A stretch of DNA of 64,000 nucleotides, taken from positions 2,994,001 through 3,058,000 of the forward strand of contig NZ_JNIR01000001.1 in assembly GCF_000702605.1 (NCBI RefSeq). Direction: 5' to 3'. Position 1 is the first letter of the stretch. Each line of letters opens with the position of its first letter. Under the pieces are notes generated by a model. That model saw only the letters and a program-made list of their open reading frames with translations. It made no database searches and was not told the origin of the DNA. Positions 1-64,000 of this stretch are shown here, piece after piece. This DNA is from Exiguobacterium acetylicum DSM 20416 (GTDB lineage: Bacteria; Bacillota; Bacilli; Exiguobacteriales; Exiguobacteriaceae). The position numbers and the translations under genes were made by a program.

Positions 1-195
1 GGGACAGGAACACAAGAAATCGGTGGGGTGACGACGAAGGAATTACTTGAGGTCGTTCATATGATTGCACGAGCAGACGTTGACGTCATCGGTGCGGATT
101 TGGTAGAAGTATGCCCAGCATACGATCAATCTGACATGACAGCGATCGCTGCAGCGAAGGTATTACGTGAAATGATGATTGGATTCATTAAATGA
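1..195 (+). CDS. speB: Agmatinase / ureohydrolase family, C-terminal part
   Basis: This is the 3' end of a gene that begins before the window, read in frame from base 1 to the TGA at 193-195. The peptide starts with GTGTQEIGG, continues with DVIGADLVEVCPAYDQSD, and ends in an alanine-rich helix. That is the C-terminal signature of the arginase/agmatinase fold, where GTGTPEPGG and DLVEVNP-AYD are typical. Such enzymes use a binuclear manganese centre to hydrolyse agmatine to putrescine and urea, although arginase or formiminoglutamase are possible because the metal-site motifs lie outside the window. A bidirectional terminator follows directly. Confidence 0.75.
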   Translation, partial: GTGTQEIGGVTTKELLEVVHMIARADVDVIGADLVEVCPAYDQSDMTAIAAAKVLREMMIGFIK

Positions 196-202
196 ATAGA
201 CA

Positions 203-240
203 AAAAGAGACCAGACGTGATGTCGGTCTCTTTTGTTTTG
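203..240. terminator. Bidirectional terminator
   Basis: The ten-base arms AAAAGAGACC (203-212) and GGTCTCTTTT (225-234) form a hairpin with T-rich flanks on both strands. It lies between the convergent agmatinase and LysE genes. Confidence 0.85.
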
Positions 241-241
241 T

Positions 242-835
242 TCAGAGGAAGAACTGAATGACCCCGAACGCACCGAATCCGATGATTAGACTGGCAGACG
301 TCCATTGAATGATACGTAAAGTGGGTGTCGCAAGCTGGTGCTTGAGCAGATGCGTGATGTTCGCTAGAATGACCCACCAAGCGGCAGAACCAAGAAAAAT
401 ACCGATTAGAAACAAAAAGGCATCTTGTCCGTTCATCATTGTTAACTCAAAGCGTGCAAACAACGCCAGGAATAGCGTGATTGTCATCGGGTTCAAGAAC
501 GTCAGGAGTAAGACGGATAGATAGCTACTTAACCGTGACGAGGCTGTATCGGAAATCGAGGCGTTCGAAGAAGCTTGAAACATCGACCAGCCGATGTAAC
601 ACAAAAACAGACTGCCGATCAGTTGCATCCAGTGTGCTTGAGTGATTAGGGATTGGACAAGCGAAAAACCGGACAATGCAATCAATCCATAAGTGAAGTC
701 TACCGTTGCGGCTCCGAGTCCGGAAACGATGCCGGAAATTCGTCCATGTCGAAGCGTTCGTTGCATGCATAAAAGTCCGATTGGACCTACGGGAGCCGCT
801 AACGCAAACCCGATTCCAAAACCAGTCGCAAACAT
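242..835 (-). CDS. LysE/RhtB family amino-acid exporter
   Basis: This 197-aa protein is made almost entirely of hydrophobic segments (about six membrane helices). Near the N-terminus it has AAPVGPIGLLCMQRTL, the typical LysE-family PVGP motif after the first helix. Family members export amino acids or related small metabolites across the cytoplasmic membrane. The start codon overlaps the stop codon of the upstream Lrp-type regulator by one base (TAATG), so the two are co-transcribed and probably translationally coupled. The substrate cannot be read from the sequence, but an amino acid sensed by the regulator is the natural guess. Confidence 0.88.
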   Translation of the reverse strand: MFATGFGIGFALAAPVGPIGLLCMQRTLRHGRISGIVSGLGAATVDFTYGLIALSGFSLVQSLITQAHWMQLIGSLFLCYIGWSMFQASSNASISDTASSRLSSYLSVLLLTFLNPMTITLFLALFARFELTMMNGQDAFLFLIGIFLGSAAWWVILANITHLLKHQLATPTLRIIQWTSASLIIGFGAFGVIQFFL

Positions 836-1293
836 TAGTCAACCTCGGGTAACGGAAAATGAAGCGATTCCTTTTCCGTCCGCATGATGATTGTTGTTTT
901 TGTCCGCAGGATACCTGCTAATTCTTTGATGTGGTAGGTGATGATTTCATCAAGTTGTTCTGTATCACGACAACGGATTTTAAGTAGATAATCATCGTCC
1001 CCGGCGACGTGATGACATTCCAGTACGTACTCAAGTTCTTGAACCCGTTTTAGAAATGGCGCTCGGTGTTCCGGTCGCTCGAGTGAAACAGCGACGAACG
1101 CAGCAAGACGATAGTCAAAGGAGGAAGGGTCTAGCACCGTTGTTAATTGACGGATGATACCTTGCTCTTGTAAGCGTGCTACACGTTCTGCTACAGCCGG
1201 TGCCGATAAACCGATGTGCTGTGCAAGTGTCGACCATTTCATACGAGCATCGCTTCTTAAAAAATCAATAATTTTTAAATCGTAGGAATCCAT
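835..1293 (-). CDS. Lrp/AsnC family transcriptional regulator
   Basis: This 152-aa protein has an N-terminal winged helix-turn-helix (LRSDARMKWSTLAQHIGLSAPAVAERVARL, roughly residues 13-42). An RAM/AsnC effector domain follows, with ECHHVAGDDDYLLKIRC, the typical amino-acid-sensing segment. A good ribosome site (GAAAGGAAGG) precedes the ATG. It lies head-to-tail with the LysE exporter, a common pairing in which the regulator controls amino-acid export and its own operon. Confidence 0.92.
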   Translation of the reverse strand: MDSYDLKIIDFLRSDARMKWSTLAQHIGLSAPAVAERVARLQEQGIIRQLTTVLDPSSFDYRLAAFVAVSLERPEHRAPFLKRVQELEYVLECHHVAGDDDYLLKIRCRDTEQLDEIITYHIKELAGILRTKTTIIMRTEKESLHFPLPEVD

Positions 1294-1359
1294 AAATAAA
1301 AACCTTCCTTTCTATTGTTATTTAGAATATTTTATTTCGAAAAGAAAGGAGGTGTCAAA

Positions 1360-1491
1360 GTGTTTATAAAACAAGTTCATAGCACACTGAAATCTTTACA
1401 CATATACGGAACTGTCTTAAGTTTAAGATGTCACCACGAAGGAAATGTTCTGAAGTGTAAGAACATTGGTTTGAGAGCGATGTACATTTGA
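1360..1491 (+). CDS. Possible 43-aa small ORF with strong ribosome site
   Basis: A GTG at 1360 lies five bases after AAAGGAGGTG, a near-perfect match to the 16S anti-Shine-Dalgarno sequence. It opens a 43-codon frame ending at TGA 1489-1491, just before the DUF4397 gene. The peptide contains CHHEG and a second cysteine. It has no recognisable domain, and it could be a leader peptide for the downstream surface-protein gene. The ribosome site is the only real support, so this is tentative. Confidence 0.35.
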   Translation: MFIKQVHSTLKSLHIYGTVLSLRCHHEGNVLKCKNIGLRAMYI

Positions 1492-1513
1492 CAATCAGAA
1501 AGGTGGAAAAAAG

Positions 1514-2302
1514 ATGAAGAAACTCTTATCGTTTGTGACTGCTACGTTACTGTTTGCACTATTCGTGTTACCAGTAGGCGCAGCTGATGACGCAATGGTT
1601 CGTGTCATTCATGCTTCACCAGATGCTCCAGCAGTTGATATTGCGGTCGATGGCAAAAAAGCAGTATCAGGAGCGAAATTCAAAGATGTCACAGATTACC
1701 TCACACTACCAGCTGGGGAACATAAAGTAGAAGTATTCGCTGCAGGAACAACAAAAGATCCTGTGCTCTCTCAAACACTCAACGTCGAAGCTGGTAAATT
1801 CTACTCTGTCGCAGCAATCGGCAAATTGGCTGATATCAAACTAGCGGTCATGGAAGACAACGGTAAAGGCGAAGACGGCAAATCAATGGTCCGTGTCGCA
1901 CACTTTGCACCGGATGCACCAGCTGTTGATGTCGCACCAAAAGGTGGAGACCCACTCTTCAGTAACCTTGAATTCTCGAAAGTCTCTGACTACGGTACAC
2001 TCGATGCAGGCACATATGACCTCGAGGTCCGTCCTGCAGGCGCAACGGATGTCGTCAAAGCACTGGATGGAGTCAAACTCGACAGTGGCAAAAACTATAC
2101 AGCGCTCGCAATTGGCTTACTTGAAGGCGAACCAGCATTTGAAGTCCTCTTGATCCCAGATGGTGGTGAAATGGCATCAATGCCAGAAACAGGACTTGGT
2201 GGTTCATCTGATACGGCTTCTGCTACACCATGGGCAGTCGCAGCAGCTGCTGCCTTGTTAGTAGGAACAGCGTATGTCGTCCGTCGTAAACAAAACGCTT
2301 AA
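1514..2302 (+). CDS. DUF4397 surface protein with MPETG sorting signal
   Basis: This 262-aa protein begins with a Sec signal peptide cleaved near VGAADD. Two DUF4397 repeats follow, each starting MVRV-HASPDAPAVD or MVRVAHFAPDAPAVD (about residues 28-115 and 125-215). The C-terminus carries MPETGLGG, a hydrophobic helix and the basic tail VRRKQNA. This is a cell-wall sorting signal with Met in place of the usual Leu of LPxTG. The ribosome site GAAAGGTGG precedes the ATG. The downstream sortase gene starts inside the last codons, which suggests a substrate-enzyme pair. The role of DUF4397 proteins is not established. Confidence 0.85.
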   Translation: MKKLLSFVTATLLFALFVLPVGAADDAMVRVIHASPDAPAVDIAVDGKKAVSGAKFKDVTDYLTLPAGEHKVEVFAAGTTKDPVLSQTLNVEAGKFYSVAAIGKLADIKLAVMEDNGKGEDGKSMVRVAHFAPDAPAVDVAPKGGDPLFSNLEFSKVSDYGTLDAGTYDLEVRPAGATDVVKALDGVKLDSGKNYTALAIGLLEGEPAFEVLLIPDGGEMASMPETGLGGSSDTASATPWAVAAAAALLVGTAYVVRRKQNA

Positions 2303-2882
2303 GAGTAGTCTTCTTCTCTTACTCGTATTAGCCGGATGTCAATCGGGATCACCTCCAGATGCTACAAAGCCGGAAAAACCAAAACAAACCGAAACAACGA
2401 CGTCTTCTTCGTCCACTCCATCTGAAAAGGTGGACGAAGAGGCGTTCATACCAACGCGTATTACGATTCCGACGCTCGATGTGAAAGCGAACATCGAAGT
2501 CGTCGGGAAGGATAAACAAGGACGGATGGATGTTCCGAAACAGACCGACCAGGTCGCTTGGTACAAGTACGGAGCAAAAGCCGGACAAACTGGAAATGTC
2601 GTGTTAGCCGGACACTTGGACGATCAAGAAGGTCCTGCTGTTTTTTATGATTTAGCGAAGATGAAAAAAGGGCAACGGATTGAAGTGACGGGAAAAGCAG
2701 GACAACAGGTATCATACGTGGTGACGAACGTCATGTCCTATCCTGTCGATGAAGCACCGGTTGGATCAATCTTCGGTGCGACCGTCATGAATAAACTGAC
2801 GCTTATTTCATGTATTGGTACGTTTTCAGAATCAAAAGGATACGATCAGCGTCTTGTCGTCACAGCAGAACAAGACGAGTAA
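2274..2882 (+). CDS. Class F-type sortase with lipobox-like leader
   Basis: This 202-aa protein has an N-terminal hydrophobic segment ending LVLAGCQSG, which resembles a lipoprotein lipobox, and then a Ser/Thr/Pro-rich linker. The sortase fold begins at about residue 60. The catalytic triad is visible as His in LAGHLDD, Cys in TLISCIGTF and Arg in YDQRLVV. The small single-domain layout suits class F sortases. The ATG overlaps the end of the MPETG protein gene by 29 bases, so the two are coupled. A sortase attaches proteins with a C-terminal sorting signal to peptidoglycan outside the membrane. Confidence 0.85.
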   Translation: MSSVVNKTLKSSLLLLLVLAGCQSGSPPDATKPEKPKQTETTTSSSSTPSEKVDEEAFIPTRITIPTLDVKANIEVVGKDKQGRMDVPKQTDQVAWYKYGAKAGQTGNVVLAGHLDDQEGPAVFYDLAKMKKGQRIEVTGKAGQQVSYVVTNVMSYPVDEAPVGSIFGATVMNKLTLISCIGTFSESKGYDQRLVVTAEQDE

Positions 2883-2886
2883 AATA

Positions 2887-2940
2887 AAATAGGCAATTCT
2901 TATTTCGGTCAGAACCGAGAATAAGAATTGCCTATTTTTT
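2887..2940. terminator. Strong bidirectional terminator
   Basis: An 18-bp perfect stem (2887-2904 with 2920-2937) lies between the sortase gene and the convergent HemAT gene, with A/T runs on both sides. Confidence 0.9.
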
Positions 2941-4240
2941 AATGTGTTTCGGAAGCAGCGACAAGATCCGTCGTCAGTGTCGTCAAGCCTTGTGTCGTCT
3001 TACTGAGTCCTTGGATCGTCTCGACGATTTGTCCAAGGTTTTCCTTGTTACGTCCAAATAAGGTGAGGGAGTTTTCCATCTCGCTCTTAACGGTTTGAAT
3101 TCCTTGTTTCACTTGTTGCAATTCTTGCTGCGATGCGGTGTTGGCGCGTGTGATGTCTTCCATCTGAGAAACGAGTTGTGTGATATTACCATTGTTCTTT
3201 TGAATCAGACCATTGATGCTACTACTTAATGACTTGGCATTTTCAGCAAGGTTTCGGACTTCCGTCGCGACGACAGCAAAACCTTTACCGTGTTCACCGG
3301 CACGTGCTGCTTCGATCGAAGCATTCAACGCGAGTAAGTTCGTCTGATTGGCGATCGCTTCGATGCTTTGTGTCATCTGGACGATGTCATCCGACGTCGT
3401 CTTTAATTCATGGATGCTTTCAAGCGAAGTACCGACTTGTTGTGTCGATTGAGCGAATTGTTGCTCCATCTGTTGCATCTGTCGTTCGTTGGCAATCGTC
3501 ATTTGGACAAGCTGCTGACTCGTCTGCTCCGTTTGAGCCGTTTCTGCCAACACTTGTGAGGCACGGCGGCTCGTCTCGATGATGGCATGATCCGTGTGTT
3601 CGACGGAGCTTGCAACTTCTTGACTGACACGGACGACATCTGTCAAAAGTTGACGGCGCGACTCGTTCGCTGCTGTCACTTCATGAAGACGAGAATCGAC
3701 GTACTGACTCGTGACGATTTGAGCATCTAAATTCATCGCATGTGTCAAGGCAAGCACAGCTGTCGTCAGTTGGGCTGGGTCATGTTGATAGTGTTCGACG
3801 ATTTTTGGAATCAACAACGTCTGAAACGCTGCGTAAGAAGCGATGAACCACGTGACGGGAACGAAGTTATGTTTATGCGTCTGTCCCATCCGTGTTCGCA
3901 TCGCAAGGAACGACTCATCCATATTTCCTGTTAACAAACTCGTAAAGTAGTCGGCGAAGACTTTCTTCAGTCGTTCGCGTGTCGATGATTGTTTCGCGAT
4001 CGTTGCCATCTCGGGATTCAATAATAGATGGTCAAGCACTTGCTCGAGGACTTCATCTAAGATACCTTGAACGACAGGCGCCATCGATTTGAGTGTCTGT
4101 AGCTGTTCTTCTGTATAGCCCATGTATACGAGACGGGATGTGAGATCAGGATCTGCCGTCTTTGTAATGAGACGGGAATCAGGAAAGCCGATTGTAGCTT
4201 GATAAGCTGAAGTAGTCTTACTTTTAAAAGGGTTACGCAC
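2939..4240 (-). CDS. hemAT: HemAT-type globin-coupled aerotaxis receptor
   Basis: I place the start at GTG 4240, because GGAGG lies seven bases upstream. This gives 433 aa, about the size of Bacillus HemAT, while the longer open frame to 4387 lacks a ribosome site. Residues about 20-190 form a globin-sensor domain, with the likely proximal haem histidine in [10 protein letters not shown] followed by the WFIASY helix. The C-terminal half is a chemoreceptor signalling coiled coil with the conserved hairpin region [19 protein letters not shown]. There are no membrane helices, so it is a soluble oxygen sensor that passes signals to CheA. Confidence 0.92.
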
Positions 4241-4362
4241 GTAGTTGCCTCCAATACTCAAGATGTGAATAAATTGATGTCTGTTTCTTATCGGTTCATC
4301 TTGACGAAGTGATACTGATTTTCGAAAAAAAGACGAGAATATTGAAAAACATTGACCGGAAA

Positions 4363-4390
4363 CAAAAAAACTCATGGCAAGTGCCATGAG
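4363..4390 (-). terminator. Terminator of the 74-aa gene
   Basis: The inverted repeat CTCATGGC-AAGT-GCCATGAG (4371-4390) is followed, read on the minus strand, by seven Ts. Confidence 0.8.
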
Positions 4391-4411
4391 GAGAATAAAA
4401 AATATACAGGA

Positions 4412-4636
4412 TTAGACCGGTTGATCTTCCTGAAATGCTTTTTTGGCGTCCACAATCGAGCGCATCCGTTGAACGCAAGCTTGGACAAACTGAATATCAA
4501 TGGAGGTGAAACGGGTGACAGGTCCACGAGCTGACTCAGCACTGAATGTGAAGGTTCCGAGATTCCAAAGTTCGATTTTAAATCGTTTTCCTTTGTTGTC
4601 GTCGAAGTGTTCTACGAATTCGATTTTCGGTACCAT
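4412..4636 (-). CDS. Small conserved-type protein of unknown function
   Basis: This 74-aa protein has an excellent ribosome site (AAGGAGG, seven bases before ATG) and its own terminator, so it is probably a real gene. The sequence is mixed polar with no signal peptide or membrane helix and has a central aromatic patch (IELWNLGTFTF). I do not recognise a family. It stands alone between HemAT and the copper operon. Confidence 0.7.
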   Translation of the reverse strand: MVPKIEFVEHFDDNKGKRFKIELWNLGTFTFSAESARGPVTRFTSIDIQFVQACVQRMRSIVDAKKAFQEDQPV

Positions 4637-4673
4637 ACGAACCCCTCCTTACTCCGTACATTCCCGCTTTTCA

Positions 4674-4716
4674 AAAAATAAAAAAGCCAAACTGCGAGTT
4701 AGAAGCAGTTTGGCTT
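4674..4716 (-). terminator. Terminator of the copper operon
   Basis: A 12-bp stem AAGCCAAACTGC (4684-4695) pairs with 4705-4716. On the minus strand it is followed by a T-rich run. Confidence 0.88.
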
Positions 4717-4723
4717 AAAAAAA

Positions 4724-4930
4724 TTATGCAGTCGGCACATCATAGCCGATCTCTTCAATCGCATCGACGAGACGCTCACGTGAAACGTCCTCATGCTGTA
4801 CGGTCACTTGGTTTTGTTCGAGTGAGACAGTTGCCTGTTGCACACCTTCGACTTCAGATAGAGCGGATTCAACACTCGCTTTACAGTGATTGCATGTCAT
4901 ACCGATAACAGATAATGTTGTTTCTTTCAT
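4724..4930 (-). CDS. copZ: Copper chaperone CopZ
   Basis: This 68-aa single heavy-metal-associated domain has the Cu(I)-binding motif GMTCNHC at residues 10-16 and the typical betaalphabeta-betaalphabeta length. It should carry Cu(I) in the cytoplasm to CopA. The ATG overlaps the copA stop by four bases (ATGA), so it is the last gene of csoR-copA-copZ. Confidence 0.96.
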   Translation of the reverse strand: MKETTLSVIGMTCNHCKASVESALSEVEGVQQATVSLEQNQVTVQHEDVSRERLVDAIEEIGYDVPTA

Positions 4931-7056
4931 GATGATGTTCCTCCTTCAGATAGTGGGGTACGTTTTAATCGTAACGCATTCGTCACGACAGAGACAGAGC
5001 TGAATGCCATGGCAGCGCCCGCAAGCCATGGGGCAAGCAGCCCGAGAAAAGCGACCGGAATGCCAATCGTATTATAGCCAAGTGCGAAGACAAGATTTTG
5101 ACGAATATTTTTCATCGTTTGCTCACTCAACTCGATCGCAAGTAAAACTTGTTTTAAGTCGTGTCCAAGCAATGTCACGTCGGCTGCTTCAAGGGCAACA
5201 TCCGTGCCGCTACCGAGCGCGATGCCAACGTCCGCCGTTACAAGAGCAGGGGCATCATTGATACCGTCTCCGACCATCGCGACACGTTTCGTTTGTTGAA
5301 GTGATTGAATAACATCAGCCTTTTCAACAGGTAAGACGTCAGCAAAGACGAACGCTGGATCGAGTCCAAGCTCCTCTGCTAAATGCTCGGCGACTTCCCG
5401 ACGATCACCGGTCAAGAGATACACTTCTTTTGTCTGGCGCAACCGCCGGATCGTTTCTTTCGCTGAATCTTTCAACGCGTCACGGATGGCGTATCCGGCA
5501 ACGACTTTTCCGTCGACAGCAACATATACGAGTGTCGCTCCAAGTGATGTCCAGTCGGGAAGAGTAAGACCGCGTTCCTGCATCATTCGCGCCGATCCGA
5601 CGATGAGATCATGTCCCATGATTTGTCCCGTGATCCCATGTCCTGATTCGACGTGGAATCGTTCGATATCAAAGACGACATCCCGTTCTGCTGTGATGGC
5701 GCGAGCAAGGGGATGTTCCGATTGCCGTTCAAGCGCAGCAGCGAAATCGAGCGCTGTCTCCGTACCGAACGTTTCGACGACGATGGGGCGACCGACTGTC
5801 AGTGTTCCGGTCTTATCAAAGACGACAGCATCGACATGTTGAAGATTCTCGAGTTGAGCACCGCCCTTGAAGAGAATACCTCGTTCCGCCCCTTTTCCGG
5901 TTCCAACCATGATCGAAGTTGGTGTCGCAAGCCCGAGCGCACATGGACAAGCGATGACGAGCACCGCGATGGCAGGACGAATCGCTTCCGCAAAGGAACC
6001 GGTGAACATCCACCAAGCGGCTAACGTCAGAAGCGCGATGGCAACGACGATCGGCACGAACACACCAGAAATCCGATCGGCTTGTCGTTGAATCGGTGCT
6101 TTTTCAGTCTGCGCTTGTTCGACGACACGAATGATTTGCGAGAGAACTGTCGCTTGTCCGATTTTTGTCGCTTCGACTTGTAAAGATCCGTTCGTATTCA
6201 GCGTACCACCAATGACGGATTCCCCAACCGTTTTATGAACAGGCGCGGATTCACCAGTCAACATCGATTCATCGAGATACGCGTCGCCAGCCCGAATGAC
6301 ACCATCTGTCGGAATTTTGTTCCCGGGTTTTACGAGTAAGATCATACCAGTTTGAATCGCGTCGATGGAGACAGTTCGTTCCTGTCCATCCTCTAAGACG
6401 ACGGCTTCCTTCGCTTGAAGGGAGAGCAGGCTTTTGATTGCTCCTGTCGTCTGTTGTTTGGCACGGTCTTCGAGAACTTTACCGAGCAGGACGAGTGTAA
6501 TCAGAATCGCGCTTGTCTCAAAGTAAAGGTGAGGCATATTAGAGACGAGTAGCATTTCAGCAACGGAATAAAAGTAGGCTGCCGATGTCCCGAGTGCAAC
6601 GAGAACGTCCATATTGGCACTCCCACTCCGTAAACTTTTATAAGCCCCGCTGTAGAAGGGCGCTCCGATGATGAATTGTACTGGTGTTGCTAAAGCAAAC
6701 TGTAGCCACGGATTCATCAAGAATGGAAGATGAAACGGACTGTTCGGAATATGCGTCAGCATGCTCGCAAGCAGCGGTAACGATAGAAGGGCCGCGATGA
6801 TAAAGCGATACAGCATCCGGCGATTCGATTTTGTTGCGTGTGGTGCTTGTTTGACCGTTGCCCCGTAGCCGATTTTTCGGATTTTTTCGATGATCGCTTG
6901 ATCGTCATAGGCATCAGAAATCGAGACACGAGCGGTTTCAAGCGGCAAGTTGACCGTTGCTTCAACCCCGTCCATCCGGTTGAGGACTTTTTCAATCCGG
7001 GCAGAGCAGGCGGCACACGTCATGCCTTCAATATCAAACTCAATCGTTTTTGACAT
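4927..7056 (-). CDS. copA: Copper-exporting P1B-type ATPase CopA
   Basis: This 709-aa protein has one N-terminal heavy-metal domain (GMTCAACSAR, residues 11-20), eight membrane helices and all P-type landmarks. These are the TGES actuator loop, the CPC metal-transport motif in the membrane, the DKTGT phosphorylation site, SEHPLA and GDGIND. CPC plus the GMTCxxC domain indicates Cu(I) efflux from the cytoplasm. Many Bacillota CopA proteins have two N-terminal metal domains, but this one has a single domain plus a separate CopZ. It lies 13 bases after csoR. Confidence 0.97.
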   Translation of the reverse strand: MSKTIEFDIEGMTCAACSARIEKVLNRMDGVEATVNLPLETARVSISDAYDDQAIIEKIRKIGYGATVKQAPHATKSNRRMLYRFIIAALLSLPLLASMLTHIPNSPFHLPFLMNPWLQFALATPVQFIIGAPFYSGAYKSLRSGSANMDVLVALGTSAAYFYSVAEMLLVSNMPHLYFETSAILITLVLLGKVLEDRAKQQTTGAIKSLLSLQAKEAVVLEDGQERTVSIDAIQTGMILLVKPGNKIPTDGVIRAGDAYLDESMLTGESAPVHKTVGESVIGGTLNTNGSLQVEATKIGQATVLSQIIRVVEQAQTEKAPIQRQADRISGVFVPIVVAIALLTLAAWWMFTGSFAEAIRPAIAVLVIACPCALGLATPTSIMVGTGKGAERGILFKGGAQLENLQHVDAVVFDKTGTLTVGRPIVVETFGTETALDFAAALERQSEHPLARAITAERDVVFDIERFHVESGHGITGQIMGHDLIVGSARMMQERGLTLPDWTSLGATLVYVAVDGKVVAGYAIRDALKDSAKETIRRLRQTKEVYLLTGDRREVAEHLAEELGLDPAFVFADVLPVEKADVIQSLQQTKRVAMVGDGINDAPALVTADVGIALGSGTDVALEAADVTLLGHDLKQVLLAIELSEQTMKNIRQNLVFALGYNTIGIPVAFLGLLAPWLAGAAMAFSSVSVVTNALRLKRTPLSEGGTSS

Positions 7057-7069
7057 CAGAAAACCCTCC

Positions 7070-7366
7070 TTACTTTTTCAATCGAGCGATGACCGCCATC
7101 AATTCTTCGACGTAAGCGTCCGTACTGTCTTGACGGGTGGCAACTTCATGCATGCACATCTTGACATGGCGTTCGATGATTTGTAGTTCGACTTGCCGCA
7201 AAGCTGCTTGGATTGATGCCGTTTGCGTCAAAATGTCAATACAATACCGATCTTCAGCGACCATGTTAGCAATCCCGCGGACTTGTCCTTCGATGCGCTT
7301 TAGTCGTTTCATCAACGCATCTTGTTCTTCGTTCGTTCGTGGAACGACGGGATGATCGTGTGTCAT
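7070..7366 (-). CDS. csoR: Copper-sensing repressor CsoR
   Basis: This 98-aa all-helical DUF156/CsoR-family protein carries the Cu(I)-binding set as Cys in RYCIDIL plus His and Cys in ERHVKMC (H-x3-C). These three residues distinguish CsoR from formaldehyde- or nickel-sensing relatives. It is the first gene of the operon with copA and copZ and should repress it until copper binds. A G-rich palindromic operator candidate lies just upstream. Confidence 0.95.
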   Translation of the reverse strand: MTHDHPVVPRTNEEQDALMKRLKRIEGQVRGIANMVAEDRYCIDILTQTASIQAALRQVELQIIERHVKMCMHEVATRQDSTDAYVEELMAVIARLKK

Positions 7367-7412
7367 AGTCGTACCTCCTTTGGTGATCTTGTTGTCATCT
7401 TTACTGTAACAT

Positions 7413-7430
7413 ATAGGTATGGGGGGTACC
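7413..7430 (-). promoter_or_regulatory. Candidate CsoR operator
   Basis: GGTATGGGGGGTACC has palindromic ends (GGTA/TACC) around a G tract, as in known CsoR sites. It lies 47-64 bases upstream of the csoR start. Boundaries and the exact promoter are not certain. Confidence 0.6.
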
Positions 7431-7451
7431 AGTATTTAGCTTAAGAAATAA

Positions 7452-7476
7452 AAAAAACAGTCGCGAGAGGCGACTG
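7452..7476 (-). terminator. Terminator of the MFS pump gene
   Basis: CAGTCGC (7458-7464) pairs with GCGACTG (7470-7476), and the minus strand then runs into eight Ts. Confidence 0.85.
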
Positions 7477-7485
7477 CTTTTGTAC

Positions 7486-9021
7486 TTATTGATTGGAAAC
7501 TTGTGGTTTGACGATCGTTTCGTTTAATGAACGTTGATCGCTAATGATGTCTTCAGCTTGTGTCGCCCGTTTAATGAAGAAAGCAAGGACGAATGCTAGA
7601 CCAGCAATGAACGTCGAGATGAAGAACGCATAGTTGATTCCGTCAAGCGTTGCTTGCATCGTAATCTGCTGTTTTAAAGCAGCAGCCGCTTCAGCTGTCG
7701 GTTGACTCGTCATGTTCTTCGCTGCTTCAGCCGCGAGTTCTGTTCCACGTGTCTTCGCATGCGTCGACATGATTGTAACAAGCAAGGCGGTACCAATCGC
7801 ACCGGATACTTGTTGCAACGTATTGTTCATCGCTGTTCCGTGTGGATAGTAGCGTGTTGGTAACTGGTTCAAACCGTTCGTCGAGACTGGCATCATGACC
7901 ATTGACATCCCGAACATCCGCAATGAATACAGGACGATCAGATGCGTATACGTCGTATCCATCTCAAGCTGACTGAAGTAGTAACTGGTAACGACTGTGA
8001 TGAACAAACCAGTTAACGCAAGAGGACGACCACCAATCTTATCAAACAGTTTCCCGTTGATCGGTGACATGACGGCCATCAAGATAGCACCCGGTAACAG
8101 CATGAGACCCGCATCGAGTGGTGAGATACCGCGAATTGTCTGGACATAAATCGGAAGCAATAACATCCCGGAGAACATCGCCATCGTGACGACCATCGAG
8201 ATGGCAGAAGACAAGGCGAACATCGGGTAACGATAAATCTTGAAGTTGAGCATCGGACGTTCCATATGGAGCTGACGGTAAATGAATGTCACAAGTGCGA
8301 TGACTCCGACGATCAGCGCTCCATAGACGTGGAAGCTATCCCAACCCTTAGAGCCGGCAGAACTGAAACCGTACAATAAGCCACCGAAACCAAGTGATGA
8401 AAGTGCAACGGAAGCAAGATCAATCCGAGCGGCAGATCGTTCCTTGACGTCACGAAGTAAAAAGAAACCAGCGACGAGAACGATTAAGGCGATTGGTGTG
8501 ATGAAGTGGAACAGCATCCGCCAATCATAATGCTCGATGATCCAACCAGATAGCGTTGGTCCGATTGCTGGAGCTCCCATCATGATTAATCCGAAGAAGC
8601 CCATCGCAGTCCCACGTTTTTCAATCGGGAAACTGACGAGCATGACGTTCATCAGCAACGGCATCATGATCGCAGAACCGGATGCTTGAATCATCCGTCC
8701 TGCGAGCAAGACAGGGAAGACTTCTGCGAAGCCGGCAAGAATCGTTCCGGCCGAGAAGAGGGTCATTGCGAGTAAGAAGAGGCGACGAACCGAATATTTT
8801 TGAATCAAGAACGCAGATGTCGGAATTAAGACACCGTTGACGAGCATGAAACCAGTCGACAGCCATTGAGCAGTTGATGGTTCGATCGCTAAATCCTTCA
8901 TGATCGAAGGCAGGGCGATGTTGAGCAAAGTATTATTTAAGAAAGCAATGAATGCCCCGATCATCAAAACGGCGAGTATGCCGTAAGGAGCCCGAGCAGT
9001 ATGAGTTGCACTTTGTTGCAT
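7486..9021 (-). CDS. MFS drug-efflux transporter, DHA2 (14-helix) family
   Basis: This 511-aa protein has fourteen predicted membrane helices. Its N-terminal half reads FLNNTLLNIALPSIMKDL, then WLSTGFMLVNGVLIPTSAFL, and its motif C region is MMGAPAIGPTLSGW. These mark EmrB/QacA-type proton-coupled drug exporters such as MdrP and LmrB. A loop of about 40 polar residues (around 430-470) precedes the last helix, and the C-terminus is cytoplasmic. The gene stands alone, with an inverted repeat upstream that may bind a regulator not encoded here. The substrates are unknown. Confidence 0.88.
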   Translation of the reverse strand: MQQSATHTARAPYGILAVLMIGAFIAFLNNTLLNIALPSIMKDLAIEPSTAQWLSTGFMLVNGVLIPTSAFLIQKYSVRRLFLLAMTLFSAGTILAGFAEVFPVLLAGRMIQASGSAIMMPLLMNVMLVSFPIEKRGTAMGFFGLIMMGAPAIGPTLSGWIIEHYDWRMLFHFITPIALIVLVAGFFLLRDVKERSAARIDLASVALSSLGFGGLLYGFSSAGSKGWDSFHVYGALIVGVIALVTFIYRQLHMERPMLNFKIYRYPMFALSSAISMVVTMAMFSGMLLLPIYVQTIRGISPLDAGLMLLPGAILMAVMSPINGKLFDKIGGRPLALTGLFITVVTSYYFSQLEMDTTYTHLIVLYSLRMFGMSMVMMPVSTNGLNQLPTRYYPHGTAMNNTLQQVSGAIGTALLVTIMSTHAKTRGTELAAEAAKNMTSQPTAEAAAALKQQITMQATLDGINYAFFISTFIAGLAFVLAFFIKRATQAEDIISDQRSLNETIVKPQVSNQ

Positions 9022-9240
9022 GAGTATCCTCCTAACTAAACTAACGGTACAGATTTCTATACGGTCGTTCTATCTGTAGTTTATCTTAATCTGATTTAGT
9101 TCGAATTACAAATAATAATAGCTAAGAAAGATAATTTTATTTTTTGTGTAAGATTGAAAGCGTTTTTCTAGTAGGCTAAACGAGAAGAACAGCATGTTGT
9201 ACACTCGAAATCGCTTCCTAGGGAAACGATTCAAGGTAAA
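9022..9240 (-). promoter_or_regulatory. Upstream region of the MFS gene with a possible operator
   Basis: This AT-rich gap has no convincing gene. It holds the GGAGG ribosome site of the MFS gene and an inverted repeat ACAGAT (9049-9054) / ATCTGT (9072-9077) about 30 bases upstream of the start. That repeat could be a TetR- or MarR-type operator. The open frame running through this gap and the ytxJ gene lacks a ribosome site. Confidence 0.35.
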
Positions 9241-9279
9241 CAAAAAAGCGCAATCCTTCTCGTTAAAGAAAAATTGCGC
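9241..9279 (-). terminator. Terminator of the gabD-ALS-ytxJ operon
   Basis: GCGCAAT (9248-9254) pairs with ATTGCGC (9273-9279) and is followed by TTTTTTG on the minus strand. Confidence 0.8.
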
Positions 9280-9325
9280 GTCGTCTTTAGTTTGAAACAG
9301 CCGGAGGCTTGTTTCATAGCTAGCA

Positions 9326-9652
9326 TTACTGGACGTTCGTTTCGAGTGCATCTTTCGTGATGTCGTAATGAGAGGCTGTCCAGACCGATTTACCGTCTTG
9401 AATGAACAAAACTTGTGGTGACTCGTGTCGAACGCTGTAATGTTCGGCGATGTGGTTCGATAACGTCCGAGCTTCTTGGACGAAAAGATACGCCGTTGGA
9501 ACAGATGTTTCATCCGCGAACTTCGTATACTCCGAGAATCCTGCGGCACTGATCGGGCACGTCGTGCTGTGTTTGCAAATCACGAACGCGGTGTGTTCGG
9601 ACGCAAATTGATCAAAATCAGAAATAGATTGCAGTTTACGTGGTTGTGTCAT
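9326..9652 (-). CDS. ytxJ: YtxJ-type bacillithiol-system redox protein
   Basis: This 108-aa thioredoxin-fold protein has the single-cysteine motif STTCPISAAG (Cys near residue 32), which fits the YtxJ monothiol bacilliredoxin family. Such proteins probably remove bacillithiol from modified cysteines. I choose ATG 9652 over the GTG at 9661 because the GGAGGG ribosome site is nine bases upstream. That site lies inside the last codons of the preceding ThDP-enzyme gene, so translation is coupled. Confidence 0.85.
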   Translation of the reverse strand: MTQPRKLQSISDFDQFASEHTAFVICKHSTTCPISAAGFSEYTKFADETSVPTAYLFVQEARTLSNHIAEHYSVRHESPQVLFIQDGKSVWTASHYDITKDALETNVQ

Positions 9653-9657
9653 GTATA

Positions 9658-11286
9658 TCACCCTCCATACGTCCGGAGACGTTCACTTAACTTTAGATTT
9701 TCCCGGTAATCGACCGGACAGTCAATTAAAACGGGTCCATCACTTGCAAATGCTTGGTCAAGACAATGTGCGAGGGAACCATGCTCACCGACACGAAGAC
9801 CGAGTGCCCCAAAGGCGTGAGCCAGTTGAACGAGGTCTGGATTGTCAAACGTGATGTAGGACGACCGCCCATACGCTTGTTGTTGTTTCCATTCAATCAG
9901 TCCGTAGGTTCCGTCACGCCAAATCAATACGACGAGTGGAAGCTTCAGACGAACGGCAGTTTCAAGATCTTGTCCATTCATCAGAAAGGCACCATCTCCA
10001 GCCGCACAGACGATTCGCCGATCCGGATATAACAGCTTGGCTGCGAGCGCACTCGATAAACCATAGCCCATCGAAGCGAATCCATTGGAAATGAATAATT
10101 GATCTGGACGTGTCGTTTGATAATGACGAGCGAGCCACACTTTATGGGCGCCGACGTCTGAGAAGACCATGCCATCCTCCCCGACGGTTCGTTCGAGTTC
10201 ACGGACGATACTTTGAGGATGTAAAGGCAAGGCAAGCGAGTACGTTTCTTGAATCTCGTCGCGTAATTTATCGCGATCGTGTTGCCAGCCGTTCCACGCA
10301 CGCTCTGGAAGTAAAGGAGTCAATACAGTCAGCATATCGACGAGTGGTCCGACTACGTTCGCGACGACCGGATAATAGGCATCGATTTCGTGAGGATTCG
10401 TATCCAAATGGACGATTGGTGTCTTTTTCGGGTTCCATTTTTGCGGAGGTAACTCCGTAATATCGTAGCCCACCGTAATAATGAGGTCACTCGCATCGAG
10501 AATCCGCTGGTTGTAATCGACGTCCGGTAAACCGATCGTGTGTGCAGCGAGCGGATGGTGTGAAGAAATCGCTCCTTTTCCCATCATCGTCTCGACGACA
10601 GGAGCTTGGAGCTTTTCGACGAATGCTCGAAACGCTTCAAGTGCTTGCTGCCGGTGGATGCCAAATCCAGCAATGATGACGGGCCGTTTTGCTCGTTCAA
10701 TCAGACGTAAAGCATCGGGATCATCAATCGTCAAGGAATGGAGATGCGTTGGCGTACTATCCTGCTGTAAGGGTGTCACTGATTGATTACGTTCTTGTTT
10801 TGCGATGTCTTCTGGAAAAGAGATATGGGTTGCCCCTGGTTTTTCACTACTTGCTGTCGCAAAGGCACGTCGAACGATTTCCGGAATGACCTCCGCCGAC
10901 AGCACGGACGTACTGGACTTCGTGACAGGACGATAGAGATCTACGAGATCAAACATTTGATGCGACGCCTTATGTTGCCGTGCTGTTGCGCCTTGACCCG
11001 TGATCGCGACGACAGGGGAGTGATCCATCGTCGCACTTGCAATACCGGTCATCATATTGGTCGCACCAGGACCTAGTGTCGATAGGCAGACACCCGGTCG
11101 CCCACTCAGGCGACCGAACATCGCTGCCATGAAAGCGGCGTTCGTTTCGTGACGTGTCGTGATAAAGGTGATCGACGAACGACTGAGCGATTCGAGCAAT
11201 GTGATGTTTTCCTCACCGGGAACACCAAAGATATGCGTGACGCCCTCTGCCTCTAAACATTGGACGAACCAATCCGCCGCGTTCAC
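9658..11286 (-). CDS. ThDP enzyme of the acetolactate synthase family, possible 2-oxoglutarate decarboxylase
   Basis: This 542-aa protein has the three-domain thiamine-diphosphate layout. The PYR domain carries the catalytic Glu47 in TTRHETNAAF. Next is a central domain, then a PP domain with the cofactor motif GDGAFLMNGQDLETAVRL. By family it resembles catabolic acetolactate synthase. However, its start overlaps the succinate-semialdehyde dehydrogenase stop by four bases, and no acetolactate decarboxylase is near. In Synechococcus PCC 7002 an acetolactate-synthase-like gene beside SSADH encodes 2-oxoglutarate decarboxylase. The GVPGEEN, STLGPGATN and SHQMFDLV stretches look like that type. 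Its substrate is therefore open. Confidence 0.8.
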   Translation of the reverse strand: MNAADWFVQCLEAEGVTHIFGVPGEENITLLESLSRSSITFITTRHETNAAFMAAMFGRLSGRPGVCLSTLGPGATNMMTGIASATMDHSPVVAITGQGATARQHKASHQMFDLVDLYRPVTKSSTSVLSAEVIPEIVRRAFATASSEKPGATHISFPEDIAKQERNQSVTPLQQDSTPTHLHSLTIDDPDALRLIERAKRPVIIAGFGIHRQQALEAFRAFVEKLQAPVVETMMGKGAISSHHPLAAHTIGLPDVDYNQRILDASDLIITVGYDITELPPQKWNPKKTPIVHLDTNPHEIDAYYPVVANVVGPLVDMLTVLTPLLPERAWNGWQHDRDKLRDEIQETYSLALPLHPQSIVRELERTVGEDGMVFSDVGAHKVWLARHYQTTRPDQLFISNGFASMGYGLSSALAAKLLYPDRRIVCAAGDGAFLMNGQDLETAVRLKLPLVVLIWRDGTYGLIEWKQQQAYGRSSYITFDNPDLVQLAHAFGALGLRVGEHGSLAHCLDQAFASDGPVLIDCPVDYRENLKLSERLRTYGG

Positions 11287-12719
11287 GCTAGTCCACCGAT
11301 GGAAATGTACTTCGTCTCAAGATACGCTTCGAGTCCTTCACTACCGCCTTCGCGCCCGAGACCGGATTGTTTCATTCCACCAAATGGTGCTTGCGCAGCA
11401 GAAGGAACGCCATCATTCCAGCCGACGATTCCATAATCAAGCCCCTCGATTGCACGAATGGCACGCGCGTAATCCTTTGTAAAGACGTACGAAGCGAGAC
11501 CGAATGGTGTCTGATTGGCGTAACGAACCGCCTCCTCATCAGAACTGACACGCTGGACGGGAGCAACAGGTCCGAACGTCTCCTCGTTCATGATCAGCAT
11601 GCCGGGTTTTACGTCCGCAAGAACGGTTGCTTCATAATAATAGACATCGTTCTCCTCATCCGTCGTTCCTGTTCCGCCCGTGACGACTCGTGCACCAGCG
11701 GATGTCGCATCATCAACATGTTTTTTGACTTTATCGTAACCCGCTTTATTGATCATCGGTCCAATCTTCGTCTCAGCATCCAGACCATTTCCGGTCTTCA
11801 ACTTCGCTGTCTCTTGCCCGAGTTTTTCAACGAACGCGTCATAGATCGAGTCGGATACGTAAATCCGGTTTCCGCAGACACACGTCTGTCCGCCATTACG
11901 GAATTTAGACTTAATCGTCTCAGCAACAGCTAAATCAAGGTCACAGTCATCAAAGACGAGAATCGGTGCATGTCCTCCGAGTTCGAGCGACATCGCCTTG
12001 ATCGTCTCTGCTCCTTGAGCCATCAGCGTCCGTCCGACTTCGGTTGAACCAGTGAAGGTGATCTTATCGACATGTGGATGTGTCGCGAGTGATTCACCGA
12101 GTGCTTTCCCGCTGCCTGTAACGGCATTGACGACGCCTTCTGGAATCCCAACTTCCTGACAGAGTTCAAGAAGACGAAGCGCGGTAAGCGGAGTCGCTGT
12201 TGGTGGTTTGATGACAAACGTACATCCGGCGACGAGTGCCGGAGCAAGCTTTCGGGTAATCATGGCAGCCGGGAAGTTCCATGGTGTGATTGCAGCAACG
12301 ACACCGACCGGCTGTTTGATGACTTGAAGTCGTTTAGAAGCATCATGCGTTGGAATGACACGCCCATACGCCCGTTTTCCTTCCTCTGCAAACCACTTGA
12401 CGAAGTTTGCGGCATACTGCACTTCACCTTCTGATTCAGCGAGCGGTTTCCCCATTTCCAGCGTCATCAGGCGAGCCAGTTCATCTTTTTTCTCAATCAT
12501 CTTCGCATATAATTTCTCGAGAAGTTCGGCACGTTCGTAGACCGTCCGTTTCGACCAATCAGGAAATGCCTTCCGTGCTGCTTCGACAGCATCATTGACG
12601 TCTGATTTTGTTCCGTTTGGTACACTACCGACGACTTCCCCGGTCGCCGGATTCGTAACATCCGTCCGTTCTCGTCCGTGATCTAGCCATTGTCCGCCAA
12701 TAAAGAATTGTCCCTTCAT
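11283..12719 (-). CDS. gabD: NAD(P)-dependent succinate-semialdehyde dehydrogenase
   Basis: This 478-aa aldehyde dehydrogenase has the general base Glu in MSLELGGHAP and the catalytic Cys in GGQTCVCGNR. The second Cys two residues later is typical of SSADH. TPWNFPAAMITRKLAPAL and FTGSTEVGR are also SSADH-like. The protein oxidises succinate semialdehyde to succinate. It is first in an operon with the ThDP enzyme and ytxJ. No GABA transaminase is adjacent, so the semialdehyde could come from the ThDP enzyme. Confidence 0.9.
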   Translation of the reverse strand: MKGQFFIGGQWLDHGRERTDVTNPATGEVVGSVPNGTKSDVNDAVEAARKAFPDWSKRTVYERAELLEKLYAKMIEKKDELARLMTLEMGKPLAESEGEVQYAANFVKWFAEEGKRAYGRVIPTHDASKRLQVIKQPVGVVAAITPWNFPAAMITRKLAPALVAGCTFVIKPPTATPLTALRLLELCQEVGIPEGVVNAVTGSGKALGESLATHPHVDKITFTGSTEVGRTLMAQGAETIKAMSLELGGHAPILVFDDCDLDLAVAETIKSKFRNGGQTCVCGNRIYVSDSIYDAFVEKLGQETAKLKTGNGLDAETKIGPMINKAGYDKVKKHVDDATSAGARVVTGGTGTTDEENDVYYYEATVLADVKPGMLIMNEETFGPVAPVQRVSSDEEAVRYANQTPFGLASYVFTKDYARAIRAIEGLDYGIVGWNDGVPSAAQAPFGGMKQSGLGREGGSEGLEAYLETKYISIGGLA

Positions 12720-12935
12720 CCTGAAAATCCCCCTTTTTTTACGTGCATTGATAAGGGTATACCCGAACGAAGAAAAAAAGATTCACTCTCGGAAGGAAAG
12801 GTTATGCAAAAGGGTAGAAATCGACCGATAAACAGTGTAGGATAATTCAGTAAATGTAATGTAAAACGCTATGAAATATTCATCGTGAATAAAGAGTGAC
12901 ACCCGTTGATGTGAAATGGTGGAATCACCCCCGAA
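12720..12935. other. Intergenic region between gabD and malL
   Basis: This region carries the gabD leader and divergent promoter sequences. No convincing gene is visible, only short frames without a domain. Confidence 0.5.
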
Positions 12936-12938
12936 ACA

Positions 12939-12966
12939 TTGACTTTAAAAGTGGATTTGATAAGAT
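12939..12966 (+). promoter_or_regulatory. Sigma-A-like promoter of the glucosidase gene
   Basis: TTGACT (12939-12944), a 16-base spacer and TAAGAT (12961-12966) lie just before the MalR-type operator. Confidence 0.6.
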
Positions 12967-12981
12967 GAAGGTAGAGGATTT

Positions 12982-12997
12982 GCGCAATCGGTTGCGC
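12982..12997 (+). promoter_or_regulatory. LacI/MalR-type operator
   Basis: GCGCAATCGGTTGCGC is a perfect inverted repeat that contains GCAANCGNTTGC, the form bound by MalR and other LacI-family sugar repressors. It begins about 16 bases after the -10 box, a position where a repressor would block transcription. Confidence 0.7.
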
Positions 12998-13068
12998 TTT
13001 AAAGATGACTATGTATTGGATGATGAAAAAGACCACTAATGACTGACCTACGAGAGGATTCACGACAC

Positions 13069-14769
13069 ATGACACAAATGATACCGCGCCCTGAAACGGC
13101 CCAACAAACAATTACACGAGCTTGGTGGAAAGAAGCAGTTGCTTACCAAATCTATCCACGCAGCTTTTACGATGCAAACAACGATGGAATCGGCGATATT
13201 CCCGGTATCATCGCAAAACTGGATTATTTGAAGGATCTTGGTGTTGATGTGCTTTGGATTTGTCCGATGTTTAAATCGCCGAATGATGATAACGGATATG
13301 ACATCAGTGATTATGAAGATATCATGGATGAATTCGGTACGATGGCGGACTTTGATCTCTTAATGGAAGAAGCGCATAAGCGTGACATCAAGGTCTTGCT
13401 TGATCTCGTCGTCAACCACACATCCGATGAACACCCGTGGTTCCTTGAATCGCGTTCGTCAAAAGACAATGAGAAACGCGACTGGTACATCTGGAAAGAT
13501 GCTGTCAACGGTGGTGAGCCGAACAACTGGGAAAGTATTTTCGGCGGATCAGCATGGGAATATGACGAAAAGACGGAGCAGTACTTCCTCCACGTCTTCT
13601 CACGTCGTCAGCCGGACTTGAACTGGCAAAACCGCGACATGCGTCAAGCCGTCTATACGATGATTAACTGGTGGCTCGATAAAGGCATCGACGGTTTCCG
13701 AATCGATGCGATCAGTCACATCAACAAGGATCAATCATTCGCTGATCTCCCGAACCCGCTCGGTATGCCGTATGTCCCTTCATTCGATATGCATATGAAC
13801 GTCGAAGGCATCCATGCGTATCTCGAAGAGTTGAAGGATGAGACGTTCTCGAAATACGATATCATGACAGTTGGAGAAGCAAATGGTGTCACACCGGAAG
13901 AAGCGGATCTATGGGTCGGGGAAGAGAACGGCAAGATGAACATGGTCTTCCAGTTCGAGCGCATGGATCTCTGGCGCGCAGATACGGAAAAAGGCGTCGA
14001 CGTCGTCAAACTGAAACAAGTGCTGACGAAGTGGCAAAAAGGACTTGAAGCAACAGGTTGGAATGCCTTGTACCTCGAAAACCACGATAAGGTTCGTTCG
14101 GTCTCCCTTTGGGGCGACGAGGAACAGTACTGGAAAGAGAGCGCGAAGTCGCTTGCGATGATGTATTTCTTCATGCAAGGCACACCGTTCATCTATCAAG
14201 GACAAGAGATCGGGATGACAAACGTTCAATTCCCGGACATTTCGGATTATGATGATGTTGCTACGAAAAATATGTACGATATGCAACTTGCTTCTGGTAA
14301 GACACATGAGGAAATCATGGAAGTCATCTGGAACTCGTCCCGTGATAACTCACGTACACCGATGCAGTGGACGAATGAGCAAAACGGTGGCTTCTCGAAT
14401 CAATCTCCATGGTTTGGTGTCAACCCGAACTACGCGGACATCAACGTCGCGTCGCAAGAACAAGATGAAGATTCAATCTTGAACTTCTATAAACGAATGA
14501 TTCAAATTCGTAAGATGGAAGAGACGTTGATCTACGGCGCGTACGATCTTATCTTACCGGAAGATACAAAAGTCTACGCGTATACACGGACGCTTGGTGA
14601 CGAACAGTTCTTGATCGTTACGAACTTAAAAGGCGAAACAGCAGAAATCGATACGGACATCATCTTGCACTCGGACAATATGTTGCTTGGCAACTATCCG
14701 ACGATGCACCATGAAGGAACAGAACTGGAACTTCGTCCATTCGAAGCTCGTCTGTACCGTGTGCGCTAA
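13069..14769 (+). CDS. malL: Oligo-1,6-glucosidase / alpha-glucosidase (GH13)
   Basis: The protein is 566 aa from ATG 13069, preceded by GAGAGGA; ATG 13039 is possible but lacks a ribosome site. The (beta/alpha)8 barrel has the GH13 nucleophile Asp in GFRIDAISHI, the acid Glu in TVGEANG and the third acid in LENHDKVR. WWKEAVAYQIYPRSF at the N-terminus and VFSRRQPDLNWQN are typical of oligo-1,6-glucosidases. There is no signal peptide, so it is cytoplasmic. It cleaves alpha-1,6 and short alpha-1,4 glucosides taken up by the cell. Trehalose-6-phosphate hydrolase is less likely. The upstream MalR-type operator fits maltodextrin control. Confidence 0.9.
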   Translation: MTQMIPRPETAQQTITRAWWKEAVAYQIYPRSFYDANNDGIGDIPGIIAKLDYLKDLGVDVLWICPMFKSPNDDNGYDISDYEDIMDEFGTMADFDLLMEEAHKRDIKVLLDLVVNHTSDEHPWFLESRSSKDNEKRDWYIWKDAVNGGEPNNWESIFGGSAWEYDEKTEQYFLHVFSRRQPDLNWQNRDMRQAVYTMINWWLDKGIDGFRIDAISHINKDQSFADLPNPLGMPYVPSFDMHMNVEGIHAYLEELKDETFSKYDIMTVGEANGVTPEEADLWVGEENGKMNMVFQFERMDLWRADTEKGVDVVKLKQVLTKWQKGLEATGWNALYLENHDKVRSVSLWGDEEQYWKESAKSLAMMYFFMQGTPFIYQGQEIGMTNVQFPDISDYDDVATKNMYDMQLASGKTHEEIMEVIWNSSRDNSRTPMQWTNEQNGGFSNQSPWFGVNPNYADINVASQEQDEDSILNFYKRMIQIRKMEETLIYGAYDLILPEDTKVYAYTRTLGDEQFLIVTNLKGETAEIDTDIILHSDNMLLGNYPTMHHEGTELELRPFEARLYRVR

Positions 14770-14778
14770 TATGTTTTG

Positions 14779-14811
14779 AACGGATTCGAAGTATATCGAA
14801 TCCGTTTTTTT
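14779..14811 (+). terminator. Terminator after malL
   Basis: An 11-bp stem AACGGATTCGA (14779-14789) pairs with 14796-14806 and runs into seven Ts. Confidence 0.88.
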
Positions 14812-14877
14812 GTTGCATGTAAGCAGAAGGTGCATCAGACGAAAAAATCGTGTACGCTAAACGATGAGGTGATAGAA

Positions 14878-15300
14878 GTGAAACCAGTAAAGTACCCGGT
14901 GTCATTACGACAGGTGACGACGATTGAAGATGGTCCGATGCGTGAATCGGTCGAACTTGAAGCGGACGGCACGTTGTTTGAAACAAAAGACGGTTTTGCC
15001 GTGATGTTCGTTCAGCCGGATGAACAACCGATTGATACGACGATCAAATGGTCAAAAGATCAGATCGCCTTGAATCGTAAAGGTCCTGTTGCGATGCATC
15101 ATGTCTTTATTTTAGGAGAGACGACTAAAAGCCAGTATGGCAGTCAGTTCGGTCAAATGTTGATGGAAACAGACACGGAAACGATTGAGATGAAACCGCA
15201 ACAGATGCAGTTTCGCTATACATTAAAGATGAATGGACAAGCAGTCGGTACGTATACGATTGATTTAACTTGGGAACGGAGTGAGACGAATGGCATTTGA
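14878..15300 (+). CDS. DUF1934 (YwiB-like) beta-barrel protein
   Basis: The start is GTG 14878, with GAGGTG seven bases upstream; the longer open frame runs back through the malL terminator and is not credible. The 140-aa product is rich in beta strands and charged residues and has no signal peptide. Its length and the LRQVTTIEDGPMRESVELEADG start match the DUF1934/YwiB family, whose function is unknown. The next gene starts inside its last codons. Confidence 0.7.
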   Translation: MKPVKYPVSLRQVTTIEDGPMRESVELEADGTLFETKDGFAVMFVQPDEQPIDTTIKWSKDQIALNRKGPVAMHHVFILGETTKSQYGSQFGQMLMETDTETIEMKPQQMQFRYTLKMNGQAVGTYTIDLTWERSETNGI

Positions 15301-15709
15301 ACAAACAGTACGTCAAATGGAACAGATGTTGGAAGAGGAATGGTTTGAGTGGCTCGAGAACGATGAGCCGCGTTATAACGAATGGCGTGATCAACTCGAA
15401 GGACTCGCAGAGCAGGCCATCACGGAATACAATCCGAAGGTCGACCCGGAGTCCATCGATACGCTACTTTTAATTAATGAAGAATTACCTGTCTTGTACG
15501 GCGAAGATACTGTCATGCTGTATACAGCACTCTTGAAAGCACGTCAGGAAGACGATCAAGTGTACGAACGTTACTTGACGATTCTTGGTGCGTTCGCGGA
15601 CGAACAGCATCCAGCAATCCGTGAAGTCGAAAAGTTAGTCGCTAAAAAGGATTATAAAAATGCCTTCGCACGTGCAGTCCGTCTGCCACAGTCGCTCGGC
15701 TTAGAATAA
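15290..15709 (+). CDS. Acidic helical protein of unknown function
   Basis: This is a 139-aa protein from ATG 15290 (GGAG eight bases upstream), overlapping the preceding gene by 11 bases. It is strongly acidic, helical and soluble. Segments such as EEEWFEWLENDEPRYNEWRD and a run resembling TPR-like helices (AREVEKLVAKKDYKNAFARA type) are visible. I do not recognise a named family. Its operon position with the DUF1934 gene is the only context. Confidence 0.65.
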   Translation: MAFEQTVRQMEQMLEEEWFEWLENDEPRYNEWRDQLEGLAEQAITEYNPKVDPESIDTLLLINEELPVLYGEDTVMLYTALLKARQEDDQVYERYLTILGAFADEQHPAIREVEKLVAKKDYKNAFARAVRLPQSLGLE

Positions 15710-15721
15710 ACAATCACAGTG

Positions 15722-15755
15722 GACCATCTTGTATTAGACAGGGTGGTCTTTTTTT
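15722..15755 (+). terminator. Terminator
   Basis: GACCATCTTG (15722-15731) pairs, with two G-U pairs, with CAGGGTGGTC (15739-15748) followed by seven Ts. Confidence 0.75.
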
Positions 15756-15768
15756 AGGAGGAAGCGCC

Positions 15769-16206
15769 ATGTATCCACTTTATCGAATCATCGTCGCGAT
15801 CATCCGCAAAGACGCTCAACTGCTCGTAGTCAACAACCAATCAGGACTGGACGCCCGTTGGAGCTTACCCGGTGGACAGATTGAATCTGGAGAGACCCTC
15901 GAGCAAGCACTGCGTCGCGAGGTGGAAGAAGAAACTGGCTTGACGGTCACATCGTCGTCGTTTGCCTTTTTGACGGAGAACTTCATGCCGACCTATCAGG
16001 CGCACAGCCTTGTGACTTATTTTGATTGTCAGGTGAGTGGAAGAGTTGATCCAAATGATCCCGATGAAGAAATCATCGAGACGAAGTGGATCAATCAAAC
16101 GGAGTTAGCGAAGTACATCACGAGTGAAGACGTCCGTCTTCCGTTATCGGCATATTTAGAAGAACAGCACAAAGGCTATTATATGTTTGAAGAGATGAAG
16201 TGGTAA
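15769..16206 (+). CDS. Nudix hydrolase
   Basis: This 145-aa protein has the full Nudix box GX5EX7REUXEEXGU in GGQIESGETLEQALRREV and the following EEETGL (about residues 36-58). The box binds Mg2+ and cleaves a nucleoside diphosphate linked to another group. AGGAGG precedes the ATG. The substrate cannot be told from the sequence. Confidence 0.9.
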   Translation: MYPLYRIIVAIIRKDAQLLVVNNQSGLDARWSLPGGQIESGETLEQALRREVEEETGLTVTSSSFAFLTENFMPTYQAHSLVTYFDCQVSGRVDPNDPDEEIIETKWINQTELAKYITSEDVRLPLSAYLEEQHKGYYMFEEMKW

Positions 16207-16224
16207 CTCGGCTGTCATCGTTTC

Positions 16225-16277
16225 TTTACATTCCTTAAAGCCGTCTCCATCGTTCATTTACATTCGCTCGGTATGAT
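16225..16277 (+). promoter_or_regulatory. Alkaline phosphatase promoter, possible Pho box
   Basis: TTTACA occurs at 16225 and 16258, exactly 33 bases apart (three helical turns), and TATGAT at 16272-16277 could be the -10. PhoP of Bacillus binds TTAACA-like repeats spaced 11 bases apart, but the middle repeats are poor here. Confidence 0.35.
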
Positions 16278-16310
16278 GAAACCATCATCGTGAACAAGGA
16301 GGAAACACGA

Positions 16311-17645
16311 ATGAACAAGAAATGGATGGCGACAGGTATTCTCGGTACAGTGCTTATGACAGGAGTTGCAGGCTATACATATGAATCGGCTCAGCCGGTC
16401 GAGGCAAAACAGAACACGAAACAGGCGAAGGTTAAAAATGTCATTTTCATGATCCCGGACGGTTATTCGGCTGCCTATGCAACGAATTATCGCTGGTATC
16501 AAGGAGGCGAGGAAACTGAACTCGACGGTCACTTAAAAGGAATGATGCGGACGTATTCGGCAAACACGAAAGTGACCGATTCAGCAGCTGCCGGAACGGC
16601 GATGGCAACAGGAACAAAAACGAACAATGGAACAATCGGCATGGATCCGAGTGGAAAAGAAGTAGCATCTATTCTTGATCGGGCGGATCAAGCAGGCAAA
16701 GCAACAGGACTTGTCTCGACATCAGCCATCACACATGCGACACCAGCTGTTTTTGCATCGCATGTCGTAACGCGCGCGAACGAAGCGGACATCGCGAAGC
16801 AATACATGGATGAAATGAAAGTCGACGTCTTACTCGGTGGCGGTCAGAAATTCTTTTTTGATCAAAAGAATGGTGGTGTCCAAGAGGCTGGTAATCTAGT
16901 GAAGAAAGCAGAACGGGCAGGCTATCAGTACGCGGATTCACTCGAAAGTCTAAATGAGACAGACGGTCGTAAAGTTCTTGGTTTGTTTGCAGAAGAAGGA
17001 ATGGCACCAGAACTGGACCGAGAAAATACGAATCAACCGAGCCTTGCGACGATGACATCGAAAGCCCTGCAAACATTGAAGAAAGACCGCGATGGCTTCT
17101 TCTTGATGGTAGAAGGCAGTCAGATCGACTGGGCGGGTCACGCGCATGATGCTGCTTGGGCGATGAAGGATGCAGAGGCGTTCCACCAGGCAGTTGAAAA
17201 AGTGCTTCGTTTTGCAGCAAAAGATAAACACACATTGGTCGTCGTTGCTGGTGACCACGATACAGGTGGTATGTCAGTCGGTGGATACGACGAGTACGTC
17301 GCAAAACCGGAAGTCTTGAAAAACGTCAAAGCGACGGGTGATGAGATGGTTCGTCAGTTCAATGATGACTTATCGAATATCGCAACTGTCGTCAAACGGG
17401 AAACAACGTTCGATTTGACGGCTGAAGAAATTCAGACGTTGCAAAAAGTGGATGCGAAGAAACGCGTCATGACATTGAATGAGATGATCAGTAAACGGGC
17501 ATATGTCGGTTGGACGACTTCGGTACACACAGGTGTTGACGTTCCGCTCTACGCGTACGGTCCACAAAGCGAACAGTTCAGTGGGTTGCATGAAAATACG
17601 GACATCCCTGGCCTGATGGCTAATGCCATGAAATTAAAAAAATGA
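16311..17645 (+). CDS. phoA: Secreted alkaline phosphatase
   Basis: The protein is 444 aa from ATG 16311, with AAGGAGG eight bases upstream. It has a Sec signal peptide or anchor (about residues 1-32). The phosphatase core follows: metal ligand Asp in FMIPDGYS, nucleophile Ser in KVTDSAAAGTAMATG, metal ligands in VAGDHDTGG, and the final His in TSVHTGVDVPLYAYG. It releases phosphate from phosphomonoesters outside the membrane. The length fits Bacillus PhoA/PhoB. It stands alone with its own promoter and terminator, consistent with induction by phosphate starvation. Confidence 0.92.
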   Translation: MNKKWMATGILGTVLMTGVAGYTYESAQPVEAKQNTKQAKVKNVIFMIPDGYSAAYATNYRWYQGGEETELDGHLKGMMRTYSANTKVTDSAAAGTAMATGTKTNNGTIGMDPSGKEVASILDRADQAGKATGLVSTSAITHATPAVFASHVVTRANEADIAKQYMDEMKVDVLLGGGQKFFFDQKNGGVQEAGNLVKKAERAGYQYADSLESLNETDGRKVLGLFAEEGMAPELDRENTNQPSLATMTSKALQTLKKDRDGFFLMVEGSQIDWAGHAHDAAWAMKDAEAFHQAVEKVLRFAAKDKHTLVVVAGDHDTGGMSVGGYDEYVAKPEVLKNVKATGDEMVRQFNDDLSNIATVVKRETTFDLTAEEIQTLQKVDAKKRVMTLNEMISKRAYVGWTTSVHTGVDVPLYAYGPQSEQFSGLHENTDIPGLMANAMKLKK

Positions 17646-17662
17646 CGTATTGGACGTGATTA

Positions 17663-17699
17663 AATCAAGCGGTGGATCATCCACTGCTTGATTTTTTTT
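17663..17699 (+). terminator. Terminator after the phosphatase gene
   Basis: AATCAAGC (17663-17670) pairs with GCTTGATT (17686-17693), and the inner arms GTGG/CCAC extend the stem. A T8 run follows. Confidence 0.88.
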
Positions 17700-17747
17700 G
17701 AGTACTTATCTGCTTATGTGACACAGTAAAAACTAAATGAAAAAAAA

Positions 17748-17765
17748 TGAATGAATAGCCATTCA
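17748..17765 (+). promoter_or_regulatory. FadR (YsiA-type) operator
   Basis: TGAATGAATAGCCATTCA matches the Bacillus FadR consensus TGAATGAMTANTCATTCA at 17 of 18 positions. It sits about 60 bases upstream of the fadF start. In Bacillus subtilis FadR represses fatty-acid degradation genes, including fadF, until long-chain acyl-CoA binds. Confidence 0.85.
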
Positions 17766-17823
17766 TTATATGCTATACTCATTTCAACACAACTGCTTTA
17801 GGGGGAAAGGGGTTTGTTCGAAC

Positions 17824-19959
17824 ATGAATACGTTTTTACTCATTAACTGGATTGCCTTCCTACTCGTCATCGGCTATGCGGGCTATCTGTTCACGTCACT
17901 CGTCAAAAGTCGTTATGCCGCCATTAAACGGGGAAAAAAGGCGGAATGGACACTGACGAACAAAGAACGACTTGACGCGGTCTTAGTCAACGTCTTCGGC
18001 CAAAAGAAATTATTAAAGGATAAGAAAAGTGGCGTTATCCACGTCATGATGTTCTACGGCTTCTTACTTGTTCAATTTGGAGCGATCGATTTTATCTGGA
18101 AAGGACTCGCCGTCGGTCAGCGTTTCCCGCATGTTCCACTCGGTCCGCTTTATCCGATTTTTACATTCTTCCAAGAAATCGTCATGCTTGTCATCTTGAT
18201 TGCCGTCGTTTGGGGATTTTATCGCCGGTACGTCGAGAAACTCGTCCGCTTGAAGCGGAATTTCATGGCAGGTCTTGCGTTGATCTTCATCGGTGGTTTG
18301 ATGGTCGCCGTCCTATTCGGAAATGGATTCTTCCTTGTCTATGAGAATCATTCGACGCTCGGTGAACCGGTCGCTTCAAGCATCGCGTTCTTATTCAGTT
18401 GGGTGCCGGAATCAGTTGCGTTCGGATTATTCGTCTTCTTCTGGTGGGCGCATCTCTTGTTCTTACTTAGCTTCATGGTCTACATCCCGCAAGGTAAACA
18501 CGCGCACTTGATTGCCGGTACAGCAAATGTCTGGCTCGGTCGGACGTCAAAAGTCGGGCGTTTGGCACCGATTGATCTATCCGTCATGGAAGAGGCAGAA
18601 GATGACGAAGCGGAGTTCAGCTTCGGCGTCAACCGGATCGAAGATTTCAATCAGAAACAGCTCGTTGATCTATATGCTTGCGTCGAGTGTGGACGCTGTA
18701 CGAACATGTGCCCAGCGAGCGGAACCGGTAAGATGCTGTCGCCAATGGATTTGATCGTTAAATTACGGGACCATCTCAACATGAAAACGGCAGCGATCAC
18801 CCAACGTTCGCCATGGGCACCTGCCTTTGCGTTTGAAGGATCGCAAGGCAACCAAATCGCTTCACTGGCAGCAGCGGGGCAGATGGATATCGTTCCGGAT
18901 TCATTGATTGGGAATGTCATTACGGAAGAAGAAATCTGGGCGTGTACGACTTGTCGGAACTGTGAAGATCAGTGTCCGGTCATGAACGAACATGTTGATA
19001 AGATCATCGACCTCCGTCGTCATCTCGTCATGATGGAAGGCAAGATGGATCCGGAGATGCAACGGACGATGGCAAACATCGAACGTCAAGGTAATCCGTG
19101 GGGGATGAACCGGAAAGAACGCGAAAACTGGCGGAAAAACCGGGATGAACTCGTCGTTCCGACAGCAAAGGAGAAGAAAAAAGCGGGCGAAGACTTCGAG
19201 TACCTGTTCTGGGTTGGTGCGATGGGATCGTACGATAACCGAAGTCAAAAAATCGCGATGGCGTTTGCGCGGATTCTAAACGAAGCTGACATCTCGTTTG
19301 CGATTCTCGGGAACGATGAGAAAAACTCAGGCGATACACCGCGCCGGATCGGGAACGAAGTCTTGTTCCAAGAACTTGCAGAAGCAAACATCAAATCATT
19401 TGAGAAATATGGCGTCAAAAAGATTGTCACGATTGATCCGCACGCCTACAACACATTCAAAAATGAGTACCCCGACTTCGGACTGAGTCCGGACGTTGAA
19501 GTCTATCACCATACTGAATTGCTTGCACGACTGATTGACGAGAAACGCATCACACCGCTCCATGAAGTCAAGGAGCGTGTTGTCTATCACGATTCGTGTT
19601 ACCTTGGTCGCTACAATGACATTTATGACGCACCACGTTATATTCTCGAGAAGATTCCAGGAATCACGCTCGTTGAGACGGAACGTAACCGGGAAAAAGG
19701 GATGTGTTGCGGTGCTGGCGGCGGGATGATGTGGCAAGAAGAGAAAGTCGGCGCACGGGTCAACGTCGCACGGACGGAACAATTGTTGACCGTCCAACCG
19801 TCTGTCATTGGGTCAGCATGTCCGTACTGTCTGACGATGCTCAGTGACGGCACGAAGGCGAAGGAAGTCGACGAGACGGTTGCTACGTACGATGTCGTCG
19901 AATTACTCGAACGGTCAATCGTCGGTGTACCGGTCGAAGAACCTGTTGTAACCGTATAA
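17824..19959 (+). CDS. fadF: FadF-like membrane iron-sulfur reductase
   Basis: The protein is 711 aa from ATG 17824, with GAAAGGGG upstream; the frame also opens at 17770. The N-terminus has about five to six membrane helices of the NarI/heterodisulfide-reductase gamma type. Two 4Fe-4S clusters follow, CVECGRCTNMCP and CTTCRNCEDQCP. Then come two CCG domains with CYLGRYND, CCGAGGGMMW and SACPYCLTM. This matches B. subtilis FadF (YwjF), thought to pass electrons from acyl-CoA dehydrogenase and ETF to the quinone pool. The FadR box upstream supports a role in beta-oxidation. The acyl-CoA dehydrogenase gene is not adjacent here. Confidence 0.9.
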   Translation: MNTFLLINWIAFLLVIGYAGYLFTSLVKSRYAAIKRGKKAEWTLTNKERLDAVLVNVFGQKKLLKDKKSGVIHVMMFYGFLLVQFGAIDFIWKGLAVGQRFPHVPLGPLYPIFTFFQEIVMLVILIAVVWGFYRRYVEKLVRLKRNFMAGLALIFIGGLMVAVLFGNGFFLVYENHSTLGEPVASSIAFLFSWVPESVAFGLFVFFWWAHLLFLLSFMVYIPQGKHAHLIAGTANVWLGRTSKVGRLAPIDLSVMEEAEDDEAEFSFGVNRIEDFNQKQLVDLYACVECGRCTNMCPASGTGKMLSPMDLIVKLRDHLNMKTAAITQRSPWAPAFAFEGSQGNQIASLAAAGQMDIVPDSLIGNVITEEEIWACTTCRNCEDQCPVMNEHVDKIIDLRRHLVMMEGKMDPEMQRTMANIERQGNPWGMNRKERENWRKNRDELVVPTAKEKKKAGEDFEYLFWVGAMGSYDNRSQKIAMAFARILNEADISFAILGNDEKNSGDTPRRIGNEVLFQELAEANIKSFEKYGVKKIVTIDPHAYNTFKNEYPDFGLSPDVEVYHHTELLARLIDEKRITPLHEVKERVVYHDSCYLGRYNDIYDAPRYILEKIPGITLVETERNREKGMCCGAGGGMMWQEEKVGARVNVARTEQLLTVQPSVIGSACPYCLTMLSDGTKAKEVDETVATYDVVELLERSIVGVPVEEPVVTV

Positions 19960-19972
19960 TAAAGTGGGATGA

Positions 19973-20011
19973 AACGATTATTCTCGTGCGAACGGGAGTA
20001 GTCGTTTTTTT
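19973..20011 (+). terminator. Terminator after fadF
   Basis: AACGATTATTCTCGT (19973-19987) pairs with 19992-20006 (some G-U pairs) and is followed by Ts. Confidence 0.82.
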
Positions 20012-20094
20012 CTCTAAAAAAGCGCGACGTTTTACTGTATGGTTTTGACATGATAAGATAAAAGAACTAGCTATGGAAAGGAGGTGAGAATCTT

Positions 20095-20483
20095 TTGGGA
20101 AGGCGTTACTTCGAATCGGTCAGGTCGCGGAGACCACCGGCTTATCAAAACGAACGATCGATTACTACACATCACTTGGTCTGTTAACACCAGAGCGCAC
20201 CGCATCTGGTTACCGTTTGTATGACGAATCGGTCATTCATCAAATCGAAAAGATTGAATATTTGAAGTCTCAACGGCTTTCCCTGCAAGAGATTCTTGCT
20301 TCTTTTACGGAACGGGAACAAAAAACAGGGGAGACGATTTATCAGGAAGTGAAACAACTTCAGGCGACGGTTGAAGGACTCGAGCAGCGTTTGTTAGATT
20401 CGACGGACGTCGAAAAACAAGCGATTCGCTTAGAATTGTCACGGCGTCTGACATTGATTGCTTCCTTGATTGCACAGCTTTAA
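20095..20483 (+). pseudogene. MerR-family regulator with start codon out of frame
   Basis: From 20106 the frame encodes a clear MerR N-terminus (LRIGQVAETTGLSKRTIDYY, then GLLTPERTASGYRLYDES). A coiled-coil dimerisation region follows to the stop at 20483. No ATG, GTG or TTG exists in this frame between the upstream stop (20085) and residue TTG 20217, which would remove the whole DNA-binding domain. A TTG at 20095 lies seven bases after a perfect GGAGGTGA but in another frame. One more G in the TTTTGGGA tract would restore TTG-GGG-AAG in frame. It is therefore either a one-base deletion or a sequencing error. Next to it is the CBS membrane protein. Confidence 0.8.
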
Positions 20484-20519
20484 TACAAAACAATGGAGGT
20501 GACCCCTGTTTAGGGGATT

Positions 20520-21835
20520 TTGGATACTATATTATTCATCAATTTATTTTTAGTGGTCTTGTTGATTGCGTTGACGGCGTTTTTCGTCGGATCGGAATTT
20601 GCTGTCGTTAAGGTTCGGATGTCGCGTTTGGATCAAATGATTCAAGAGGGAAACAAGAGTGCCGTCCTTGCGAAAAAATCGCGGGCGATCTTGATTATTA
20701 CTTGTCTGCCTGTCAGCTTGGTATCACGGTCACGGCACTTGGTCTTGGGGCACTTGGTGAACCAACCGTTGAAAAGATCTTGCATCCTGTCTTCGACGAC
20801 TTCGGGATCTCTGCTGCTGTTTCGACACTCTTGTCGTTTGGTATCGCATTTGTATCCGTAACGTTCTTACACGTCGTCATCGGTGAACTCGCGCCGAAGA
20901 CGCTTGCGATTCAGTATGCAGAACGCATGACATTGTTGTTTGCCCGTCCACTTTATGTGTTCGGTAAAATCATGTACCCATTCATTTGGTTACTCAACGG
21001 TTCAGCACGCTTATTCCTTGGTCTGTTCGGCGTCAAACCAGCAGGGCACGAACAAGCCCACTCGGAAGATGAATTGAAAATCATCATGGCGCAAAGTTTC
21101 CAAAGTGGTGAGATCAACCAAACAGAACTTGCCCTCATGCAAAACGTCTTTGCGTTTGATGAGCACATCGTCAAAGACTTGATGGTGCCGCGGATGCGGA
21201 TGGAGACGATCTCGGAACGTTTGACGAAGGATGAACTGATGGAAATCTTCATGGATAATCCATACACGCGTTACCCGGTCACAGAAGAAAATGATAAAGA
21301 CCGGATTCTCGGATACGTCAACGTCAAGGAAGTCTTGACGGATTATGCGAACGGAAATGAGCATCCGGTGACACACTATATCAAGGATTTACCGGTTGTT
21401 TCGGAAGTGACATCGCTTCAAGAGACACTTCGCAAGATGAAACGGACCCGGACCCATCTCGTTCTCGTCGTCGACGAGTACGGTGGAACGGCAGGTCTCG
21501 TCTCGATGGAAGACTTACTCGAAGAAATCGTCGGTGAAATCCGTGATGAATTCGACGCAGATGAAGTCGAAGAAATCGAACAGGTCAAATCGGACGAGTT
21601 CCTACTCGACGGTACAGTCTTGCTCGCTGACCTAGAAGAACGTTTCAATATTCGTTTTACGAATGTCGAAGATGTCGATACGATTGGTGGCTGGATTCAG
21701 ATGCACAACATTGATCTTCAGCCAGGTGAGCATATCGACACACCAGACTTCTCCGTCGAAGTGATGGAGATGGAAAACTATCAAATCAATCGCGTCAAGA
21801 TTTGGTTGCATCCAGCTGAACAAGCAGAAGCATAA
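20520..21835 (+). pseudogene. CNNM/CBS-domain membrane protein (hemolysin C family), frameshifted
   Basis: Two overlapping frames together make one protein of about 438 aa. Frame 1 (from TTG 20520) covers the first membrane helix up to SAVLAKK. Frame 2, read from about 20678, continues IAGDLDYYLSACQLGIT, then the rest of the DUF21 membrane domain, two CBS domains (KDLMVPRMRMET; VVDEYGGTAGLVSMEDLLEE) and the CorC_HlyC domain. One A is missing from the A6 tract at 20673-20678, where A7 gives AKKIAGDLDYYL without a break. Family members are linked to Mg2+/Co2+ transport. Either the gene is broken or the base call is wrong. Confidence 0.88.
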
Positions 21836-21841
21836 GATGGT

Positions 21842-21871
21842 CGGTTCCTCATGGAGGAACCGGCTTTTTTT
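21842..21871 (+). terminator. Terminator
   Basis: CGGTTCCTC (21842-21850) pairs with GAGGAACCG (21854-21862), then GC and seven Ts. Confidence 0.88.
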
Positions 21872-22013
21872 CATCGCATCAGTCAAAAAATCAAGAATGG
21901 ACGGATTGTGCGAACTTTCGGCAGTCATGATAGGAGAATGCAGAGAGGAGCGGGAATGTATTCTAATACGACTTTTTTGTTGATTCGCGTCCTATGAAAC
22001 GAGGAGGTATTCC

Positions 22014-23690
22014 GTGCTTGAGCAAATCCCATTCTTACTGAGTCGTTTAGGTATGTTAGCACTGTTAGCCTTTTTATTGTCCCAGTGGCGCATTTCCCGA
22101 TACATATTCAAGATGGACCGCGGAATGAACCTTCCACTGCTCTTCGCATTCGTGTCATCCGGTATTCTGATGAACTACGCAGGAATTGAACTTTCGCAAG
22201 ATACGACGATTGACCCGTTACTCGGGTTAGCTGTCGAAAAGGATGCCCTGTTGCTCGATACCCGACTCGCTGTCATCGTGACGAGTGGATTGATTGGTGG
22301 ACCGGTAGTCGGCGGCATCACGGGATGTTTGGTTGGTCTACATCGTTACGTGCTTGGTTCGTTAGGGGCAGAAGCAGGTTGGATCATCGCAATGCTCGCT
22401 GGACTTGCGAGCGGCTGGTATCGAAAACGCTGGCGTTTGCATGATGGTTATGCAATTGTTCCGCCCATCGGTATCGTATTGACAGCGTTATTGTTTGAGA
22501 GTGGCGTCACGTTATTGCTTGCACCGGATACGACGGAGGCACTGGATTTGATGGGTCGAGCCGCCTTTCCGTTACTGTTCGCAAATATGTGCGGTGTCGT
22601 ATTGTTCATCATGATTTTACGGACACAACTTCGACTCGAAGGTGCACTCTTCGTCGGGCAAACTGAGCGTTCCGACCGTTTACTGCAAGCGTTACAGCCC
22701 TTACGAAAGCAAGGATTGACTTCCGAAGTCGCGCGACAGATTGGAGCGACATTATTGAAGGAAACAAAGATGCAACGAATTGTCGTGCTCGGGGCGACAG
22801 AAGTCGTCATCGATATGACGGACCAGCAACCTGCAGTCTGTGGCGAGCAACCGAGACGGGAGGAACAACGATGGATCGAAGCAGAAGAACCCGTCCGACA
22901 AGAAGACGAGCAGACGGGGCAAATTTTAAGTTTTCACCCCATGCGTATCAACGGTCAAAAAGCAGGGGTCATCTGTTACTTTTCGAAGGATTTATTTGAT
23001 GATACCGTCGAGCGGATGACGGAACAACTTGTCCGTTTATTAGCACGAGAGCTACACATGCATCGAGAAGATCAGTTGCTTCGGTTAAGTGGAAGAAAGA
23101 TGAAACCGATGTTACACGTCAGCTATCTGAAAGGAATCATCGAAGAAATCCAGCGGACAGCTGACCCGGGAACGCCTGTTAAACATCAACTGAATGCACT
23201 GTTGCAGCTTCTGACAGCAGCGACGCGGCATGATGAACATCCACTACGCGAGGAATTGGCAACTTTAAAGGCATACTTATCATTAGAAGGAACGCGACGT
23301 CGTCCGAATCAACTGACCTCTGCGGATATCACGGTCGATCTTGATATCGAGACCGCTGTTGAAGAATACTTCGTGTTTCCATTCCTTGTGACACAGCTTG
23401 TCGATAATGCACTGCGTCATGCATTCGTAAAGGCAGGACGACATCACCGGATTGATGTCCGTGCTTTCAAGACGACGACAGACTGGGTCATCGAAGTTAC
23501 GGATAATGGGCAAGGTGTACCGCCTGCTGTGATGCAACAACTGGATCAAAAAGAAGCGGGTGATTCGAACCTGTTTCTGATTCGACGCGCATTAGACGTG
23601 ACATATGGTTCGGTCGCAACATTACATGTCCACTCAATCACGCATCAAGGTACTCGGATTGAAGTACGATTACCTCTTCCGTCCCTTTGA
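22014..23690 (+). CDS. LytS-like sensor histidine kinase with degenerate H box
   Basis: This 558-aa protein has an N-terminal 5TM-5TMR_LYT membrane domain (about residues 1-205), then a GAF-like region (about 215-350), and a kinase core. The ATPase part looks sound: PFLVTQLVDNALRHAF (N box) and VTDNGQGV (G1). The LytS phospho-acceptor motif NPHFLFN appears to have become KPMLHVSYL, with a histidine displaced by two positions. No LytT/LytR-type response regulator is adjacent. It may be a true kinase with an altered site or an ATP-binding sensor that no longer phosphorylates. GTG 22014 follows AGGAGG. Confidence 0.8.
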   Translation: MLEQIPFLLSRLGMLALLAFLLSQWRISRYIFKMDRGMNLPLLFAFVSSGILMNYAGIELSQDTTIDPLLGLAVEKDALLLDTRLAVIVTSGLIGGPVVGGITGCLVGLHRYVLGSLGAEAGWIIAMLAGLASGWYRKRWRLHDGYAIVPPIGIVLTALLFESGVTLLLAPDTTEALDLMGRAAFPLLFANMCGVVLFIMILRTQLRLEGALFVGQTERSDRLLQALQPLRKQGLTSEVARQIGATLLKETKMQRIVVLGATEVVIDMTDQQPAVCGEQPRREEQRWIEAEEPVRQEDEQTGQILSFHPMRINGQKAGVICYFSKDLFDDTVERMTEQLVRLLARELHMHREDQLLRLSGRKMKPMLHVSYLKGIIEEIQRTADPGTPVKHQLNALLQLLTAATRHDEHPLREELATLKAYLSLEGTRRRPNQLTSADITVDLDIETAVEEYFVFPFLVTQLVDNALRHAFVKAGRHHRIDVRAFKTTTDWVIEVTDNGQGVPPAVMQQLDQKEAGDSNLFLIRRALDVTYGSVATLHVHSITHQGTRIEVRLPLPSL

Positions 23691-23722
23691 CAACAATGGC
23701 ATTTTGCCATTGTTGTTTTTTT
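23691..23722 (+). terminator. Terminator
   Basis: CAACAATGGCA (23691-23701) pairs perfectly with 23705-23715, followed by seven Ts. Confidence 0.9.
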
Positions 23723-23779
23723 GTCTTGTTCCGAGGGTAAATACGAAAACAGGAAAATGTATCGTACAGGAGGAAGCAG

Positions 23780-24811
23780 ATGATGATTACAACAACAGAA
23801 GTGGGACAACTAGGTGATCAGTCCTTGTTACGATTCACGTTAGAGAATGTGCATGGGCATAGTATCGATATCTTGAACCGAGGCGCAAAAATTCTTGCCA
23901 TCCGGGTTCCGGATCAACATGGAATAATCGAAAATGTCGTACTCGCGTTTGACGACCTATCAGAATACCAAGATGATCCGCATCACTTAGGTGCAACGAT
24001 CGGGCGGGTCGGAGGGCGAATCGCAAACGGCGCGTTTGCGCTAGAAGGAATGACGTATGTACTCGAACAAAATGAGGGCGAGCATCACCTCCATGGGGGA
24101 AGCGAAAATTGGGCGAACCGGATGTTCACGCACGAAATCAACGACGACAAACTTGTTCTACGTTTAGATAGTCCAAGTGGTGAGAACGGGTATCCGGGTC
24201 ATTTGTCGTTCACGCTGACCTTCGAATGGACAGACGAGAACATCCTGCATATCCATTATGAAGCGGAGACGACAGCTTCGACACCATTCAGTCCGACGAA
24301 TCATACGTACTTTAATTTGACGGGTGAGGCAAAAACGACGATCGAACAGCATCTGTTACGAATGGATGCACCTTTTTATGTTCCGTTGACGAAAGATGCG
24401 GTACCGACCGGTGACATTCTCCCGGTGACAGACACCGTCTTTGATTTTCTCGATACCCGCCCGTTACATGAAGTGACACATGCATCAGACGAACAACTCC
24501 GCCAAGCAGGTAGTGGTGTCGATCACCCCTTCCTGCTTAGAGAGGGTGGAGAAATCGTTCTCGACGAACCAATCAGTGGGCGGCGATTGCGCGTCGTGAC
24601 GGATCAACCGGGAGTCGTCGTCTACACCGCTAATCATTTGTCGGGTGAGTTTACGATTTGCGGAAGACGAGCAACACCGTACCTCGGAATCTGCTTTGAG
24701 ACACAAGGATTACCGGATGCGATCAACCAACCGAATTTTCCTTCCGTCGTCTTGCATGCCGATGAGCACTATCATAAGCGTACATCGTTTCATTTTCAGA
24801 TGATGTCATGA
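23780..24811 (+). CDS. galM: Aldose 1-epimerase (galactose mutarotase)
   Basis: This 343-aa cytoplasmic protein has the family landmarks. These are GATIGRVGGRIANGAF, the substrate His in EHHLHGGSENW, the catalytic His in TNHTYFNLTG and the catalytic Glu in CFETQGLPDAINQPNFPS. It interconverts alpha and beta anomers of glucose or galactose. GGAGG lies six bases before ATG 23780 (ATG 23783 is also possible). No gal genes are adjacent. Confidence 0.93.
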   Translation: MMITTTEVGQLGDQSLLRFTLENVHGHSIDILNRGAKILAIRVPDQHGIIENVVLAFDDLSEYQDDPHHLGATIGRVGGRIANGAFALEGMTYVLEQNEGEHHLHGGSENWANRMFTHEINDDKLVLRLDSPSGENGYPGHLSFTLTFEWTDENILHIHYEAETTASTPFSPTNHTYFNLTGEAKTTIEQHLLRMDAPFYVPLTKDAVPTGDILPVTDTVFDFLDTRPLHEVTHASDEQLRQAGSGVDHPFLLREGGEIVLDEPISGRRLRVVTDQPGVVVYTANHLSGEFTICGRRATPYLGICFETQGLPDAINQPNFPSVVLHADEHYHKRTSFHFQMMS

Positions 24812-24881
24812 CGTTTCTTGCGATTTCCACTTCTGTATATGGTAGGATAAAGCGAGAAGAATCTAACGGAGGCTAAGGAAA

Positions 24882-25736
24882 ATGACTAAAATAGCATGGG
24901 TGACCGATAGTATGGCCTATTTCACGAAAGAAGAGGCAGAAGCGATCGGCGTCAATGTCGTACCGATTCAAATCTTACTCGGTGATACGGCGTATCAAGA
25001 GAATGCGATCACGGTCGAGCGATTGTTCCGTGCCCTAGATGCGGACAAAAAGCTGATTGCCAAAACATCACAACCAATTTTTGGGGAGTTCGTTGGAACA
25101 TATGAACGTCTGAAAGAAGAAGGTTATGACTGTGCAATTGCAGTGCACTGTACGAATGGATTATCGAGTACCGTCCAAAGTTCAGCATCAGCAGCGGAAG
25201 CAGCCAGCTTCCCCGTTCATATCATCGACTCTCATACGGCGTTTGAGAACCAACAAGAGTTCATTCGTTACGGGATGGAGCTCGCGGCACAGGGGAAATC
25301 CGTCGAGGAAATCGTCGCAGCCTTACAAGCGTTGACGAAAAAGACCCATTTCTATATGATCGTCGGTAATATGGAAACGATGCGCCGGGGTGGACGTGTC
25401 TCATCCGGTGACTTGTTCCTTGCGAACCTACTCAGCATCAAACCGATCATCACGACGGATGAAGCAGGAAAAATCGTACCATTCAAAAAAGCGCGTTCTT
25501 TAAAGAAAGCTTACATCGAAATGGTTAAACAAATCGATGAATCGATGCGTCAGCACACGTTCTACAAGAACCGGATTTATGTCGCGACGACGATGGCACC
25601 GGAAATGGCAACGGAACTGCGGCAACAAGTCGCAGCGAAGTTCCCGGATTTGACGATTCTTGAAGGCACGTTCGGACCAGCAATTGGAACACATGCTGGA
25701 GCAGAAACAGTCGGTCTATTCTGGATGAATGATTAA
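24882..25736 (+). CDS. DegV family fatty-acid-binding protein (FakB-like)
   Basis: This 284-aa two-domain protein begins KIAWVTDSMAYFT, has AKTSQPIFGEFVGTYE, and ends AIGTHAGAETVGLFW, all DegV/FakB signatures (the Ser and Thr near the N-terminus hold the fatty-acid carboxylate). FakB proteins bind fatty acids in the cytoplasm and present them to the kinase FakA. Cells usually carry several with different chain preferences. It is a single gene ending at a strong bidirectional hairpin. Confidence 0.92.
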   Translation: MTKIAWVTDSMAYFTKEEAEAIGVNVVPIQILLGDTAYQENAITVERLFRALDADKKLIAKTSQPIFGEFVGTYERLKEEGYDCAIAVHCTNGLSSTVQSSASAAEAASFPVHIIDSHTAFENQQEFIRYGMELAAQGKSVEEIVAALQALTKKTHFYMIVGNMETMRRGGRVSSGDLFLANLLSIKPIITTDEAGKIVPFKKARSLKKAYIEMVKQIDESMRQHTFYKNRIYVATTMAPEMATELRQQVAAKFPDLTILEGTFGPAIGTHAGAETVGLFWMND

Positions 25737-25751
25737 ATTAAAACGGATACG

Positions 25752-25785
25752 ACAAGAGGCGACGGATTTTTCCGTCGCCTCTTGT
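25752..25785. terminator. Bidirectional terminator
   Basis: A 15-bp perfect stem (25752-25766 with 25771-25785) with a TTTT loop lies between the convergent DegV and crcB genes. Confidence 0.85.
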
Positions 25786-25790
25786 TTCGT

Positions 25791-26141
25791 TCAAGCTGTA
25801 AGTGTGATTCCAAGGAAAGCTGCAAGAATTCCGAAACCGTAGCTCGAGATGAGATAGAGAGTAAGTACTTTACGATTTCCGTCCTGAAATAACTGTAATG
25901 TCTCGATTTTAAACGTCGAGAACGTTGTAAACGATCCAAGGAAACCGGTACCTAAGAGTAACGTCCATGTCGTATCCAGATGCGCACCGATGACGAGTCC
26001 GAGTAAAAACGAACCGAGTACATTAATCAGGAACGTCGCCAGAGGAAATTCGCGTTTCCAAAACGTCTTCATCCATTGACTGACGGCAAACCGACTGATA
26101 GCACCACAAAAAGCACCGATGGCAAGGGCGAGTAATTCCAT
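25791..26141 (-). CDS. crcB: Fluoride channel CrcB/Fluc, subunit 2
   Basis: This 116-aa protein has four membrane helices, GAISRFAVSQWM near the N-terminus, the NVLGSFLLGLVIG helix and GFLGSFTTFSTF, the polar track of Fluc fluoride channels. It starts immediately after the stop of the other crcB gene. Paired small crcB genes in Bacillota usually form dual-topology heterodimers that let fluoride leave the cell. Confidence 0.93.
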   Translation of the reverse strand: MELLALAIGAFCGAISRFAVSQWMKTFWKREFPLATFLINVLGSFLLGLVIGAHLDTTWTLLLGTGFLGSFTTFSTFKIETLQLFQDGNRKVLTLYLISSYGFGILAAFLGITLTA

Positions 26142-26540
26142 TCACCCACGTCCTTTCGTCACGTATCGCAGTCGTCGTGTCCCAAGCGCGTAACCAAGAT
26201 AAGACAGGAACAGACCGCCGAATAGGCTGACGAGCATATAGAGGAACGCGTCCGCTAGATGATGTTCGTTGAGTAAGGTCACGGTCTCGACGCTAAATGT
26301 CGAAAACGTCGTAAATGAGCCGATGAAGCCTGTTCCGATGGCTGTGATCGCATATTGATGCAAGAGTTTCGTTCGAAATAAAAAGTGTGTCGCGTAGCCG
26401 AGCAGAAAGCTACCGATCAAGTTGATCGCAAGCGTGGGCCACGGAAACGGACCGTTCGTAAAGTCGCCAATCAGCAGTCCAAGTCCATAACGTGCAGAGG
26501 CACCGAGAACACCTGCGAGACCTACGAGTACATAGAGCAT
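26142..26540 (-). CDS. crcB: Fluoride channel CrcB/Fluc, subunit 1
   Basis: This 132-aa four-helix protein has GASARYGLGLLI, NLIGSFLLGYATHF and GFIGSFTTFSTFSVET, all Fluc signatures. AGAGGA precedes the ATG. It is the first gene of the crcB pair. I looked for the fluoride riboswitch pattern in its 150-base leader and did not see it. Confidence 0.93.
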   Translation of the reverse strand: MLYVLVGLAGVLGASARYGLGLLIGDFTNGPFPWPTLAINLIGSFLLGYATHFLFRTKLLHQYAITAIGTGFIGSFTTFSTFSVETVTLLNEHHLADAFLYMLVSLFGGLFLSYLGYALGTRRLRYVTKGRG

Positions 26541-26694
26541 AGGAATCCTCTTTTCTGAAAAAAGTCTACGTTAACCGTACTCCCGCTCTCAAGAAAGCGT
26601 CAAGAAAAAAAGTCATCGGAGAGACTTAACGATTGAATTCTTTCTGCCGATGAACAATTGTATGACTTTACTATGATGAAGGAGTTTGAACAAG

Positions 26695-28164
26695 ATGGTA
26701 TCTGCCCTCGAGCAACAAAGTACAAAGATTTTATCCCGTCTGATTGCAACGTTGATTACAATTGCGCATCCGTTGATTTTCGTATTTGCCCAAATGAATT
26801 ACGTTCCAATCAGTGTGTTCTATCAGTTTTTAGTCGGTGGTCTGATCTTGGCGGTCGCGTTGCTGGTCGGCAACCGGCTACTCGGACATCGTCCGAGTGG
26901 GAAATATGTTCAAGTGACATTAACGTATCTCGTCCTCGCCTTAGTTTTGATGACATTACCGTCCCCAATCATCTGGACGATTGCTTACCTTTATTTGACG
27001 ATTTCAATCGTCTATTTGATTCCGCGTCTCGTCGTTCTGGCTGGGATTTTCGGACTACTTGAAATGGCGTTATTCACAGCCAACGGAACGATTGTCTTTA
27101 CGAACACATTCGACTTGATCGTCGCGTATGTCATCTATTTGATGATCTTCTCAGCGGCTGTCTTCGTTGCCGTTTTTGGACGAAACGTCATGCAGGCAGT
27201 TCGTCAAGAACAAGAGCGATCGGAAGCTTACGCGGCAACGTCGCAAGTCGCCCTTGAGCAAACGGCAGCAACAGCAACGGAAGTAACGACGTTCACAGAA
27301 GAGATGAGTGAAACGGTCGACGCGGCGAAGGATTCTTTCAGTCAGGTTGATATGGCGATGCAACAGCTGGCACATGATGCAGCAGGAAGCGTCCAAGCGA
27401 TTCGTGAAATTCGCCAATTGAATGACCAGCAAGTCAACCGGATGGAGGATGTGACGGTTTCAGTCGATCGCGCCCTCGAGCGGAGTTCCTCATCGCGGAC
27501 AACCGCTGAACGAAGCAGGCAGACGATTGGTCTAGCTGGACAATCCTTGCAACAATTGACGACGAGCATGGATGAGTCGGTCACGTCGTTCGGACAGCTC
27601 GCTGGACGTTTCCAAGAAATCGTCGCGATTACGTCGAGCATTAATGCAATTGCGGCTCAGACAAACTTGCTCAGTCTTAACGCGTCGATCGAAGCAGCCC
27701 GCGCTGGTGAGTTCGGAAAAGGCTTCACGGTCGTCGCGCAAGAAATTCGCAACCTGTCAGCGCAGACGGCAGAAGCGTCAAAAGAAATCAATGCGATTAT
27801 CGAACGTGTCGATCAAGACGTCACACAAACCGGTAACTCGATTCATGCCAGTACGACACTGTTACGTGAGCAGGAAGAACGCATGGCAGAGAGTCAGTTA
27901 GCGTTGCAAACGATCGAAACAGATGCAACGGAAGTCGTTGGTTCGATCCAGTCGGCACAGACCCAGTTCGCGACGATGACGAACAGTCTTGTTGCTATCA
28001 CGACAGCAGCCGGTCAACTCGACACGTTCATGAACGCCTTGCTCGCACAAAGTGAGTCGTTATCCGGTCTGACACGTCACCAAGTCGGTCAGGTCATGGA
28101 ACTGCAACAGGCGATTCATGCCTTGAACGAGACGGCATCAACCCTTCAGCAAACGAATGGCTAA
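26695..28164 (+). CDS. Methyl-accepting chemotaxis protein with six-helix membrane sensor
   Basis: This is a 489-aa protein from ATG 26695 (AAGGAG ten bases upstream). The first 170 residues are about six membrane helices with only short loops and no extracytoplasmic ligand domain. A long signalling coiled coil then carries the conserved hairpin [23 protein letters not shown]. No HAMP domain is obvious. It probably senses something in or at the membrane and signals to CheA/CheW. There are no other chemotaxis genes nearby. Confidence 0.88.
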
Positions 28165-28168
28165 GAAA

Positions 28169-28200
28169 CAGCTCCTCATCGATCGATGGGGAGCTGTTGT
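28169..28200 (+). terminator. Probable terminator
   Basis: CAGCTCCTCATC (28169-28180) pairs with GATGGGGAGCTG (28185-28196). The T tail is weak. Confidence 0.5.
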
Positions 28201-28275
28201 GCATCTTCAGACTGTTTGTCGGTGGAACGGACGGGGAAGAAGATAGGGAACGAATATTGAAGGAGGAGTCAACGG

Positions 28276-29211
28276 ATGAAGGCAGCTTACATTGAACAGT
28301 ATGGTGGATCGGAACAATTCAAGGTTGGAGAACTGGAAAAGCCAGTCATCGGACCGGATGATGTCTTAATCGAAGTCTATGCCGCGAGTGTGAACCCGGT
28401 CGATTGGAAACTACGCGAAGGCTACTTGCGTCAGATGTTGAGCTACGAAATGCCGCTCGTCATCGGTTGGGACGTTGCTGGCGTGATTCAGGAAGTCGGA
28501 GCGAACGTCTCCGATCTTCAAGTCGGGGACGCTGTCTTCAGTCGTCCGGAAATCGCTCGTCAAGGGACGTATGCAGAGTACGTCGCAGTCGATGCGCATT
28601 TAGTTGTGAAAAAACCAGAATCGCTCAGTTTCGCAGAAGCAGCGTCTCTGCCACTCGTCTCGCATACAGCATGGCAGGTCATGTTCGAAGTGATGGATGC
28701 GAAGCCGGGTGACCGGATCTTCATTGGTGCCGGATCAGGGGGTGTCGGAACCGTCGCGATTCAACTCGCGAAAGCGAATGGTTTGTACGTTATTACGTCA
28801 ACAAGTACGAAAAACGTTGACTGGGTAAAAGCACTTGGAGCCGACGAAGTCATCGACTACAAACAGGAAAATCCGGCGGATCGTGTTCGCGACGTCGATT
28901 TTGTATTCGATACAATGGGCGGCGACAAGCAAGGGGAACTGTATCAGATGCTGAAGCCGAACGGCATGCTCGTCTCGATTTCTACACCACCGGATGAAGA
29001 GCAAGCGAAGCAACATAATGCACGATCTGCATATGTCTTCATGCAACCGACCGGTGAACGTTTGCGGCATATCGCTAAAGCGGTCGAGCGTGGCGAGCTA
29101 CAACCTGTCGTTGATCGGATTTTTGATCTGGATCAAATCAAGGAAGCACATGATTATGGCGAAGAAGGGCACGCAAAAGGAAAAATCGTCATCCGGGTCA
29201 AAGGAGAATAA
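28276..29211 (+). CDS. NADP-dependent MDR/quinone-oxidoreductase-like protein
   Basis: This 311-aa medium-chain dehydrogenase/reductase lacks the zinc ligands. It has NPVDWKLREG and GWDVAGVIQEVG near the N-terminus and a Rossmann site GAGSGGVGTVAIQLAK (about residues 152-167). Such proteins reduce quinones or enals with NADPH. GGAGG precedes the ATG and a perfect hairpin terminates the gene. The exact substrate is unknown. Confidence 0.88.
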   Translation: MKAAYIEQYGGSEQFKVGELEKPVIGPDDVLIEVYAASVNPVDWKLREGYLRQMLSYEMPLVIGWDVAGVIQEVGANVSDLQVGDAVFSRPEIARQGTYAEYVAVDAHLVVKKPESLSFAEAASLPLVSHTAWQVMFEVMDAKPGDRIFIGAGSGGVGTVAIQLAKANGLYVITSTSTKNVDWVKALGADEVIDYKQENPADRVRDVDFVFDTMGGDKQGELYQMLKPNGMLVSISTPPDEEQAKQHNARSAYVFMQPTGERLRHIAKAVERGELQPVVDRIFDLDQIKEAHDYGEEGHAKGKIVIRVKGE

Positions 29212-29220
29212 GGAGCAAGA

Positions 29221-29248
29221 GAGCGCTGAATTCAGCGCTCTTTTTTTT
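29221..29248 (+). terminator. Terminator
   Basis: The perfect palindrome GAGCGCTGAATTCAGCGCTC (29221-29240) is followed by eight Ts. Confidence 0.88.
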
Positions 29249-29380
29249 GTGTTGTCAATCTATTTTTCTAACCTGAAACAAAAAAAGACCTGGTTAAAAA
29301 AGTGTAAAGGATAAGGGGTTGCTTCTTCCTATACTAGGGCTATCAGACGTGAGTCAGCCACATTAAAAGGAGGAAGTAAC

Positions 29381-29965
29381 ATGAAAAAAGGATTGAAGTG
29401 GGCAGGAATTATCGTGATTGGCGCAGTCATTCTCGGGAATCTAGGAGATGACGAAGAACAAGGAGCACCGGAGAAAAAAGTAGAGGTCGAACAAGAAGCA
29501 GTCAAATCAGAAGCAAAACCCGTGAAAGCAAAAGCAGCGGCGAAGCCGGTCAAGAAAACCTATGGCATCAACGATCAGGTGAAGGTCGGGAAACTGACGT
29601 ATGTCGTCAATGACGTCAAGATGGTCGATTCGTTGTCGAACGTCCTCGGCGAAAAGAAAACGTCAGGACAATTCTTAGTCATCGGGTTGACGATTCTAAA
29701 TGGAGACAAGGAAGAACGGTTCGTCGACAGCAATATGTTTAAAGTCAATGTCGGCGATACGGAATACTCAGCCGATACGGAACTTGATCTCTATGCAAAT
29801 GAAGACGGGATGGGCTTCTTCTTAGAGACGATCAATCCGAACATCGAAAAAACCGGCAATATCGTCTTTGAATTACCGAAACATGTCAAAAATCCAATGC
29901 TTGAAGTCTCATCTGGCTTTGGCTGGGCAGGTGGACAATCGAAGGAGATTCAATTGACACGATGA
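29381..29965 (+). CDS. Membrane-anchored DUF4352 protein
   Basis: This 194-aa protein has an N-terminal hydrophobic anchor (residues 4-20) without a lipobox Cys. A charged, Ala/Lys/Glu-rich linker follows (about 24-62), then a beta-rich telokin-like DUF4352 domain with the KTSGQFLVIGLTILNGDKEE core. It should sit on the outer face of the membrane. Its function is not known. AAAGGAGG precedes the ATG. Confidence 0.82.
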   Translation: MKKGLKWAGIIVIGAVILGNLGDDEEQGAPEKKVEVEQEAVKSEAKPVKAKAAAKPVKKTYGINDQVKVGKLTYVVNDVKMVDSLSNVLGEKKTSGQFLVIGLTILNGDKEERFVDSNMFKVNVGDTEYSADTELDLYANEDGMGFFLETINPNIEKTGNIVFELPKHVKNPMLEVSSGFGWAGGQSKEIQLTR

Positions 29966-29976
29966 TTAGTGAGCAG

Positions 29977-30014
29977 ACAAAGGAGTAGCGGGCAAATGCC
30001 TGCTACTCCTTTGT
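29977..30014. terminator. Bidirectional terminator
   Basis: An 18-bp perfect stem (29977-29994 with 29997-30014) lies between convergent genes. Confidence 0.82.
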
Positions 30015-30016
30015 CG

Positions 30017-30799
30017 TTATCGTTTTAATTGTTGGATCGAGAGTTCAGGCGTTAATCGATCGAGTAAAGCGAGCGTCTCTGGATGAGAGGCAAGCGTCTG
30101 GTCGAGCGCGTTTCGTTCAGTTTCTAAACAAGCCAAATAACGTTGAGCCGCTTCAGCGTGCGTTGCGGGTGTCAGGACGTCATAGATTGCTTCAAGCGCA
30201 AAGCGTGGATGGTCTGGCAATGTCGTCGGAATCGTCTTTAATCCGAGTTGCGCTCGTTCAGGAACATGATGATGGAGTAATACTTTTGCGAACTTAATCA
30301 AGGCGCTACGGAGCATCTCGACTGCCCATAAGTCATTTCCCCGAGCTGCTGCTTTTTTATATTGAAACAAGAACCAGACAGCATCGATTGCTTCATCGGT
30401 CGCTTCTTGAGCAGAAAGTGTTAAGTCACATGTATCGGTAAAGTCCGTCAACTGTTCTTGTGGATCATACAAGACGCGCAATTGATCCTTGTGGTTCAGC
30501 GAATCGAGCGTCACCGTGAATAAATCGATATGTAGGAGATCATCATAGACGACGATCATTTGTGGTGCGATGATGTCGATCTCATCTTTCCAGATGATTG
30601 AACGATAAGTAGAAAGATGGGACAAACGACGCGATAAGAATTTTGTTTGACGTTCTTCTGAGACGAGACAGTACAAATCGATGTCTGAATGAACATCTTC
30701 TTCTCCCCGCCCGAAGGATCCTTTCAAGAAGATGGCTTCGACTGCAGGATCTTGTTTGAGTCGAGCAACCAGTTGCTCGATCGCATGAAGTTGATGCAT
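30017..30799 (-). CDS. Nucleotidyltransferase-fold protein
   Basis: This 260-aa protein begins with a DNA polymerase beta-type nucleotidyltransferase site, KGSFGRGEEDVHSDIDLY (GS and D-x-D, about residues 26-43). A helical C-terminal domain follows, as in aminoglycoside or lincosamide nucleotidyltransferases. It probably transfers a nucleotide to a small molecule, but the target is not apparent and it should not be called a resistance gene from this alone. AAGGA precedes the ATG. Confidence 0.78.
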   Translation of the reverse strand: MHQLHAIEQLVARLKQDPAVEAIFLKGSFGRGEEDVHSDIDLYCLVSEERQTKFLSRRLSHLSTYRSIIWKDEIDIIAPQMIVVYDDLLHIDLFTVTLDSLNHKDQLRVLYDPQEQLTDFTDTCDLTLSAQEATDEAIDAVWFLFQYKKAAARGNDLWAVEMLRSALIKFAKVLLHHHVPERAQLGLKTIPTTLPDHPRFALEAIYDVLTPATHAEAAQRYLACLETERNALDQTLASHPETLALLDRLTPELSIQQLKR

Positions 30800-30902
30800 A
30801 GGAACTCATTCCTTTCCAAAAACAGAAGTCTATTACGTCAGTATACGTGATAATAGACAGTTTATTCCATAAAAAATGAGAAATCGCATCGGAATGGACT
30901 TC

Positions 30903-31253
30903 TCATTGTGAAGTAGACGTAAGTTTGTCTTTATTTTCGAGATGGATGACGTGTTGTTCGCCCCATGCATTGATGGCGTCAAGAACGGGGATAAGTGTCC
31001 GTCCATAGTCCGTTAGAGAATACTCAACGCGTGGCGGGACTTCCTGATAAATCTCGCGATGAACGATGTCGTTCAGTTCAAGTTCACGCAGTTGAGCCGT
31101 CAGCATTTTTTGCGTAATGTTCGGCAATTGGCGTTTCAATTCACTGAAGCGGAGCGTTCCGTGTGTGATCAAGACGAGTAAAATCGACGGCTTCCATTTT
31201 CCGGTCAAGATTTCGAGCGCTGTCTCGACGCGACAGCTTGGTGTCTCTTCCAT
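30903..31253 (-). CDS. HxlR/DUF24-family regulator (CatR/YodB-like)
   Basis: This 116-aa winged-helix protein has the HxlR signature LTGKWKPSILLVL-THGTLRFSELKR and PPRVEYSLTDYG. A single N-terminal Cys (Cys7 in TPSCRVE) is placed as in the thiol-sensing regulators YodB and CatR. These respond to quinones and diamide in Bacillus. It is divergent from a CatE-like dioxygenase gene, the same pairing as CatR with catDE, so repression of that gene relieved by quinones is likely. Confidence 0.88.
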   Translation of the reverse strand: MEETPSCRVETALEILTGKWKPSILLVLITHGTLRFSELKRQLPNITQKMLTAQLRELELNDIVHREIYQEVPPRVEYSLTDYGRTLIPVLDAINAWGEQHVIHLENKDKLTSTSQ

Positions 31254-31271
31254 CGGTCTTCCTCCTTCATG

Positions 31272-31287
31272 GTATCGTTTAGGATAC
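31272..31287. promoter_or_regulatory. Candidate HxlR-family operator
   Basis: GTATC-GTTTAG-GATAC is an inverted repeat in the divergent promoter region between the HxlR regulator and the dioxygenase gene, where a shared operator is expected. Confidence 0.5.
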
Positions 31288-31374
31288 TATACCACTTATT
31301 CGTGCCTACTTCCGTTTCGATCGCTTCCGCGTAATAATAGGGGTACGAGCTATTTCATTGAAGGAGGAAACAAC

Positions 31375-32223
31375 ATGTCGATTCACCCACAGATTACACT
31401 CGGTCCTGTTCGTTTACGCGTCACGGATTTCGATCGTTCGATTTCATTTTATACAACGTCACTTGGATTACGTGTGCTGACGCAAACGGATCAGCTCACA
31501 GTTCTTGGCGCACAAGATACACCACTCGTTGAACTTGAAGTCCATCCGAATGCCCGTCGTTTCCCACCGAACTCGGTCGCCGGGTTATATCATTTTGCGA
31601 TTTTGCTACCGAACCGAAAAGAACTCGGTTTCGTCATCCGGAATTTGATCGAACAAGGGATCGAGATTGGTCAAGGCGACCATCTTGTCAGTGAAGCCTT
31701 TTACCTATCGGATCCAGATGGGAACGGAATTGAGATTTATGCCGATCGTCCACGTGAGACATGGACGTATGAAGCGAATGGGGACGTCAAGATGACGACG
31801 GATCCCGTTGATTGGCAAAGTATGCTCGTCGAAGCGGGAGAAGAAGATTGGTACGGCATGCCAAGCGATACGGTCATGGGACATGTCCATTTCCACGTCA
31901 AGACACTCGAAGCGGCGCGGTCATTTTATGTCGAGACGCTCGGCTTTGAAGTTGCCGCTGACGCTTCGCGGATGCGCGCGTTGTTCGTTGCTGCCGGTGG
32001 CTATCACCATCACATCGGTCTGAACGTCTGGTCTGGTGTCAACGCACCGACGAATCCGGAAGATGCGGTCGGACTCGTCTACTGGACGCTACGTTATCCG
32101 GATCAAGCGACGCTTCAAGCAACAATCGAGGCGTTGAAGTCTTCCACTTATACCGTTACCGATCAAGCAGGCGATGTCTATGTCACCGATGATGCTGGAA
32201 TTACCGCTCGATTAACAACGTAA
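31375..32223 (+). CDS. catE: VOC-superfamily dioxygenase, CatE-like
   Basis: The start is ATG 31375, with AAGGAGG upstream, giving 282 aa. There are two vicinal-oxygen-chelate domains, LGPVRLRVTDFDRSISFY and VMGHVHFHVKTLEAARSFY. Metal ligands are visible as His in YHFAILL, His in GHVHFHV and Glu in NGIEIYADRP. This matches Bacillus CatE, a catechol 2,3-dioxygenase for quinone/catechol detoxification. Its divergent HxlR neighbour supports this. Other glyoxalase-fold functions are possible. Confidence 0.85.
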   Translation: MSIHPQITLGPVRLRVTDFDRSISFYTTSLGLRVLTQTDQLTVLGAQDTPLVELEVHPNARRFPPNSVAGLYHFAILLPNRKELGFVIRNLIEQGIEIGQGDHLVSEAFYLSDPDGNGIEIYADRPRETWTYEANGDVKMTTDPVDWQSMLVEAGEEDWYGMPSDTVMGHVHFHVKTLEAARSFYVETLGFEVAADASRMRALFVAAGGYHHHIGLNVWSGVNAPTNPEDAVGLVYWTLRYPDQATLQATIEALKSSTYTVTDQAGDVYVTDDAGITARLTT

Positions 32224-32228
32224 CCAAA

Positions 32229-32267
32229 AAAATCCCCTTGCAGTGAAAACACTGTAAGGGGATTTTT
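32229..32267. terminator. Bidirectional terminator
   Basis: A 17-bp stem (32229-32245 with 32250-32266) with an AAAA loop, flanked by A and T runs, lies between convergent genes. Confidence 0.88.
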
Positions 32268-32270
32268 GGT

Positions 32271-33056
32271 TTACCGTGAAGACGACGTTGTATTACCGTC
32301 GTACCGGCTGATCAGTTCATACGGTCTGACTTTATATAAGGCATGCGGAAAGTAATGTGGATCCATCGCATCAAGCGTCCGCAACTGGAAGTGCTCCCGT
32401 TTGATATACTCACTCAGCGAGTCACGTGTCAGTGGGAAGAAGCCGACATCCGTCGTTTCGCCTTCTTGGGTCGCGAGTTCACCACCGACCGCTTTTCCAC
32501 GGAAGCAGACGCACAGGACATGGCTTGAGACATTTTGATAAATACCGGTGATACCATCGATTGAGACATCGACACCGGTCTCTTCTTTGACTTCGCGTTT
32601 GATGGCGTCAAGAATTGACTCATGATTCTCGACTTGTCCACCCGGCATCTCGTACGTATCACCACGATGCAGGTTACGGACGAGGAGAACTTCACCGGCA
32701 TCGTTCGTGATATACGCGGTCACGCTGACGATCGCGCGAGGGGGAGCATACGTACCGGTCGCTGTCATAAAATCTTCATACGATTTGATATAAAGGTTTT
32801 TGCCGAGGCGTGCGCGCTTCTCCATCGCTTCACGACGTAAGGCACTGTTGCGGACATCACGATCGACTTGTTCGAAGTGTTCGCGGTCACGGTATTCCCA
32901 GATGGCGATGACTTCATCTTCTGCTTCCGTCACCCAGCGCCCAACAAGACGGGCACCATGGCTGACTTGAAGCGGGTACAAATAGGTATGGAAAAACTCA
33001 GTGAATTCTTCTAGGCGTTCGGGACGAATCGTATAGGTCTTCCGGCGATGTAACAT
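32271..33056 (-). CDS. NIPSNAP-Nudix fusion protein
   Basis: This 261-aa protein has two domains. Residues about 1-100 form a NIPSNAP-type ferredoxin-like domain (RRKTYTIRPERLEEFTEFF, then VGRWVTE and VIAIWEYRDREHFEQ). Residues about 105-235 are a Nudix domain with the box GGQVENHESILDAIKREV and the following KEETGV. Both domains look intact and there is no signal peptide. The Nudix half should hydrolyse a nucleotide-linked compound, while NIPSNAP domains are small dimeric folds of uncertain role. The start is supported by AGGAGG. Confidence 0.85.
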   Translation of the reverse strand: MLHRRKTYTIRPERLEEFTEFFHTYLYPLQVSHGARLVGRWVTEAEDEVIAIWEYRDREHFEQVDRDVRNSALRREAMEKRARLGKNLYIKSYEDFMTATGTYAPPRAIVSVTAYITNDAGEVLLVRNLHRGDTYEMPGGQVENHESILDAIKREVKEETGVDVSIDGITGIYQNVSSHVLCVCFRGKAVGGELATQEGETTDVGFFPLTRDSLSEYIKREHFQLRTLDAMDPHYFPHALYKVRPYELISRYDGNTTSSSR

Positions 33057-33328
33057 GGAAATTCCTCCTATCAGATGAGCGTTCAGATGTACGTTGTACC
33101 CCTTCTCGAACGGATGGATGAAACCCTTTTTCTCGATGTAGGAAAAGAATGTTTTATGAATCGATTGCGTCTACATGTCATATGGTGTGAATGATTTTCA
33201 GTCATCGATGATGATTCATATTGATCGAAAAAGTAAAGCTAAAGAAGAACTTAAGAAATGGGTAGGGCTCAACTTCAGAAAAATCGGGGATACTGAATAT
33301 AGAGAGAAACAGAAAGAAGGGATACGTG

Positions 33329-33910
33329 ATGGATATCATGGCACTCGTCCGCCTGGCTGGCGGAATCATGTTCACCCCATTGTCGGACGATGTCTTGATG
33401 ATGAGTTTTGCGGCATTACGTTTACGGGAGGGAATGTACCCGGTCGTCATTTGGTTGACCGCATGGCCGGTTTTCTTCATTGCTTTTACATGGTTTTATT
33501 TACTTGCACGGTTCTTCCGTGAGATTCCGCTCGTCAAACGGTGGATGAAGTCACGTTTCTTGGAACGAGCAGAAACGATCATCGAACGACGCGGATTATG
33601 GGCGATTGGACTATCGTTCTTCTTACCCGGCGTCAGACATCCGATTCATTATGTCGCCGGACTTCTTGGTTATCCGTTACCACGCTATTTAGTGATGACG
33701 TTCTTAGCGGCAGGCGTTTATACCGGTCTTTGGACCTTTTTAATCGTCCGGATCGGAGAAGCCGTCACCTGGTCGGAACTGTGGAACTGGCTTCAGGTGA
33801 ATCCAGGAATCGTCGGCTCTGTCTTGATCATCGTAATCGGTATTGCCGTAATTGGTATCGTGCATCATCGGCGTCAAAAGGAATCAGTCGAGGAAAGTTC
33901 TTCAATATAA
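33329..33910 (+). CDS. DedA/VTT-family membrane protein
   Basis: This is a 193-aa protein from ATG 33329 (AAGGG seven bases upstream; GTG 33326 adjoins it). It has about five hydrophobic segments and the DedA/VTT motif region FxPGVRHPIHYVAGLLGYPLPRY, including the key Gly-x-Arg (PGVRHP). DedA proteins act in undecaprenyl-phosphate or phospholipid flipping and membrane-potential homeostasis. It has its own terminator. Confidence 0.85.
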   Translation: MDIMALVRLAGGIMFTPLSDDVLMMSFAALRLREGMYPVVIWLTAWPVFFIAFTWFYLLARFFREIPLVKRWMKSRFLERAETIIERRGLWAIGLSFFLPGVRHPIHYVAGLLGYPLPRYLVMTFLAAGVYTGLWTFLIVRIGEAVTWSELWNWLQVNPGIVGSVLIIVIGIAVIGIVHHRRQKESVEESSSI

Positions 33911-33927
33911 AAACATCACACGAGCAA

Positions 33928-33955
33928 GCGAATCCAGATCAGGATTCGCTTTTTT
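33928..33955 (+). terminator. Terminator
   Basis: GCGAATCC (33928-33935) pairs with GGATTCGC (33942-33949) followed by six Ts. Confidence 0.88.
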
Positions 33956-34122
33956 AGATGAAGTTTGATTTTATGAATAAAGATAGTTTTTTGAAATAAG
34001 AAGTAATCTACAAGAAAAGTGAAATCATTGTCAAAAAAAGACGTTTTTCACTTCTTAAAAGCTACGTGATTTACACACTGTATTGGCAATTTATCGTCAC
34101 AAGCAAGTGTCTGAAATTGGAT

Positions 34123-34136
34123 TGTAAACGCTTATA
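34123..34136 (+). promoter_or_regulatory. Possible CcpA cre site
   Basis: TGTAAACGCTTATA matches the cre consensus TGWAANCGNTNWCA at 13 of 14 positions. It overlaps a likely -10 (TATACT, 34133-34138) about 50 bases upstream of the PepSY gene, a position that would give repression. Confidence 0.5.
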
Positions 34137-34186
34137 CTAGGAGGTGTTCACAGAGTGGACATATTTATTATTAGAGGAGGATACAT

Positions 34187-35554
34187 ATGAATCTCATGCA
34201 GACAGAAGAGACGGTCAAAAAAGCACCGACTTCTTCTGCTTACCGGACGATTTGGCGGTGGCACTTTTATACTGGTATCATTTTTGCGCCGTTCCTCGTC
34301 ATGCTTGCTGTGACAGGATCCATTTATCTTTTTAAGCCGCAAATCGAAAACGTCCTGTATCAATCGTATTATGAAGTTACACCAAAAGCAGATCGCATCA
34401 CGGCAACGGAACAGATCGATCGCGTCAAAGCGAAGTATCCCGATGCACTCGTCACGTCGTACCGACCGGGTGAATCCGACAATCGATCCAGTGAAGTGAA
34501 GGTTTCGTCACCAGACATGTCGGCGACCGTCTTCGTCAATCCGTATTCCGGGAAAATCATCGGAACATTATCAGACGATGACCGGATCATGAATAAAATC
34601 GAAGAGATCCACGGAGAACTGATGGCGGGAACGACCGGCGACCGATTCGTTGAACTCGTTGCCTGTTGGGCAATCGTCTTGATCGTGACAGGATTATTCT
34701 TGTGGTTCCCGCGTAAAGAAAAAGGGGTGGCCGGCGTATTGTTTCCGCGATTGCGTCAAGGAAAGAAGCTATTTCGTCGTGATCTCCACGCCGTTCCGGC
34801 ATTCTGGATCACAGCAGGGATGCTGTTCCTGATCTTGACTGGCTTACCGTGGTCCGGTTTCTGGGGAGCAAACTTCCAGTCCCTCGTCACGAACCAAGGA
34901 CTGGGCTATCCCCCGTCCATCTGGGGTGGGGAGGCACCGACGTCAACGCTTCAAACGAAGGATATTGCGGAAGTCCCATGGGCTGCTGAAACACTTGATG
35001 TTCCGCAGTCAAAAGTCGAAGGAGCTGTTCCGGCTTCGATCGATGACATCGTTGCGATCGGTAAACAACAGGGAATGGACCCAAGCTTTAAAATTAGTAT
35101 TCCAAGCGATCCGAGCGGTGTTTATACACTGTCCGCGTATCCAGCGAAAGCACAGAATGAAGCGACGATCCATCTCGATCAATATTCCGGTGCCGTGCTC
35201 GCTGACTACCGTTATGACAACTATGGAGTCGTCGGTAAAATCGTCGCGACCGGAATCACGCTTCACAAAGGAACTGAATTCGGCTGGTTCAACCAATTGA
35301 TCAGTCTATTGATTTGTCTTGGAATCATTCTCGTAGCGGTCAGTGGTTTCTATCTCTGGTTGAAACGAAAACCAAGCACAGGAATGGGGGCACCGAAAGG
35401 ACCGAAAGCATTCATGTTGAAAGGATTCCTCGCTGTGCTTGTCGTGCTGGGAATCGTCTTCCCGCTCGTCGGTCTATCGTTGCTCGTCGTCTGGCTGGTC
35501 GATTTCCTCGTCATCCGTCGTATTCCGAGTGTAAGGAGGTTCTTCAATGCGTAA
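34187..35554 (+). CDS. PepSY-domain membrane protein (PepSY_TM family)
   Basis: This 455-aa protein has four membrane helices: WRWHFYTGIIFAPFLVMLAVTG, one near residue 160, one near 205 and one near 365, plus a hydrophobic C-terminus. It has two extracytoplasmic PepSY-like regions. The start is supported by AGAGGAGG. Relatives include iron-regulated membrane reductase-like proteins, and conserved histidines in the helices (WHFYTG; IHGEL; HAVP; LHKGTE) suggest haem or metal handling. It overlaps the next gene, a FixH-like lipoprotein, by eight bases. Confidence 0.85.
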   Translation: MNLMQTEETVKKAPTSSAYRTIWRWHFYTGIIFAPFLVMLAVTGSIYLFKPQIENVLYQSYYEVTPKADRITATEQIDRVKAKYPDALVTSYRPGESDNRSSEVKVSSPDMSATVFVNPYSGKIIGTLSDDDRIMNKIEEIHGELMAGTTGDRFVELVACWAIVLIVTGLFLWFPRKEKGVAGVLFPRLRQGKKLFRRDLHAVPAFWITAGMLFLILTGLPWSGFWGANFQSLVTNQGLGYPPSIWGGEAPTSTLQTKDIAEVPWAAETLDVPQSKVEGAVPASIDDIVAIGKQQGMDPSFKISIPSDPSGVYTLSAYPAKAQNEATIHLDQYSGAVLADYRYDNYGVVGKIVATGITLHKGTEFGWFNQLISLLICLGIILVAVSGFYLWLKRKPSTGMGAPKGPKAFMLKGFLAVLVVLGIVFPLVGLSLLVVWLVDFLVIRRIPSVRRFFNA

Positions 35555-36032
35555 ATCGATACAAACACTCATGCTCGGCGGACTGCTCGTCACGACGACG
35601 AGTCTTGCTGGCTGTGCGGTCGATTCCGATGCAGCAGAACAGTATGCCGTAGCTAAGCCGTTATCGATCAAAATGAATATCCCAAAGGACTTACAACCGG
35701 ATGCCAAGAAAAAGCAGACGTTTGAAGCAACAGTCTGGCGTGAAGCCGAACCGGTTCAAAAAGTCGATTATGTACATTTCGAAATCTGGAAAGCGGATGG
35801 AACAGTACGCTATAGTATGGAACCGGCAGAGGAGACAAAGCCAGGTGTCTATACGATTGCGAAGGCACTACCGAAATCCGGTTTGTATTATGTCAAAGCG
35901 CATGCAAGCAGTGAAGGTACGATGATCATGCCAACACGGCAGTTCATCGTCGGTGAGTTATCGAAAGAAGATTTAAAAATCTTACAAGGTGGAGCAAAAC
36001 CAGCTGGCGGAAGTAGCGGTCACCATCATTGA
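35547..36032 (+). CDS. FixH/YtkA-like lipoprotein
   Basis: This 161-aa protein has a lipoprotein signal peptide (lipobox SLAGC, Cys near residue 23) and a beta-sandwich region resembling the FixH/YtkA-like domain (VDYVHFEIWKADG, then GLYYVKAHASSEGTMIMP). A C-terminal tail ends in HHH. It should be anchored on the outer face of the membrane. The His tail and coupling to the PepSY gene suggest metal, perhaps copper or iron, but this is an inference. Confidence 0.82.
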   Translation: MRKSIQTLMLGGLLVTTTSLAGCAVDSDAAEQYAVAKPLSIKMNIPKDLQPDAKKKQTFEATVWREAEPVQKVDYVHFEIWKADGTVRYSMEPAEETKPGVYTIAKALPKSGLYYVKAHASSEGTMIMPTRQFIVGELSKEDLKILQGGAKPAGGSSGHHH

Positions 36033-36050
36033 AGAATAAGGAAATAAAAA

Positions 36051-36088
36051 ATGAGAGGGTGGAATACTATTCCGCCCTCTCATTTTTC
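36051..36088. terminator. Bidirectional terminator
   Basis: ATGAGAGGGTGGAAT (36051-36065) pairs with 36069-36083. There is an A run before and a T run after, so it serves both convergent genes. Confidence 0.88.
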
Positions 36089-36098
36089 GTATAGACGA

Positions 36099-37106
36099 TT
36101 AATCGTCATCACCATGATCTCCGTGATCATCCCCGTCATCGTCTGAATCATCATCTTGATCATCATCTTCTGAGTCATCCGAAGAATCATCGTCATCCGA
36201 GTGCTCATCTTCTGATTCGAGTTCCTGTCCATTATAGAACTTGATCTGGACGTGTAACGTTTTGATGTTTGGCAATTGAAGTGCCTGTGCGACTAACGTT
36301 AATAATTCTTCTTCCGTCATCGATGGTGTGACGAGAAGACGATCTTTTAACGTCGCAACGTCAGTAATACCGATCTCGTCTTTAAAGCGCAATTCTTTCC
36401 GTTGATGTTCATTACTGTAACGCCACTCGAACTTTTTCTTATTCGTATCCGTCACTTTGATCATGATCCGTTTGAGTTCTTGGTCATTCTGAACTCCGTC
36501 TTGATCCGTATCTTCCTGATCATCTCGAGTCCCGTCCTGATCGCTGTCTGCTTTGGTTGGATCAGAACCAAGTTCGAATTCGTCTTCATTCAGAAGCGTA
36601 TCTTGATCGCGGTCCTCTTCGTTATCTTTGATGCCGTCACGATCTGAATCATTTTTCAGTGGCTGCGTACCCACGATGAATTCTTCTCGTGTCGTCAATC
36701 GATCCTGATCTTGGTCTTCTTTATCATCAGAAATACCATCTTGATCGGAATCCTTCTTCAACGGATTTAGATGCGCTGTGTATTCTTGTTGATTCGTAAG
36801 GGAATCGCGGTCCGAATCTTCTTTCCCATCCTTGATTCCGTCGCGGTCCGAATCCGATTTTGTAGGGTTGAGGCGAAGTTGATACTCTTGTGCATTCATC
36901 AAACCGTCGCGATCGTGATCTTTTGTCGCGACTTGTTTTCCATATCCCAAATGATATTGTTTTTGCCAAGCATCTGGAATCCCATTTTTGTCTCGATCGA
37001 CTTGCACGACAGGTTTCTTCTTCGCTTTACTTTTTGCTTCGACAGGTCCAACTGCTTGCGAGACGACGAACGAAGCAAGTACTGCGCCAATGACAATCCG
37101 TTTCAT
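36099..37106 (-). CDS. Secreted calcium-binding repeat protein with acidic tail
   Basis: This 335-aa protein has a signal peptide ending near VEAKS. Residues about 35-210 are a run of thrombospondin type 3-like repeats with D-x-D-x-D-G-x-x-D, such as DSDRDGIKDGKEDSDRDS and DSDQDGTRDDQEDTDQDG, which bind Ca2+. A folded region of about 80 residues follows, and the last 35 residues are almost only Asp, Glu, Ser, Gly and His. There is no sorting signal or anchor helix, so it is likely released or held by charge. Its function is unknown. Confidence 0.85.
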   Translation of the reverse strand: MKRIVIGAVLASFVVSQAVGPVEAKSKAKKKPVVQVDRDKNGIPDAWQKQYHLGYGKQVATKDHDRDGLMNAQEYQLRLNPTKSDSDRDGIKDGKEDSDRDSLTNQQEYTAHLNPLKKDSDQDGISDDKEDQDQDRLTTREEFIVGTQPLKNDSDRDGIKDNEEDRDQDTLLNEDEFELGSDPTKADSDQDGTRDDQEDTDQDGVQNDQELKRIMIKVTDTNKKKFEWRYSNEHQRKELRFKDEIGITDVATLKDRLLVTPSMTEEELLTLVAQALQLPNIKTLHVQIKFYNGQELESEDEHSDDDDSSDDSEDDDQDDDSDDDGDDHGDHGDDD

Positions 37107-37351
37107 AAGTCCACTCCTGTTCTATAAAAGATAAAAGATGAGGTTATAAGAAGATTCTAATGAAATGATTAGAAAATAAGTTGGCTGTTTCGCGAAATGA
37201 GTAAATAAAAACTAAAAAATAATGAAAGTGCTGCATAAGTTTATTTCGTTAGAAAAAATATTTTAAATAAAAAATGTAAAAAGATAAAACCATTCGTGAA
37301 CTTCTTACGTTATCTATGTGAAGTCCAAAAAATCAAAGGGGTGTTCATAAG

Positions 37352-38719
37352 ATGAAGATGAAAAAGTCGTATCTCGCTGTTCCGCTTAGTGCCGCATTGT
37401 TGATTCCAGCAGCAGGTGTTAGTGCACATGGTCATGAGGACCATAGTAAGATGTCTCACAGTTCAGGAAAAGTCTCCCTCGATGTCTCATCTCCAGCATC
37501 GGATTTACGAGCGACACTCGATCAAATTCTATCTGAACACGCGTATCTCGCAGTCGTTGCGATGCAAAAAGGAATTGATGGTAAAGAAGATTTTGAGCAG
37601 GCAGCCGGTGCCTTGAATCAAAACACGGATGATTTATCGGCAGCTGTTGGTTCCGTCTACGGGGAAGAAGCAGGCGCTGCCTTCAAAGAAATCTGGGCGA
37701 GCCATATCGGTTACTTCGTCGATTACGTCAAAGCAACTGGTGCCAAGGACGAAGACGCGAAACAAAAAGCATTGAAAGAGCTTGATGAGTATCGTGTCGA
37801 ACAGGCTGCGTTCCTCGATAAAGCAACGGAAGGACGTCTGAAGGCAGCGGATCTCGAAGCAGGACTAAAAGTCCATATCACGCAACTGTTAACATCGTTT
37901 GATAGCTACGTTGCTGGTGATTATGATGCTGCCTACAGTAATCTACGTAAAGCAATCGAGCATATGTATATGGTGGGAGAAGGGTTATCTGGTGCGATCG
38001 TCGATCAGTACCCAGATAAATTCAAAAATACGAAAGTTGATACACCAGCAGCTGATCTTCGTGCCGGACTGAACCGAAACTTCTCTGAACACGCGGCGCT
38101 TGCAGTGCTCGCGATGCAAAAAGGAATTGACGGAGCAAAAGACTTTGACGCTGCAGCTGGTGCCTTGAATCAAAATACGGATGACCTGACAGCTTCGATT
38201 GGCTCTGTTTATGGTAGTGAAGCAGCGCAACAATTCAAGAAGATTTGGTCGAGCCACATCGGCTACTTCGTTGACTATGTCAAAGCAACAGGTGCGAAAG
38301 ATGATCAAGCACGCGACATGGCTGTGAAGGAACTCGATGAGTACCGTGTCGAACAGGCAGCATTCCTTGATGCAGCAACAGAAAGACGCTTGAAAGCGAA
38401 AGATTTGGAAGAAGGATTGAAGGTTCACATTGACCAACTCTTACTTGCCTTCAATAGCTACAATGAAAAAGATTACGACAAAACGTACCCAGCAATTCGC
38501 GAAGCGTACGCGCATATGTACGGCGTAGGGGAAGGAACTGCGACAGCAATCGTCGATCAGTTCCCAGATAAATTCAAAGGTGCGCCTGGAATGCCAAACA
38601 CAGGTCTCGGTGGTATGCAAGAAGAAGCATCGACGACAGGTATCGTTTGGTCATTGCTTGGTATCGCAGCAGCATCGATCCTTGGATTCTTCGCACTCCG
38701 TCGTCGCCCGCAACAATAA
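37352..38719 (+). CDS. Cell-wall-anchored duplicated helical protein, His-rich, near copC/copD
   Basis: This 455-aa protein has a signal peptide ending VSAHG, a His-rich N-terminus (HGHEDHSKMSH), then two helical repeats of about 165 residues (about 50-215 and 227-395). Each repeat has SEHA.LAV.AMQKGIDG, SHIGYFVDYVKATGAKD, VHI.QLL and EHMYMVGEG or AHMYGVGEG. The C-terminus has MPNTGLGG, a membrane helix and RRRPQQ, the same non-standard sorting signal as the DUF4397 protein. Conserved histidines at equivalent places suggest metal or haem binding. Its position before copC and copD suggests a copper role. Confidence 0.8.
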   Translation: MKMKKSYLAVPLSAALLIPAAGVSAHGHEDHSKMSHSSGKVSLDVSSPASDLRATLDQILSEHAYLAVVAMQKGIDGKEDFEQAAGALNQNTDDLSAAVGSVYGEEAGAAFKEIWASHIGYFVDYVKATGAKDEDAKQKALKELDEYRVEQAAFLDKATEGRLKAADLEAGLKVHITQLLTSFDSYVAGDYDAAYSNLRKAIEHMYMVGEGLSGAIVDQYPDKFKNTKVDTPAADLRAGLNRNFSEHAALAVLAMQKGIDGAKDFDAAAGALNQNTDDLTASIGSVYGSEAAQQFKKIWSSHIGYFVDYVKATGAKDDQARDMAVKELDEYRVEQAAFLDAATERRLKAKDLEEGLKVHIDQLLLAFNSYNEKDYDKTYPAIREAYAHMYGVGEGTATAIVDQFPDKFKGAPGMPNTGLGGMQEEASTTGIVWSLLGIAAASILGFFALRRRPQQ

Positions 38720-38725
38720 AGGACG

Positions 38726-38748
38726 ACCCGCTGGCAACAGCGGGTTTT
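38726..38748 (+). terminator. Probable terminator or attenuator
   Basis: ACCCGCTG-GCAA-CAGCGGGT (38726-38745) is followed by TTTTC, between the His-rich protein gene and copC. Confidence 0.7.
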
Positions 38749-38782
38749 CTTGTACACATCAAGCAGAAAGGAGGTAAACGAC

Positions 38783-39310
38783 ATGCGCATCATCCGATTT
38801 GTACTCCTATTCCTCGTTTGTCTGTTGCCCATATCGGTCGAAGCACATACGAGTTTAAAAAGCTCGAATCCGGCAGAGGGATCGGCATTATCTGAACCCG
38901 TCGATCGAATCCGCTTGACGTTCAGTGAGGCTGTTGAAAAAACAAGCACCTTACGTGTAGTAGACGCGAATGGCGTCGAACAGTCTCTCGCAAAACCGCT
39001 CATCATCGGAAATGAACTGAGTGCTGTCGTCTCAGAGCCTTTAACGGAAGGAAAATATACGATCAAGTGGGCATCGATTTCAGATGATGGTCATCCCGTT
39101 AAAGGAACGATTCGTTTTACGATACTAGGTGAGGCAAAAGCTGAAACAAGCACCGTAGAAAAGGCTGAGCCGATGGAAACAAAAGCAGCAGTCGTTCCTG
39201 AAGCGGAGCCAGTTTCAAAAGGACTCGTTCCGACACTGCTCCCATGGATCGTCGGGGGACTGTTAATCAGTATCGTCATCCTTCTCTTGTTACGTCGTCG
39301 CACGACATGA
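38783..39310 (+). CDS. copC: CopC-domain copper protein, membrane-anchored
   Basis: This 175-aa protein has a signal peptide ending VEAHT, so the mature protein begins with the His that ligates Cu(II) in CopC. The CopC beta-barrel follows (HTSLKSSNPAEGSAL, then the Cu-ligand Asp/His in WASISDDGHPVKGTIRF). A linker and a C-terminal membrane helix with RRRTT end the protein. It overlaps copD by four bases (ATGA). Together they should handle copper uptake or delivery outside the membrane, as in YcnJ. Confidence 0.9.
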   Translation: MRIIRFVLLFLVCLLPISVEAHTSLKSSNPAEGSALSEPVDRIRLTFSEAVEKTSTLRVVDANGVEQSLAKPLIIGNELSAVVSEPLTEGKYTIKWASISDDGHPVKGTIRFTILGEAKAETSTVEKAEPMETKAAVVPEAEPVSKGLVPTLLPWIVGGLLISIVILLLLRRRTT

Positions 39311-40296
39311 GTGCGTTTCTAGGAGAACTACTCGTCTACATGGGTGGAGCGCTTTGGATGGGCTATTTGGTATTATGCTTCATCCCAAGGAAACGGAAAC
39401 CGCCATTAATGGACGGTACGTCGTGGGCGGTAGCGGGACTCGGGATGCTCGTTCTTGGAACGAGCATCCCGGTCTTTGGTGCCGTTCGTTTTCTACTTTC
39501 GACGCAAACGATGACAGAAGCTCTACGAACGGGGTTACTGGAGTTGCATATCGGTCGGATGTTTCTTGTCGTTTACTTCTCTGCTTTACTCCTGTTGATC
39601 GTATTCGCATGGCAAAAGCGACGGTCCATCCTGCTCGCACTCTTGACGATCCCGTTATGGATTGGTATCGCAGGAACAAGTCATGCGGCGGCCAAATACG
39701 GTGCGCTCGGGTGGACGCTTCAATTTAGTCACTTCTTATGTGTGACAGCATGGATCGGTGTCGTGTTTTGGATAGCCATCGGTGCCCGCTCGACCGCTCA
39801 TTGGTCTGCCTTTTTAAGTTGGTTCAGTCCGTTTGCCCGGATCGCCTTTACGGGTGTCATCCTGTCGGGTCTGTTACTGATGCAACTGGCGATTCCACTT
39901 GAACGCTATACGAATCTCTGGGGTGTGCCATACGGTCAAGCGTTGTTGCTGAAGCACCTCTTGCTGCTACCACTTTTGTTCTACGCCTTCTGTAATGGAA
40001 CGCTCGTAAGGCGTCGGTTGCGTTTCGACTCAACGTACGATCCGCGTCCACTACTCCGGATGGAGAGTATCATTTTAGTATTGCTGTTCATGGCGAGCGC
40101 TTCACTCAGTCGTCTGGAACAACCGACGCTAGGGCAACTGCCGGTCAGTGGTCCAGCAGGGGAGGGGTGGGTCTTGATGATTGGCATCGCCACGCTACCA
40201 TTGCTTTTACTCGGATATCGTCGCCATGCAGTGGGTGTCTTGCTGAGTTTATTCAGCGTCAGTTTGATTTATCTTGGGCTGCTAGCGACAGGGTGA
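39307..40296 (+). CDS. copD: CopD-domain copper transport membrane protein
   Basis: This 329-aa protein from ATG 39307 has about eight membrane helices and a CopD-type segment with GTSHAAAKYG and QFSHFLCVTAWIGVVFW (His residues in helices). Together with CopC it matches the two halves of YcnJ, here encoded as separate coupled genes. The family takes part in copper import or supply to cuproenzymes. The gene ends at a bidirectional hairpin. Confidence 0.88.
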   Translation: MSAFLGELLVYMGGALWMGYLVLCFIPRKRKPPLMDGTSWAVAGLGMLVLGTSIPVFGAVRFLLSTQTMTEALRTGLLELHIGRMFLVVYFSALLLLIVFAWQKRRSILLALLTIPLWIGIAGTSHAAAKYGALGWTLQFSHFLCVTAWIGVVFWIAIGARSTAHWSAFLSWFSPFARIAFTGVILSGLLLMQLAIPLERYTNLWGVPYGQALLLKHLLLLPLLFYAFCNGTLVRRRLRFDSTYDPRPLLRMESIILVLLFMASASLSRLEQPTLGQLPVSGPAGEGWVLMIGIATLPLLLLGYRRHAVGVLLSLFSVSLIYLGLLATG

Positions 40297-40305
40297 GTAC
40301 AAAAA

Positions 40306-40337
40306 AACAAGGTAGCGGATCGTTCCGCTACCTTGTT
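40306..40337. terminator. Bidirectional terminator
   Basis: AACAAGGTAGCGGA (40306-40319) pairs with 40324-40337 between the convergent copD and acyltransferase genes. Confidence 0.85.
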
Positions 40338-40347
40338 TGACGTGGTC

Positions 40348-42141
40348 TTATTTCGTTGAAACAGCACAATTCGTCGCTTTCGCAAGAATCTTCGAATAGG
40401 CACGTGCTCCCTTGATATTCAAATGGACACCATCTGCTTCGAAGTAAGATGGATGTTTGACGGCAACGGCATGCCAGTCAATCAGTTCGACCCGCTTCCG
40501 TTTCGATGCTTCCCGTAACATCTGATTGACTTCTGCTTCCCATGGACGCGGGACGCGTGCAGTGACGAGATAGACGTGATCGGCATTTGCGAATTGATCG
40601 AGCAAACTATTCAACTGATCCTTACGGAAGCTACCGTTCGTTCCGAGGTGGAGAATGACTTGGCGTCCGTGCTGATTGTACGCAGCATACTGCTCACTCA
40701 GCGGAATTGCTTCCCGCAACTGCCGTCCGAGTTTCGCATCAATCGTCAGTTGTTTAAGTGTACTGCCGAGATAATCTTCAACACCGAGTAACACCGAGTC
40801 CCCGATCGCGAGCGTTGGACGACAGATTTTCCGCTGATCGGATTTTGCTGTAGGTGTCGTCGGTTTCAGGACTGGTTTCGGTTTTTCTTTTGGCGCAGCT
40901 ACCTTATGAAAAGCAGGTTCTGGCTTCGGTGTATCGGAGACAGCAAGAATCGATAAGTTACCAATGAAGCCGACGACAAGAACCGTCAATACGGCAACAC
41001 TCGTCCACTGCACCGCCGAAAACTGACGTAACTGTCGTGGATGCAACGATAGACGCTTTAAGTAACCGGACAGTCCGTGTTGACGGATCGGACGTTCGAT
41101 GAAGCGATACGATGCTTCGGTTAACGCAACCAGCACGACGACAATTAACACAGTCCGAAGCAACGAGAACGTCCCAATCTGCTCGACCGGTGTCAGCAAC
41201 GTGATGACGGGAAAATGCCATAGATATAAACCGTACGATCGTTTACCGATGGTGACAAGTGCTGGATGCGCAAACCAGCGACTCCAAATCGACGCCGGGT
41301 GGGCGATCGCAGCAATCAATAGTGCAGCAAGGACGGAGACAAGGAAAAAGCCACCCCGGTATAAGAAGCTTCCGAACTCACTTGTGACGATCATCAGCAT
41401 GAGTAAGAGCGGTAAAGTAACGGCACCTGTTTGATTCAGTAACCGGACACCACGTTTTGGGATATCGAGCTTAAAGCGGGTCGGCTGCCACGCGAAAGCG
41501 AGCAGACTGCCGATCAACAAGGCGAATAACCGAGTATCCGTGCCGTAGTAGACACGACTTGGATCTTCACCGGGTGTGAACTGAATCGCCATCGCGAGCA
41601 CGGATGCGCCGATCGCAACGCCGATCAATTGCAAAAATAAGCGGCGATTTTTCATTCCGAACCAGAGTAAGATCGGGAATAACAGATAGAACTGCTCCTC
41701 GATTGCGAGCGACCAAAGATTTTGGATTGGTGACGGTTTACCGAACGACTCGAAATACGAGACGTCATGGAAGATATACCACCAGTTCGTCCCGTAAATG
41801 AGCGCAAAGGCACTATCTTGGCGAACCGTGTGCAACAGCTCGCGTTCAAAGACGGTTACGTACCCGAGAACGAGTAACAGCATGACGAATAGGGCTGGGA
41901 ACAGGCGACGGAAGCGATGAATCCAAAACCGTTTCAAATCGAGGCGTCCGGTCGTTTGCCACTCGCGTAACAAGAGACCAGTAATCAGGTAACCAGATAG
42001 GACAAAAAAGAGATCAACACCGAGGAAACCACCGGAGAAGAATGAAACGGACAGGTGGTAGAGAATGACAGATAGAACAGCAAAGGCACGTAAGCCATCA
42101 AGCCCTGGCATATATGTAATCGAACGAGACGAGGATTTCAT
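40348..42141 (-). CDS. oatA: OatA-like O-acyltransferase
   Basis: This 597-aa protein has an N-terminal acyltransferase-3 domain with about eleven membrane helices (YMPGLDGLRAFAVLSVILYHL at the start) and a linker of about 60 residues. A SGNH esterase-like domain follows with IGDSVLLGV (catalytic Ser), HLGTNGSF and ADGVHLN (Asp-x-x-His). This two-part layout is that of OatA, which O-acetylates peptidoglycan muramic acid outside the membrane and confers lysozyme resistance. A lipoteichoic-acid or other target cannot be excluded. The gene stands alone. Confidence 0.88.
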   Translation of the reverse strand: MKSSSRSITYMPGLDGLRAFAVLSVILYHLSVSFFSGGFLGVDLFFVLSGYLITGLLLREWQTTGRLDLKRFWIHRFRRLFPALFVMLLLVLGYVTVFERELLHTVRQDSAFALIYGTNWWYIFHDVSYFESFGKPSPIQNLWSLAIEEQFYLLFPILLWFGMKNRRLFLQLIGVAIGASVLAMAIQFTPGEDPSRVYYGTDTRLFALLIGSLLAFAWQPTRFKLDIPKRGVRLLNQTGAVTLPLLLMLMIVTSEFGSFLYRGGFFLVSVLAALLIAAIAHPASIWSRWFAHPALVTIGKRSYGLYLWHFPVITLLTPVEQIGTFSLLRTVLIVVVLVALTEASYRFIERPIRQHGLSGYLKRLSLHPRQLRQFSAVQWTSVAVLTVLVVGFIGNLSILAVSDTPKPEPAFHKVAAPKEKPKPVLKPTTPTAKSDQRKICRPTLAIGDSVLLGVEDYLGSTLKQLTIDAKLGRQLREAIPLSEQYAAYNQHGRQVILHLGTNGSFRKDQLNSLLDQFANADHVYLVTARVPRPWEAEVNQMLREASKRKRVELIDWHAVAVKHPSYFEADGVHLNIKGARAYSKILAKATNCAVSTK

Positions 42142-42242
42142 AAAACACGAACAACTCCTTTAAAACGACAACTAATTTCTAACAGTCTTTAGTGTATCGA
42201 ATTCCAATTTCAAAGAAGTGTCTAAGAAGTAACAACCTGACT

Positions 42243-42272
42243 AAAAAAGCACCCGATGCGAACATCGGGTGC
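42243..42272 (-). terminator. Terminator of the two-component operon
   Basis: GCACCCGATG (42249-42258) pairs with CATCGGGTGC (42263-42272) and runs into Ts on the minus strand. Confidence 0.88.
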
Positions 42273-42276
42273 AATC

Positions 42277-43626
42277 TTAAGAAGCATGTGGAAAACGACA
42301 GGTCACGATGAAGCGGTTGTCTTTTGAAGTCAACGCGACGCTCCCCTCATGACGCGCCATGATTTGCTGAACGATTGACAAACCGATGCCGGAGCCACCA
42401 GACGAGCGAGAAGCATCCGACGTCCCGAATGGCGTCAGCCACGTGTTTAGTTCCTCTAGCGTATAGGTCGTTTCAATCGCATTTGAGCAGATCAGCTGAA
42501 TGTCTTCTGCTTCATCGTTGATCGAAATCCGAAGGTCACCAGTTCCGTGAAGCGTCGCATTGCGAATCAAATTCTCAAGCAAGCGTCGTAAGAGCATCGG
42601 ATCGGCGAACAATGCCACGTGAGGTGGACCATCGATGACGCCATCGATGCCGGGAAACAGTTCCAGGACTTGTTCCGTCAGTGTGACGAGATCAAGCGAT
42701 GTCCGTTCGACTGGATAATCGGTGTTCGATAATTTAGCGAGCGTGAACAATTCGTCGATCCGGGAAGCGAGAGTTTCCGACTGTCGAGTGACGATCGCTA
42801 GAAGCTCCGTCCGTTCCGTCGCGGATAACGTCTCGTGTTTTTCGGTTAGCCACTGAATGAAGCCTTGGATTGAGGTCAATGGAGTCCGTAGGTCGTGCGA
42901 CAGACTCGTGATCAATCGCAACTGCTCGACGAACCGCTCCTGGTCGCGTACGCGTAAGGTGCGGAGTTCCTGTTCGATTCGTTCGATCGATTGGGCGAAC
43001 AACTTGAATTCCTTCGGTCCTTTGACGGGAGGTAACGGTTCTGTTGGCGCTGGTTCGACCGTCAACCGCTCAAGCCGTCGCTCGAGTTCGCGGAACAAAC
43101 CAGCGATCCAACGTGTTAAAAGCAGTAGAAAGACGATGAACAAGACGACTTGTAAGATGAAGAAGGCGTTCGAATTACCGACTTGATATTCATTGAGTGT
43201 TGGTTTATCGGACTGAACAGTCAAAAAATAGCCAGGCTCACGGGTTCCAAGATTGATCGCTTCGATATGGTGCAATGTCCTAACCTTTCCTGTGTCTGAT
43301 GGCTCCCGCTCGGTTGGTGTTTGCTCAGCAAGCAGTCGGCTCGGTGTTAAGTCTTTTGGATACTTGTCGGAAGCGCTGACCAGACGACCATTGGCATCGT
43401 ATACTGCCCAATCATAGGGCCCGGTCGGTATTTGTCCATTTTGATAACGTGTAATGTCCTCTTTAACAGCGCTCACCGTGTCTTCTTCCGTCGTGTAGTA
43501 GTAACGGGGAACCGTTTTTCCACCAAGCGGCAATTGACTCGCCAGCAACCAGGCAAGTGCCGTACTCAAAAATGCAGCGAGCAGAAGTAAAACAAGCATC
43601 CAGACCGTCAATTTGATCCGTCTCAT
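42277..43626 (-). CDS. Sensor histidine kinase
   Basis: This 449-aa protein has a membrane helix near residue 10-30, an extracytoplasmic sensor of about 130 residues, a second helix near 157-175, and a HAMP-like segment. The H box is SLSHDLRTPLTSIQG, and the ATPase motifs are ENLIRNATLHGT and GGSGIGLSIVQQIM. It overlaps the response regulator stop by four bases. No neighbour tells what it senses. Confidence 0.92.
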   Translation of the reverse strand: MRRIKLTVWMLVLLLLAAFLSTALAWLLASQLPLGGKTVPRYYYTTEEDTVSAVKEDITRYQNGQIPTGPYDWAVYDANGRLVSASDKYPKDLTPSRLLAEQTPTEREPSDTGKVRTLHHIEAINLGTREPGYFLTVQSDKPTLNEYQVGNSNAFFILQVVLFIVFLLLLTRWIAGLFRELERRLERLTVEPAPTEPLPPVKGPKEFKLFAQSIERIEQELRTLRVRDQERFVEQLRLITSLSHDLRTPLTSIQGFIQWLTEKHETLSATERTELLAIVTRQSETLASRIDELFTLAKLSNTDYPVERTSLDLVTLTEQVLELFPGIDGVIDGPPHVALFADPMLLRRLLENLIRNATLHGTGDLRISINDEAEDIQLICSNAIETTYTLEELNTWLTPFGTSDASRSSGGSGIGLSIVQQIMARHEGSVALTSKDNRFIVTCRFPHAS

Positions 43627-44312
43627 GGTTCGACCTTATAACCGACGCCCCAGACCGTCTGGAGGTAGCGTGGTTCTTTCGGAACGTCCTCGATCTTGTC
43701 ACGGAGCTTATGGATCAAGACCATGACAGCGTTCGATGCGGAACCAAGTGCTTCCTCCTGCCAAACCCGCTCATACAGGTCGTCAGCCGAAAAAACACGA
43801 CGCGGATGATTCAAGAAGAGCGCCAGGCAATCAAATTCACGGCGGGTCAGGGCAAGCGGAACATCATACTTAAAGATGACGCGTTCGTCTTCTTTGAGCG
43901 TGAATGGTCCCACCTGGACTGCTGAAGCCGTAGTTGGGACATGATACTGGCTGACACGTCGCAGCAGTGCCTTGACGCGGGCGACGACTTCAAGCGGATT
44001 GAACGGTTTACCGATGTAATCGTCCGCCCCGAAGGTCAGCCCTTGAATTTTATCCATGTCTTCGCGTTTCGCCGTCAGCATCAAGACGGGTAACGTGTGA
44101 CCGGCAGCGCGCGCTGCTTGAACAGTCGAGAAGCCATCGCGAACGGGCATCATCACGTCGAGTAACATCGCATCAATCGGACGCGAAGCAAGGATCGTTA
44201 ACGCCTCCTCACCGTTTTCGGCTTCGATGATCTCGTAACCTTCATTTGTTAAATAGAGTCGAAGCAATTGACGGATGTCGACTTCGTCATCAACGATCAA
44301 GAGCGTAGGCAT
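43623..44312 (-). CDS. OmpR-family response regulator
   Basis: This 229-aa protein has a receiver domain (acidic pocket VDDEVD near residue 8, phospho-Asp in MLLDVMMP, Lys in MLTAKRED). It also has a winged-helix DNA-binding domain (LALTRREFDCLALFL, VWGVGYK). It is first in the operon with the kinase. Its start overlaps the end of the damaged methyltransferase gene by about 20 bases, so the three may have been one transcript. Confidence 0.94.
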   Translation of the reverse strand: MPTLLIVDDEVDIRQLLRLYLTNEGYEIIEAENGEEALTILASRPIDAMLLDVMMPVRDGFSTVQAARAAGHTLPVLMLTAKREDMDKIQGLTFGADDYIGKPFNPLEVVARVKALLRRVSQYHVPTTASAVQVGPFTLKEDERVIFKYDVPLALTRREFDCLALFLNHPRRVFSADDLYERVWQEEALGSASNAVMVLIHKLRDKIEDVPKEPRYLQTVWGVGYKVEP

Positions 44313-44865
44313 GATTCATTTCCTCCTGTTGCACCCCCTCGAAGACGTAAGCCGGGGGAAGATTGTAGAGCGTGTGCGAATAGCTGTGTTCTTGAAAATA
44401 ATCTCGGAACATCTTGAACTGGAACCGGGTGTATTGAAAGGCGATGAAGTGACCGCCTGGTCATAGTAACGTTTGGAATTGTGCCAATAAGTCATGCCGC
44501 AACGCTGCCGGGAACGAGGCGAACGGGAGACCACTGACGATGATGTCGATCTGTCCGCTCCATGAATCGGATAATCCTTGAACGTCACCAATGAAGAGAG
44601 TGACATTCGTTTCCTGAGTCAGTAATTGTTCGAGTGCGGGGCGGAACGTTTCGCTCCGTTCACAAATCAAGAGATGTGTTTCTGGTGAACGAGCTGCCAG
44701 TAAGGCTTTGGTAATCGCACCGTCACCCGCTCCGACTTCAAGAATCTGACGCGGACGATCGGCGACGGCGCGTCGTGCCATCATCTCGGCCAGACGTGGA
44801 CTGCTTGGTGCGACGGCTCCGACACGGAGTGGTGCGTGAAGTGCTTCTTTTAAAAAATCAAACAT
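44290..44865 (-). pseudogene. SAM-dependent methyltransferase gene interrupted by in-frame TGA
   Basis: From ATG 44865 (AGGG upstream) the frame encodes a class I methyltransferase N-terminal half (VGAVAPSSPRLAEMM, SAM motif ILEVGAGDGAITKAL, IVSGLPFASFP) up to LL and a TGA at 44461-44463. Past the TGA the same frame stays open and protein-like (PGGHFIAFQYTRFQFKMF, then LYNLPPAYVF) until a stop at 44290-44292. The ancestral codon was probably CGA (Arg), giving LLRPGG, so a single C-to-T change would explain it. The IS3 element sits about 27 bases upstream of the start. The target is unknown; relatives modify phospholipids or RNA. Confidence 0.85.
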
Positions 44866-44980
44866 AAAAACCCTACTTTCCGTTGAGTATATCATGGGCT
44901 AACCTAAAATTTTGAGACAATATAAAACACCTTCGGAGTGGTACACTTTTAAAAAGTACTAACATCGGAGGTGTTTTTGC

Positions 44981-45298
44981 ATGGGCAAAAACGTATATTC
45001 AAGTGAAGTAAAATGGGCAGTAGTCAAAGAAAAGCTGAGTGGTAAGTTAACGACGAGAGAAATCATGGAGAAGTACGGAATCAAAAATGAATCTCAAATC
45101 AAAACATGGATGAGATGGTATCGCTCTAACGAACATTATCGATTTGATCAGCCAATCGGTAAACAATATACCTATGGACATGGTCCAGATTCTGCGAGTG
45201 AGGATGACAAGAGAGAACGACAAATGTCACATCTGAAGATGGAAAATGAGATCTTAAAAAAGTACATGGAAATCGAAAGAGAGTTGAGAAAGAAGTAG
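44981..45298 (+). CDS. IS3-family transposase OrfA
   Basis: This 105-aa protein has an N-terminal helix-turn-helix (AVVKEKLSGKLTTREIMEKYGIKNESQIKTWM) and a leucine-zipper-like C-terminus. It binds the IS ends. Near its end the bases AAAAAAG at 45256-45262 form a slippery site in the zero frame (A-AAA-AAG). Confidence 0.92.
   Translation: MGKNVYSSEVKWAVVKEKLSGKLTTREIMEKYGIKNESQIKTWMRWYRSNEHYRFDQPIGKQYTYGHGPDSASEDDKRERQMSHLKMENEILKKYMEIERELRKK
45256..45262 (+). other. Programmed -1 frameshift site
   Basis: A-AAA-AAG in the OrfA frame is the classic IS3-family slippery heptamer. Slipping one base back joins OrfA to the open OrfB frame. Confidence 0.75.
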
Positions 45299-46143
45299 TC
45301 ATAAAAATTGTAGAGTTTCTTCGGAGAAAGTATACAATCACCGCCATTCTTAGCGCTTTGAATGTACCAAGAGCAAGCTATTACCGTTGGATTAAGGAAT
45401 CTGTGAAAGCACCTTCGGTGCTCGAAAAAACCGTCATTGAACTAAGTAAACAGACGAAGTATCGGAATGGACATCGAAAAATAAAGGCATTATTACAGCA
45501 AATCTATCAGTTAAAAGCCAATCGGAATACCGTACAGAAAATCATGCAAAAACACCATCTCCAATGTCGGATCAAGCCGAAGCGAAGATGGAAGTCTCAA
45601 GGTGAGCGCATCATAACGGCACCGGATCTCATCAAGCGCGATTTCACAGCAAGTAAACCGAATCAAAAGTGGGTGACGGATATCACCTATATCCAATACG
45701 GCAGCACGACGAAATATCTTTCCACCATCATGGATCTTTTTAATAACGAAATCGTCGCATACAAGTTATACGAGCATCAACAAACGTCTCTTGTGATTGA
45801 TACGTTGAAGATAGCGCTTGAGAATCGAAACTATCCCGAAGGGGTCATCCTTCATTCGGACCAAGGAAGTGTCTATACGTCATACGCCTTTCAAGAATTC
45901 GTTAAAAGGAATCACCTAACAAGCAGCATGTCTCGTAGAGGAAACTGTTGGGACAACGCAGTTATCGAATCGTTCCACTCTAATTTAAAGTCCGAGGAAT
46001 TCCAGTACGTCAAATTTAATTCACTAAGAGACCATGAGGTCTCTGAACGCGTTACTAATTACTTAAATTACTATAACGAAGAACGAATCCAAGAAAAATT
46101 AGGCTACCTGACACCGAAAAAATACGGTGTACAGGCAGCCTAA
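45256..46143 (+). CDS. IS3-family transposase OrfB (DDE integrase domain)
   Basis: The frame is -1 to OrfA and open from the slippery site, so an OrfAB fusion is made by frameshifting (an independent start could be TTG 45358). The DDE catalytic triad is present: Asp in KWVTDITYI, Asp in LHSDQGS and Glu in NAVIESFHSNLK. The helical HTH_21-type region precedes it (HRKIKALLQQI). No damage is visible, so it may be active. Confidence 0.92.
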   Translation, partial: KKVHGNRKRVEKEVVIKIVEFLRRKYTITAILSALNVPRASYYRWIKESVKAPSVLEKTVIELSKQTKYRNGHRKIKALLQQIYQLKANRNTVQKIMQKHHLQCRIKPKRRWKSQGERIITAPDLIKRDFTASKPNQKWVTDITYIQYGSTTKYLSTIMDLFNNEIVAYKLYEHQQTSLVIDTLKIALENRNYPEGVILHSDQGSVYTSYAFQEFVKRNHLTSSMSRRGNCWDNAVIESFHSNLKSEEFQYVKFNSLRDHEVSERVTNYLNYYNEERIQEKLGYLTPKKYGVQAA

Positions 46144-46321
46144 TCAAGGTGTTTTATATGTGTCTCATATTGCTAGGTCAGTCTATCATGTAGTATGCAC
46201 GTCGTCCCTTTCGAAAACAGGACGATGTTTCTTAAGTGAATCTTAAACATATCGATGCCTGATTTTCGGCGACATCGTGACCGGACAAGCCGGTATACTA
46301 AAGACAAAGGAGGGGAAGGCG

Positions 46322-47365
46322 ATGGAACATCACACGTATTATGAAGCGCTCGTTCGCCGAGACGCGACGTACGAAGGAACGTTTTTTGTCGGCGTCAAGA
46401 CGACCGGCATCTTTTGCCGTCCGACGTGTCCGGCACGAAAACCGAAAGCGGAGAACTGTGAGTTTTTTGAGACGGCGCAAGAAGCATTACTTGCCTCTTA
46501 TCGACCGTGCCGTCGTTGTCATCCGCTCGCTTATCCCGGCGATCATGGTACGATTCAGCGCTTGATCGAAGCGGTCGAGGCAGAACCGGACAAACGATTC
46601 AAGGAAGCCGATTTCCGAGCACTTGGTCTGGATGAATCAACGGCACGCCGCCAGTTCAAGAAACGCTTCGGGATGACGTTCGTCGCGTATGCCCGGGCAC
46701 GGCGGATGGGTCTGGCGATGAAGGAGATCCGGACCGGTAAGCCGGTCATCGAAGGACAGTTAGTAGGAGGTTATGAATCCAGTAGTGGTTTTCGTGAGGC
46801 GTCAGCACGGATTCTCGGACAGGCACCGTCGCGCTTTGACGGGCAGGTCTTACGCGCCAAATGGCTCGACACGCCACTCGGCTCGATGCTGGCGATTGCC
46901 GACGATCAACTCTTACATCTGCTTGAGTTCGTCGACCGACGCGGACTGGAACGGGAAATCGAACAATTGCGTAAGAAAGCACGCGCTGTCATCGTTCCCG
47001 GGGAGTCACCGGTCTTTGGACAGATCGAAGCGGAGCTCCGTCGTTACTTCAAAGGAGAGCAGGTATCGTTTCAGACGCCACTGATGCGGTACGGAACACC
47101 ATTTCAACGCCGCGTCTGGGAAGAACTCGAGCGGATTCCGAGTGGAGAGACGATCTCGTACCAAGAGCTGGCGATCCGGATCGGTCAACCGACCGCTGTT
47201 CGTGCCGTCGCACGAGCGAATGGAGCGAACCAACTGGCAATCGTCATCCCGTGCCATCGGGTCATTCGGACGAATGGGGATTTAGGTGGATACGCGGGTG
47301 GACTCGCACGCAAGGAAACATTGCTCAAACTAGAGCGCACACAGAGGGGACTGGATGAAGGATGA
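46322..47365 (+). CDS. ada: Bifunctional Ada-type alkylation response protein
   Basis: The start is ATG 46322, with GGAGGGG upstream, giving 347 aa. The N-terminal AdaA domain has the zinc/acceptor cysteines (IFCRPTCPARKP and YRPCRRCHP). An AraC-type HTH follows (about 80-160), then a methylguanine methyltransferase with the acceptor motif IPCHRVI and the GxxxSYQELA region. It removes methyl groups from DNA phosphates and O6-methylguanine and, when methylated, activates its own operon. It overlaps the next repair gene by four bases. Confidence 0.95.
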   Translation: MEHHTYYEALVRRDATYEGTFFVGVKTTGIFCRPTCPARKPKAENCEFFETAQEALLASYRPCRRCHPLAYPGDHGTIQRLIEAVEAEPDKRFKEADFRALGLDESTARRQFKKRFGMTFVAYARARRMGLAMKEIRTGKPVIEGQLVGGYESSSGFREASARILGQAPSRFDGQVLRAKWLDTPLGSMLAIADDQLLHLLEFVDRRGLEREIEQLRKKARAVIVPGESPVFGQIEAELRRYFKGEQVSFQTPLMRYGTPFQRRVWEELERIPSGETISYQELAIRIGQPTAVRAVARANGANQLAIVIPCHRVIRTNGDLGGYAGGLARKETLLKLERTQRGLDEG

Positions 47366-48408
47366 GTTTGATTAAAGATGTGTTTTCACCGAGTTGGCTC
47401 GACCGCTTAGGAGAAGCGGTCGACGTACCAGATTTTCGAATACGAGTCGAACAGGGAGACTGGAATGAACTCGCGTTTAAACAGCGCGTCCGCCGTGTGG
47501 CGGAGACACTGGAGACGATTTTGTCACCGTTTCCGGACTCGATTGCGGAACTGGAACGACTCGCACCGCAGTTTACCGGTCTACCGGGAATCGTCTTTCC
47601 GGAGTATGTCGAACGGACGGCAACACTCGCCGACTGGACGCTTGCGTTAGCGACACTCGCCAAGTTGACGCCGCATTCGACGTCAGAGTTCGCCGTTCGC
47701 CGTTTTCTACTTGCTGATCAGGAACTCTATCTTGAGCAGGCATTCAAATGGACCACATCAGACGATGAACATGTCCGGCGCTTAGCGTCTGAAGGGACAC
47801 GACCGCGTTTACCATGGGGACAAGCGATCCCGCGTCTGATTGCTGATCCGCGTCCGGCGTTACCGATTCTTGACGCCTTATTACAGGATCCGTCACTTTA
47901 CGTCCGAAAAAGTGTCGCCAATCACTTGAATGATATTTCAAAAACGCATCCGGAATACTTGATCGAACGAATTGAACGTCACTTAGGAACAGATCCGAAC
48001 ACGGACTGGATTTTGCGCCACGCCTCCCGGACGTTACTGAAGCGCGGAAACCCAGAAGTGTTGCAATTATTCGGACACGTTACGCAAGGCGAGGTCACGC
48101 TTACGGACTTGGTCGTCTCACCGGTGACGATTGGTCAGGAGTTACAGTTTTCGTTTCAAGTGCATAGTTCCGTTGAACAACGTCTGCGTCTTGAATACGC
48201 AATCGATTACGTCAAACAACGTGGAACGAGTCGGAAGGTGTTTCAACTGCGGGAGCGGGAAGTTAAAGGTGTCTTACAAGTCGAACGACGCCAATCGTTT
48301 CGGAACATGACGACGCGTGTCCATTATCCTGGAACACATACATTGACGATTTTGATTAACGGGGAAGCTTACGCAACAGCACCGTTTGAGGTCGAGGAGG
48401 AGATCTAA
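47362..48408 (+). CDS. DNA alkylation repair protein (HEAT-repeat, AlkD-like)
   Basis: This 348-aa helical protein has HEAT-like repeats and typical AlkD-family stretches (FAVRRFL, DEHVRRLASEGTRPRLPW, DPSLYVRKSVANHLNDISK). It probably excises bulky or methylated bases without base flipping. The ATG overlaps the ada stop, and the next gene starts one base after its own stop. The operon points to alkylation damage. There is a C-terminal extension of about 100 residues, beta-rich, whose role I do not know. Confidence 0.88.
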   Translation: MSLIKDVFSPSWLDRLGEAVDVPDFRIRVEQGDWNELAFKQRVRRVAETLETILSPFPDSIAELERLAPQFTGLPGIVFPEYVERTATLADWTLALATLAKLTPHSTSEFAVRRFLLADQELYLEQAFKWTTSDDEHVRRLASEGTRPRLPWGQAIPRLIADPRPALPILDALLQDPSLYVRKSVANHLNDISKTHPEYLIERIERHLGTDPNTDWILRHASRTLLKRGNPEVLQLFGHVTQGEVTLTDLVVSPVTIGQELQFSFQVHSSVEQRLRLEYAIDYVKQRGTSRKVFQLREREVKGVLQVERRQSFRNMTTRVHYPGTHTLTILINGEAYATAPFEVEEEI

Positions 48409-48750
48409 ATGCAAGGACGACATCCGGATTTTACGACGTCACGCCTGTTTGTTGAAGCAACGGATGAAGAATCAGGTTGCAAGTGGACGTTGCATGCGTT
48501 ACGTGAAAAAGCGATCGTCGGAACGATTAGCTTCACATGGACTGCACCCACCGGAACCTTACGTTATACGACGACTGATGAGGATGATCAGCACGGATAC
48601 ATCACAGAAGCGTTGACGTCGATTTTGTCGTATCTCTCGCGGACGTTATTATTGACGCGTGTCTACAGTGAAGCGGGCAGTGAGATGGTCTGGCTTCGAA
48701 ACGGCTTTCAGTTGCATGCTGATCGATATGAACGCGAACTGCATCATTAA
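48409..48750 (+). CDS. GNAT-like small protein
   Basis: This 113-aa protein directly follows the alkylation repair gene. It resembles a short GNAT acetyltransferase: a beta-rich N-terminal half, then a helix (GYITEALTSILSYL), a strand with RVYSEAGSEMVWLRNGFQL and a C-terminal strand. It lacks the usual acetyl-CoA loop (Q/R-x-x-G-x-G/A), so enzymatic activity is uncertain. Confidence 0.6.
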   Translation: MQGRHPDFTTSRLFVEATDEESGCKWTLHALREKAIVGTISFTWTAPTGTLRYTTTDEDDQHGYITEALTSILSYLSRTLLLTRVYSEAGSEMVWLRNGFQLHADRYERELHH

Positions 48751-48752
48751 AG

Positions 48753-48783
48753 CCCCGCCTGCTGAGCAGGACGGGGTTTGTTT
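48753..48783 (+). terminator. Terminator of the ada operon
   Basis: CCCCGCCTGC (48753-48762) pairs with GCAGG and CGGGG (48766-48776, one A bulged), then TTTG. Confidence 0.75.
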
Positions 48784-48787
48784 GTGC

Positions 48788-49366
48788 TTAAACGGTTGCT
48801 TTTAACCAGTTAAAGTGCGCACAAATCGCTTCCGCACTTTCACGTGCACTTAACTGTTCCGTATCGAGGAAGAGATAGTTGACGTCCGGTAGTTCGCCCG
48901 GCAGCGAACGTGTCCGGTATCCGTCTGCCGTCTCACGTAAGTCTTGTTCAGAAGCAGCGAGGTCGCGCTTCGTTACTTTGTGCGTCAATCGGTTTTCAGT
49001 CGTGTTTCGGTGCAGACGAGTTGCGACCGGCGCATCGAGTTCAACGATGTAGACGTCAGCACCTGCTTGTTCGAATAACTCGACTGTCTCTTCGATGAAC
49101 TCAAGACCACCGCCTTCGACGCCGAATAGACAGAGGAAGGTAAATAAGACGCCTTCAAGCGAGCTGTTCGCCATTTCCTTGAACATCTCGCGCCGGATCG
49201 TATCCTTTAAGCGATGGTGTGCGGGTTCAGAGAAATCAAAATAAGGCAATAACAGATCGATTGTCTGGTGGTTATGGAAAACTTTCATCTCCGTCAACCG
49301 TTCGATTTCCTGACCGATCGTCATCTTTCCGACTGCTTGGGGACCAAGTAACAAGACAAATTTCAT
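48788..49366 (-). CDS. P-loop kinase-like protein
   Basis: This 192-aa protein has a Walker A motif LLGPQAVGKMTIGQ (about residues 6-19) and a nucleoside-kinase-like fold with VFHNHQTIDLLL and a DAP-like basic region (ATRLHRNTTENRLTHK). It looks like an AAA_17/zeta-toxin-like or shikimate-kinase-like phosphotransferase. The substrate is unknown and no antitoxin-like gene is adjacent. Confidence 0.75.
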   Translation of the reverse strand: MKFVLLLGPQAVGKMTIGQEIERLTEMKVFHNHQTIDLLLPYFDFSEPAHHRLKDTIRREMFKEMANSSLEGVLFTFLCLFGVEGGGLEFIEETVELFEQAGADVYIVELDAPVATRLHRNTTENRLTHKVTKRDLAASEQDLRETADGYRTRSLPGELPDVNYLFLDTEQLSARESAEAICAHFNWLKATV

Positions 49367-49498
49367 AGATGAACCTCATTTCCTTTTTCTGCTAAGAATA
49401 GCATATTCCGACGAGTGACATCACTAGAACGTTTGTTCGTAATTTGGTATAATTCAAATATGAAGTCCCGTCGTGTCCTTGTCTGAAGGAGGACAACC

Positions 49499-50026
49499 AT
49501 GCAAGAACAATGGAAAGCCGTCATCGGCTATGTAGGTATATATGAAGTCTCATCACTTGGTCGCGTAAGGTCGCTCGACCGGACGATCGTGACGTGTCGC
49601 GGTGTCCAGCAACGACGAAAAGGTGTCTTGCTCCGTCCACGGCTCAATCGGGAAGGATACCGGAAAGTCACGCTCTACCAACGTGGTCGAGGAGAGCGGG
49701 TGCAGGTCGGTCTACTCGTCGCACAAGCTTTTCTGACGGCGGATGTCACGGAAGCGCGACTCGTCTGGCGCAACGGCAAACGAGCTGACGATCAGTTGTC
49801 GAACTTAGAGGTTCTGCCTTCGATCGATCAGCAGTATACTGAACTACTTGGTGAGTTTGATCTCTTGTTAGGTCAACATGTGACGCTGTCACCTTTTCAG
49901 ATTCGAACGATTCGCGCGCAGTACGAAAAAGGGAAAACAACCCGTCAATTGGCAGAGCAGTATCAGGTGACGGAGAACCGGATTCGCAACATCATCGATA
50001 AGAAGGAAGCGAAATTTATTAGCTAA
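49499..50026 (+). CDS. NUMOD4/HNH-family protein with degenerate HNH site
   Basis: This 175-aa protein starts with a NUMOD4-type motif (EQWKAVIGYVGIYEVSSLGRVRS). An HNH-like domain follows, with KVTLYQRGRGERVQVGLLVAQAF and the segment LVWRNGKRADDQLSNLEV. The homing-endonuclease signature NHxNGxKxDN has become VWRNGKRADD, losing the catalytic His. A C-terminal HTH (KGKTTRQLAEQYQVTENRIRNII) remains. It is probably a domesticated or inactive relative of intron endonucleases that still binds DNA. AAGGAGG precedes the ATG. Confidence 0.8.
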   Translation: MQEQWKAVIGYVGIYEVSSLGRVRSLDRTIVTCRGVQQRRKGVLLRPRLNREGYRKVTLYQRGRGERVQVGLLVAQAFLTADVTEARLVWRNGKRADDQLSNLEVLPSIDQQYTELLGEFDLLLGQHVTLSPFQIRTIRAQYEKGKTTRQLAEQYQVTENRIRNIIDKKEAKFIS

Positions 50027-50072
50027 CTAAAAGTACCGGATATCAAATGAGATATCCGGTACTTTTAGTTAG
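50023..50072. terminator. Bidirectional terminator
   Basis: A 22-bp perfect stem (50023-50044 with 50051-50072) lies between convergent genes. Confidence 0.85.
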
Positions 50073-50650
50073 ATTTTTGATTTGCGATATCCAGCACTTA
50101 CAGCTGCACCTTCTGTACAAAAAACTTGTTCAGGGTCCGTTTTACTATAAAACCTTTGATTAGGAAGGTGATATATTTTCTCACCTGAACTAGAGATATT
50201 ACCCCGAATATTTAAGCAAGTCTTAGCTTTAGTGTCAGCTTCTGCCTTGGCTTTAGCGTCAGCTTCTGCCTTGGCTTTAGCGTCAGCTTCTGCCTTGGCT
50301 TTAGCGTCAGCTTCTGCCTTGGCTTTAGCGTCAGCTTCTGCCTTAGCTTTAGCGTCAGCTTCTGCTTTAGCTTTAGCGTCAGCTTCTGCCTTGGCTTTAG
50401 CATCAGCTTCTGCCTTGGCTTTAGCATCAGCTTCTTCCTTAGCTTTAGCATCATTTTTTTCTTCAGTGTTATTTTTATGATCATCAGAGTCCAAGTCTTT
50501 AGTAGATTGATGACTCTTTGTATTATTGTCTTTATCGTCAGATTCATCTTCTCCAAAAATAGCGCCACAAGCGCCTAAGAAAATTAAAATAATGAAGATG
50601 AGACAACCACAGCCACAACAGCCGCCTTTTTTCTTTTTCTTTTCTTCCAT
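50069..50650 (-). CDS. Membrane protein with octapeptide stalk and sunset domain
   Basis: This 193-aa protein starts with a basic patch, a Cys-rich segment (GGCCGCGC) and a membrane helix (residues about 12-30). An acidic segment follows, then about ten copies of the octapeptide ADAKAKAE, a charged helix-forming stalk. The C-terminus is a sunset-type domain (CLNIRGNISSSGEKIYHLPN, then RFYSKTDPEQVFC and GYRKSK). The domain is probably held outside the membrane by the stalk. The gene is more AT-rich than its neighbours, which suggests recent arrival. It ends at a 22-bp hairpin. Confidence 0.82.
   Translation of the reverse strand: MEEKKKKKGGCCGCGCLIFIILIFLGACGAIFGEDESDDKDNNTKSHQSTKDLDSDDHKNNTEEKNDAKAKEEADAKAKAEADAKAKAEADAKAKAEADAKAKAEADAKAKAEADAKAKAEADAKAKAEADAKAKAEADTKAKTCLNIRGNISSSGEKIYHLPNQRFYSKTDPEQVFCTEGAAVSAGYRKSKI
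50218..50455 (-). repeat. 24-base tandem repeat in coding sequence
   Basis: About ten units of GCTTCTGCCTTGGCTTTAGC-type 24-mers encode the octapeptide stalk. Units differ at one or two bases. The length is a multiple of three, so copy number can vary without frameshift. Confidence 0.9.
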
Positions 50651-50763
50651 TGATTCATTAACCCCTTAAATATAAAATTACCTACCAAAAAACATTTTAT
50701 TTCATATTAAATGATAAGTAAATATTGTAATTTAAAGATTAATACTAGGAAAAATGTAAAAAA

Positions 50764-52398
50764 TTAATTTTTTATAGTTTGTTGCAACGAACTGATCCGC
50801 GACTCGAGTACAGCACTATGTGTCTTCAATTCTGTTTGCTGAATGACGTGGTGTTGCATCTGTTCTCCGAGCACTTGGCTGTAAGACGAGAGTTCTGACA
50901 TCAACTGCTGAACCGACTGTAGATGTTCCTGCATGTTTAACTGGACGTCTGCGACGATTTGACGCTGCTGTTCGACAGTACCCAGTGTCGTCTCGATCGT
51001 CGTCGCTTCGGTCAGCATTTGTTGCAAATGCTCCGTTGCCGTCTCGAGCTGTTGTGACGTCGAGAGAAACCGTTCCGTCATCTGCGAGAGCGCTTGTTCG
51101 ACTTGATCGAGTCCCGCCGTCCAGGTCTGATTGACCTGCCGGATATGGTCCGTACTCGTCCTAATATCGATTGCTAGTTTTTCGACCTCTTTAGCGACGA
51201 CCGTGAAGCCGCGACCAGCTTCTCCAGCACGGGTTGCCTCAATTAACGCGTTCAGCGACAAGCGGCGCGTCTCTTCAGCAACGCGCTGGATGTGCGAAAT
51301 CGAGGTTTCCATCTGTTGCTGTAGATGTGAGGTCTGTTGCAAAATCTGCTCTGTCGTCGTGGATTGTTCCTTCAGCAACTGGCTTTCCTCTTGTAAGGTC
51401 TCAAGTGTCGTGTGATTCGTCTGAACAGTCTGTTGAAAACGGGTTACGGCATGTTGACTGTTCAGAAGTGTCGTTTGCATTTCGCTTAACGCATCGTGTC
51501 CTTGGGCAGTCAAACGTGTCGAGGCGACGATCGTCTGATCCATCTGCGTCGATTGCGCAAGTAAAGAACCGGCGACTTCATCGACGGCTTGGACCGATTG
51601 ATCCATCGCCGATAAGCGCGAGGAAAAGTGGGGCTGGACGGACTCAAGTTCCTGACTTGCTTGTTGCATCTCAGTCGTTAAGTCATTAATCTGTTGCATC
51701 AATTGATTGTATTGAAACGTGAGCTGTTGTAACTCAAAAGTTGTCGTCTTGAGCGTTAATGGACGATACGATCGCTTCGCATGCGCTTCTTCAATCTGTA
51801 AGGCGAGTTTCGATAAAGGTGCCAGTTGGCGTTGAATCCGCCAGCGGATCAAGAGGCTGATGCTGACAAGCGTGATCACGCTGACCCAGACGAGTGTCCA
51901 AGCTAAATCTCGCGCCGGTGCGATTAATTTATCACGGTCGGTCGTCAGTAAGATGACGTCATCGAGTTCCGGAATCGTCATCGCGACAAGAAACTGATCT
52001 TGATTCGAAAAAGCATATGTACGGGCTGTTTTTAAGTGGTGTAATAGTTGTTTCCGTTTTGTCGGTTCGAGTGTCAACGGTCGGAACGCCTCACTCGTGT
52101 TCAGGCTTTGGAAGCGAACCGTGTAGTCGTCACGTGATAAGTCGGTTCGCTGTTGCTGTTGCAATCGTTTGATGGCACGCGAGCGGTCTTTCGCGTCCTC
52201 CGGATACGCCAGAAACGTTGCCCGGACGTTCGCGTCGAACATCGTTAACTCACGCATCAGCCGTTCCTCAGTTGCTGCGACGGATTGTTGATAGGAAGCG
52301 TAGACGCTTAGACCGCTGATCACGATCAGTCCGATGGCGACGATCGGAATCAACCATCCATTTAATTGTTGTGCCAGTAATCGTTTTTTCATAAGCAT
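50764..52398 (-). CDS. Methyl-accepting chemotaxis protein with extracytoplasmic sensor
   Basis: The start is ATG 52398, nine bases after GGAGGAG (a longer frame exists), giving 544 aa. A membrane helix (about 13-35) is followed by an extracytoplasmic Cache-like region (about 35-175), a second helix (about 176-198), a HAMP segment and a long coiled coil. The hairpin reads [21 protein letters not shown]. It differs from the usual [18 protein letters not shown], so it is a divergent receptor. It has no chemotaxis neighbours. Confidence 0.85.
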
Positions 52399-52487
52399 AA
52401 AAAACATCTCCTCCCGTGTACCTATCGGAAGGAGATGAAGCAACATGTATGAAGGTGTTGTACGGCTTGTGTAAAGGTCTTGTGAAT

Positions 52488-52664
52488 CTAATTCACGTAA
52501 ATTGGTAGGACAGTCGCAAGATGTGTCATAAGTGCTTGTGTCTCTTCTTTTGGTTCAGATGTGACGTAAATGATCAACGCAGCAGCAACGATGACGAAGA
52601 TGGCGATGACGAGAATGATGAAGAACGGCATCTTACTTTTTCGTTTTTCAGCTTGACGATCCAT
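52488..52664 (-). CDS. 58-aa single-helix membrane protein
   Basis: The real gene is the end of a longer frame. ATG 52664 has AAGGGGG seven to nine bases upstream. A Lys/Arg-rich N-terminus precedes one membrane helix (about residues 12-35), and the tail is polar. The function is unknown. Confidence 0.65.
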
Positions 52665-52809
52665 GAAAGATTCCCCCTTAATGATGTAGACGATAGACAT
52701 ATTTGTTTGATTCCCTCTCTTCTTGTTTGAAAACCTTGGAAAAAGAGGGGAATGTGTAATCTGACGGGAATAGAGTAAACATCTGAAATGGAATGAGGAG
52801 GATGTCGTC

Positions 52810-53901
52810 GTGCTTACGTTGCTCAATTCATTGTTGTTGAACTTTTCCCTATTGATTGCGACATTGCTGTTCGCCTTTTTACCGCTACGACGAATCGAGC
52901 GGATCTCACCCAACTCCTCCTTACAAGTCCGACTCGCAATCGGTTGTATCGCGGGTTTGATTGGTGCGCTGTTGATTTTCAACAGTATCTCCTATGACGT
53001 CGCAAAGATTGATTTGCGTCTCGTTGCACTTGTTACGGCGTACTTTTACGGAGGGTTAGTCAGCGGTAGCATCACGATGCTGTTCATCATCGGTGCCCGA
53101 TTTGCGGTGACACCGGCTGGCGAATACGAGGGGCTGATCCTGACGACCTTGATCTGTGTCGCGTTACTCGTGACAGCGACGATTTATCGCCGATTTGCTG
53201 CTCAGCGAATGAAGGATTATCTCGTGTTGCTTGGAACAGGTATCGCATACAGCTTACCGGCGCTCTATTTATTGACGAACACGTTCGAGCGGTTTTTAGA
53301 GATTGCGCTCGTCTATATCATCGTCATCATGATTGGTGGTTACGTGACCTATCGTTTCTTACAAGAACTCCGGAAACACTTTTTATTCGTGCACACGCAA
53401 CAAGAACTGGCTTTAACGGATGGGCTGACGCAACTGGGAAACCGCCGGAAGCTAGATGAGACGTTAGCCGAGTATGCTCAGAACGGAACGGTCTTTTCCG
53501 TCCTCATTCTTGATCTCGATCATTTTAAATCGATCAACGATACATACGGTCATGAAGGGGGCGACGTCGTTTTACGGCAACTCAGTCATCTCTTGCAATC
53601 GTATTGTCCAGAACAAGGAGTCGTCGGTCGGTATGGTGGTGAGGAATTTGTCTTACTGTTGCCGGACGTACCACTCCGACAAGCGGAACGACTCGGGGAA
53701 CGGATTCGTTCTGCCTGCGCTGATCAACACTTCGTCTATAAGGAATATCCCGTGTTTCATGTCACGTTATCGCTAGGGGTTGCCTCTTCTGATCAAGCAT
53801 CGACCGTATTTGAGACCGTCCAAAAGGCAGATTTAGCGTTATATGAAGCCAAACAAACCGGACGAAATCGCGTCGTCTGTTATCGAGACCCTTTGCTGTA
53901 A
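52810..53901 (+). CDS. Diguanylate cyclase with 5TM-5TMR_LYT membrane sensor
   Basis: This is a 363-aa protein from GTG 52810 (GAGGAGG upstream). The N-terminal 190 residues form a 5TM-5TMR_LYT membrane domain. The GGDEF domain has LTDGLTQLGNRRKLDE, LDLDHFKSINDTYGH and the active-site loop RYGGEEFVLLL, so it should make cyclic di-GMP. The RxxD inhibitory site is missing just upstream of the loop. The gene has its own terminator. Confidence 0.9.
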   Translation: MLTLLNSLLLNFSLLIATLLFAFLPLRRIERISPNSSLQVRLAIGCIAGLIGALLIFNSISYDVAKIDLRLVALVTAYFYGGLVSGSITMLFIIGARFAVTPAGEYEGLILTTLICVALLVTATIYRRFAAQRMKDYLVLLGTGIAYSLPALYLLTNTFERFLEIALVYIIVIMIGGYVTYRFLQELRKHFLFVHTQQELALTDGLTQLGNRRKLDETLAEYAQNGTVFSVLILDLDHFKSINDTYGHEGGDVVLRQLSHLLQSYCPEQGVVGRYGGEEFVLLLPDVPLRQAERLGERIRSACADQHFVYKEYPVFHVTLSLGVASSDQASTVFETVQKADLALYEAKQTGRNRVVCYRDPLL

Positions 53902-53905
53902 ATAA

Positions 53906-53948
53906 CAACTGCCTCGCTCGACCGATTGGTCAGGCGGGGCAGTTGTGT
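53906..53948. terminator. Bidirectional terminator
   Basis: CAACTGCCTCGC (53906-53917) pairs with GCGGGGCAGTTG (53934-53945) between convergent genes. Confidence 0.75.
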
Positions 53949-54356
53949 TTAGTGATGCAGTAACGAAAATACATCATGGCGTTCAAAATCAGCGAGAATA
54001 TTCGGCGCAATCACCTGACGGATCGTTGTTTCGTCCGCCCAGAGATAGGCGTCGTGTTCTGCCGGTAATTGAACGTCTGTTTGATTCGTCGCGCAGACGT
54101 ACATCAAGAGAATGATTTGCCGATTGGGATGCGTCAGGAAGCTCGAGGCATAGAGCAGATGCTTCGGCGTAACGGTCAATTGTGTCTCTTCTTTAATCTC
54201 GCGAATGAGACTGTCGACTGGCAATTCACCGAAGTCGATCTTGCCACCCGGACATTCCCATGTCCCGCCACCGAAGTCAGCAGCAGCCCGGCGGACGATC
54301 AGGAGACGTTGCTCGTGAATGATGATGCCTTTGACGGCAGGAACGATCGCTGTCAT
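53949..54356 (-). CDS. Nudix hydrolase
   Basis: This 135-aa protein has the Nudix box GGKIDFGELPVDSLIREI followed by KEETQL (about residues 37-59), and WECPGGKI suggests an 8-oxo-dGTP/MutT-like enzyme. It starts inside the stop of the S51 peptidase gene (ATGA), so it is co-transcribed with it. Confidence 0.9.
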   Translation of the reverse strand: MTAIVPAVKGIIIHEQRLLIVRRAAADFGGGTWECPGGKIDFGELPVDSLIREIKEETQLTVTPKHLLYASSFLTHPNRQIILLMYVCATNQTDVQLPAEHDAYLWADETTIRQVIAPNILADFERHDVFSLLHH

Positions 54357-55003
54357 CTGACGGGACTCCGCGACAATACGACAGGATCGGTTCCTTCTGT
54401 TTCGACGAGGTACTGATCGCGTAGATAGATCCCGCTCTCGTCAGCAAGACCGAAGGCACGGTCTGTGCTTTCTTCCGTAAAGGATTGCATGAGATGAGCA
54501 GCTTCGCCCCACGTCTCGTAATGGATACAGATGACCGCGTCTTTCAGTAAGGCAAGACCAGGCAAACGAAGACGTTGATTGTCGCGTTGGTCGATCTCCG
54601 GAATCACACACCGTTCAGGCGAAACGAGGGCACCGGCTGAAAAGCCGGCGACCGGAACACCATCTGCGAAACGCGACTGAATGATGTCACCGATCGGTGT
54701 AGCGACCAAGTATTGCTGATACAATTCGGTCTCGCCACCGGAGATGATGATGCCCTGACACTGCTGTAGTTGTGAAAGTTGTTCGTCCGTTGGTGCGTCA
54801 GACAGTGGCAGATGGACGAACGACGAGATGCCATCTTCCTCTAACGGCTTCGTATAGATTGAGGCGTAGCTCGTCCAGTCCTTACCGGTCCGCGGAACGT
54901 ATAAAATCGCGACCGGTCCATCATTCGTTAATGTAGCAAATCGTGTTCGTAAGTTCGGTGTAAAAGGAGGACCGCCTCCGAATAAGAATAAATGAGTACG
55001 CAT
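54353..55003 (-). CDS. Peptidase S51 / dipeptidase E-like protein
   Basis: This 216-aa protein has the S51 nucleophile elbow VAGFSAGALV (Ser near residue 120), a preceding GGETELYQQ and the conserved HYETWGEAAH. These are features of the aspartyl dipeptidase/cyanophycinase family. There is no signal peptide, so the enzyme is cytoplasmic. GGAGGG precedes the ATG. It is coupled to the Nudix gene. Confidence 0.85.
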   Translation of the reverse strand: MRTHLFLFGGGPPFTPNLRTRFATLTNDGPVAILYVPRTGKDWTSYASIYTKPLEEDGISSFVHLPLSDAPTDEQLSQLQQCQGIIISGGETELYQQYLVATPIGDIIQSRFADGVPVAGFSAGALVSPERCVIPEIDQRDNQRLRLPGLALLKDAVICIHYETWGEAAHLMQSFTEESTDRAFGLADESGIYLRDQYLVETEGTDPVVLSRSPVR

Positions 55004-55052
55004 GAAGTCATCCCTCCAACCAATGTAATAGAAAAAGTATAGCAGAAATCAA

Positions 55053-56051
55053 TCAATTGGAAATATGCTGGTAGAATGATTGTCTGCGGAACCATGTATG
55101 ATGTTGTTTCCGTTCTTGAAAGAGAACAAACAGGATGAAAGCGAAAACGAGTCCGCGTCCGATCCATGGTAAAACGAGAAGACCGTAGTTCATCGCAGCA
55201 AATAGCTGGAACAAGAAGCGACGCTTACTCGGATCCCGCAGATACGTGATCAGTGGAAGTTGCTGGTGCGTCTGTTTGAATAATCGCAGATGAAGGAACG
55301 GACGCTTTCGGTGAGACGGCTTCGGTAAGGCACCGTTCAATTCAAGGACGGTCGCCGATAAACTCGACTGTCGTTTCATCGACAACAGGATATCCTCCGT
55401 TAATCCGTCCTCACGCCGTGACCAGTGCCGGACATGAAGGAATCCGAGCAGCACCACACACAGTGCGACGACGAAGAGGACAGGATACGGTTGAAGCCAA
55501 AGCAGGAGCAACAGAGTGATGCGTCCTGTTGCCAGGACGAGATGACCGCTCCATTTCCGCAAGAACCGTTGTCCAGATAACCGGTATGTCCAAAAGCTAA
55601 AGAACGGTTGGAGCAAAGAGAGCACGAGACTAATCAGCAGTACCGTGATACTGGATTGATCAAACCGAATGCTATGTAACGGAAAACAGAGTAGATGTAA
55701 TCCGGCAGTCATTAGAAAAATCCGCAAAAAGTGATACCGAACGGAATACCACTTCATTCGAACGATCGCTCCAGGAACCGGTTTGAAGAAGAGGCGATCT
55801 GCCGGTTCGAACCAGGCGTAAAAGGCGGGCAGGAATCCATACAGAATCCATCCGAGTAAAATCCAAGCGACCGAAACTGTTTGAACCCAGTCCGCTTGAC
55901 CATTTAAGATTTGAATCGTTTCATAGATGATGAACAGACCGACCGGAACGACGAGATACAGCAAGATCGTCCAATCGAAAATTTCTCGAAAGAAGCGACG
56001 CTGTTCCGCATGCCGTCGACGGATCCGTTGCTTCAAAAAGGTTTTAATCAT
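55053..56051 (-). CDS. ecsB: EcsB-like ABC-2 membrane subunit
   Basis: The start is ATG 56051, overlapping the ATPase stop by eight bases; the longer frame is not needed. The 332-aa protein has about eight membrane helices and charged cytoplasmic stretches (KQRIRRRHAEQRRF, HRKRPFLHLRLFKQ). The pairing and shape match EcsA-EcsB, an ABC transporter affecting protein secretion and signal-peptide processing. EcsB is usually about 400 aa, so this is shorter or a paralog. Confidence 0.75.
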   Translation of the reverse strand: MIKTFLKQRIRRRHAEQRRFFREIFDWTILLYLVVPVGLFIIYETIQILNGQADWVQTVSVAWILLGWILYGFLPAFYAWFEPADRLFFKPVPGAIVRMKWYSVRYHFLRIFLMTAGLHLLCFPLHSIRFDQSSITVLLISLVLSLLQPFFSFWTYRLSGQRFLRKWSGHLVLATGRITLLLLLWLQPYPVLFVVALCVVLLGFLHVRHWSRREDGLTEDILLSMKRQSSLSATVLELNGALPKPSHRKRPFLHLRLFKQTHQQLPLITYLRDPSKRRFLFQLFAAMNYGLLVLPWIGRGLVFAFILFVLFQERKQHHTWFRRQSFYQHISN

Positions 56052-56724
56052 GCTCGAGTACCATCGCTTCCATGATGTCGAACAAGCGAGCACCAGGTTG
56101 ACCAGAGGCTTCACCGATTTGAGCGAGTGTTCCTTGATGTTTGATGCGTCCCTGATCAATCCAGACGAAGTCGTCACACAGACGTTCCGCGGAATCAAGG
56201 ACATGAGTGACGAGCAGAATCGCTACGCCACGCGTTCGTTCTGCTTCGAGTAAATGCAACAACCGAATCGTTGCGACCGCGTCGAGACCAACGAACGGTT
56301 CATCGATGATCAAGCAGTCCGCGCGTTGCATCAAAGCACAGACGAGCATCACCTTCTGTTTCATTCCTTTAGAGAAAGAAGATACATAGTCATTTGTGAC
56401 AGCACGCAGTTCAAACGTCTTTAAGAGTTGTTCTGTATAGGCATGATCCGTCTCGTGGAGCGAAGCGACCAGCTCAAGGTGCTCGGCGAGCGTCAAATAT
56501 TCATAATAGGTTGGCTGTTCCGGAATATAGGCGAGTGAGACCGGTAAATCGATCTCTCCTTCGACCCACGGTAGCGTACCGAACATCGCTTGAATTGTCG
56601 TACTTTTTCCTGCACCGTTTGTACCAATCAAACCGGTGATGGATCCAGGCTGTAAAGCAAACGCAATCTCTTGTAAGACGGGCTGACCGACGTCATAACC
56701 GGCTTGTTGAATGGATACATGCAT
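56044..56724 (-). CDS. ecsA: EcsA-like ABC transporter ATPase
   Basis: The start is ATG 56724 (AAAGGAG nine bases upstream), giving 226 aa. The Walker A is GTNGAGKSTT, the signature is SFSKGMKQKVML and the Walker B is CLIIDEPFVGLDAV, with the H-switch in LLVTHVLD. All ATPase motifs are intact. The partner is the membrane gene downstream. Confidence 0.88.
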   Translation of the reverse strand: MHVSIQQAGYDVGQPVLQEIAFALQPGSITGLIGTNGAGKSTTIQAMFGTLPWVEGEIDLPVSLAYIPEQPTYYEYLTLAEHLELVASLHETDHAYTEQLLKTFELRAVTNDYVSSFSKGMKQKVMLVCALMQRADCLIIDEPFVGLDAVATIRLLHLLEAERTRGVAILLVTHVLDSAERLCDDFVWIDQGRIKHQGTLAQIGEASGQPGARLFDIMEAMVLEHD

Positions 56725-56873
56725 GTGAACCATCTCCTTTCACTACATTTACTGATAGAAGGAGAAAAATGTTTCACAGCAACAGAAATCATCAGAACCG
56801 TAGTAAAAAATGTAACAGGTTAAAAATAACAAATGGGCTATAATGGAAATATCAATTTTAGAGGATGATCACG

Positions 56874-57311
56874 ATGCAAACAGTCGAACGGATTTATTTT
56901 CGGGAGTCCGGTATGGGAAGAGGACAGACGTTTTGGTGGGACCGTGCAAGTCGGACGATTCGTGCGGAAGATGAGGAAGAATTATTAGGTCCATGGTTTC
57001 CGCATGGATTAATTTTACCTGACGAAATGGATCCGTTACTTGTAAAACTGACAGAAGAGGACATCTATCTAATCGACATGTGGTCGGATCGATTTAATGC
57101 CGATGAATGGCGAGAGTACTCTGATCCTGAAAGCCTTACGATTATTGACGGAACGGATTGGGAGATTCATGTGACGACAGAACACGGAACAGAAAAAGTG
57201 TCACGCTCAAACGTCTTTCCGCCAGGGTGGGAGATGGTTCGAGAACTCCTATACGGTTATTATGATGCTGGGAGTAACCGAAAAGACGAAGAAGGGGAGG
57301 GTGAACAATGA
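56874..57311 (+). CDS. Unknown protein, first gene of a three-gene operon
   Basis: This is a 145-aa protein from ATG 56874 (AGAGG nine bases upstream). It is rich in Trp, Asp and Glu, with WWDRASRTIRAEDEEELLGP, and looks soluble. I do not recognise a family. It overlaps the next gene by four bases. Confidence 0.65.
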   Translation: MQTVERIYFRESGMGRGQTFWWDRASRTIRAEDEEELLGPWFPHGLILPDEMDPLLVKLTEEDIYLIDMWSDRFNADEWREYSDPESLTIIDGTDWEIHVTTEHGTEKVSRSNVFPPGWEMVRELLYGYYDAGSNRKDEEGEGEQ

Positions 57312-57670
57312 AACGAGCACTATTTTATCTGATTCCGTTTGCGTGGCTCGGACCTTACCTCGATTGGACAGAGGGGTCGATACTAGGCTATGCCTTATTT
57401 TTGTTTGGACTCGGTGCTCTATCGTATTCACTTGCACGGAGTGGGAAACCGAAATACATCGTTATCGGCAACATGGTTTCGTTTGCGATTTCGTACGGGA
57501 TCGCACTCAGTGTAGGGGAAGGATACGGCGAAGGATACTTCAAGCCATTGACAGCCAGTCAACTGGTTCTCGGAGTGAGTGTCTTGAATCTAGTCGTCCA
57601 AATACCAATGGTGATGAATGCGATTCAAAACAACGTGATGAAAAAGGAGTTAGAAGGATATGACGGATGA
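57308..57670 (+). CDS. Small membrane protein, second gene of operon
   Basis: This 120-aa protein has about three to four membrane helices (LFYLIPFAWLGPYL, ILGYALFLFGLGALSYSL, IVIGNMVSFAISYGIAL). Its family is unknown. It overlaps both neighbours. Confidence 0.68.
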   Translation: MKRALFYLIPFAWLGPYLDWTEGSILGYALFLFGLGALSYSLARSGKPKYIVIGNMVSFAISYGIALSVGEGYGEGYFKPLTASQLVLGVSVLNLVVQIPMVMNAIQNNVMKKELEGYDG

Positions 57671-57923
57671 GAGCCAACAGTTACTTGATGTAATTCAACG
57701 AATCCTAGAACGGCAATCGCCACTCGACTTAATTGATATCTACCAGCGCGTCAGACAAACAGAACATTTGGATCTATCACGGTTTACATCAGAAGCAGGA
57801 CTCGAGGCACGCATCCGGAAATTGATTTACCTGCATGCGAGTGAGTGTGAATTGTACCGGGGAGAGCACGATTTTTTTTACAGTGAGACTGGAAAAGGAA
57901 CAGGACGCTGGGGACTACGATAA
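57660..57923 (+). CDS. Small soluble protein, third gene of operon
   Basis: This 87-aa protein begins DESQQLLDVIQRILERQSPL and is helical in its first half. Its start overlaps the previous gene by 11 bases. No family is recognised. The three genes are probably one functional unit. Confidence 0.68.
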   Translation: MTDESQQLLDVIQRILERQSPLDLIDIYQRVRQTEHLDLSRFTSEAGLEARIRKLIYLHASECELYRGEHDFFYSETGKGTGRWGLR

Positions 57924-57951
57924 AAAAACGCTACGCAATGAGTGCGTAGCG
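57922..57951 (-). terminator. Terminator of ridA
   Basis: CGCTACGCA (57929-57937) pairs with TGCGTAGCG (57943-57951), followed on the minus strand by seven Ts. It also ends the convergent operon. Confidence 0.85.
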
Positions 57952-57957
57952 ATCAGA

Positions 57958-58347
57958 TCATACGAGTCCTAAGATCTCGACTTCAACTAATGCACCTTTT
58001 GGTAGTTCCTTAACCGCAATACAAGACCGAGCCGGGAAGTGATCGTGCGGTGCGAAGTAATCGGAGTAGATCGTATTAAAAGAAGCAAAGTGTTCCATGC
58101 TCGTTAAGTAGCATGTCGTCTTGACGACGCGGTCAGGTGTCAGTCCTGCCTCTTTCAGGATGGCATCGATGTTGCGCATGACTTGTTCCGTCTGCTCCGT
58201 GATTCCGCCTGGTACGAGTTCACCTGTTGCTGGATCAATCGGGATTTGTCCAGAAGCATAGAGTGTACCGTTCGCGATAAAGCCTTGCGAGTAAGGACCG
58301 ATTGCTGCAGGGGCGTTAGACGTTTCAATTTTTTTTAAAAATGACAT
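57958..58347 (-). CDS. ridA: RidA family imine deaminase
   Basis: This 129-aa protein has the RidA pattern: PAAIGPYSQGF, YASGQIPIDPATGEL, the conserved Arg in ARSCIAVKELPKGALVEVE and a C-terminal strand. It deaminates reactive 2-aminoacrylate and related imines, protecting PLP enzymes. It is the last core-type gene before the AT-rich region. Confidence 0.95.
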   Translation of the reverse strand: MSFLKKIETSNAPAAIGPYSQGFIANGTLYASGQIPIDPATGELVPGGITEQTEQVMRNIDAILKEAGLTPDRVVKTTCYLTSMEHFASFNTIYSDYFAPHDHFPARSCIAVKELPKGALVEVEILGLV

Positions 58348-58465
58348 ATCTTATTTCTCTCCATTCTTTTGTTAATAAGTACTTACTAGGTAAAAAACAA
58401 TATAACTTTAAATTACTTTTATTATAATCATTAACAATATAATATGAATAAAAAACCATAAATGA

Positions 58466-58471
58466 TATAAT
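58466..58471 (+). promoter_or_regulatory. Extended -10 promoter of the right-end operon
   Basis: TGATATAAT (58463-58471) is an extended -10 box about 50 bases before the ATPase start, with no strong -35. The region 58,348-58,521 is very AT-rich and has no other gene. Confidence 0.55.
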
Positions 58472-58521
58472 TTATTAGGGAAGTTGTGACAAATAAACAT
58501 GAGAACTAAGGAGAATTTATA

Positions 58522-60138
58522 ATGCAAAATCAAGTTAATCCTTTTGTTTCATTTATGCATCAGTATGATTTAACTACAGCAGATTACTCGAAAATTTTTG
58601 ACGAACATACTAAGAAAATCGAGTACAGTATTGATACAAATATTAACAAAAAAATTATCGAAGAGCTCTCAACGTCTCCTCGCTCTATCATCATAACAGG
58701 TAATGCTGGAGATGGAAAAACCAGAATTTGTAGAAATGTGTATGATCAATTAGTCGAAGAAGAGTTTAAAGGATGGCCGGAATCAGGTATAGCAGAGATT
58801 TCATATAAAAACTATAGAATTCGAATAATAAAAGATTTATCGGAATTAAAAAATGAAGTTATCGTTGAAGAACTAAAAAAATTGCAAGATTCCCTAGAAA
58901 ACGATGAATCTAAGGTATATTTTCTCATTGCAGCTAATGAGGGGAAATTAACGCATACCCTTGTGAAATATCCTGAATTAAATAAATTAAAAAGTGTCGT
59001 CATTCCTCAATTTATATCAAACAATAAAGAACTAGAAATGACGAATGAAATAAAAGTATATAACTTATTGTACGCATCATCGTCGATTTATGCTGAAAAA
59101 ATCGTAGAAGGATGGAATGAAGAACAAAACTGGGATATTTGTAATGATTGTTCTAGTAAAAACATATGTATTATAAATAGCAATCATCTAGCTTTAAGTG
59201 ATAAAACAACAAAAAATCGAATGATGCGTATGTATAAATCTTTAGATATGAACGGTAAGCATATGACAATGCGAGAGTTACTCATTCACTTAGCCTATAC
59301 GCAAACAGGCGGAATGGCTTGCAAAGATATACACGAGGCTTCTAATAGTGAATCAATCCAAGCGTTAGCAAAAAAGTCTTATTATGAGAACTTTTTTGGT
59401 AACAATCTTAGACCAGAAGTTTTTGAGGAAATTGGCGGCATTCAAGAATTTAAATCATTAGATCCTGGATACATTTCAGACTCTGTAATTGATGACTTTC
59501 TACTTAATGGTGACTTAAGTAGTAGCGAACAAATCAAAGATACACATCACACATTATTTGGTAAAGATATTGATGTTGAAAACGGTGCTTATTACGAAGA
59601 CGTAAAAATGTATCGTTCAAATATACATGGTGATAATGTGAACGGTGTTGAACTAATGAATAAATGGTTTCCAAGATTGCGAAGAAAGTATTACTTTGAA
59701 TCTCAAGATAATAAAAAAGTAGAAAAATTAATCTCTTATCGACACCGGTATGATTTTATAAGCATTCTTCATAGAGGAAGAATTGAACACAACATTAAGG
59801 TTAAGCTTGTGGATGGATTAAATACGTTCTTCGCAAAGAGAATGGTGTATTCTCCCTCTCATCAGCTGTATGTATCTTCAGATAGTTTATTAGTTCATCA
59901 GATTATTGGTCTAGATCAAGTGGAATTTCATATCCAAGGTAAAAATGAAGCAATTGACCAAACAGGTACAAAATTAACCTTGAGTGTACAAGGCGTAGAA
60001 CTAGCTATTAATTTAGTGACTTTTGAATATCTAATGCGTTTGAGTAATGGAGGCATGTTAAACGTTTTGAGAGAGCATGTAGAGATATTACTTAATAGTT
60101 TTCGAAATAGATTGATCTCGTTAAAAAAAACAGGATGA
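58522..60138 (+). CDS. P-loop ATPase, DptF-like (candidate phage-defence protein)
   Basis: This 538-aa protein (AAGGAG eight bases before ATG) has a Walker A GNAGDGKT (residues 60-67) and a hydrophobic Walker-B-like strand ending AANEG. A Cys cluster follows at 207, 210 and 216 (CNDCSSKNIC) that could bind zinc. It has no membrane helix. The GxxGDGK form, size and operon position recall DptF of DndFGH-type restriction modules. The frame ends KKTG right after eight As (60123-60130). A +1 shift continues in a protein-like tail to 60259, so the C-terminus may be lost or misread. Identity as DptF is an inference. Confidence 0.7.
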   Translation: MQNQVNPFVSFMHQYDLTTADYSKIFDEHTKKIEYSIDTNINKKIIEELSTSPRSIIITGNAGDGKTRICRNVYDQLVEEEFKGWPESGIAEISYKNYRIRIIKDLSELKNEVIVEELKKLQDSLENDESKVYFLIAANEGKLTHTLVKYPELNKLKSVVIPQFISNNKELEMTNEIKVYNLLYASSSIYAEKIVEGWNEEQNWDICNDCSSKNICIINSNHLALSDKTTKNRMMRMYKSLDMNGKHMTMRELLIHLAYTQTGGMACKDIHEASNSESIQALAKKSYYENFFGNNLRPEVFEEIGGIQEFKSLDPGYISDSVIDDFLLNGDLSSSEQIKDTHHTLFGKDIDVENGAYYEDVKMYRSNIHGDNVNGVELMNKWFPRLRRKYYFESQDNKKVEKLISYRHRYDFISILHRGRIEHNIKVKLVDGLNTFFAKRMVYSPSHQLYVSSDSLLVHQIIGLDQVEFHIQGKNEAIDQTGTKLTLSVQGVELAINLVTFEYLMRLSNGGMLNVLREHVEILLNSFRNRLISLKKTG

Positions 60139-60145
60139 AAGTATT

Positions 60146-60259
60146 TTGCAAATTTTGAAGTTCGATCGTATTCAAGGATCATTTGTGTTAGAAACAATTG
60201 AAATTAATGAAAGCGAAATTACTAGTGTAGACATTGAACTTGAAGATGATGATTTTTAA
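60146..60259 (+). CDS. Displaced C-terminal tail of the ATPase (or 37-aa ORF)
   Basis: A TTG-started frame encodes 37 aa ending DIELEDDDF, read in the frame reached by a +1 shift from the ATPase gene at its A8 tract. Read as one protein, the join is KK-QDESILQILKFDRIQGSF, which looks native. A separate peptide is possible, since TTG 60146 has a weak AGGA upstream, but a lost base is the simpler reading. Confidence 0.6.
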   Translation: MQILKFDRIQGSFVLETIEINESEITSVDIELEDDDF

Positions 60260-60292
60260 ATCTAAGTAAAAATAGTTGAAAGGATGTTAGAT

Positions 60293-61912
60293 ATGCAAGA
60301 AGAAAGTTCAAAATTTTCTAGTAAAATTGGTGCTGAAATATGGGGACATCGGTTTAAAGATGGTCAGCGTGGACCAGAGTATACTTTAGAATTTTTAAAT
60401 GTATTTGCTGGAACAGGTTTTAGTCTAGAAAAGAAGTATTATGACCGAAGAAAAATGATTGAATTTCGCCAGTTTGTCTATGAAGGAGAGAAAGAGGGGG
60501 CAAAAGGTCATACTGCAATTTTCGAAGAAAAGAAAAAAGATGTAATTCGAAAGAAACTCGGAGTAAGTGAAAAGCAATTAGAAGATTTACAAGTGTTCTT
60601 TAAAAATCTAACTATACCTCTAATGACACCGATGGGAAAACCAGTTGATCGCTCTTGGTACGCTCAAATGATGTATCCTCTCCATGAGTCATTGCTTTTT
60701 TCTGAAGTTCGTGTAAATAGAGATAAAGGTAATTCGAAAAATTTAACTATTAATTATGAACGAAATTTTTTTGCTCGTGGTGGAGAATTATACTTTTTAA
60801 TGTTGCATTACGGAACCTTAAATAATCCTGAATTAAGAATTAATATTGAGAAAAACATGAAAACTCTGCTATCTAGCTCTAGTGGGGTAATTGCTGTCAT
60901 TAATCAAATTAATGAAGCATTTAGTGAGTATAGTACTGGGGAGCAGCCGGCACCACTAATCAAAGATGAAGAGTTATCATCTGTTATTACTAATTGGGAA
61001 AGTAGTGAATACCCAACTTTACCAAATACAGATTTAGCATTGTATAAAGAATTTGCAGAAGAACTTAACGCATTGCTTATGTTAAATATTGATATTTATG
61101 AAATGTTTGATATTTTAACTTCTCTCATAACATTCCAACTTCATCGTTATATGATTTTTCAATCAGAACAAATTATTGGTGAAACGAGCAATTATTTCAT
61201 TGATTGTTTAGAAGGTCAAAATAAATCAATTAAATTTTTGGCTCAAGATTCTTATAGAATTCACGAAACTATAGTAAGAGAAGCGTATAAAACCTTTGTT
61301 GAAGATCGAGTAGAAGAAGTGTTTTCTGAAGCTAAAGCAGAAGAAAAAATTTATTTTTGGAGAAATAATTTTGATAGCTCTGAAAAAGATAAATTAAAAG
61401 GCTATTCTGGATTTTTTAATGAATTAAATTTTAACAGCCTTCAAGTAACAAAAAAGAAAAAACTTGTAGAGGCATTGGAGACCAAAGATATTAATAATGC
61501 TAAAAAGTTACTTAGATTACGTATTGTAGAACTTTATATGGAGGATTTGTCTAAAACACAAGTCCCTATTATGAAAACTTTAGCTCGTGATGGTCAGTTT
61601 ATTGTTTCAGGAAAGGGATCTAAAGCTCGATATGTACTACATGATAATGTTCTAAGTGCTTTAGTATATGCAACTCTCGATGGTCAGAACAATTTACCAT
61701 ATGACGATTTCTTAAATGAATTATTCCTAAAATATCGGATTATTATTGGGGAGGATGCTGCTAAAAATTCTGGATTGTATTCAAAAGAGGGAATTAATCT
61801 AAGTCACTTTAGAAGCAATGAGAAAAAAATGAGACAAAAATTAAAACAAAATGGGCTACTCCAAGAATATTCAGATGCAACAGCATTAGTGACAAATCCT
61901 TATTCTAATTGA
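60293..61912 (+). CDS. Winged-helix-like protein of the right-end operon (DptG-like?)
   Basis: I choose ATG 60293 (AAAGG nine bases upstream) over ATG 60284, where the ribosome site touches the codon, giving 539 aa. It begins ESSKFSSKIGAEIWGHRF and is mixed alpha/beta without membrane helices. A C-terminal stretch (KARYVLHDNVLSALVYATL, PYDDFLNELFLKYRIIIG) looks like a winged helix. No enzyme motif is recognised. It sits between the ATPase and the large gene, the position of DptG or SspG, but is somewhat longer. Confidence 0.6.
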   Translation: MQEESSKFSSKIGAEIWGHRFKDGQRGPEYTLEFLNVFAGTGFSLEKKYYDRRKMIEFRQFVYEGEKEGAKGHTAIFEEKKKDVIRKKLGVSEKQLEDLQVFFKNLTIPLMTPMGKPVDRSWYAQMMYPLHESLLFSEVRVNRDKGNSKNLTINYERNFFARGGELYFLMLHYGTLNNPELRINIEKNMKTLLSSSSGVIAVINQINEAFSEYSTGEQPAPLIKDEELSSVITNWESSEYPTLPNTDLALYKEFAEELNALLMLNIDIYEMFDILTSLITFQLHRYMIFQSEQIIGETSNYFIDCLEGQNKSIKFLAQDSYRIHETIVREAYKTFVEDRVEEVFSEAKAEEKIYFWRNNFDSSEKDKLKGYSGFFNELNFNSLQVTKKKKLVEALETKDINNAKKLLRLRIVELYMEDLSKTQVPIMKTLARDGQFIVSGKGSKARYVLHDNVLSALVYATLDGQNNLPYDDFLNELFLKYRIIIGEDAAKNSGLYSKEGINLSHFRSNEKKMRQKLKQNGLLQEYSDATALVTNPYSN

Positions 61913-61941
61913 TGCAACATACCAGGAAGGAGCATTAAGCA

Positions 61942-64000
61942 ATGATTGCAAGAATTACTCATAAAGAAAAGATAATAGGTAGTTGGATTGCACAACACTT
62001 ACTTAATTATCTTAAAGACCATAAAAATAAAAATGCCGAAAAAGTACTAGTAAAGATAGAAGGAATAAACGAAGAATACTTTCCGGCTATCTTAAACGCA
62101 TTATTAGAAAATCAAACTCAACTCAAAAGTTTTTATGAACCATTGATACGGACTATAAAACAAATTGACGGTTATGATTCATTTGTTTTAAATGAAAACG
62201 AAAATGGAGTATGGTTACGAAATAATGTAAAAACGAATGAAGCATTAATTTTATTAATGAATGAACGAACACCAGAAGCTCAAAGCTTAAAAGATATTGT
62301 TTCTATTGATGAAACACAATTATTATCATCGGATGGATTTTTCAGTTTAGATCAATCTCTACGAGAAAAAGGATATTTAGAACCACATCAGATAAAAGAT
62401 CTACTCAAACTAATTGGAGCATATCAGCATAGAGGAGAACTCGATTTACAACTTTCAATGCTTATTGCTTATATTGAAAGCGTGTTACAAGAGAAAGAAT
62501 TATCTAATGATACATTTAAAGTGATTTTAGGAAAATCTCTGCCTCATTTTCGGCTATTTAAAGATGAACATTTAAAATTTGAGTCGCTAGAGGGTCTTCG
62601 TAGTCAGCTTAGAAAAAACTTTTTATTAAGTCACTTAAGAAAAACTTTAGTAAATTATTTAGACCCAGAGAAAATGATGAAAAATGTAGATAATTTCATT
62701 GTCAATGAAGAAAAAAATAATTTTTCAAGTGAAGTTTGGAAAAGCTTTAATAACGATAAAGTATTGTTTTTAGAAAAAACTATGGAGTTTGTTGAAAGAC
62801 GAAACAACGACCTCTTAAATCTAGTTTCATACAATGACGCAGAACGAATTTTTGGATTTAAAGTGTCTAATTCTTTAAAGGATAAATTAAATAATGCAAG
62901 AGATATAATTCTAGACAATTTTGCAGAAAAAATTAGAGAAGCAAAAAGTATTGAAGAAGAGAGCCAATTAAAGCAAGAAAAAATGGAAGCTGAAAGTCGT
63001 TTTGATCGTGGTGTTGAAGCCGTAAATGCTAAAAATGATATTGAGACGATTCGAGAATTTCGAGAAGAATATGAACAAGAACTTGAAAAAGAAAATATAC
63101 TGAAAAAAATTATTAATATTGAAAATAAGCTTGAGAATCCCTCTGAATATATTGATATTTTTGAAGCGATTTTATCTGAGGGTTTAGTGATGTTAGAGGA
63201 AATAGATCATGAAGAATTCAATGGTAATCTTACCTTTGAAATTTCAATAGATCAAAATACAGAAGTTTCTGAAGAACAAGCTAGATTCTTTAATTTTCAT
63301 CTGAAATCTTTATCCATGTTGTCTTCGAACATAATTGTTCTTTCAGAATTGATGAACACTAACGAATCATCTAAAGAGATTGAAGTAATCCCGGTCAAAT
63401 TACGACTTTTAAAAAATGAAAATTCTATAGCGAAATCCATTATCAAAATTGATGCTAGTAGAACATTAATTGAAACAAGTTTTTCCAAATTTATCAACCA
63501 AATTCAAGACGGTTTTTTACATTCTATTATTACGAAAAAGGGTACGCCAGTTGAAGAAGATCTTAATGAGTATTTGAGTGAACAACAAAAATACACCCTT
63601 ATGTCGGATAAACGATTATTAGAACCTATCGAGCAATTTAAAAAATACAATTCTGAGTACACTAATATTCTTAAATCCATTATCGACGAAAATAGAGGAA
63701 TAACTATTGAAGACTTAAATCAAGTATCTGATCTTAGTGAATCATTTTTAAAGTGCTCGGATCATGATGTAGATAGTGTTAGAAAAATATACTCACTCCT
63801 AAATGAAATTGGAACGATAAAGATTTTCGAAACTAAAAACGTTAAACAAGCAGAAGTTGAACGTAAAATAGTATCTGTATTTAATCCCATTAGATTTATT
63901 GCTTACGGCTTTAAACTCATTCATTTTGGAAAATTACTTTCTAGTATTTCTGATACGTCTGAACAACGCAATAAAATACAAGATGTAGAAGATTTAAAAC
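61942..64000 (+). CDS. Large protein, 5' part only (DptH-like?), continues past window
   Basis: The frame opens at ATG 61942 (AAGGAG nine bases upstream) and stays open for 686 codons to the last base, so it is truncated by the window. Residues about 107-116 read NERTPEAQSL. The middle has long charged coiled-coil segments (about 320-400). No Walker motif is present yet. DptH and related HerA/FtsK-type proteins are very large with ATPase sites in the C-terminal part, which would fit, but this cannot be seen here. Confidence 0.7.
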   Translation, partial: MIARITHKEKIIGSWIAQHLLNYLKDHKNKNAEKVLVKIEGINEEYFPAILNALLENQTQLKSFYEPLIRTIKQIDGYDSFVLNENENGVWLRNNVKTNEALILLMNERTPEAQSLKDIVSIDETQLLSSDGFFSLDQSLREKGYLEPHQIKDLLKLIGAYQHRGELDLQLSMLIAYIESVLQEKELSNDTFKVILGKSLPHFRLFKDEHLKFESLEGLRSQLRKNFLLSHLRKTLVNYLDPEKMMKNVDNFIVNEEKNNFSSEVWKSFNNDKVLFLEKTMEFVERRNNDLLNLVSYNDAERIFGFKVSNSLKDKLNNARDIILDNFAEKIREAKSIEEESQLKQEKMEAESRFDRGVEAVNAKNDIETIREFREEYEQELEKENILKKIINIENKLENPSEYIDIFEAILSEGLVMLEEIDHEEFNGNLTFEISIDQNTEVSEEQARFFNFHLKSLSMLSSNIIVLSELMNTNESSKEIEVIPVKLRLLKNENSIAKSIIKIDASRTLIETSFSKFINQIQDGFLHSIITKKGTPVEEDLNEYLSEQQKYTLMSDKRLLEPIEQFKKYNSEYTNILKSIIDENRGITIEDLNQVSDLSESFLKCSDHDVDSVRKIYSLLNEIGTIKIFETKNVKQAEVERKIVSVFNPIRFIAYGFKLIHFGKLLSSISDTSEQRNKIQDVEDLK

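Follow-up and report, generated by a model that had tools for sequence, protein, structure and literature searches.

Published accounts, in the sections available, describe the 2-oxoglutarate decarboxylase (2-OGDC or KGD) bypass mainly as a cyanobacterial substitute for a missing 2-oxoglutarate dehydrogenase (OGDH). The decarboxylase and succinic semialdehyde dehydrogenase (SSADH) genes of Synechococcus 7002 have been published as an operon, according to the available part of PMC5160925. The cyanobacterial-type KGD forms an aldehyde from 2-oxoglutarate alone among six oxoacids tested, and KGD activities that are not matched to the family of the cyanobacterial enzyme, PRK08322, are named in Euglena, Leuconostoc oenos and Bradyrhizobium (PMC10418658). 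A literature search found no assay for a non-cyanobacterial protein placed in this family.

A KGDC-SSADH system of Pseudomonas fluorescens under oxidative stress, as presented in the available part of PMC8945261, combines both activities that are predicted for the locus described here, and OGDH was assayed there too. It differs in its reported direction, from succinate to 2-oxoglutarate. Its KGDC gene is named alkB, which makes the family doubtful, and that part of the paper reports no shared operon.

The present locus belongs to Exiguobacterium acetylicum DSM 20416 and lies in a stretch of 64,000 nucleotides, the window, to which all plain coordinates refer. Its genes probably provide a route that leads from 2-oxoglutarate to succinate in parallel with OGDH. 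We infer the substrate, cofactor and direction of this route, the interaction of its bacilliredoxin YtxJ with the SSADH, and the physiological occasion for its use.

Organization of the operon

Three genes are arranged in the order SSADH, ThDP-dependent enzyme and YtxJ, with the following features.

12823..12863, minus strand: non-coding block upstream, kept across the genus in a 19-genome alignment
12759..12764, minus strand: GGGTAT within a conserved TCGGGTATA context upstream of the SSADH gene, in 19/19 genomes
11283..12719, minus strand: SSADH of GabD type, 478 aa, ATG start (open frame, family profile, pocket residues)
11283..11286, minus strand: 4-nt overlap of SSADH stop and ThDP start, GTGA here and ATGA or GTGA in relatives
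9658..11286, minus strand: ThDP-dependent 2-oxoacid decarboxylase, probable 2-oxoglutarate decarboxylase, 542 aa, GTG start (profiles, trees, residues)
9326..9652, minus strand: YtxJ/BrxC monothiol bacilliredoxin with TCPIS motif, ATG start at 9652 (TIGR04019, Pfam BrxC)
9248..9279, minus strand: candidate intrinsic terminator 3′ of ytxJ, with a 14-pair stem, a 4-nt loop and a T run

The SSADH and ThDP frames are both open, and their four-base overlap, reported by the first-pass annotation, is correct. The overlap is kept in 18 of the 19 Exiguobacterium genomes and replaced by a 2-nt gap in the remaining one. The Pfam domains are Aldedh (592.6 bits) in the SSADH, TPP_enzyme_N, _M and _C in the ThDP enzyme, and BrxC (110.2 bits) in YtxJ, which also scores 117.7 bits on TIGR04019 (cut-off 77.25).

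The ytxJ gene, previously called coupled to the ThDP gene, does follow closely behind it, but the listed GTG start at 9661, with its 4-nt overlap, is probably wrong. That site holds none of ATG, GTG and TTG in 13 of the 19 genomes. The start kept instead, ATG 9652, stands behind a GGAGG, 5 nt past the ThDP stop; across the 19 junctions, this codon is ATG in 18 genomes and TTG in one.

The core of the upstream block is present in all 19 genomes. The GGGTAT hexamer resembles a −10 element of SigB, and no clear −35 element was seen for it. Terminator-like sites across the region number five, which is not above the mean of 4.7 in shuffled sequences.

Family placement and active sites of the two enzymes

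The SSADH scores 634.4 bits on TIGR01780, 12 below the cut-off of 646.35, and this is still its top-scoring NCBIfam family; its filing as SSADH-like rests on residues instead. The nearest solved structure is E. coli GabD (3jz4, 6e-165). The succinic-semialdehyde-binding residues of GabD are all present, in agreement with the initial identification: R164, R283 (numbered R282 in another passage) and S445 map to R156, R274 and S440, and catalytic C288 maps to C280. The catalytic Cys and all three semialdehyde-carboxylate residues occur in 19/19 genomes. The redox-sensitive Cys-Val-Cys (CVC) loop is shared as well, with C282 as the redox partner of C280 in the motif GGQTCVCG. In E. coli GabD, this loop goes with peroxide inactivation and recovery by DTT, according to the available part of PMC2823781.

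Profiles and trees place the ThDP enzyme in the cyanobacterial 2-OGDC family and not with AlsS, as the first-pass annotation had suggested from its likeness to the cyanobacterial enzyme. It scores 660.9 bits on the PRK08322 model (NF006187, cut-off 509), on which a cyanobacterial member (L066) reaches 878.2. It falls below the cut-offs of both AlsS models, with 458.5 on TIGR02418 (551.1) and 489.5 on NF006378 (510), the latter a cut-off that is passed by L066 and by a Bacillaceae enzyme (L056). The true AlsS of the genome scores 833.3 and 894.1, respectively.

In a tree of 102 rows, the ThDP enzyme groups with three other Exiguobacterium rows and six other PRK08322 Bacilli (support 97). It lies in the PRK08322 Bacilli group in a tree of 52 chosen rows (100/100) and in one of 42 rows with further Bacilli added (99); this group is open in one further tree. 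The AlsS rows form a separate clade (support 100). Support is weak (70 with 102 rows, 90/61 with 52 rows) for the single branch between the AlsS/IlvB rows as a whole and the PRK08322 rows as a whole, and the IlvB rows part from the AlsS rows on long branches in the 42-row tree and the further tree. Two findings had been named as jointly speaking against the cyanobacterial likeness, clustering with AlsS and an alsD elsewhere. The clustering was not found; an alsD was, about 1.08 Mb away beside the true alsS (C1:1920051), and it is the sole alsD match in the genome.

The active site matches named residues of the Microcystis enzyme (MaKGD) at E47, V378, H381, K382, A404, M406, D431, D458, Y461, L463 and K467. 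Among these, E47, H381, M406, D431, D458 and Y461 correspond to Glu50, His385, Met410, Asp435, Asp462 and Tyr465 and complete the ThDP site. The 2-oxoglutarate contacts of MaKGD, which come from docking to a model and not from a crystal structure, are Gln254, Val382, Lys386, Ala408, Leu467 and Lys471 (PMC10418658). Five of the six are kept, as V378, K382, A404, L463 and K467, and the Gln254 place is proline in all four Exiguobacterium rows. The other three Exiguobacterium rows have Ser at the A404 place, and the stem branch of the genus is long (1.2 changes per column in the 52-row tree). Specificity may thus have shifted.

The two lysine places are occupied in four AlsS rows by Tyr or Ala, and by Gln. 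K382 is present in 91/91 PRK08322 rows; judged by this alignment, it marks the family and is not proof of 2-oxoglutarate use. At the K467 place, 20 rows have His and one has Asn, while the GabD-paired enzyme of another Bacilli genome (G330) has Glu.

Genome context and distribution

The first-pass annotation proposed that the two enzymes close the TCA cycle and suggested looking for a loss of OGDH. The genome proves to retain odhA, encoding OGDH E1 (G000:C1:1355761-1358511, 1108.5 bits, cut-off 770), which is over the cut-off in 37/37 family genomes searched. An operon closing an otherwise open cycle is ruled out by the presence of OGDH E1 here and in all 36 relatives.

A 2-oxoacid:ferredoxin oxidoreductase is present as well. 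With both enzymes there is no evident need for a bypass.

As noted previously, no GABA transaminase or acetolactate decarboxylase is near, judging by eye from the ORFs at 5-18 kb. Genome-wide profile searches found no GABA transaminase over the cut-off (best 212.7 against 506.65) and no match for glutamate decarboxylase, a model that likewise found nothing in B. subtilis and matched E. coli. The locus thus differs from the E. coli GABA shunt, and the SSADH has the ThDP enzyme as its partner. The supply of succinic semialdehyde is therefore explained most economically by decarboxylation of 2-oxoglutarate. However, GABA can be a substrate of an ArgD-type aminotransferase in one cyanobacterium (PMC5160925), and the GABA-transaminase search is not enough by itself to exclude a GABA route.

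The cyanobacterial OgdA/SsaD bypass (SynPCC7002_A2770-A2771, MaKGD, sll1981) shares with the operon the ThDP family, the catalytic and most 2-oxoglutarate-contact residues, and the gene order, with the SSADH gene preceding that of the ThDP enzyme in each of the 23 cyanobacterial loci where an aldehyde dehydrogenase (ALDH) is close. It differs in its SSADH, which is PRK09406-like, whereas that of Exiguobacterium is of GabD type. The 4-nt overlap, the attached bacilliredoxin and the Pro for Gln254 set Exiguobacterium apart, as does OGDH E1, for which 0/7 cyanobacterial genomes tested pass the cut-off.

Haloarchaeal pairs (Haloarcula JP-L23, Halorarius halobius plasmids) also have the SSADH upstream with a 4-nt overlap, and the Halorarius pair has thiol-redox genes behind the ThDP gene, like Exiguobacterium. 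However, their SSADH is PRK09406-like (one profiled), and their ThDP enzymes are 41-42% identical and lie on another branch. The ThDP enzymes of the Bacillaceae Halobacillus, Mesobacillus and Salibacterium are among the nearest relatives (47-50% identity) and adjoin an ALDH; this ALDH lies downstream and is 36-37% identical to the Exiguobacterium SSADH. Of these ALDHs, the single one profiled (L056) comes closest to a lactaldehyde dehydrogenase model but does not reach its cut-off.

Of the best 80 relatives, 41 carry an ALDH-type gene on the same strand no more than 600 nt away, and the other 39 have none that close. ALDH-like ORFs of at least 150 aa in the same stretches make up 42/111 adjacent ORFs and 1/317 others, as expected if PRK08322 enzymes make aldehydes. 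In G330 a ThDP gene and a GabD gene again form a pair, with an overlap of 8 nt, and G129 lacks this pair in what is apparently the same neighbourhood. The SSADH pairing looks convergent from these sequences, cyanobacteria using another SSADH clade and other Bacilli using other ALDHs or none.

The SSADH, ThDP enzyme and YtxJ occur together in 19/19 Exiguobacterium genomes, so the arrangement is not due to chance. The three-gene set is found in 0/18 genomes of the sister genus (for the SSADH, close copies were counted).

The contrast between the two genera amounts to one evolutionary event.

A probable parallel route and its alternatives

In the route we favour, the ThDP enzyme would decarboxylate 2-oxoglutarate non-oxidatively to succinic semialdehyde and CO2, and the coupled SSADH would oxidize the semialdehyde to succinate with NAD(P)+. 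YtxJ may debacillithiolate the Cys-Val-Cys loop of the SSADH, or otherwise aid its re-reduction, after oxidative stress. The bypass would run alongside OGDH and not instead of it, perhaps on occasions when that complex, which depends on lipoate and CoA, is impaired. The same two reactions have apparently been assembled independently in bacteria that keep OGDH, so closing an open cycle may not be the only use of the route. A tentative extension, which we hold to be possible but doubtful, is a second, convergently built KGD-SSADH bypass in heterotrophic Bacillota that serves as an oxidative-stress module, free of CoA and lipoate, possibly NADPH-making, and equipped with a dedicated bacilliredoxin.

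YtxJ tracks the operon within the family, in 19/19 genomes with the operon and 0/18 without, yet elsewhere in Bacilli it occurs without the operon. The proposed protection of the SSADH Cys is supported circumstantially by this co-occurrence and by the CVC loop, and weakened by YtxJ in 16/24 class-level genomes, all without a PRK08322 match over the cut-off. YtxJ could well be a bacilliredoxin of general function, carried along in the operon with no special relation to the SSADH, although we lean slightly against this. As the only TIGR04019 copy, single and inside the operon in 19/19 genomes (TCPIS motif in each), it would be left to act on any further substrates too. On the other hand, the bacillithiol gene bshC (387.3 bits here, cut-off 265.8) is found in all 37 family genomes, 18/18 in the sister genus, where YtxJ is missing together with the other two genes; the peroxide-linked loop that the SSADH shares with GabD also argues for a specific role. 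The operon link, fixed in Exiguobacterium, offers a concrete candidate substrate for a bacilliredoxin.

A passenger YtxJ is compatible with the parallel route for the other two genes.

It is unlikely that the ThDP enzyme acts on a different 2-oxo acid (e.g. branched, hydroxylated or guanidino), with an ALDH that oxidizes the product and for which SSADH is just the nearest label. Other PRK08322 relatives adjoin amidases, glutamate synthase, an Fe-alcohol dehydrogenase and lactaldehyde-dehydrogenase-like enzymes, so that several oxoacids may be substrates within the family; the long branch, the Pro at the Gln254 place and the SSADH score under its cut-off point the same way. However, the three semialdehyde-carboxylate residues are invariant in the genus, K382 and K467 match the type assayed as specific for 2-oxoglutarate (PMC10418658), and the 5-guanidino-2-oxopentanoate decarboxylase model gives just 270.7 bits against a cut-off of 500.

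Carboligation in the mycobacterial style, in which a 2-oxoglutarate-derived carbanion is joined to glyoxylate or another aldehyde and the SSADH clears leaked semialdehyde, is very improbable. Acetolactate synthases, of the same superfamily, do ligate. Mycobacterial Rv1248c converts 2-oxoglutarate and glyoxylate to 2-hydroxy-3-oxoadipate (PMC10418658), but in a published tree (PMC4224347) the mycobacterial and cyanobacterial enzymes lie apart, and the tight overlap with the SSADH gene suggests free semialdehyde as the main product.

An acetolactate synthase beside an unrelated SSADH that handles stray semialdehyde is barely credible: the NCBIfam name of PRK08322 is 'acetolactate synthase large subunit', and its cut-off is passed too by B. 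subtilis (a control) and two alsS-alsD loci (L189, L190), but both AlsS models are missed (NF006378 with the reservation given above), the AlsS rows form their own clade, the true AlsS (35% identical in the alignment, differing at the two lysine places) holds the alsD partner that the ThDP enzyme lacks, ketol-acid reductoisomerase gave partial 20-24 bit matches only in the genome search, so there is no evident valine/isoleucine pathway to feed, and the SSADH pairing recurs in other genomes. These results suggest that, among the genes called 'acetolactate synthase large subunit' after PRK08322, many encode decarboxylases.

The operon and its metabolic setting

Judged from its genes, the operon probably encodes a 2-oxoglutarate decarboxylase-SSADH bypass together with a bacilliredoxin; the bypass would run in parallel with a complete dehydrogenase route. 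Its chemistry is ordinary and its setting is unusual. The window (G000:C1:2994001-3058000 of the 3.28 Mb genome) contains the following elements.

12863-12823, minus strand: 41-nt non-coding block upstream of SSADH, kept in 19 of 19 Exiguobacterium genomes aligned
TCGGGTATA, minus strand: block upstream of SSADH with GGGTAT at 12764-12759, kept in 19 of 19 Exiguobacterium genomes aligned
11283-12719, minus strand: SSADH
9658-11286, minus strand: ThDP enzyme, GTG start, overlapping SSADH by 4 nt
Start ATG at 9652, minus strand: YtxJ, 5 nt past the ThDP stop, start set by comparison of 19 Exiguobacterium genomes (this one and 18 relatives)

The four-base overlap of the SSADH and ThDP genes described in the first-pass annotation recurs in 18 of 19 Exiguobacterium genomes; the remaining one has a 2-nt gap. 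The coupling of YtxJ downstream also held throughout the genus, with a correction of the start. The place of the upstream GTG is without ATG, GTG or TTG in 13 of 19 genomes, and the start was therefore moved to the ATG at 9652, which is ATG in 18 genomes and TTG in one. The GGGTAT block resembles a SigB −10 element, a possible sign of SigB control, and no clear −35 element was seen for it. A consensus scan placed no sigma-70 site where the operon begins, and its hits show no excess over shuffled sequences (2 versus a mean of 4.8). Downstream of the operon, at 4927-9021, lie an MFS transporter (Pfam) and, read by eye, a CsoR-like regulator and a copper-type P-ATPase.

The proposed bypass does not replace a missing 2-oxoglutarate dehydrogenase. 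Loss of this enzyme, suggested earlier as a check, is rejected, as its E1 subunit scores 1108.5 bits (cut-off 770) in the genome and is present in all 37 family genomes searched. The gene following E1 looks by eye like its E2. Near odhAB, an ORF resembling an IS3-type transposase was read by eye (L028:1419-2204). Among 80 relatives of the ThDP enzyme, E1 is over cut-off in 13 of 27 genomes searched, including 9/9 Bacilli and 0/7 cyanobacteria; several of the genomes outside these two groups are MAGs and may be incomplete. The genome also encodes a 2-oxoacid:ferredoxin oxidoreductase (Pfam). A search of the genome gave no GABA transaminase over cut-off and no match to glutamate decarboxylase.

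The bypass has been described for cyanobacteria (PMC10418658, PMC5160925, PMC4224347, PMC7510979), and a figure legend in a sulfur-oxidiser genome paper names 2-oxoglutarate decarboxylase (PMC11596669). In Pseudomonas fluorescens, KGDC and SSADH activities are reported to be tied to oxidative stress; that system differs from the bypass proposed here in its reverse direction and in a doubtful KGDC gene (PMC8945261). No open-licence paper was found to name both 'Exiguobacterium' and '2-oxoglutarate decarboxylase', and the matches listed from that literature (titles and abstract openings) include no study of this ThDP enzyme in Exiguobacterium.

Identity of the ThDP enzyme

The top NCBIfam model for the ThDP enzyme is PRK08322 (NF006187), at 660.9 bits against a cut-off of 509. 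The enzyme falls under the cut-offs of both AlsS models, with 458.5 bits on TIGR02418 (cut-off 551.1) and 489.5 bits on PRK08617 (cut-off 510). The genome's own AlsS, used as a control, scores 833.3 and 894.1 bits, respectively. Cyanobacterial (L066), Bacillaceae (L056), haloarchaeal (L048) and other Bacilli (L179, from G330) homologues score 878.2, 771.7, 617.7 and 678.1 bits on PRK08322. L066 and L056 are also over the cut-off of one AlsS model. The PRK08322 score alone was dropped as proof, as its cut-off is also passed by the B. subtilis control and by two alsS-alsD loci (L189 and L190, at about 526 bits). The model is not exclusive, and the trees therefore weigh more. By these comparisons much of the family appears to be misnamed as 'acetolactate synthase' in NF006187, and the cut-off of the model looks leaky.

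A FastTree phylogeny was built from 102 chosen rows, comprising 91 PRK08322 rows and 11 AlsS/IlvB-type rows. The AlsS rows form a separate clade (support 100) and the 26 cyanobacterial rows a single clade (100), while the four Exiguobacterium rows group with six other Bacilli (97). The lone branch splitting the AlsS/IlvB-type rows from the PRK08322 rows has a support of only 70. A mixture-model tree of 52 rows, all picked from the 102, gave supports of 100/100 for the Bacilli grouping, 100/99 for the cyanobacterial clade, 100/100 for AlsS, and 90/61 for the AlsS/IlvB split. Two smaller sets were also drawn mostly from the 102 rows. The 42-row tree again unites the Exiguobacterium enzyme with other Bacilli (99), and the 30-row tree leaves this grouping unresolved; IlvB stands apart from AlsS on long branches in the former and on a long branch in the latter. 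In the 102-row and 52-row trees, the group nearest to the cyanobacterial clade consists of three other Bacillota proteins, L088, L120 and L125, which bear the labels Ruminococcaceae, Veillonellaceae and Bacillota; their loci showed no ALDH-like ORF.

Profiles and trees thus place the ThDP enzyme, at the level of sequence, in the family of the cyanobacterial decarboxylases and outside AlsS. The tree proposed in the first-pass annotation separated it from AlsS as anticipated. The suggested likeness to the cyanobacterial 2-oxoglutarate decarboxylase stands as to the shared PRK08322 family, though the enzyme is not nested among the cyanobacterial rows.

Docking of the Microcystis enzyme has six residues contacting 2-oxoglutarate, and its ThDP-serving residues include E50, H385, M410, D435, D462, and Y465 (PMC10418658). 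Chaperones had to be co-expressed to produce that enzyme (PMC10418658). These places were taken from the published numbers and read onto our own cyanobacterial alignment rows. The published number minus 3 fits all six numbered places in 23 of 26 rows; in the other three, the numbering towards the C-terminus is displaced by one. The matching numbers support the 26 rows being orthologues of the Microcystis enzyme. The window enzyme has E47, V378, H381, K382, A404, M406, D431, D458, Y461, L463, and K467, and a proline at the place of Microcystis Gln254.

Two lysines were considered as marks of 2-oxoglutarate use, with outgroup row L138 excluded from the counts. K382 is present in 91/91 PRK08322 rows, and is replaced by Tyr or Ala in four AlsS rows and by Gln in six IlvB rows; being common to the whole family, it was abandoned as a mark. 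The K467 place is Lys in 4/4 Exiguobacterium, 26/26 cyanobacterial and 2/2 haloarchaeal rows; a further 20 rows have His, one has Asn, and G330 has Glu. Its value as a mark is weakened, since the Glu variant of G330 is paired with GabD. With K382 invariant and K467 variable, the two lysines fit a 2-oxoglutarate site and do not prove one.

Two other readings of the enzyme were rejected. Acetolactate synthase is contradicted by the profiles, the tree, the residues, and a separate alsS-alsD pair at C1:1920051-1922377. A branched-chain amino-acid synthase is likewise dismissed by the PF02776 and ketol-acid reductoisomerase searches of the genome. PF02776 has four matches, three over cut-off (the window enzyme, AlsS and, by reading, MenD) and one below (the alpha subunit of 2-oxoacid:ferredoxin oxidoreductase). 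For ketol-acid reductoisomerase all matches are partial, at 24.1, 21.9, and 19.7 bits; the cut-off is low (20.6), and two matches nominally exceed it.

SSADH and its pairing with the ThDP family

The closest solved structure to the SSADH is E. coli GabD (3jz4, 6e-165). In that enzyme the semialdehyde carboxylate is described as held by R164, R283 (or R282), and S445 (PMC2823781). The window SSADH has R156, R274, and S440 as equivalents and C280/C282 in its CVC loop, and these motifs are present in 19/19 Exiguobacterium genomes. It scores 12 bits short of the cut-off of TIGR01780, the GabD-type model. Three residues of human SSADH that are missing from E. coli GabD are said in the same paper to exclude NADP (PMC2823781). 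The window SSADH aligns with E. coli GabD without gaps at this part, so NADP use is possible. The nearest paralogue in the genome (53% identity, C1:1279604) has ACVA in place of TCVC, and neither a ThDP gene nor an evident gabT was seen beside it by eye.

One scan of genome contigs yielded at least 577 relatives of the ThDP enzyme, of which the best 80 were taken. In 41 of these 80, an ALDH-type gene is found on the same strand at a distance of no more than 600 nt. The 41 comprise 23 of 26 cyanobacterial loci, where the ALDH is upstream in every case, and 18 of 54 others. Of the three cyanobacterial loci without such a gene, one carries an ALDH 1.8 kb upstream and another is on a contig with just 0.6 kb upstream. 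Among ORFs of at least 150 aa in these stretches, 42 of 111 adjacent ones are ALDH-like, versus 1 of 317 others; a Fisher value for this adjacency is not a true probability because the rows are related. For some relatives the neighbour is instead an Fe-alcohol dehydrogenase, an amidase or a glutamate synthase. An amidase gene precedes the PRK08322 gene in two Methylophaga MAGs and one Piscirickettsiaceae MAG (L075, L081, and L108), and no E1 match was found in these genomes.

Ten of the neighbouring ALDHs were profiled. L095 is over the TIGR01780 cut-off (677.4 bits). The other nine stay under the cut-offs of their nearest models, which are PRK09406 for L066, L048, and L116 and a lactaldehyde dehydrogenase model for L056, L107, L102, L133, L044, and L046. 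An ALDH tree from a short search, with long-branch warnings for the L162 paralogue, L133, L046, and L044, contains three groups: the Exiguobacterium SSADH with its genomic paralogue and L095; 22 cyanobacterial and two haloarchaeal proteins with L116; and Bacillaceae, gammaproteobacterial and planctomycete proteins. The haloarchaeal SSADH-ThDP pair has an identical 4-nt overlap. In the Bacilli genome G330, the ThDP gene shares 8 nt with a GabD-type SSADH (TIGR01780, 663.2 bits); in G129, a genome from the same family, the ThDP gene stands without this SSADH in a neighbourhood that is alike by eye. The two loci (L191:4940-8045 and L192:6072-7787) read as if the pairing had been gained in one or lost in the other. 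SSADH seems to have joined the ThDP family on more than one occasion. Such recurrence would be expected of an enzyme with an aldehyde product, most simply succinic semialdehyde.

The YtxJ gene

YtxJ is present as one copy within the operon in 19/19 Exiguobacterium genomes and in 0/18 sister-genus genomes, as are the ThDP gene and a close SSADH copy (at least 85% identity); the 37 genomes amount to a single evolutionary contrast and do not count as independent cases. It is quite possible that YtxJ merely rides in the operon, with no dedicated tie to SSADH, as YtxJ is also found in 16 of 24 class-level genomes, and PRK08322 is over its cut-off in none of these. Within the family, YtxJ nevertheless tracks the operon, although BshC, a requirement for bacillithiol, is present in 37/37 genomes. 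Two systems also favour the link: S. aureus aldehyde dehydrogenase AldA undergoes S-bacillithiolation and inactivation (PMC6591457), and E. coli GabD, with an identical CVC loop, is inactivated by H2O2 and restored by DTT (PMC2823781). These analogies support, without showing, a functional link between YtxJ and SSADH.

YtxJ has been described as S-bacillithiolated and as carrying just one Cys, which lies in a TCPIS motif (PMC4360819). The window YtxJ has the TCPIS motif and one further Cys. Another thiol-redox neighbourhood was observed in Halorarius halobius (L052:5138-7207), where DsbA-like, redoxin and glutathione S-transferase-like genes come after an SSADH-ThDP pair.
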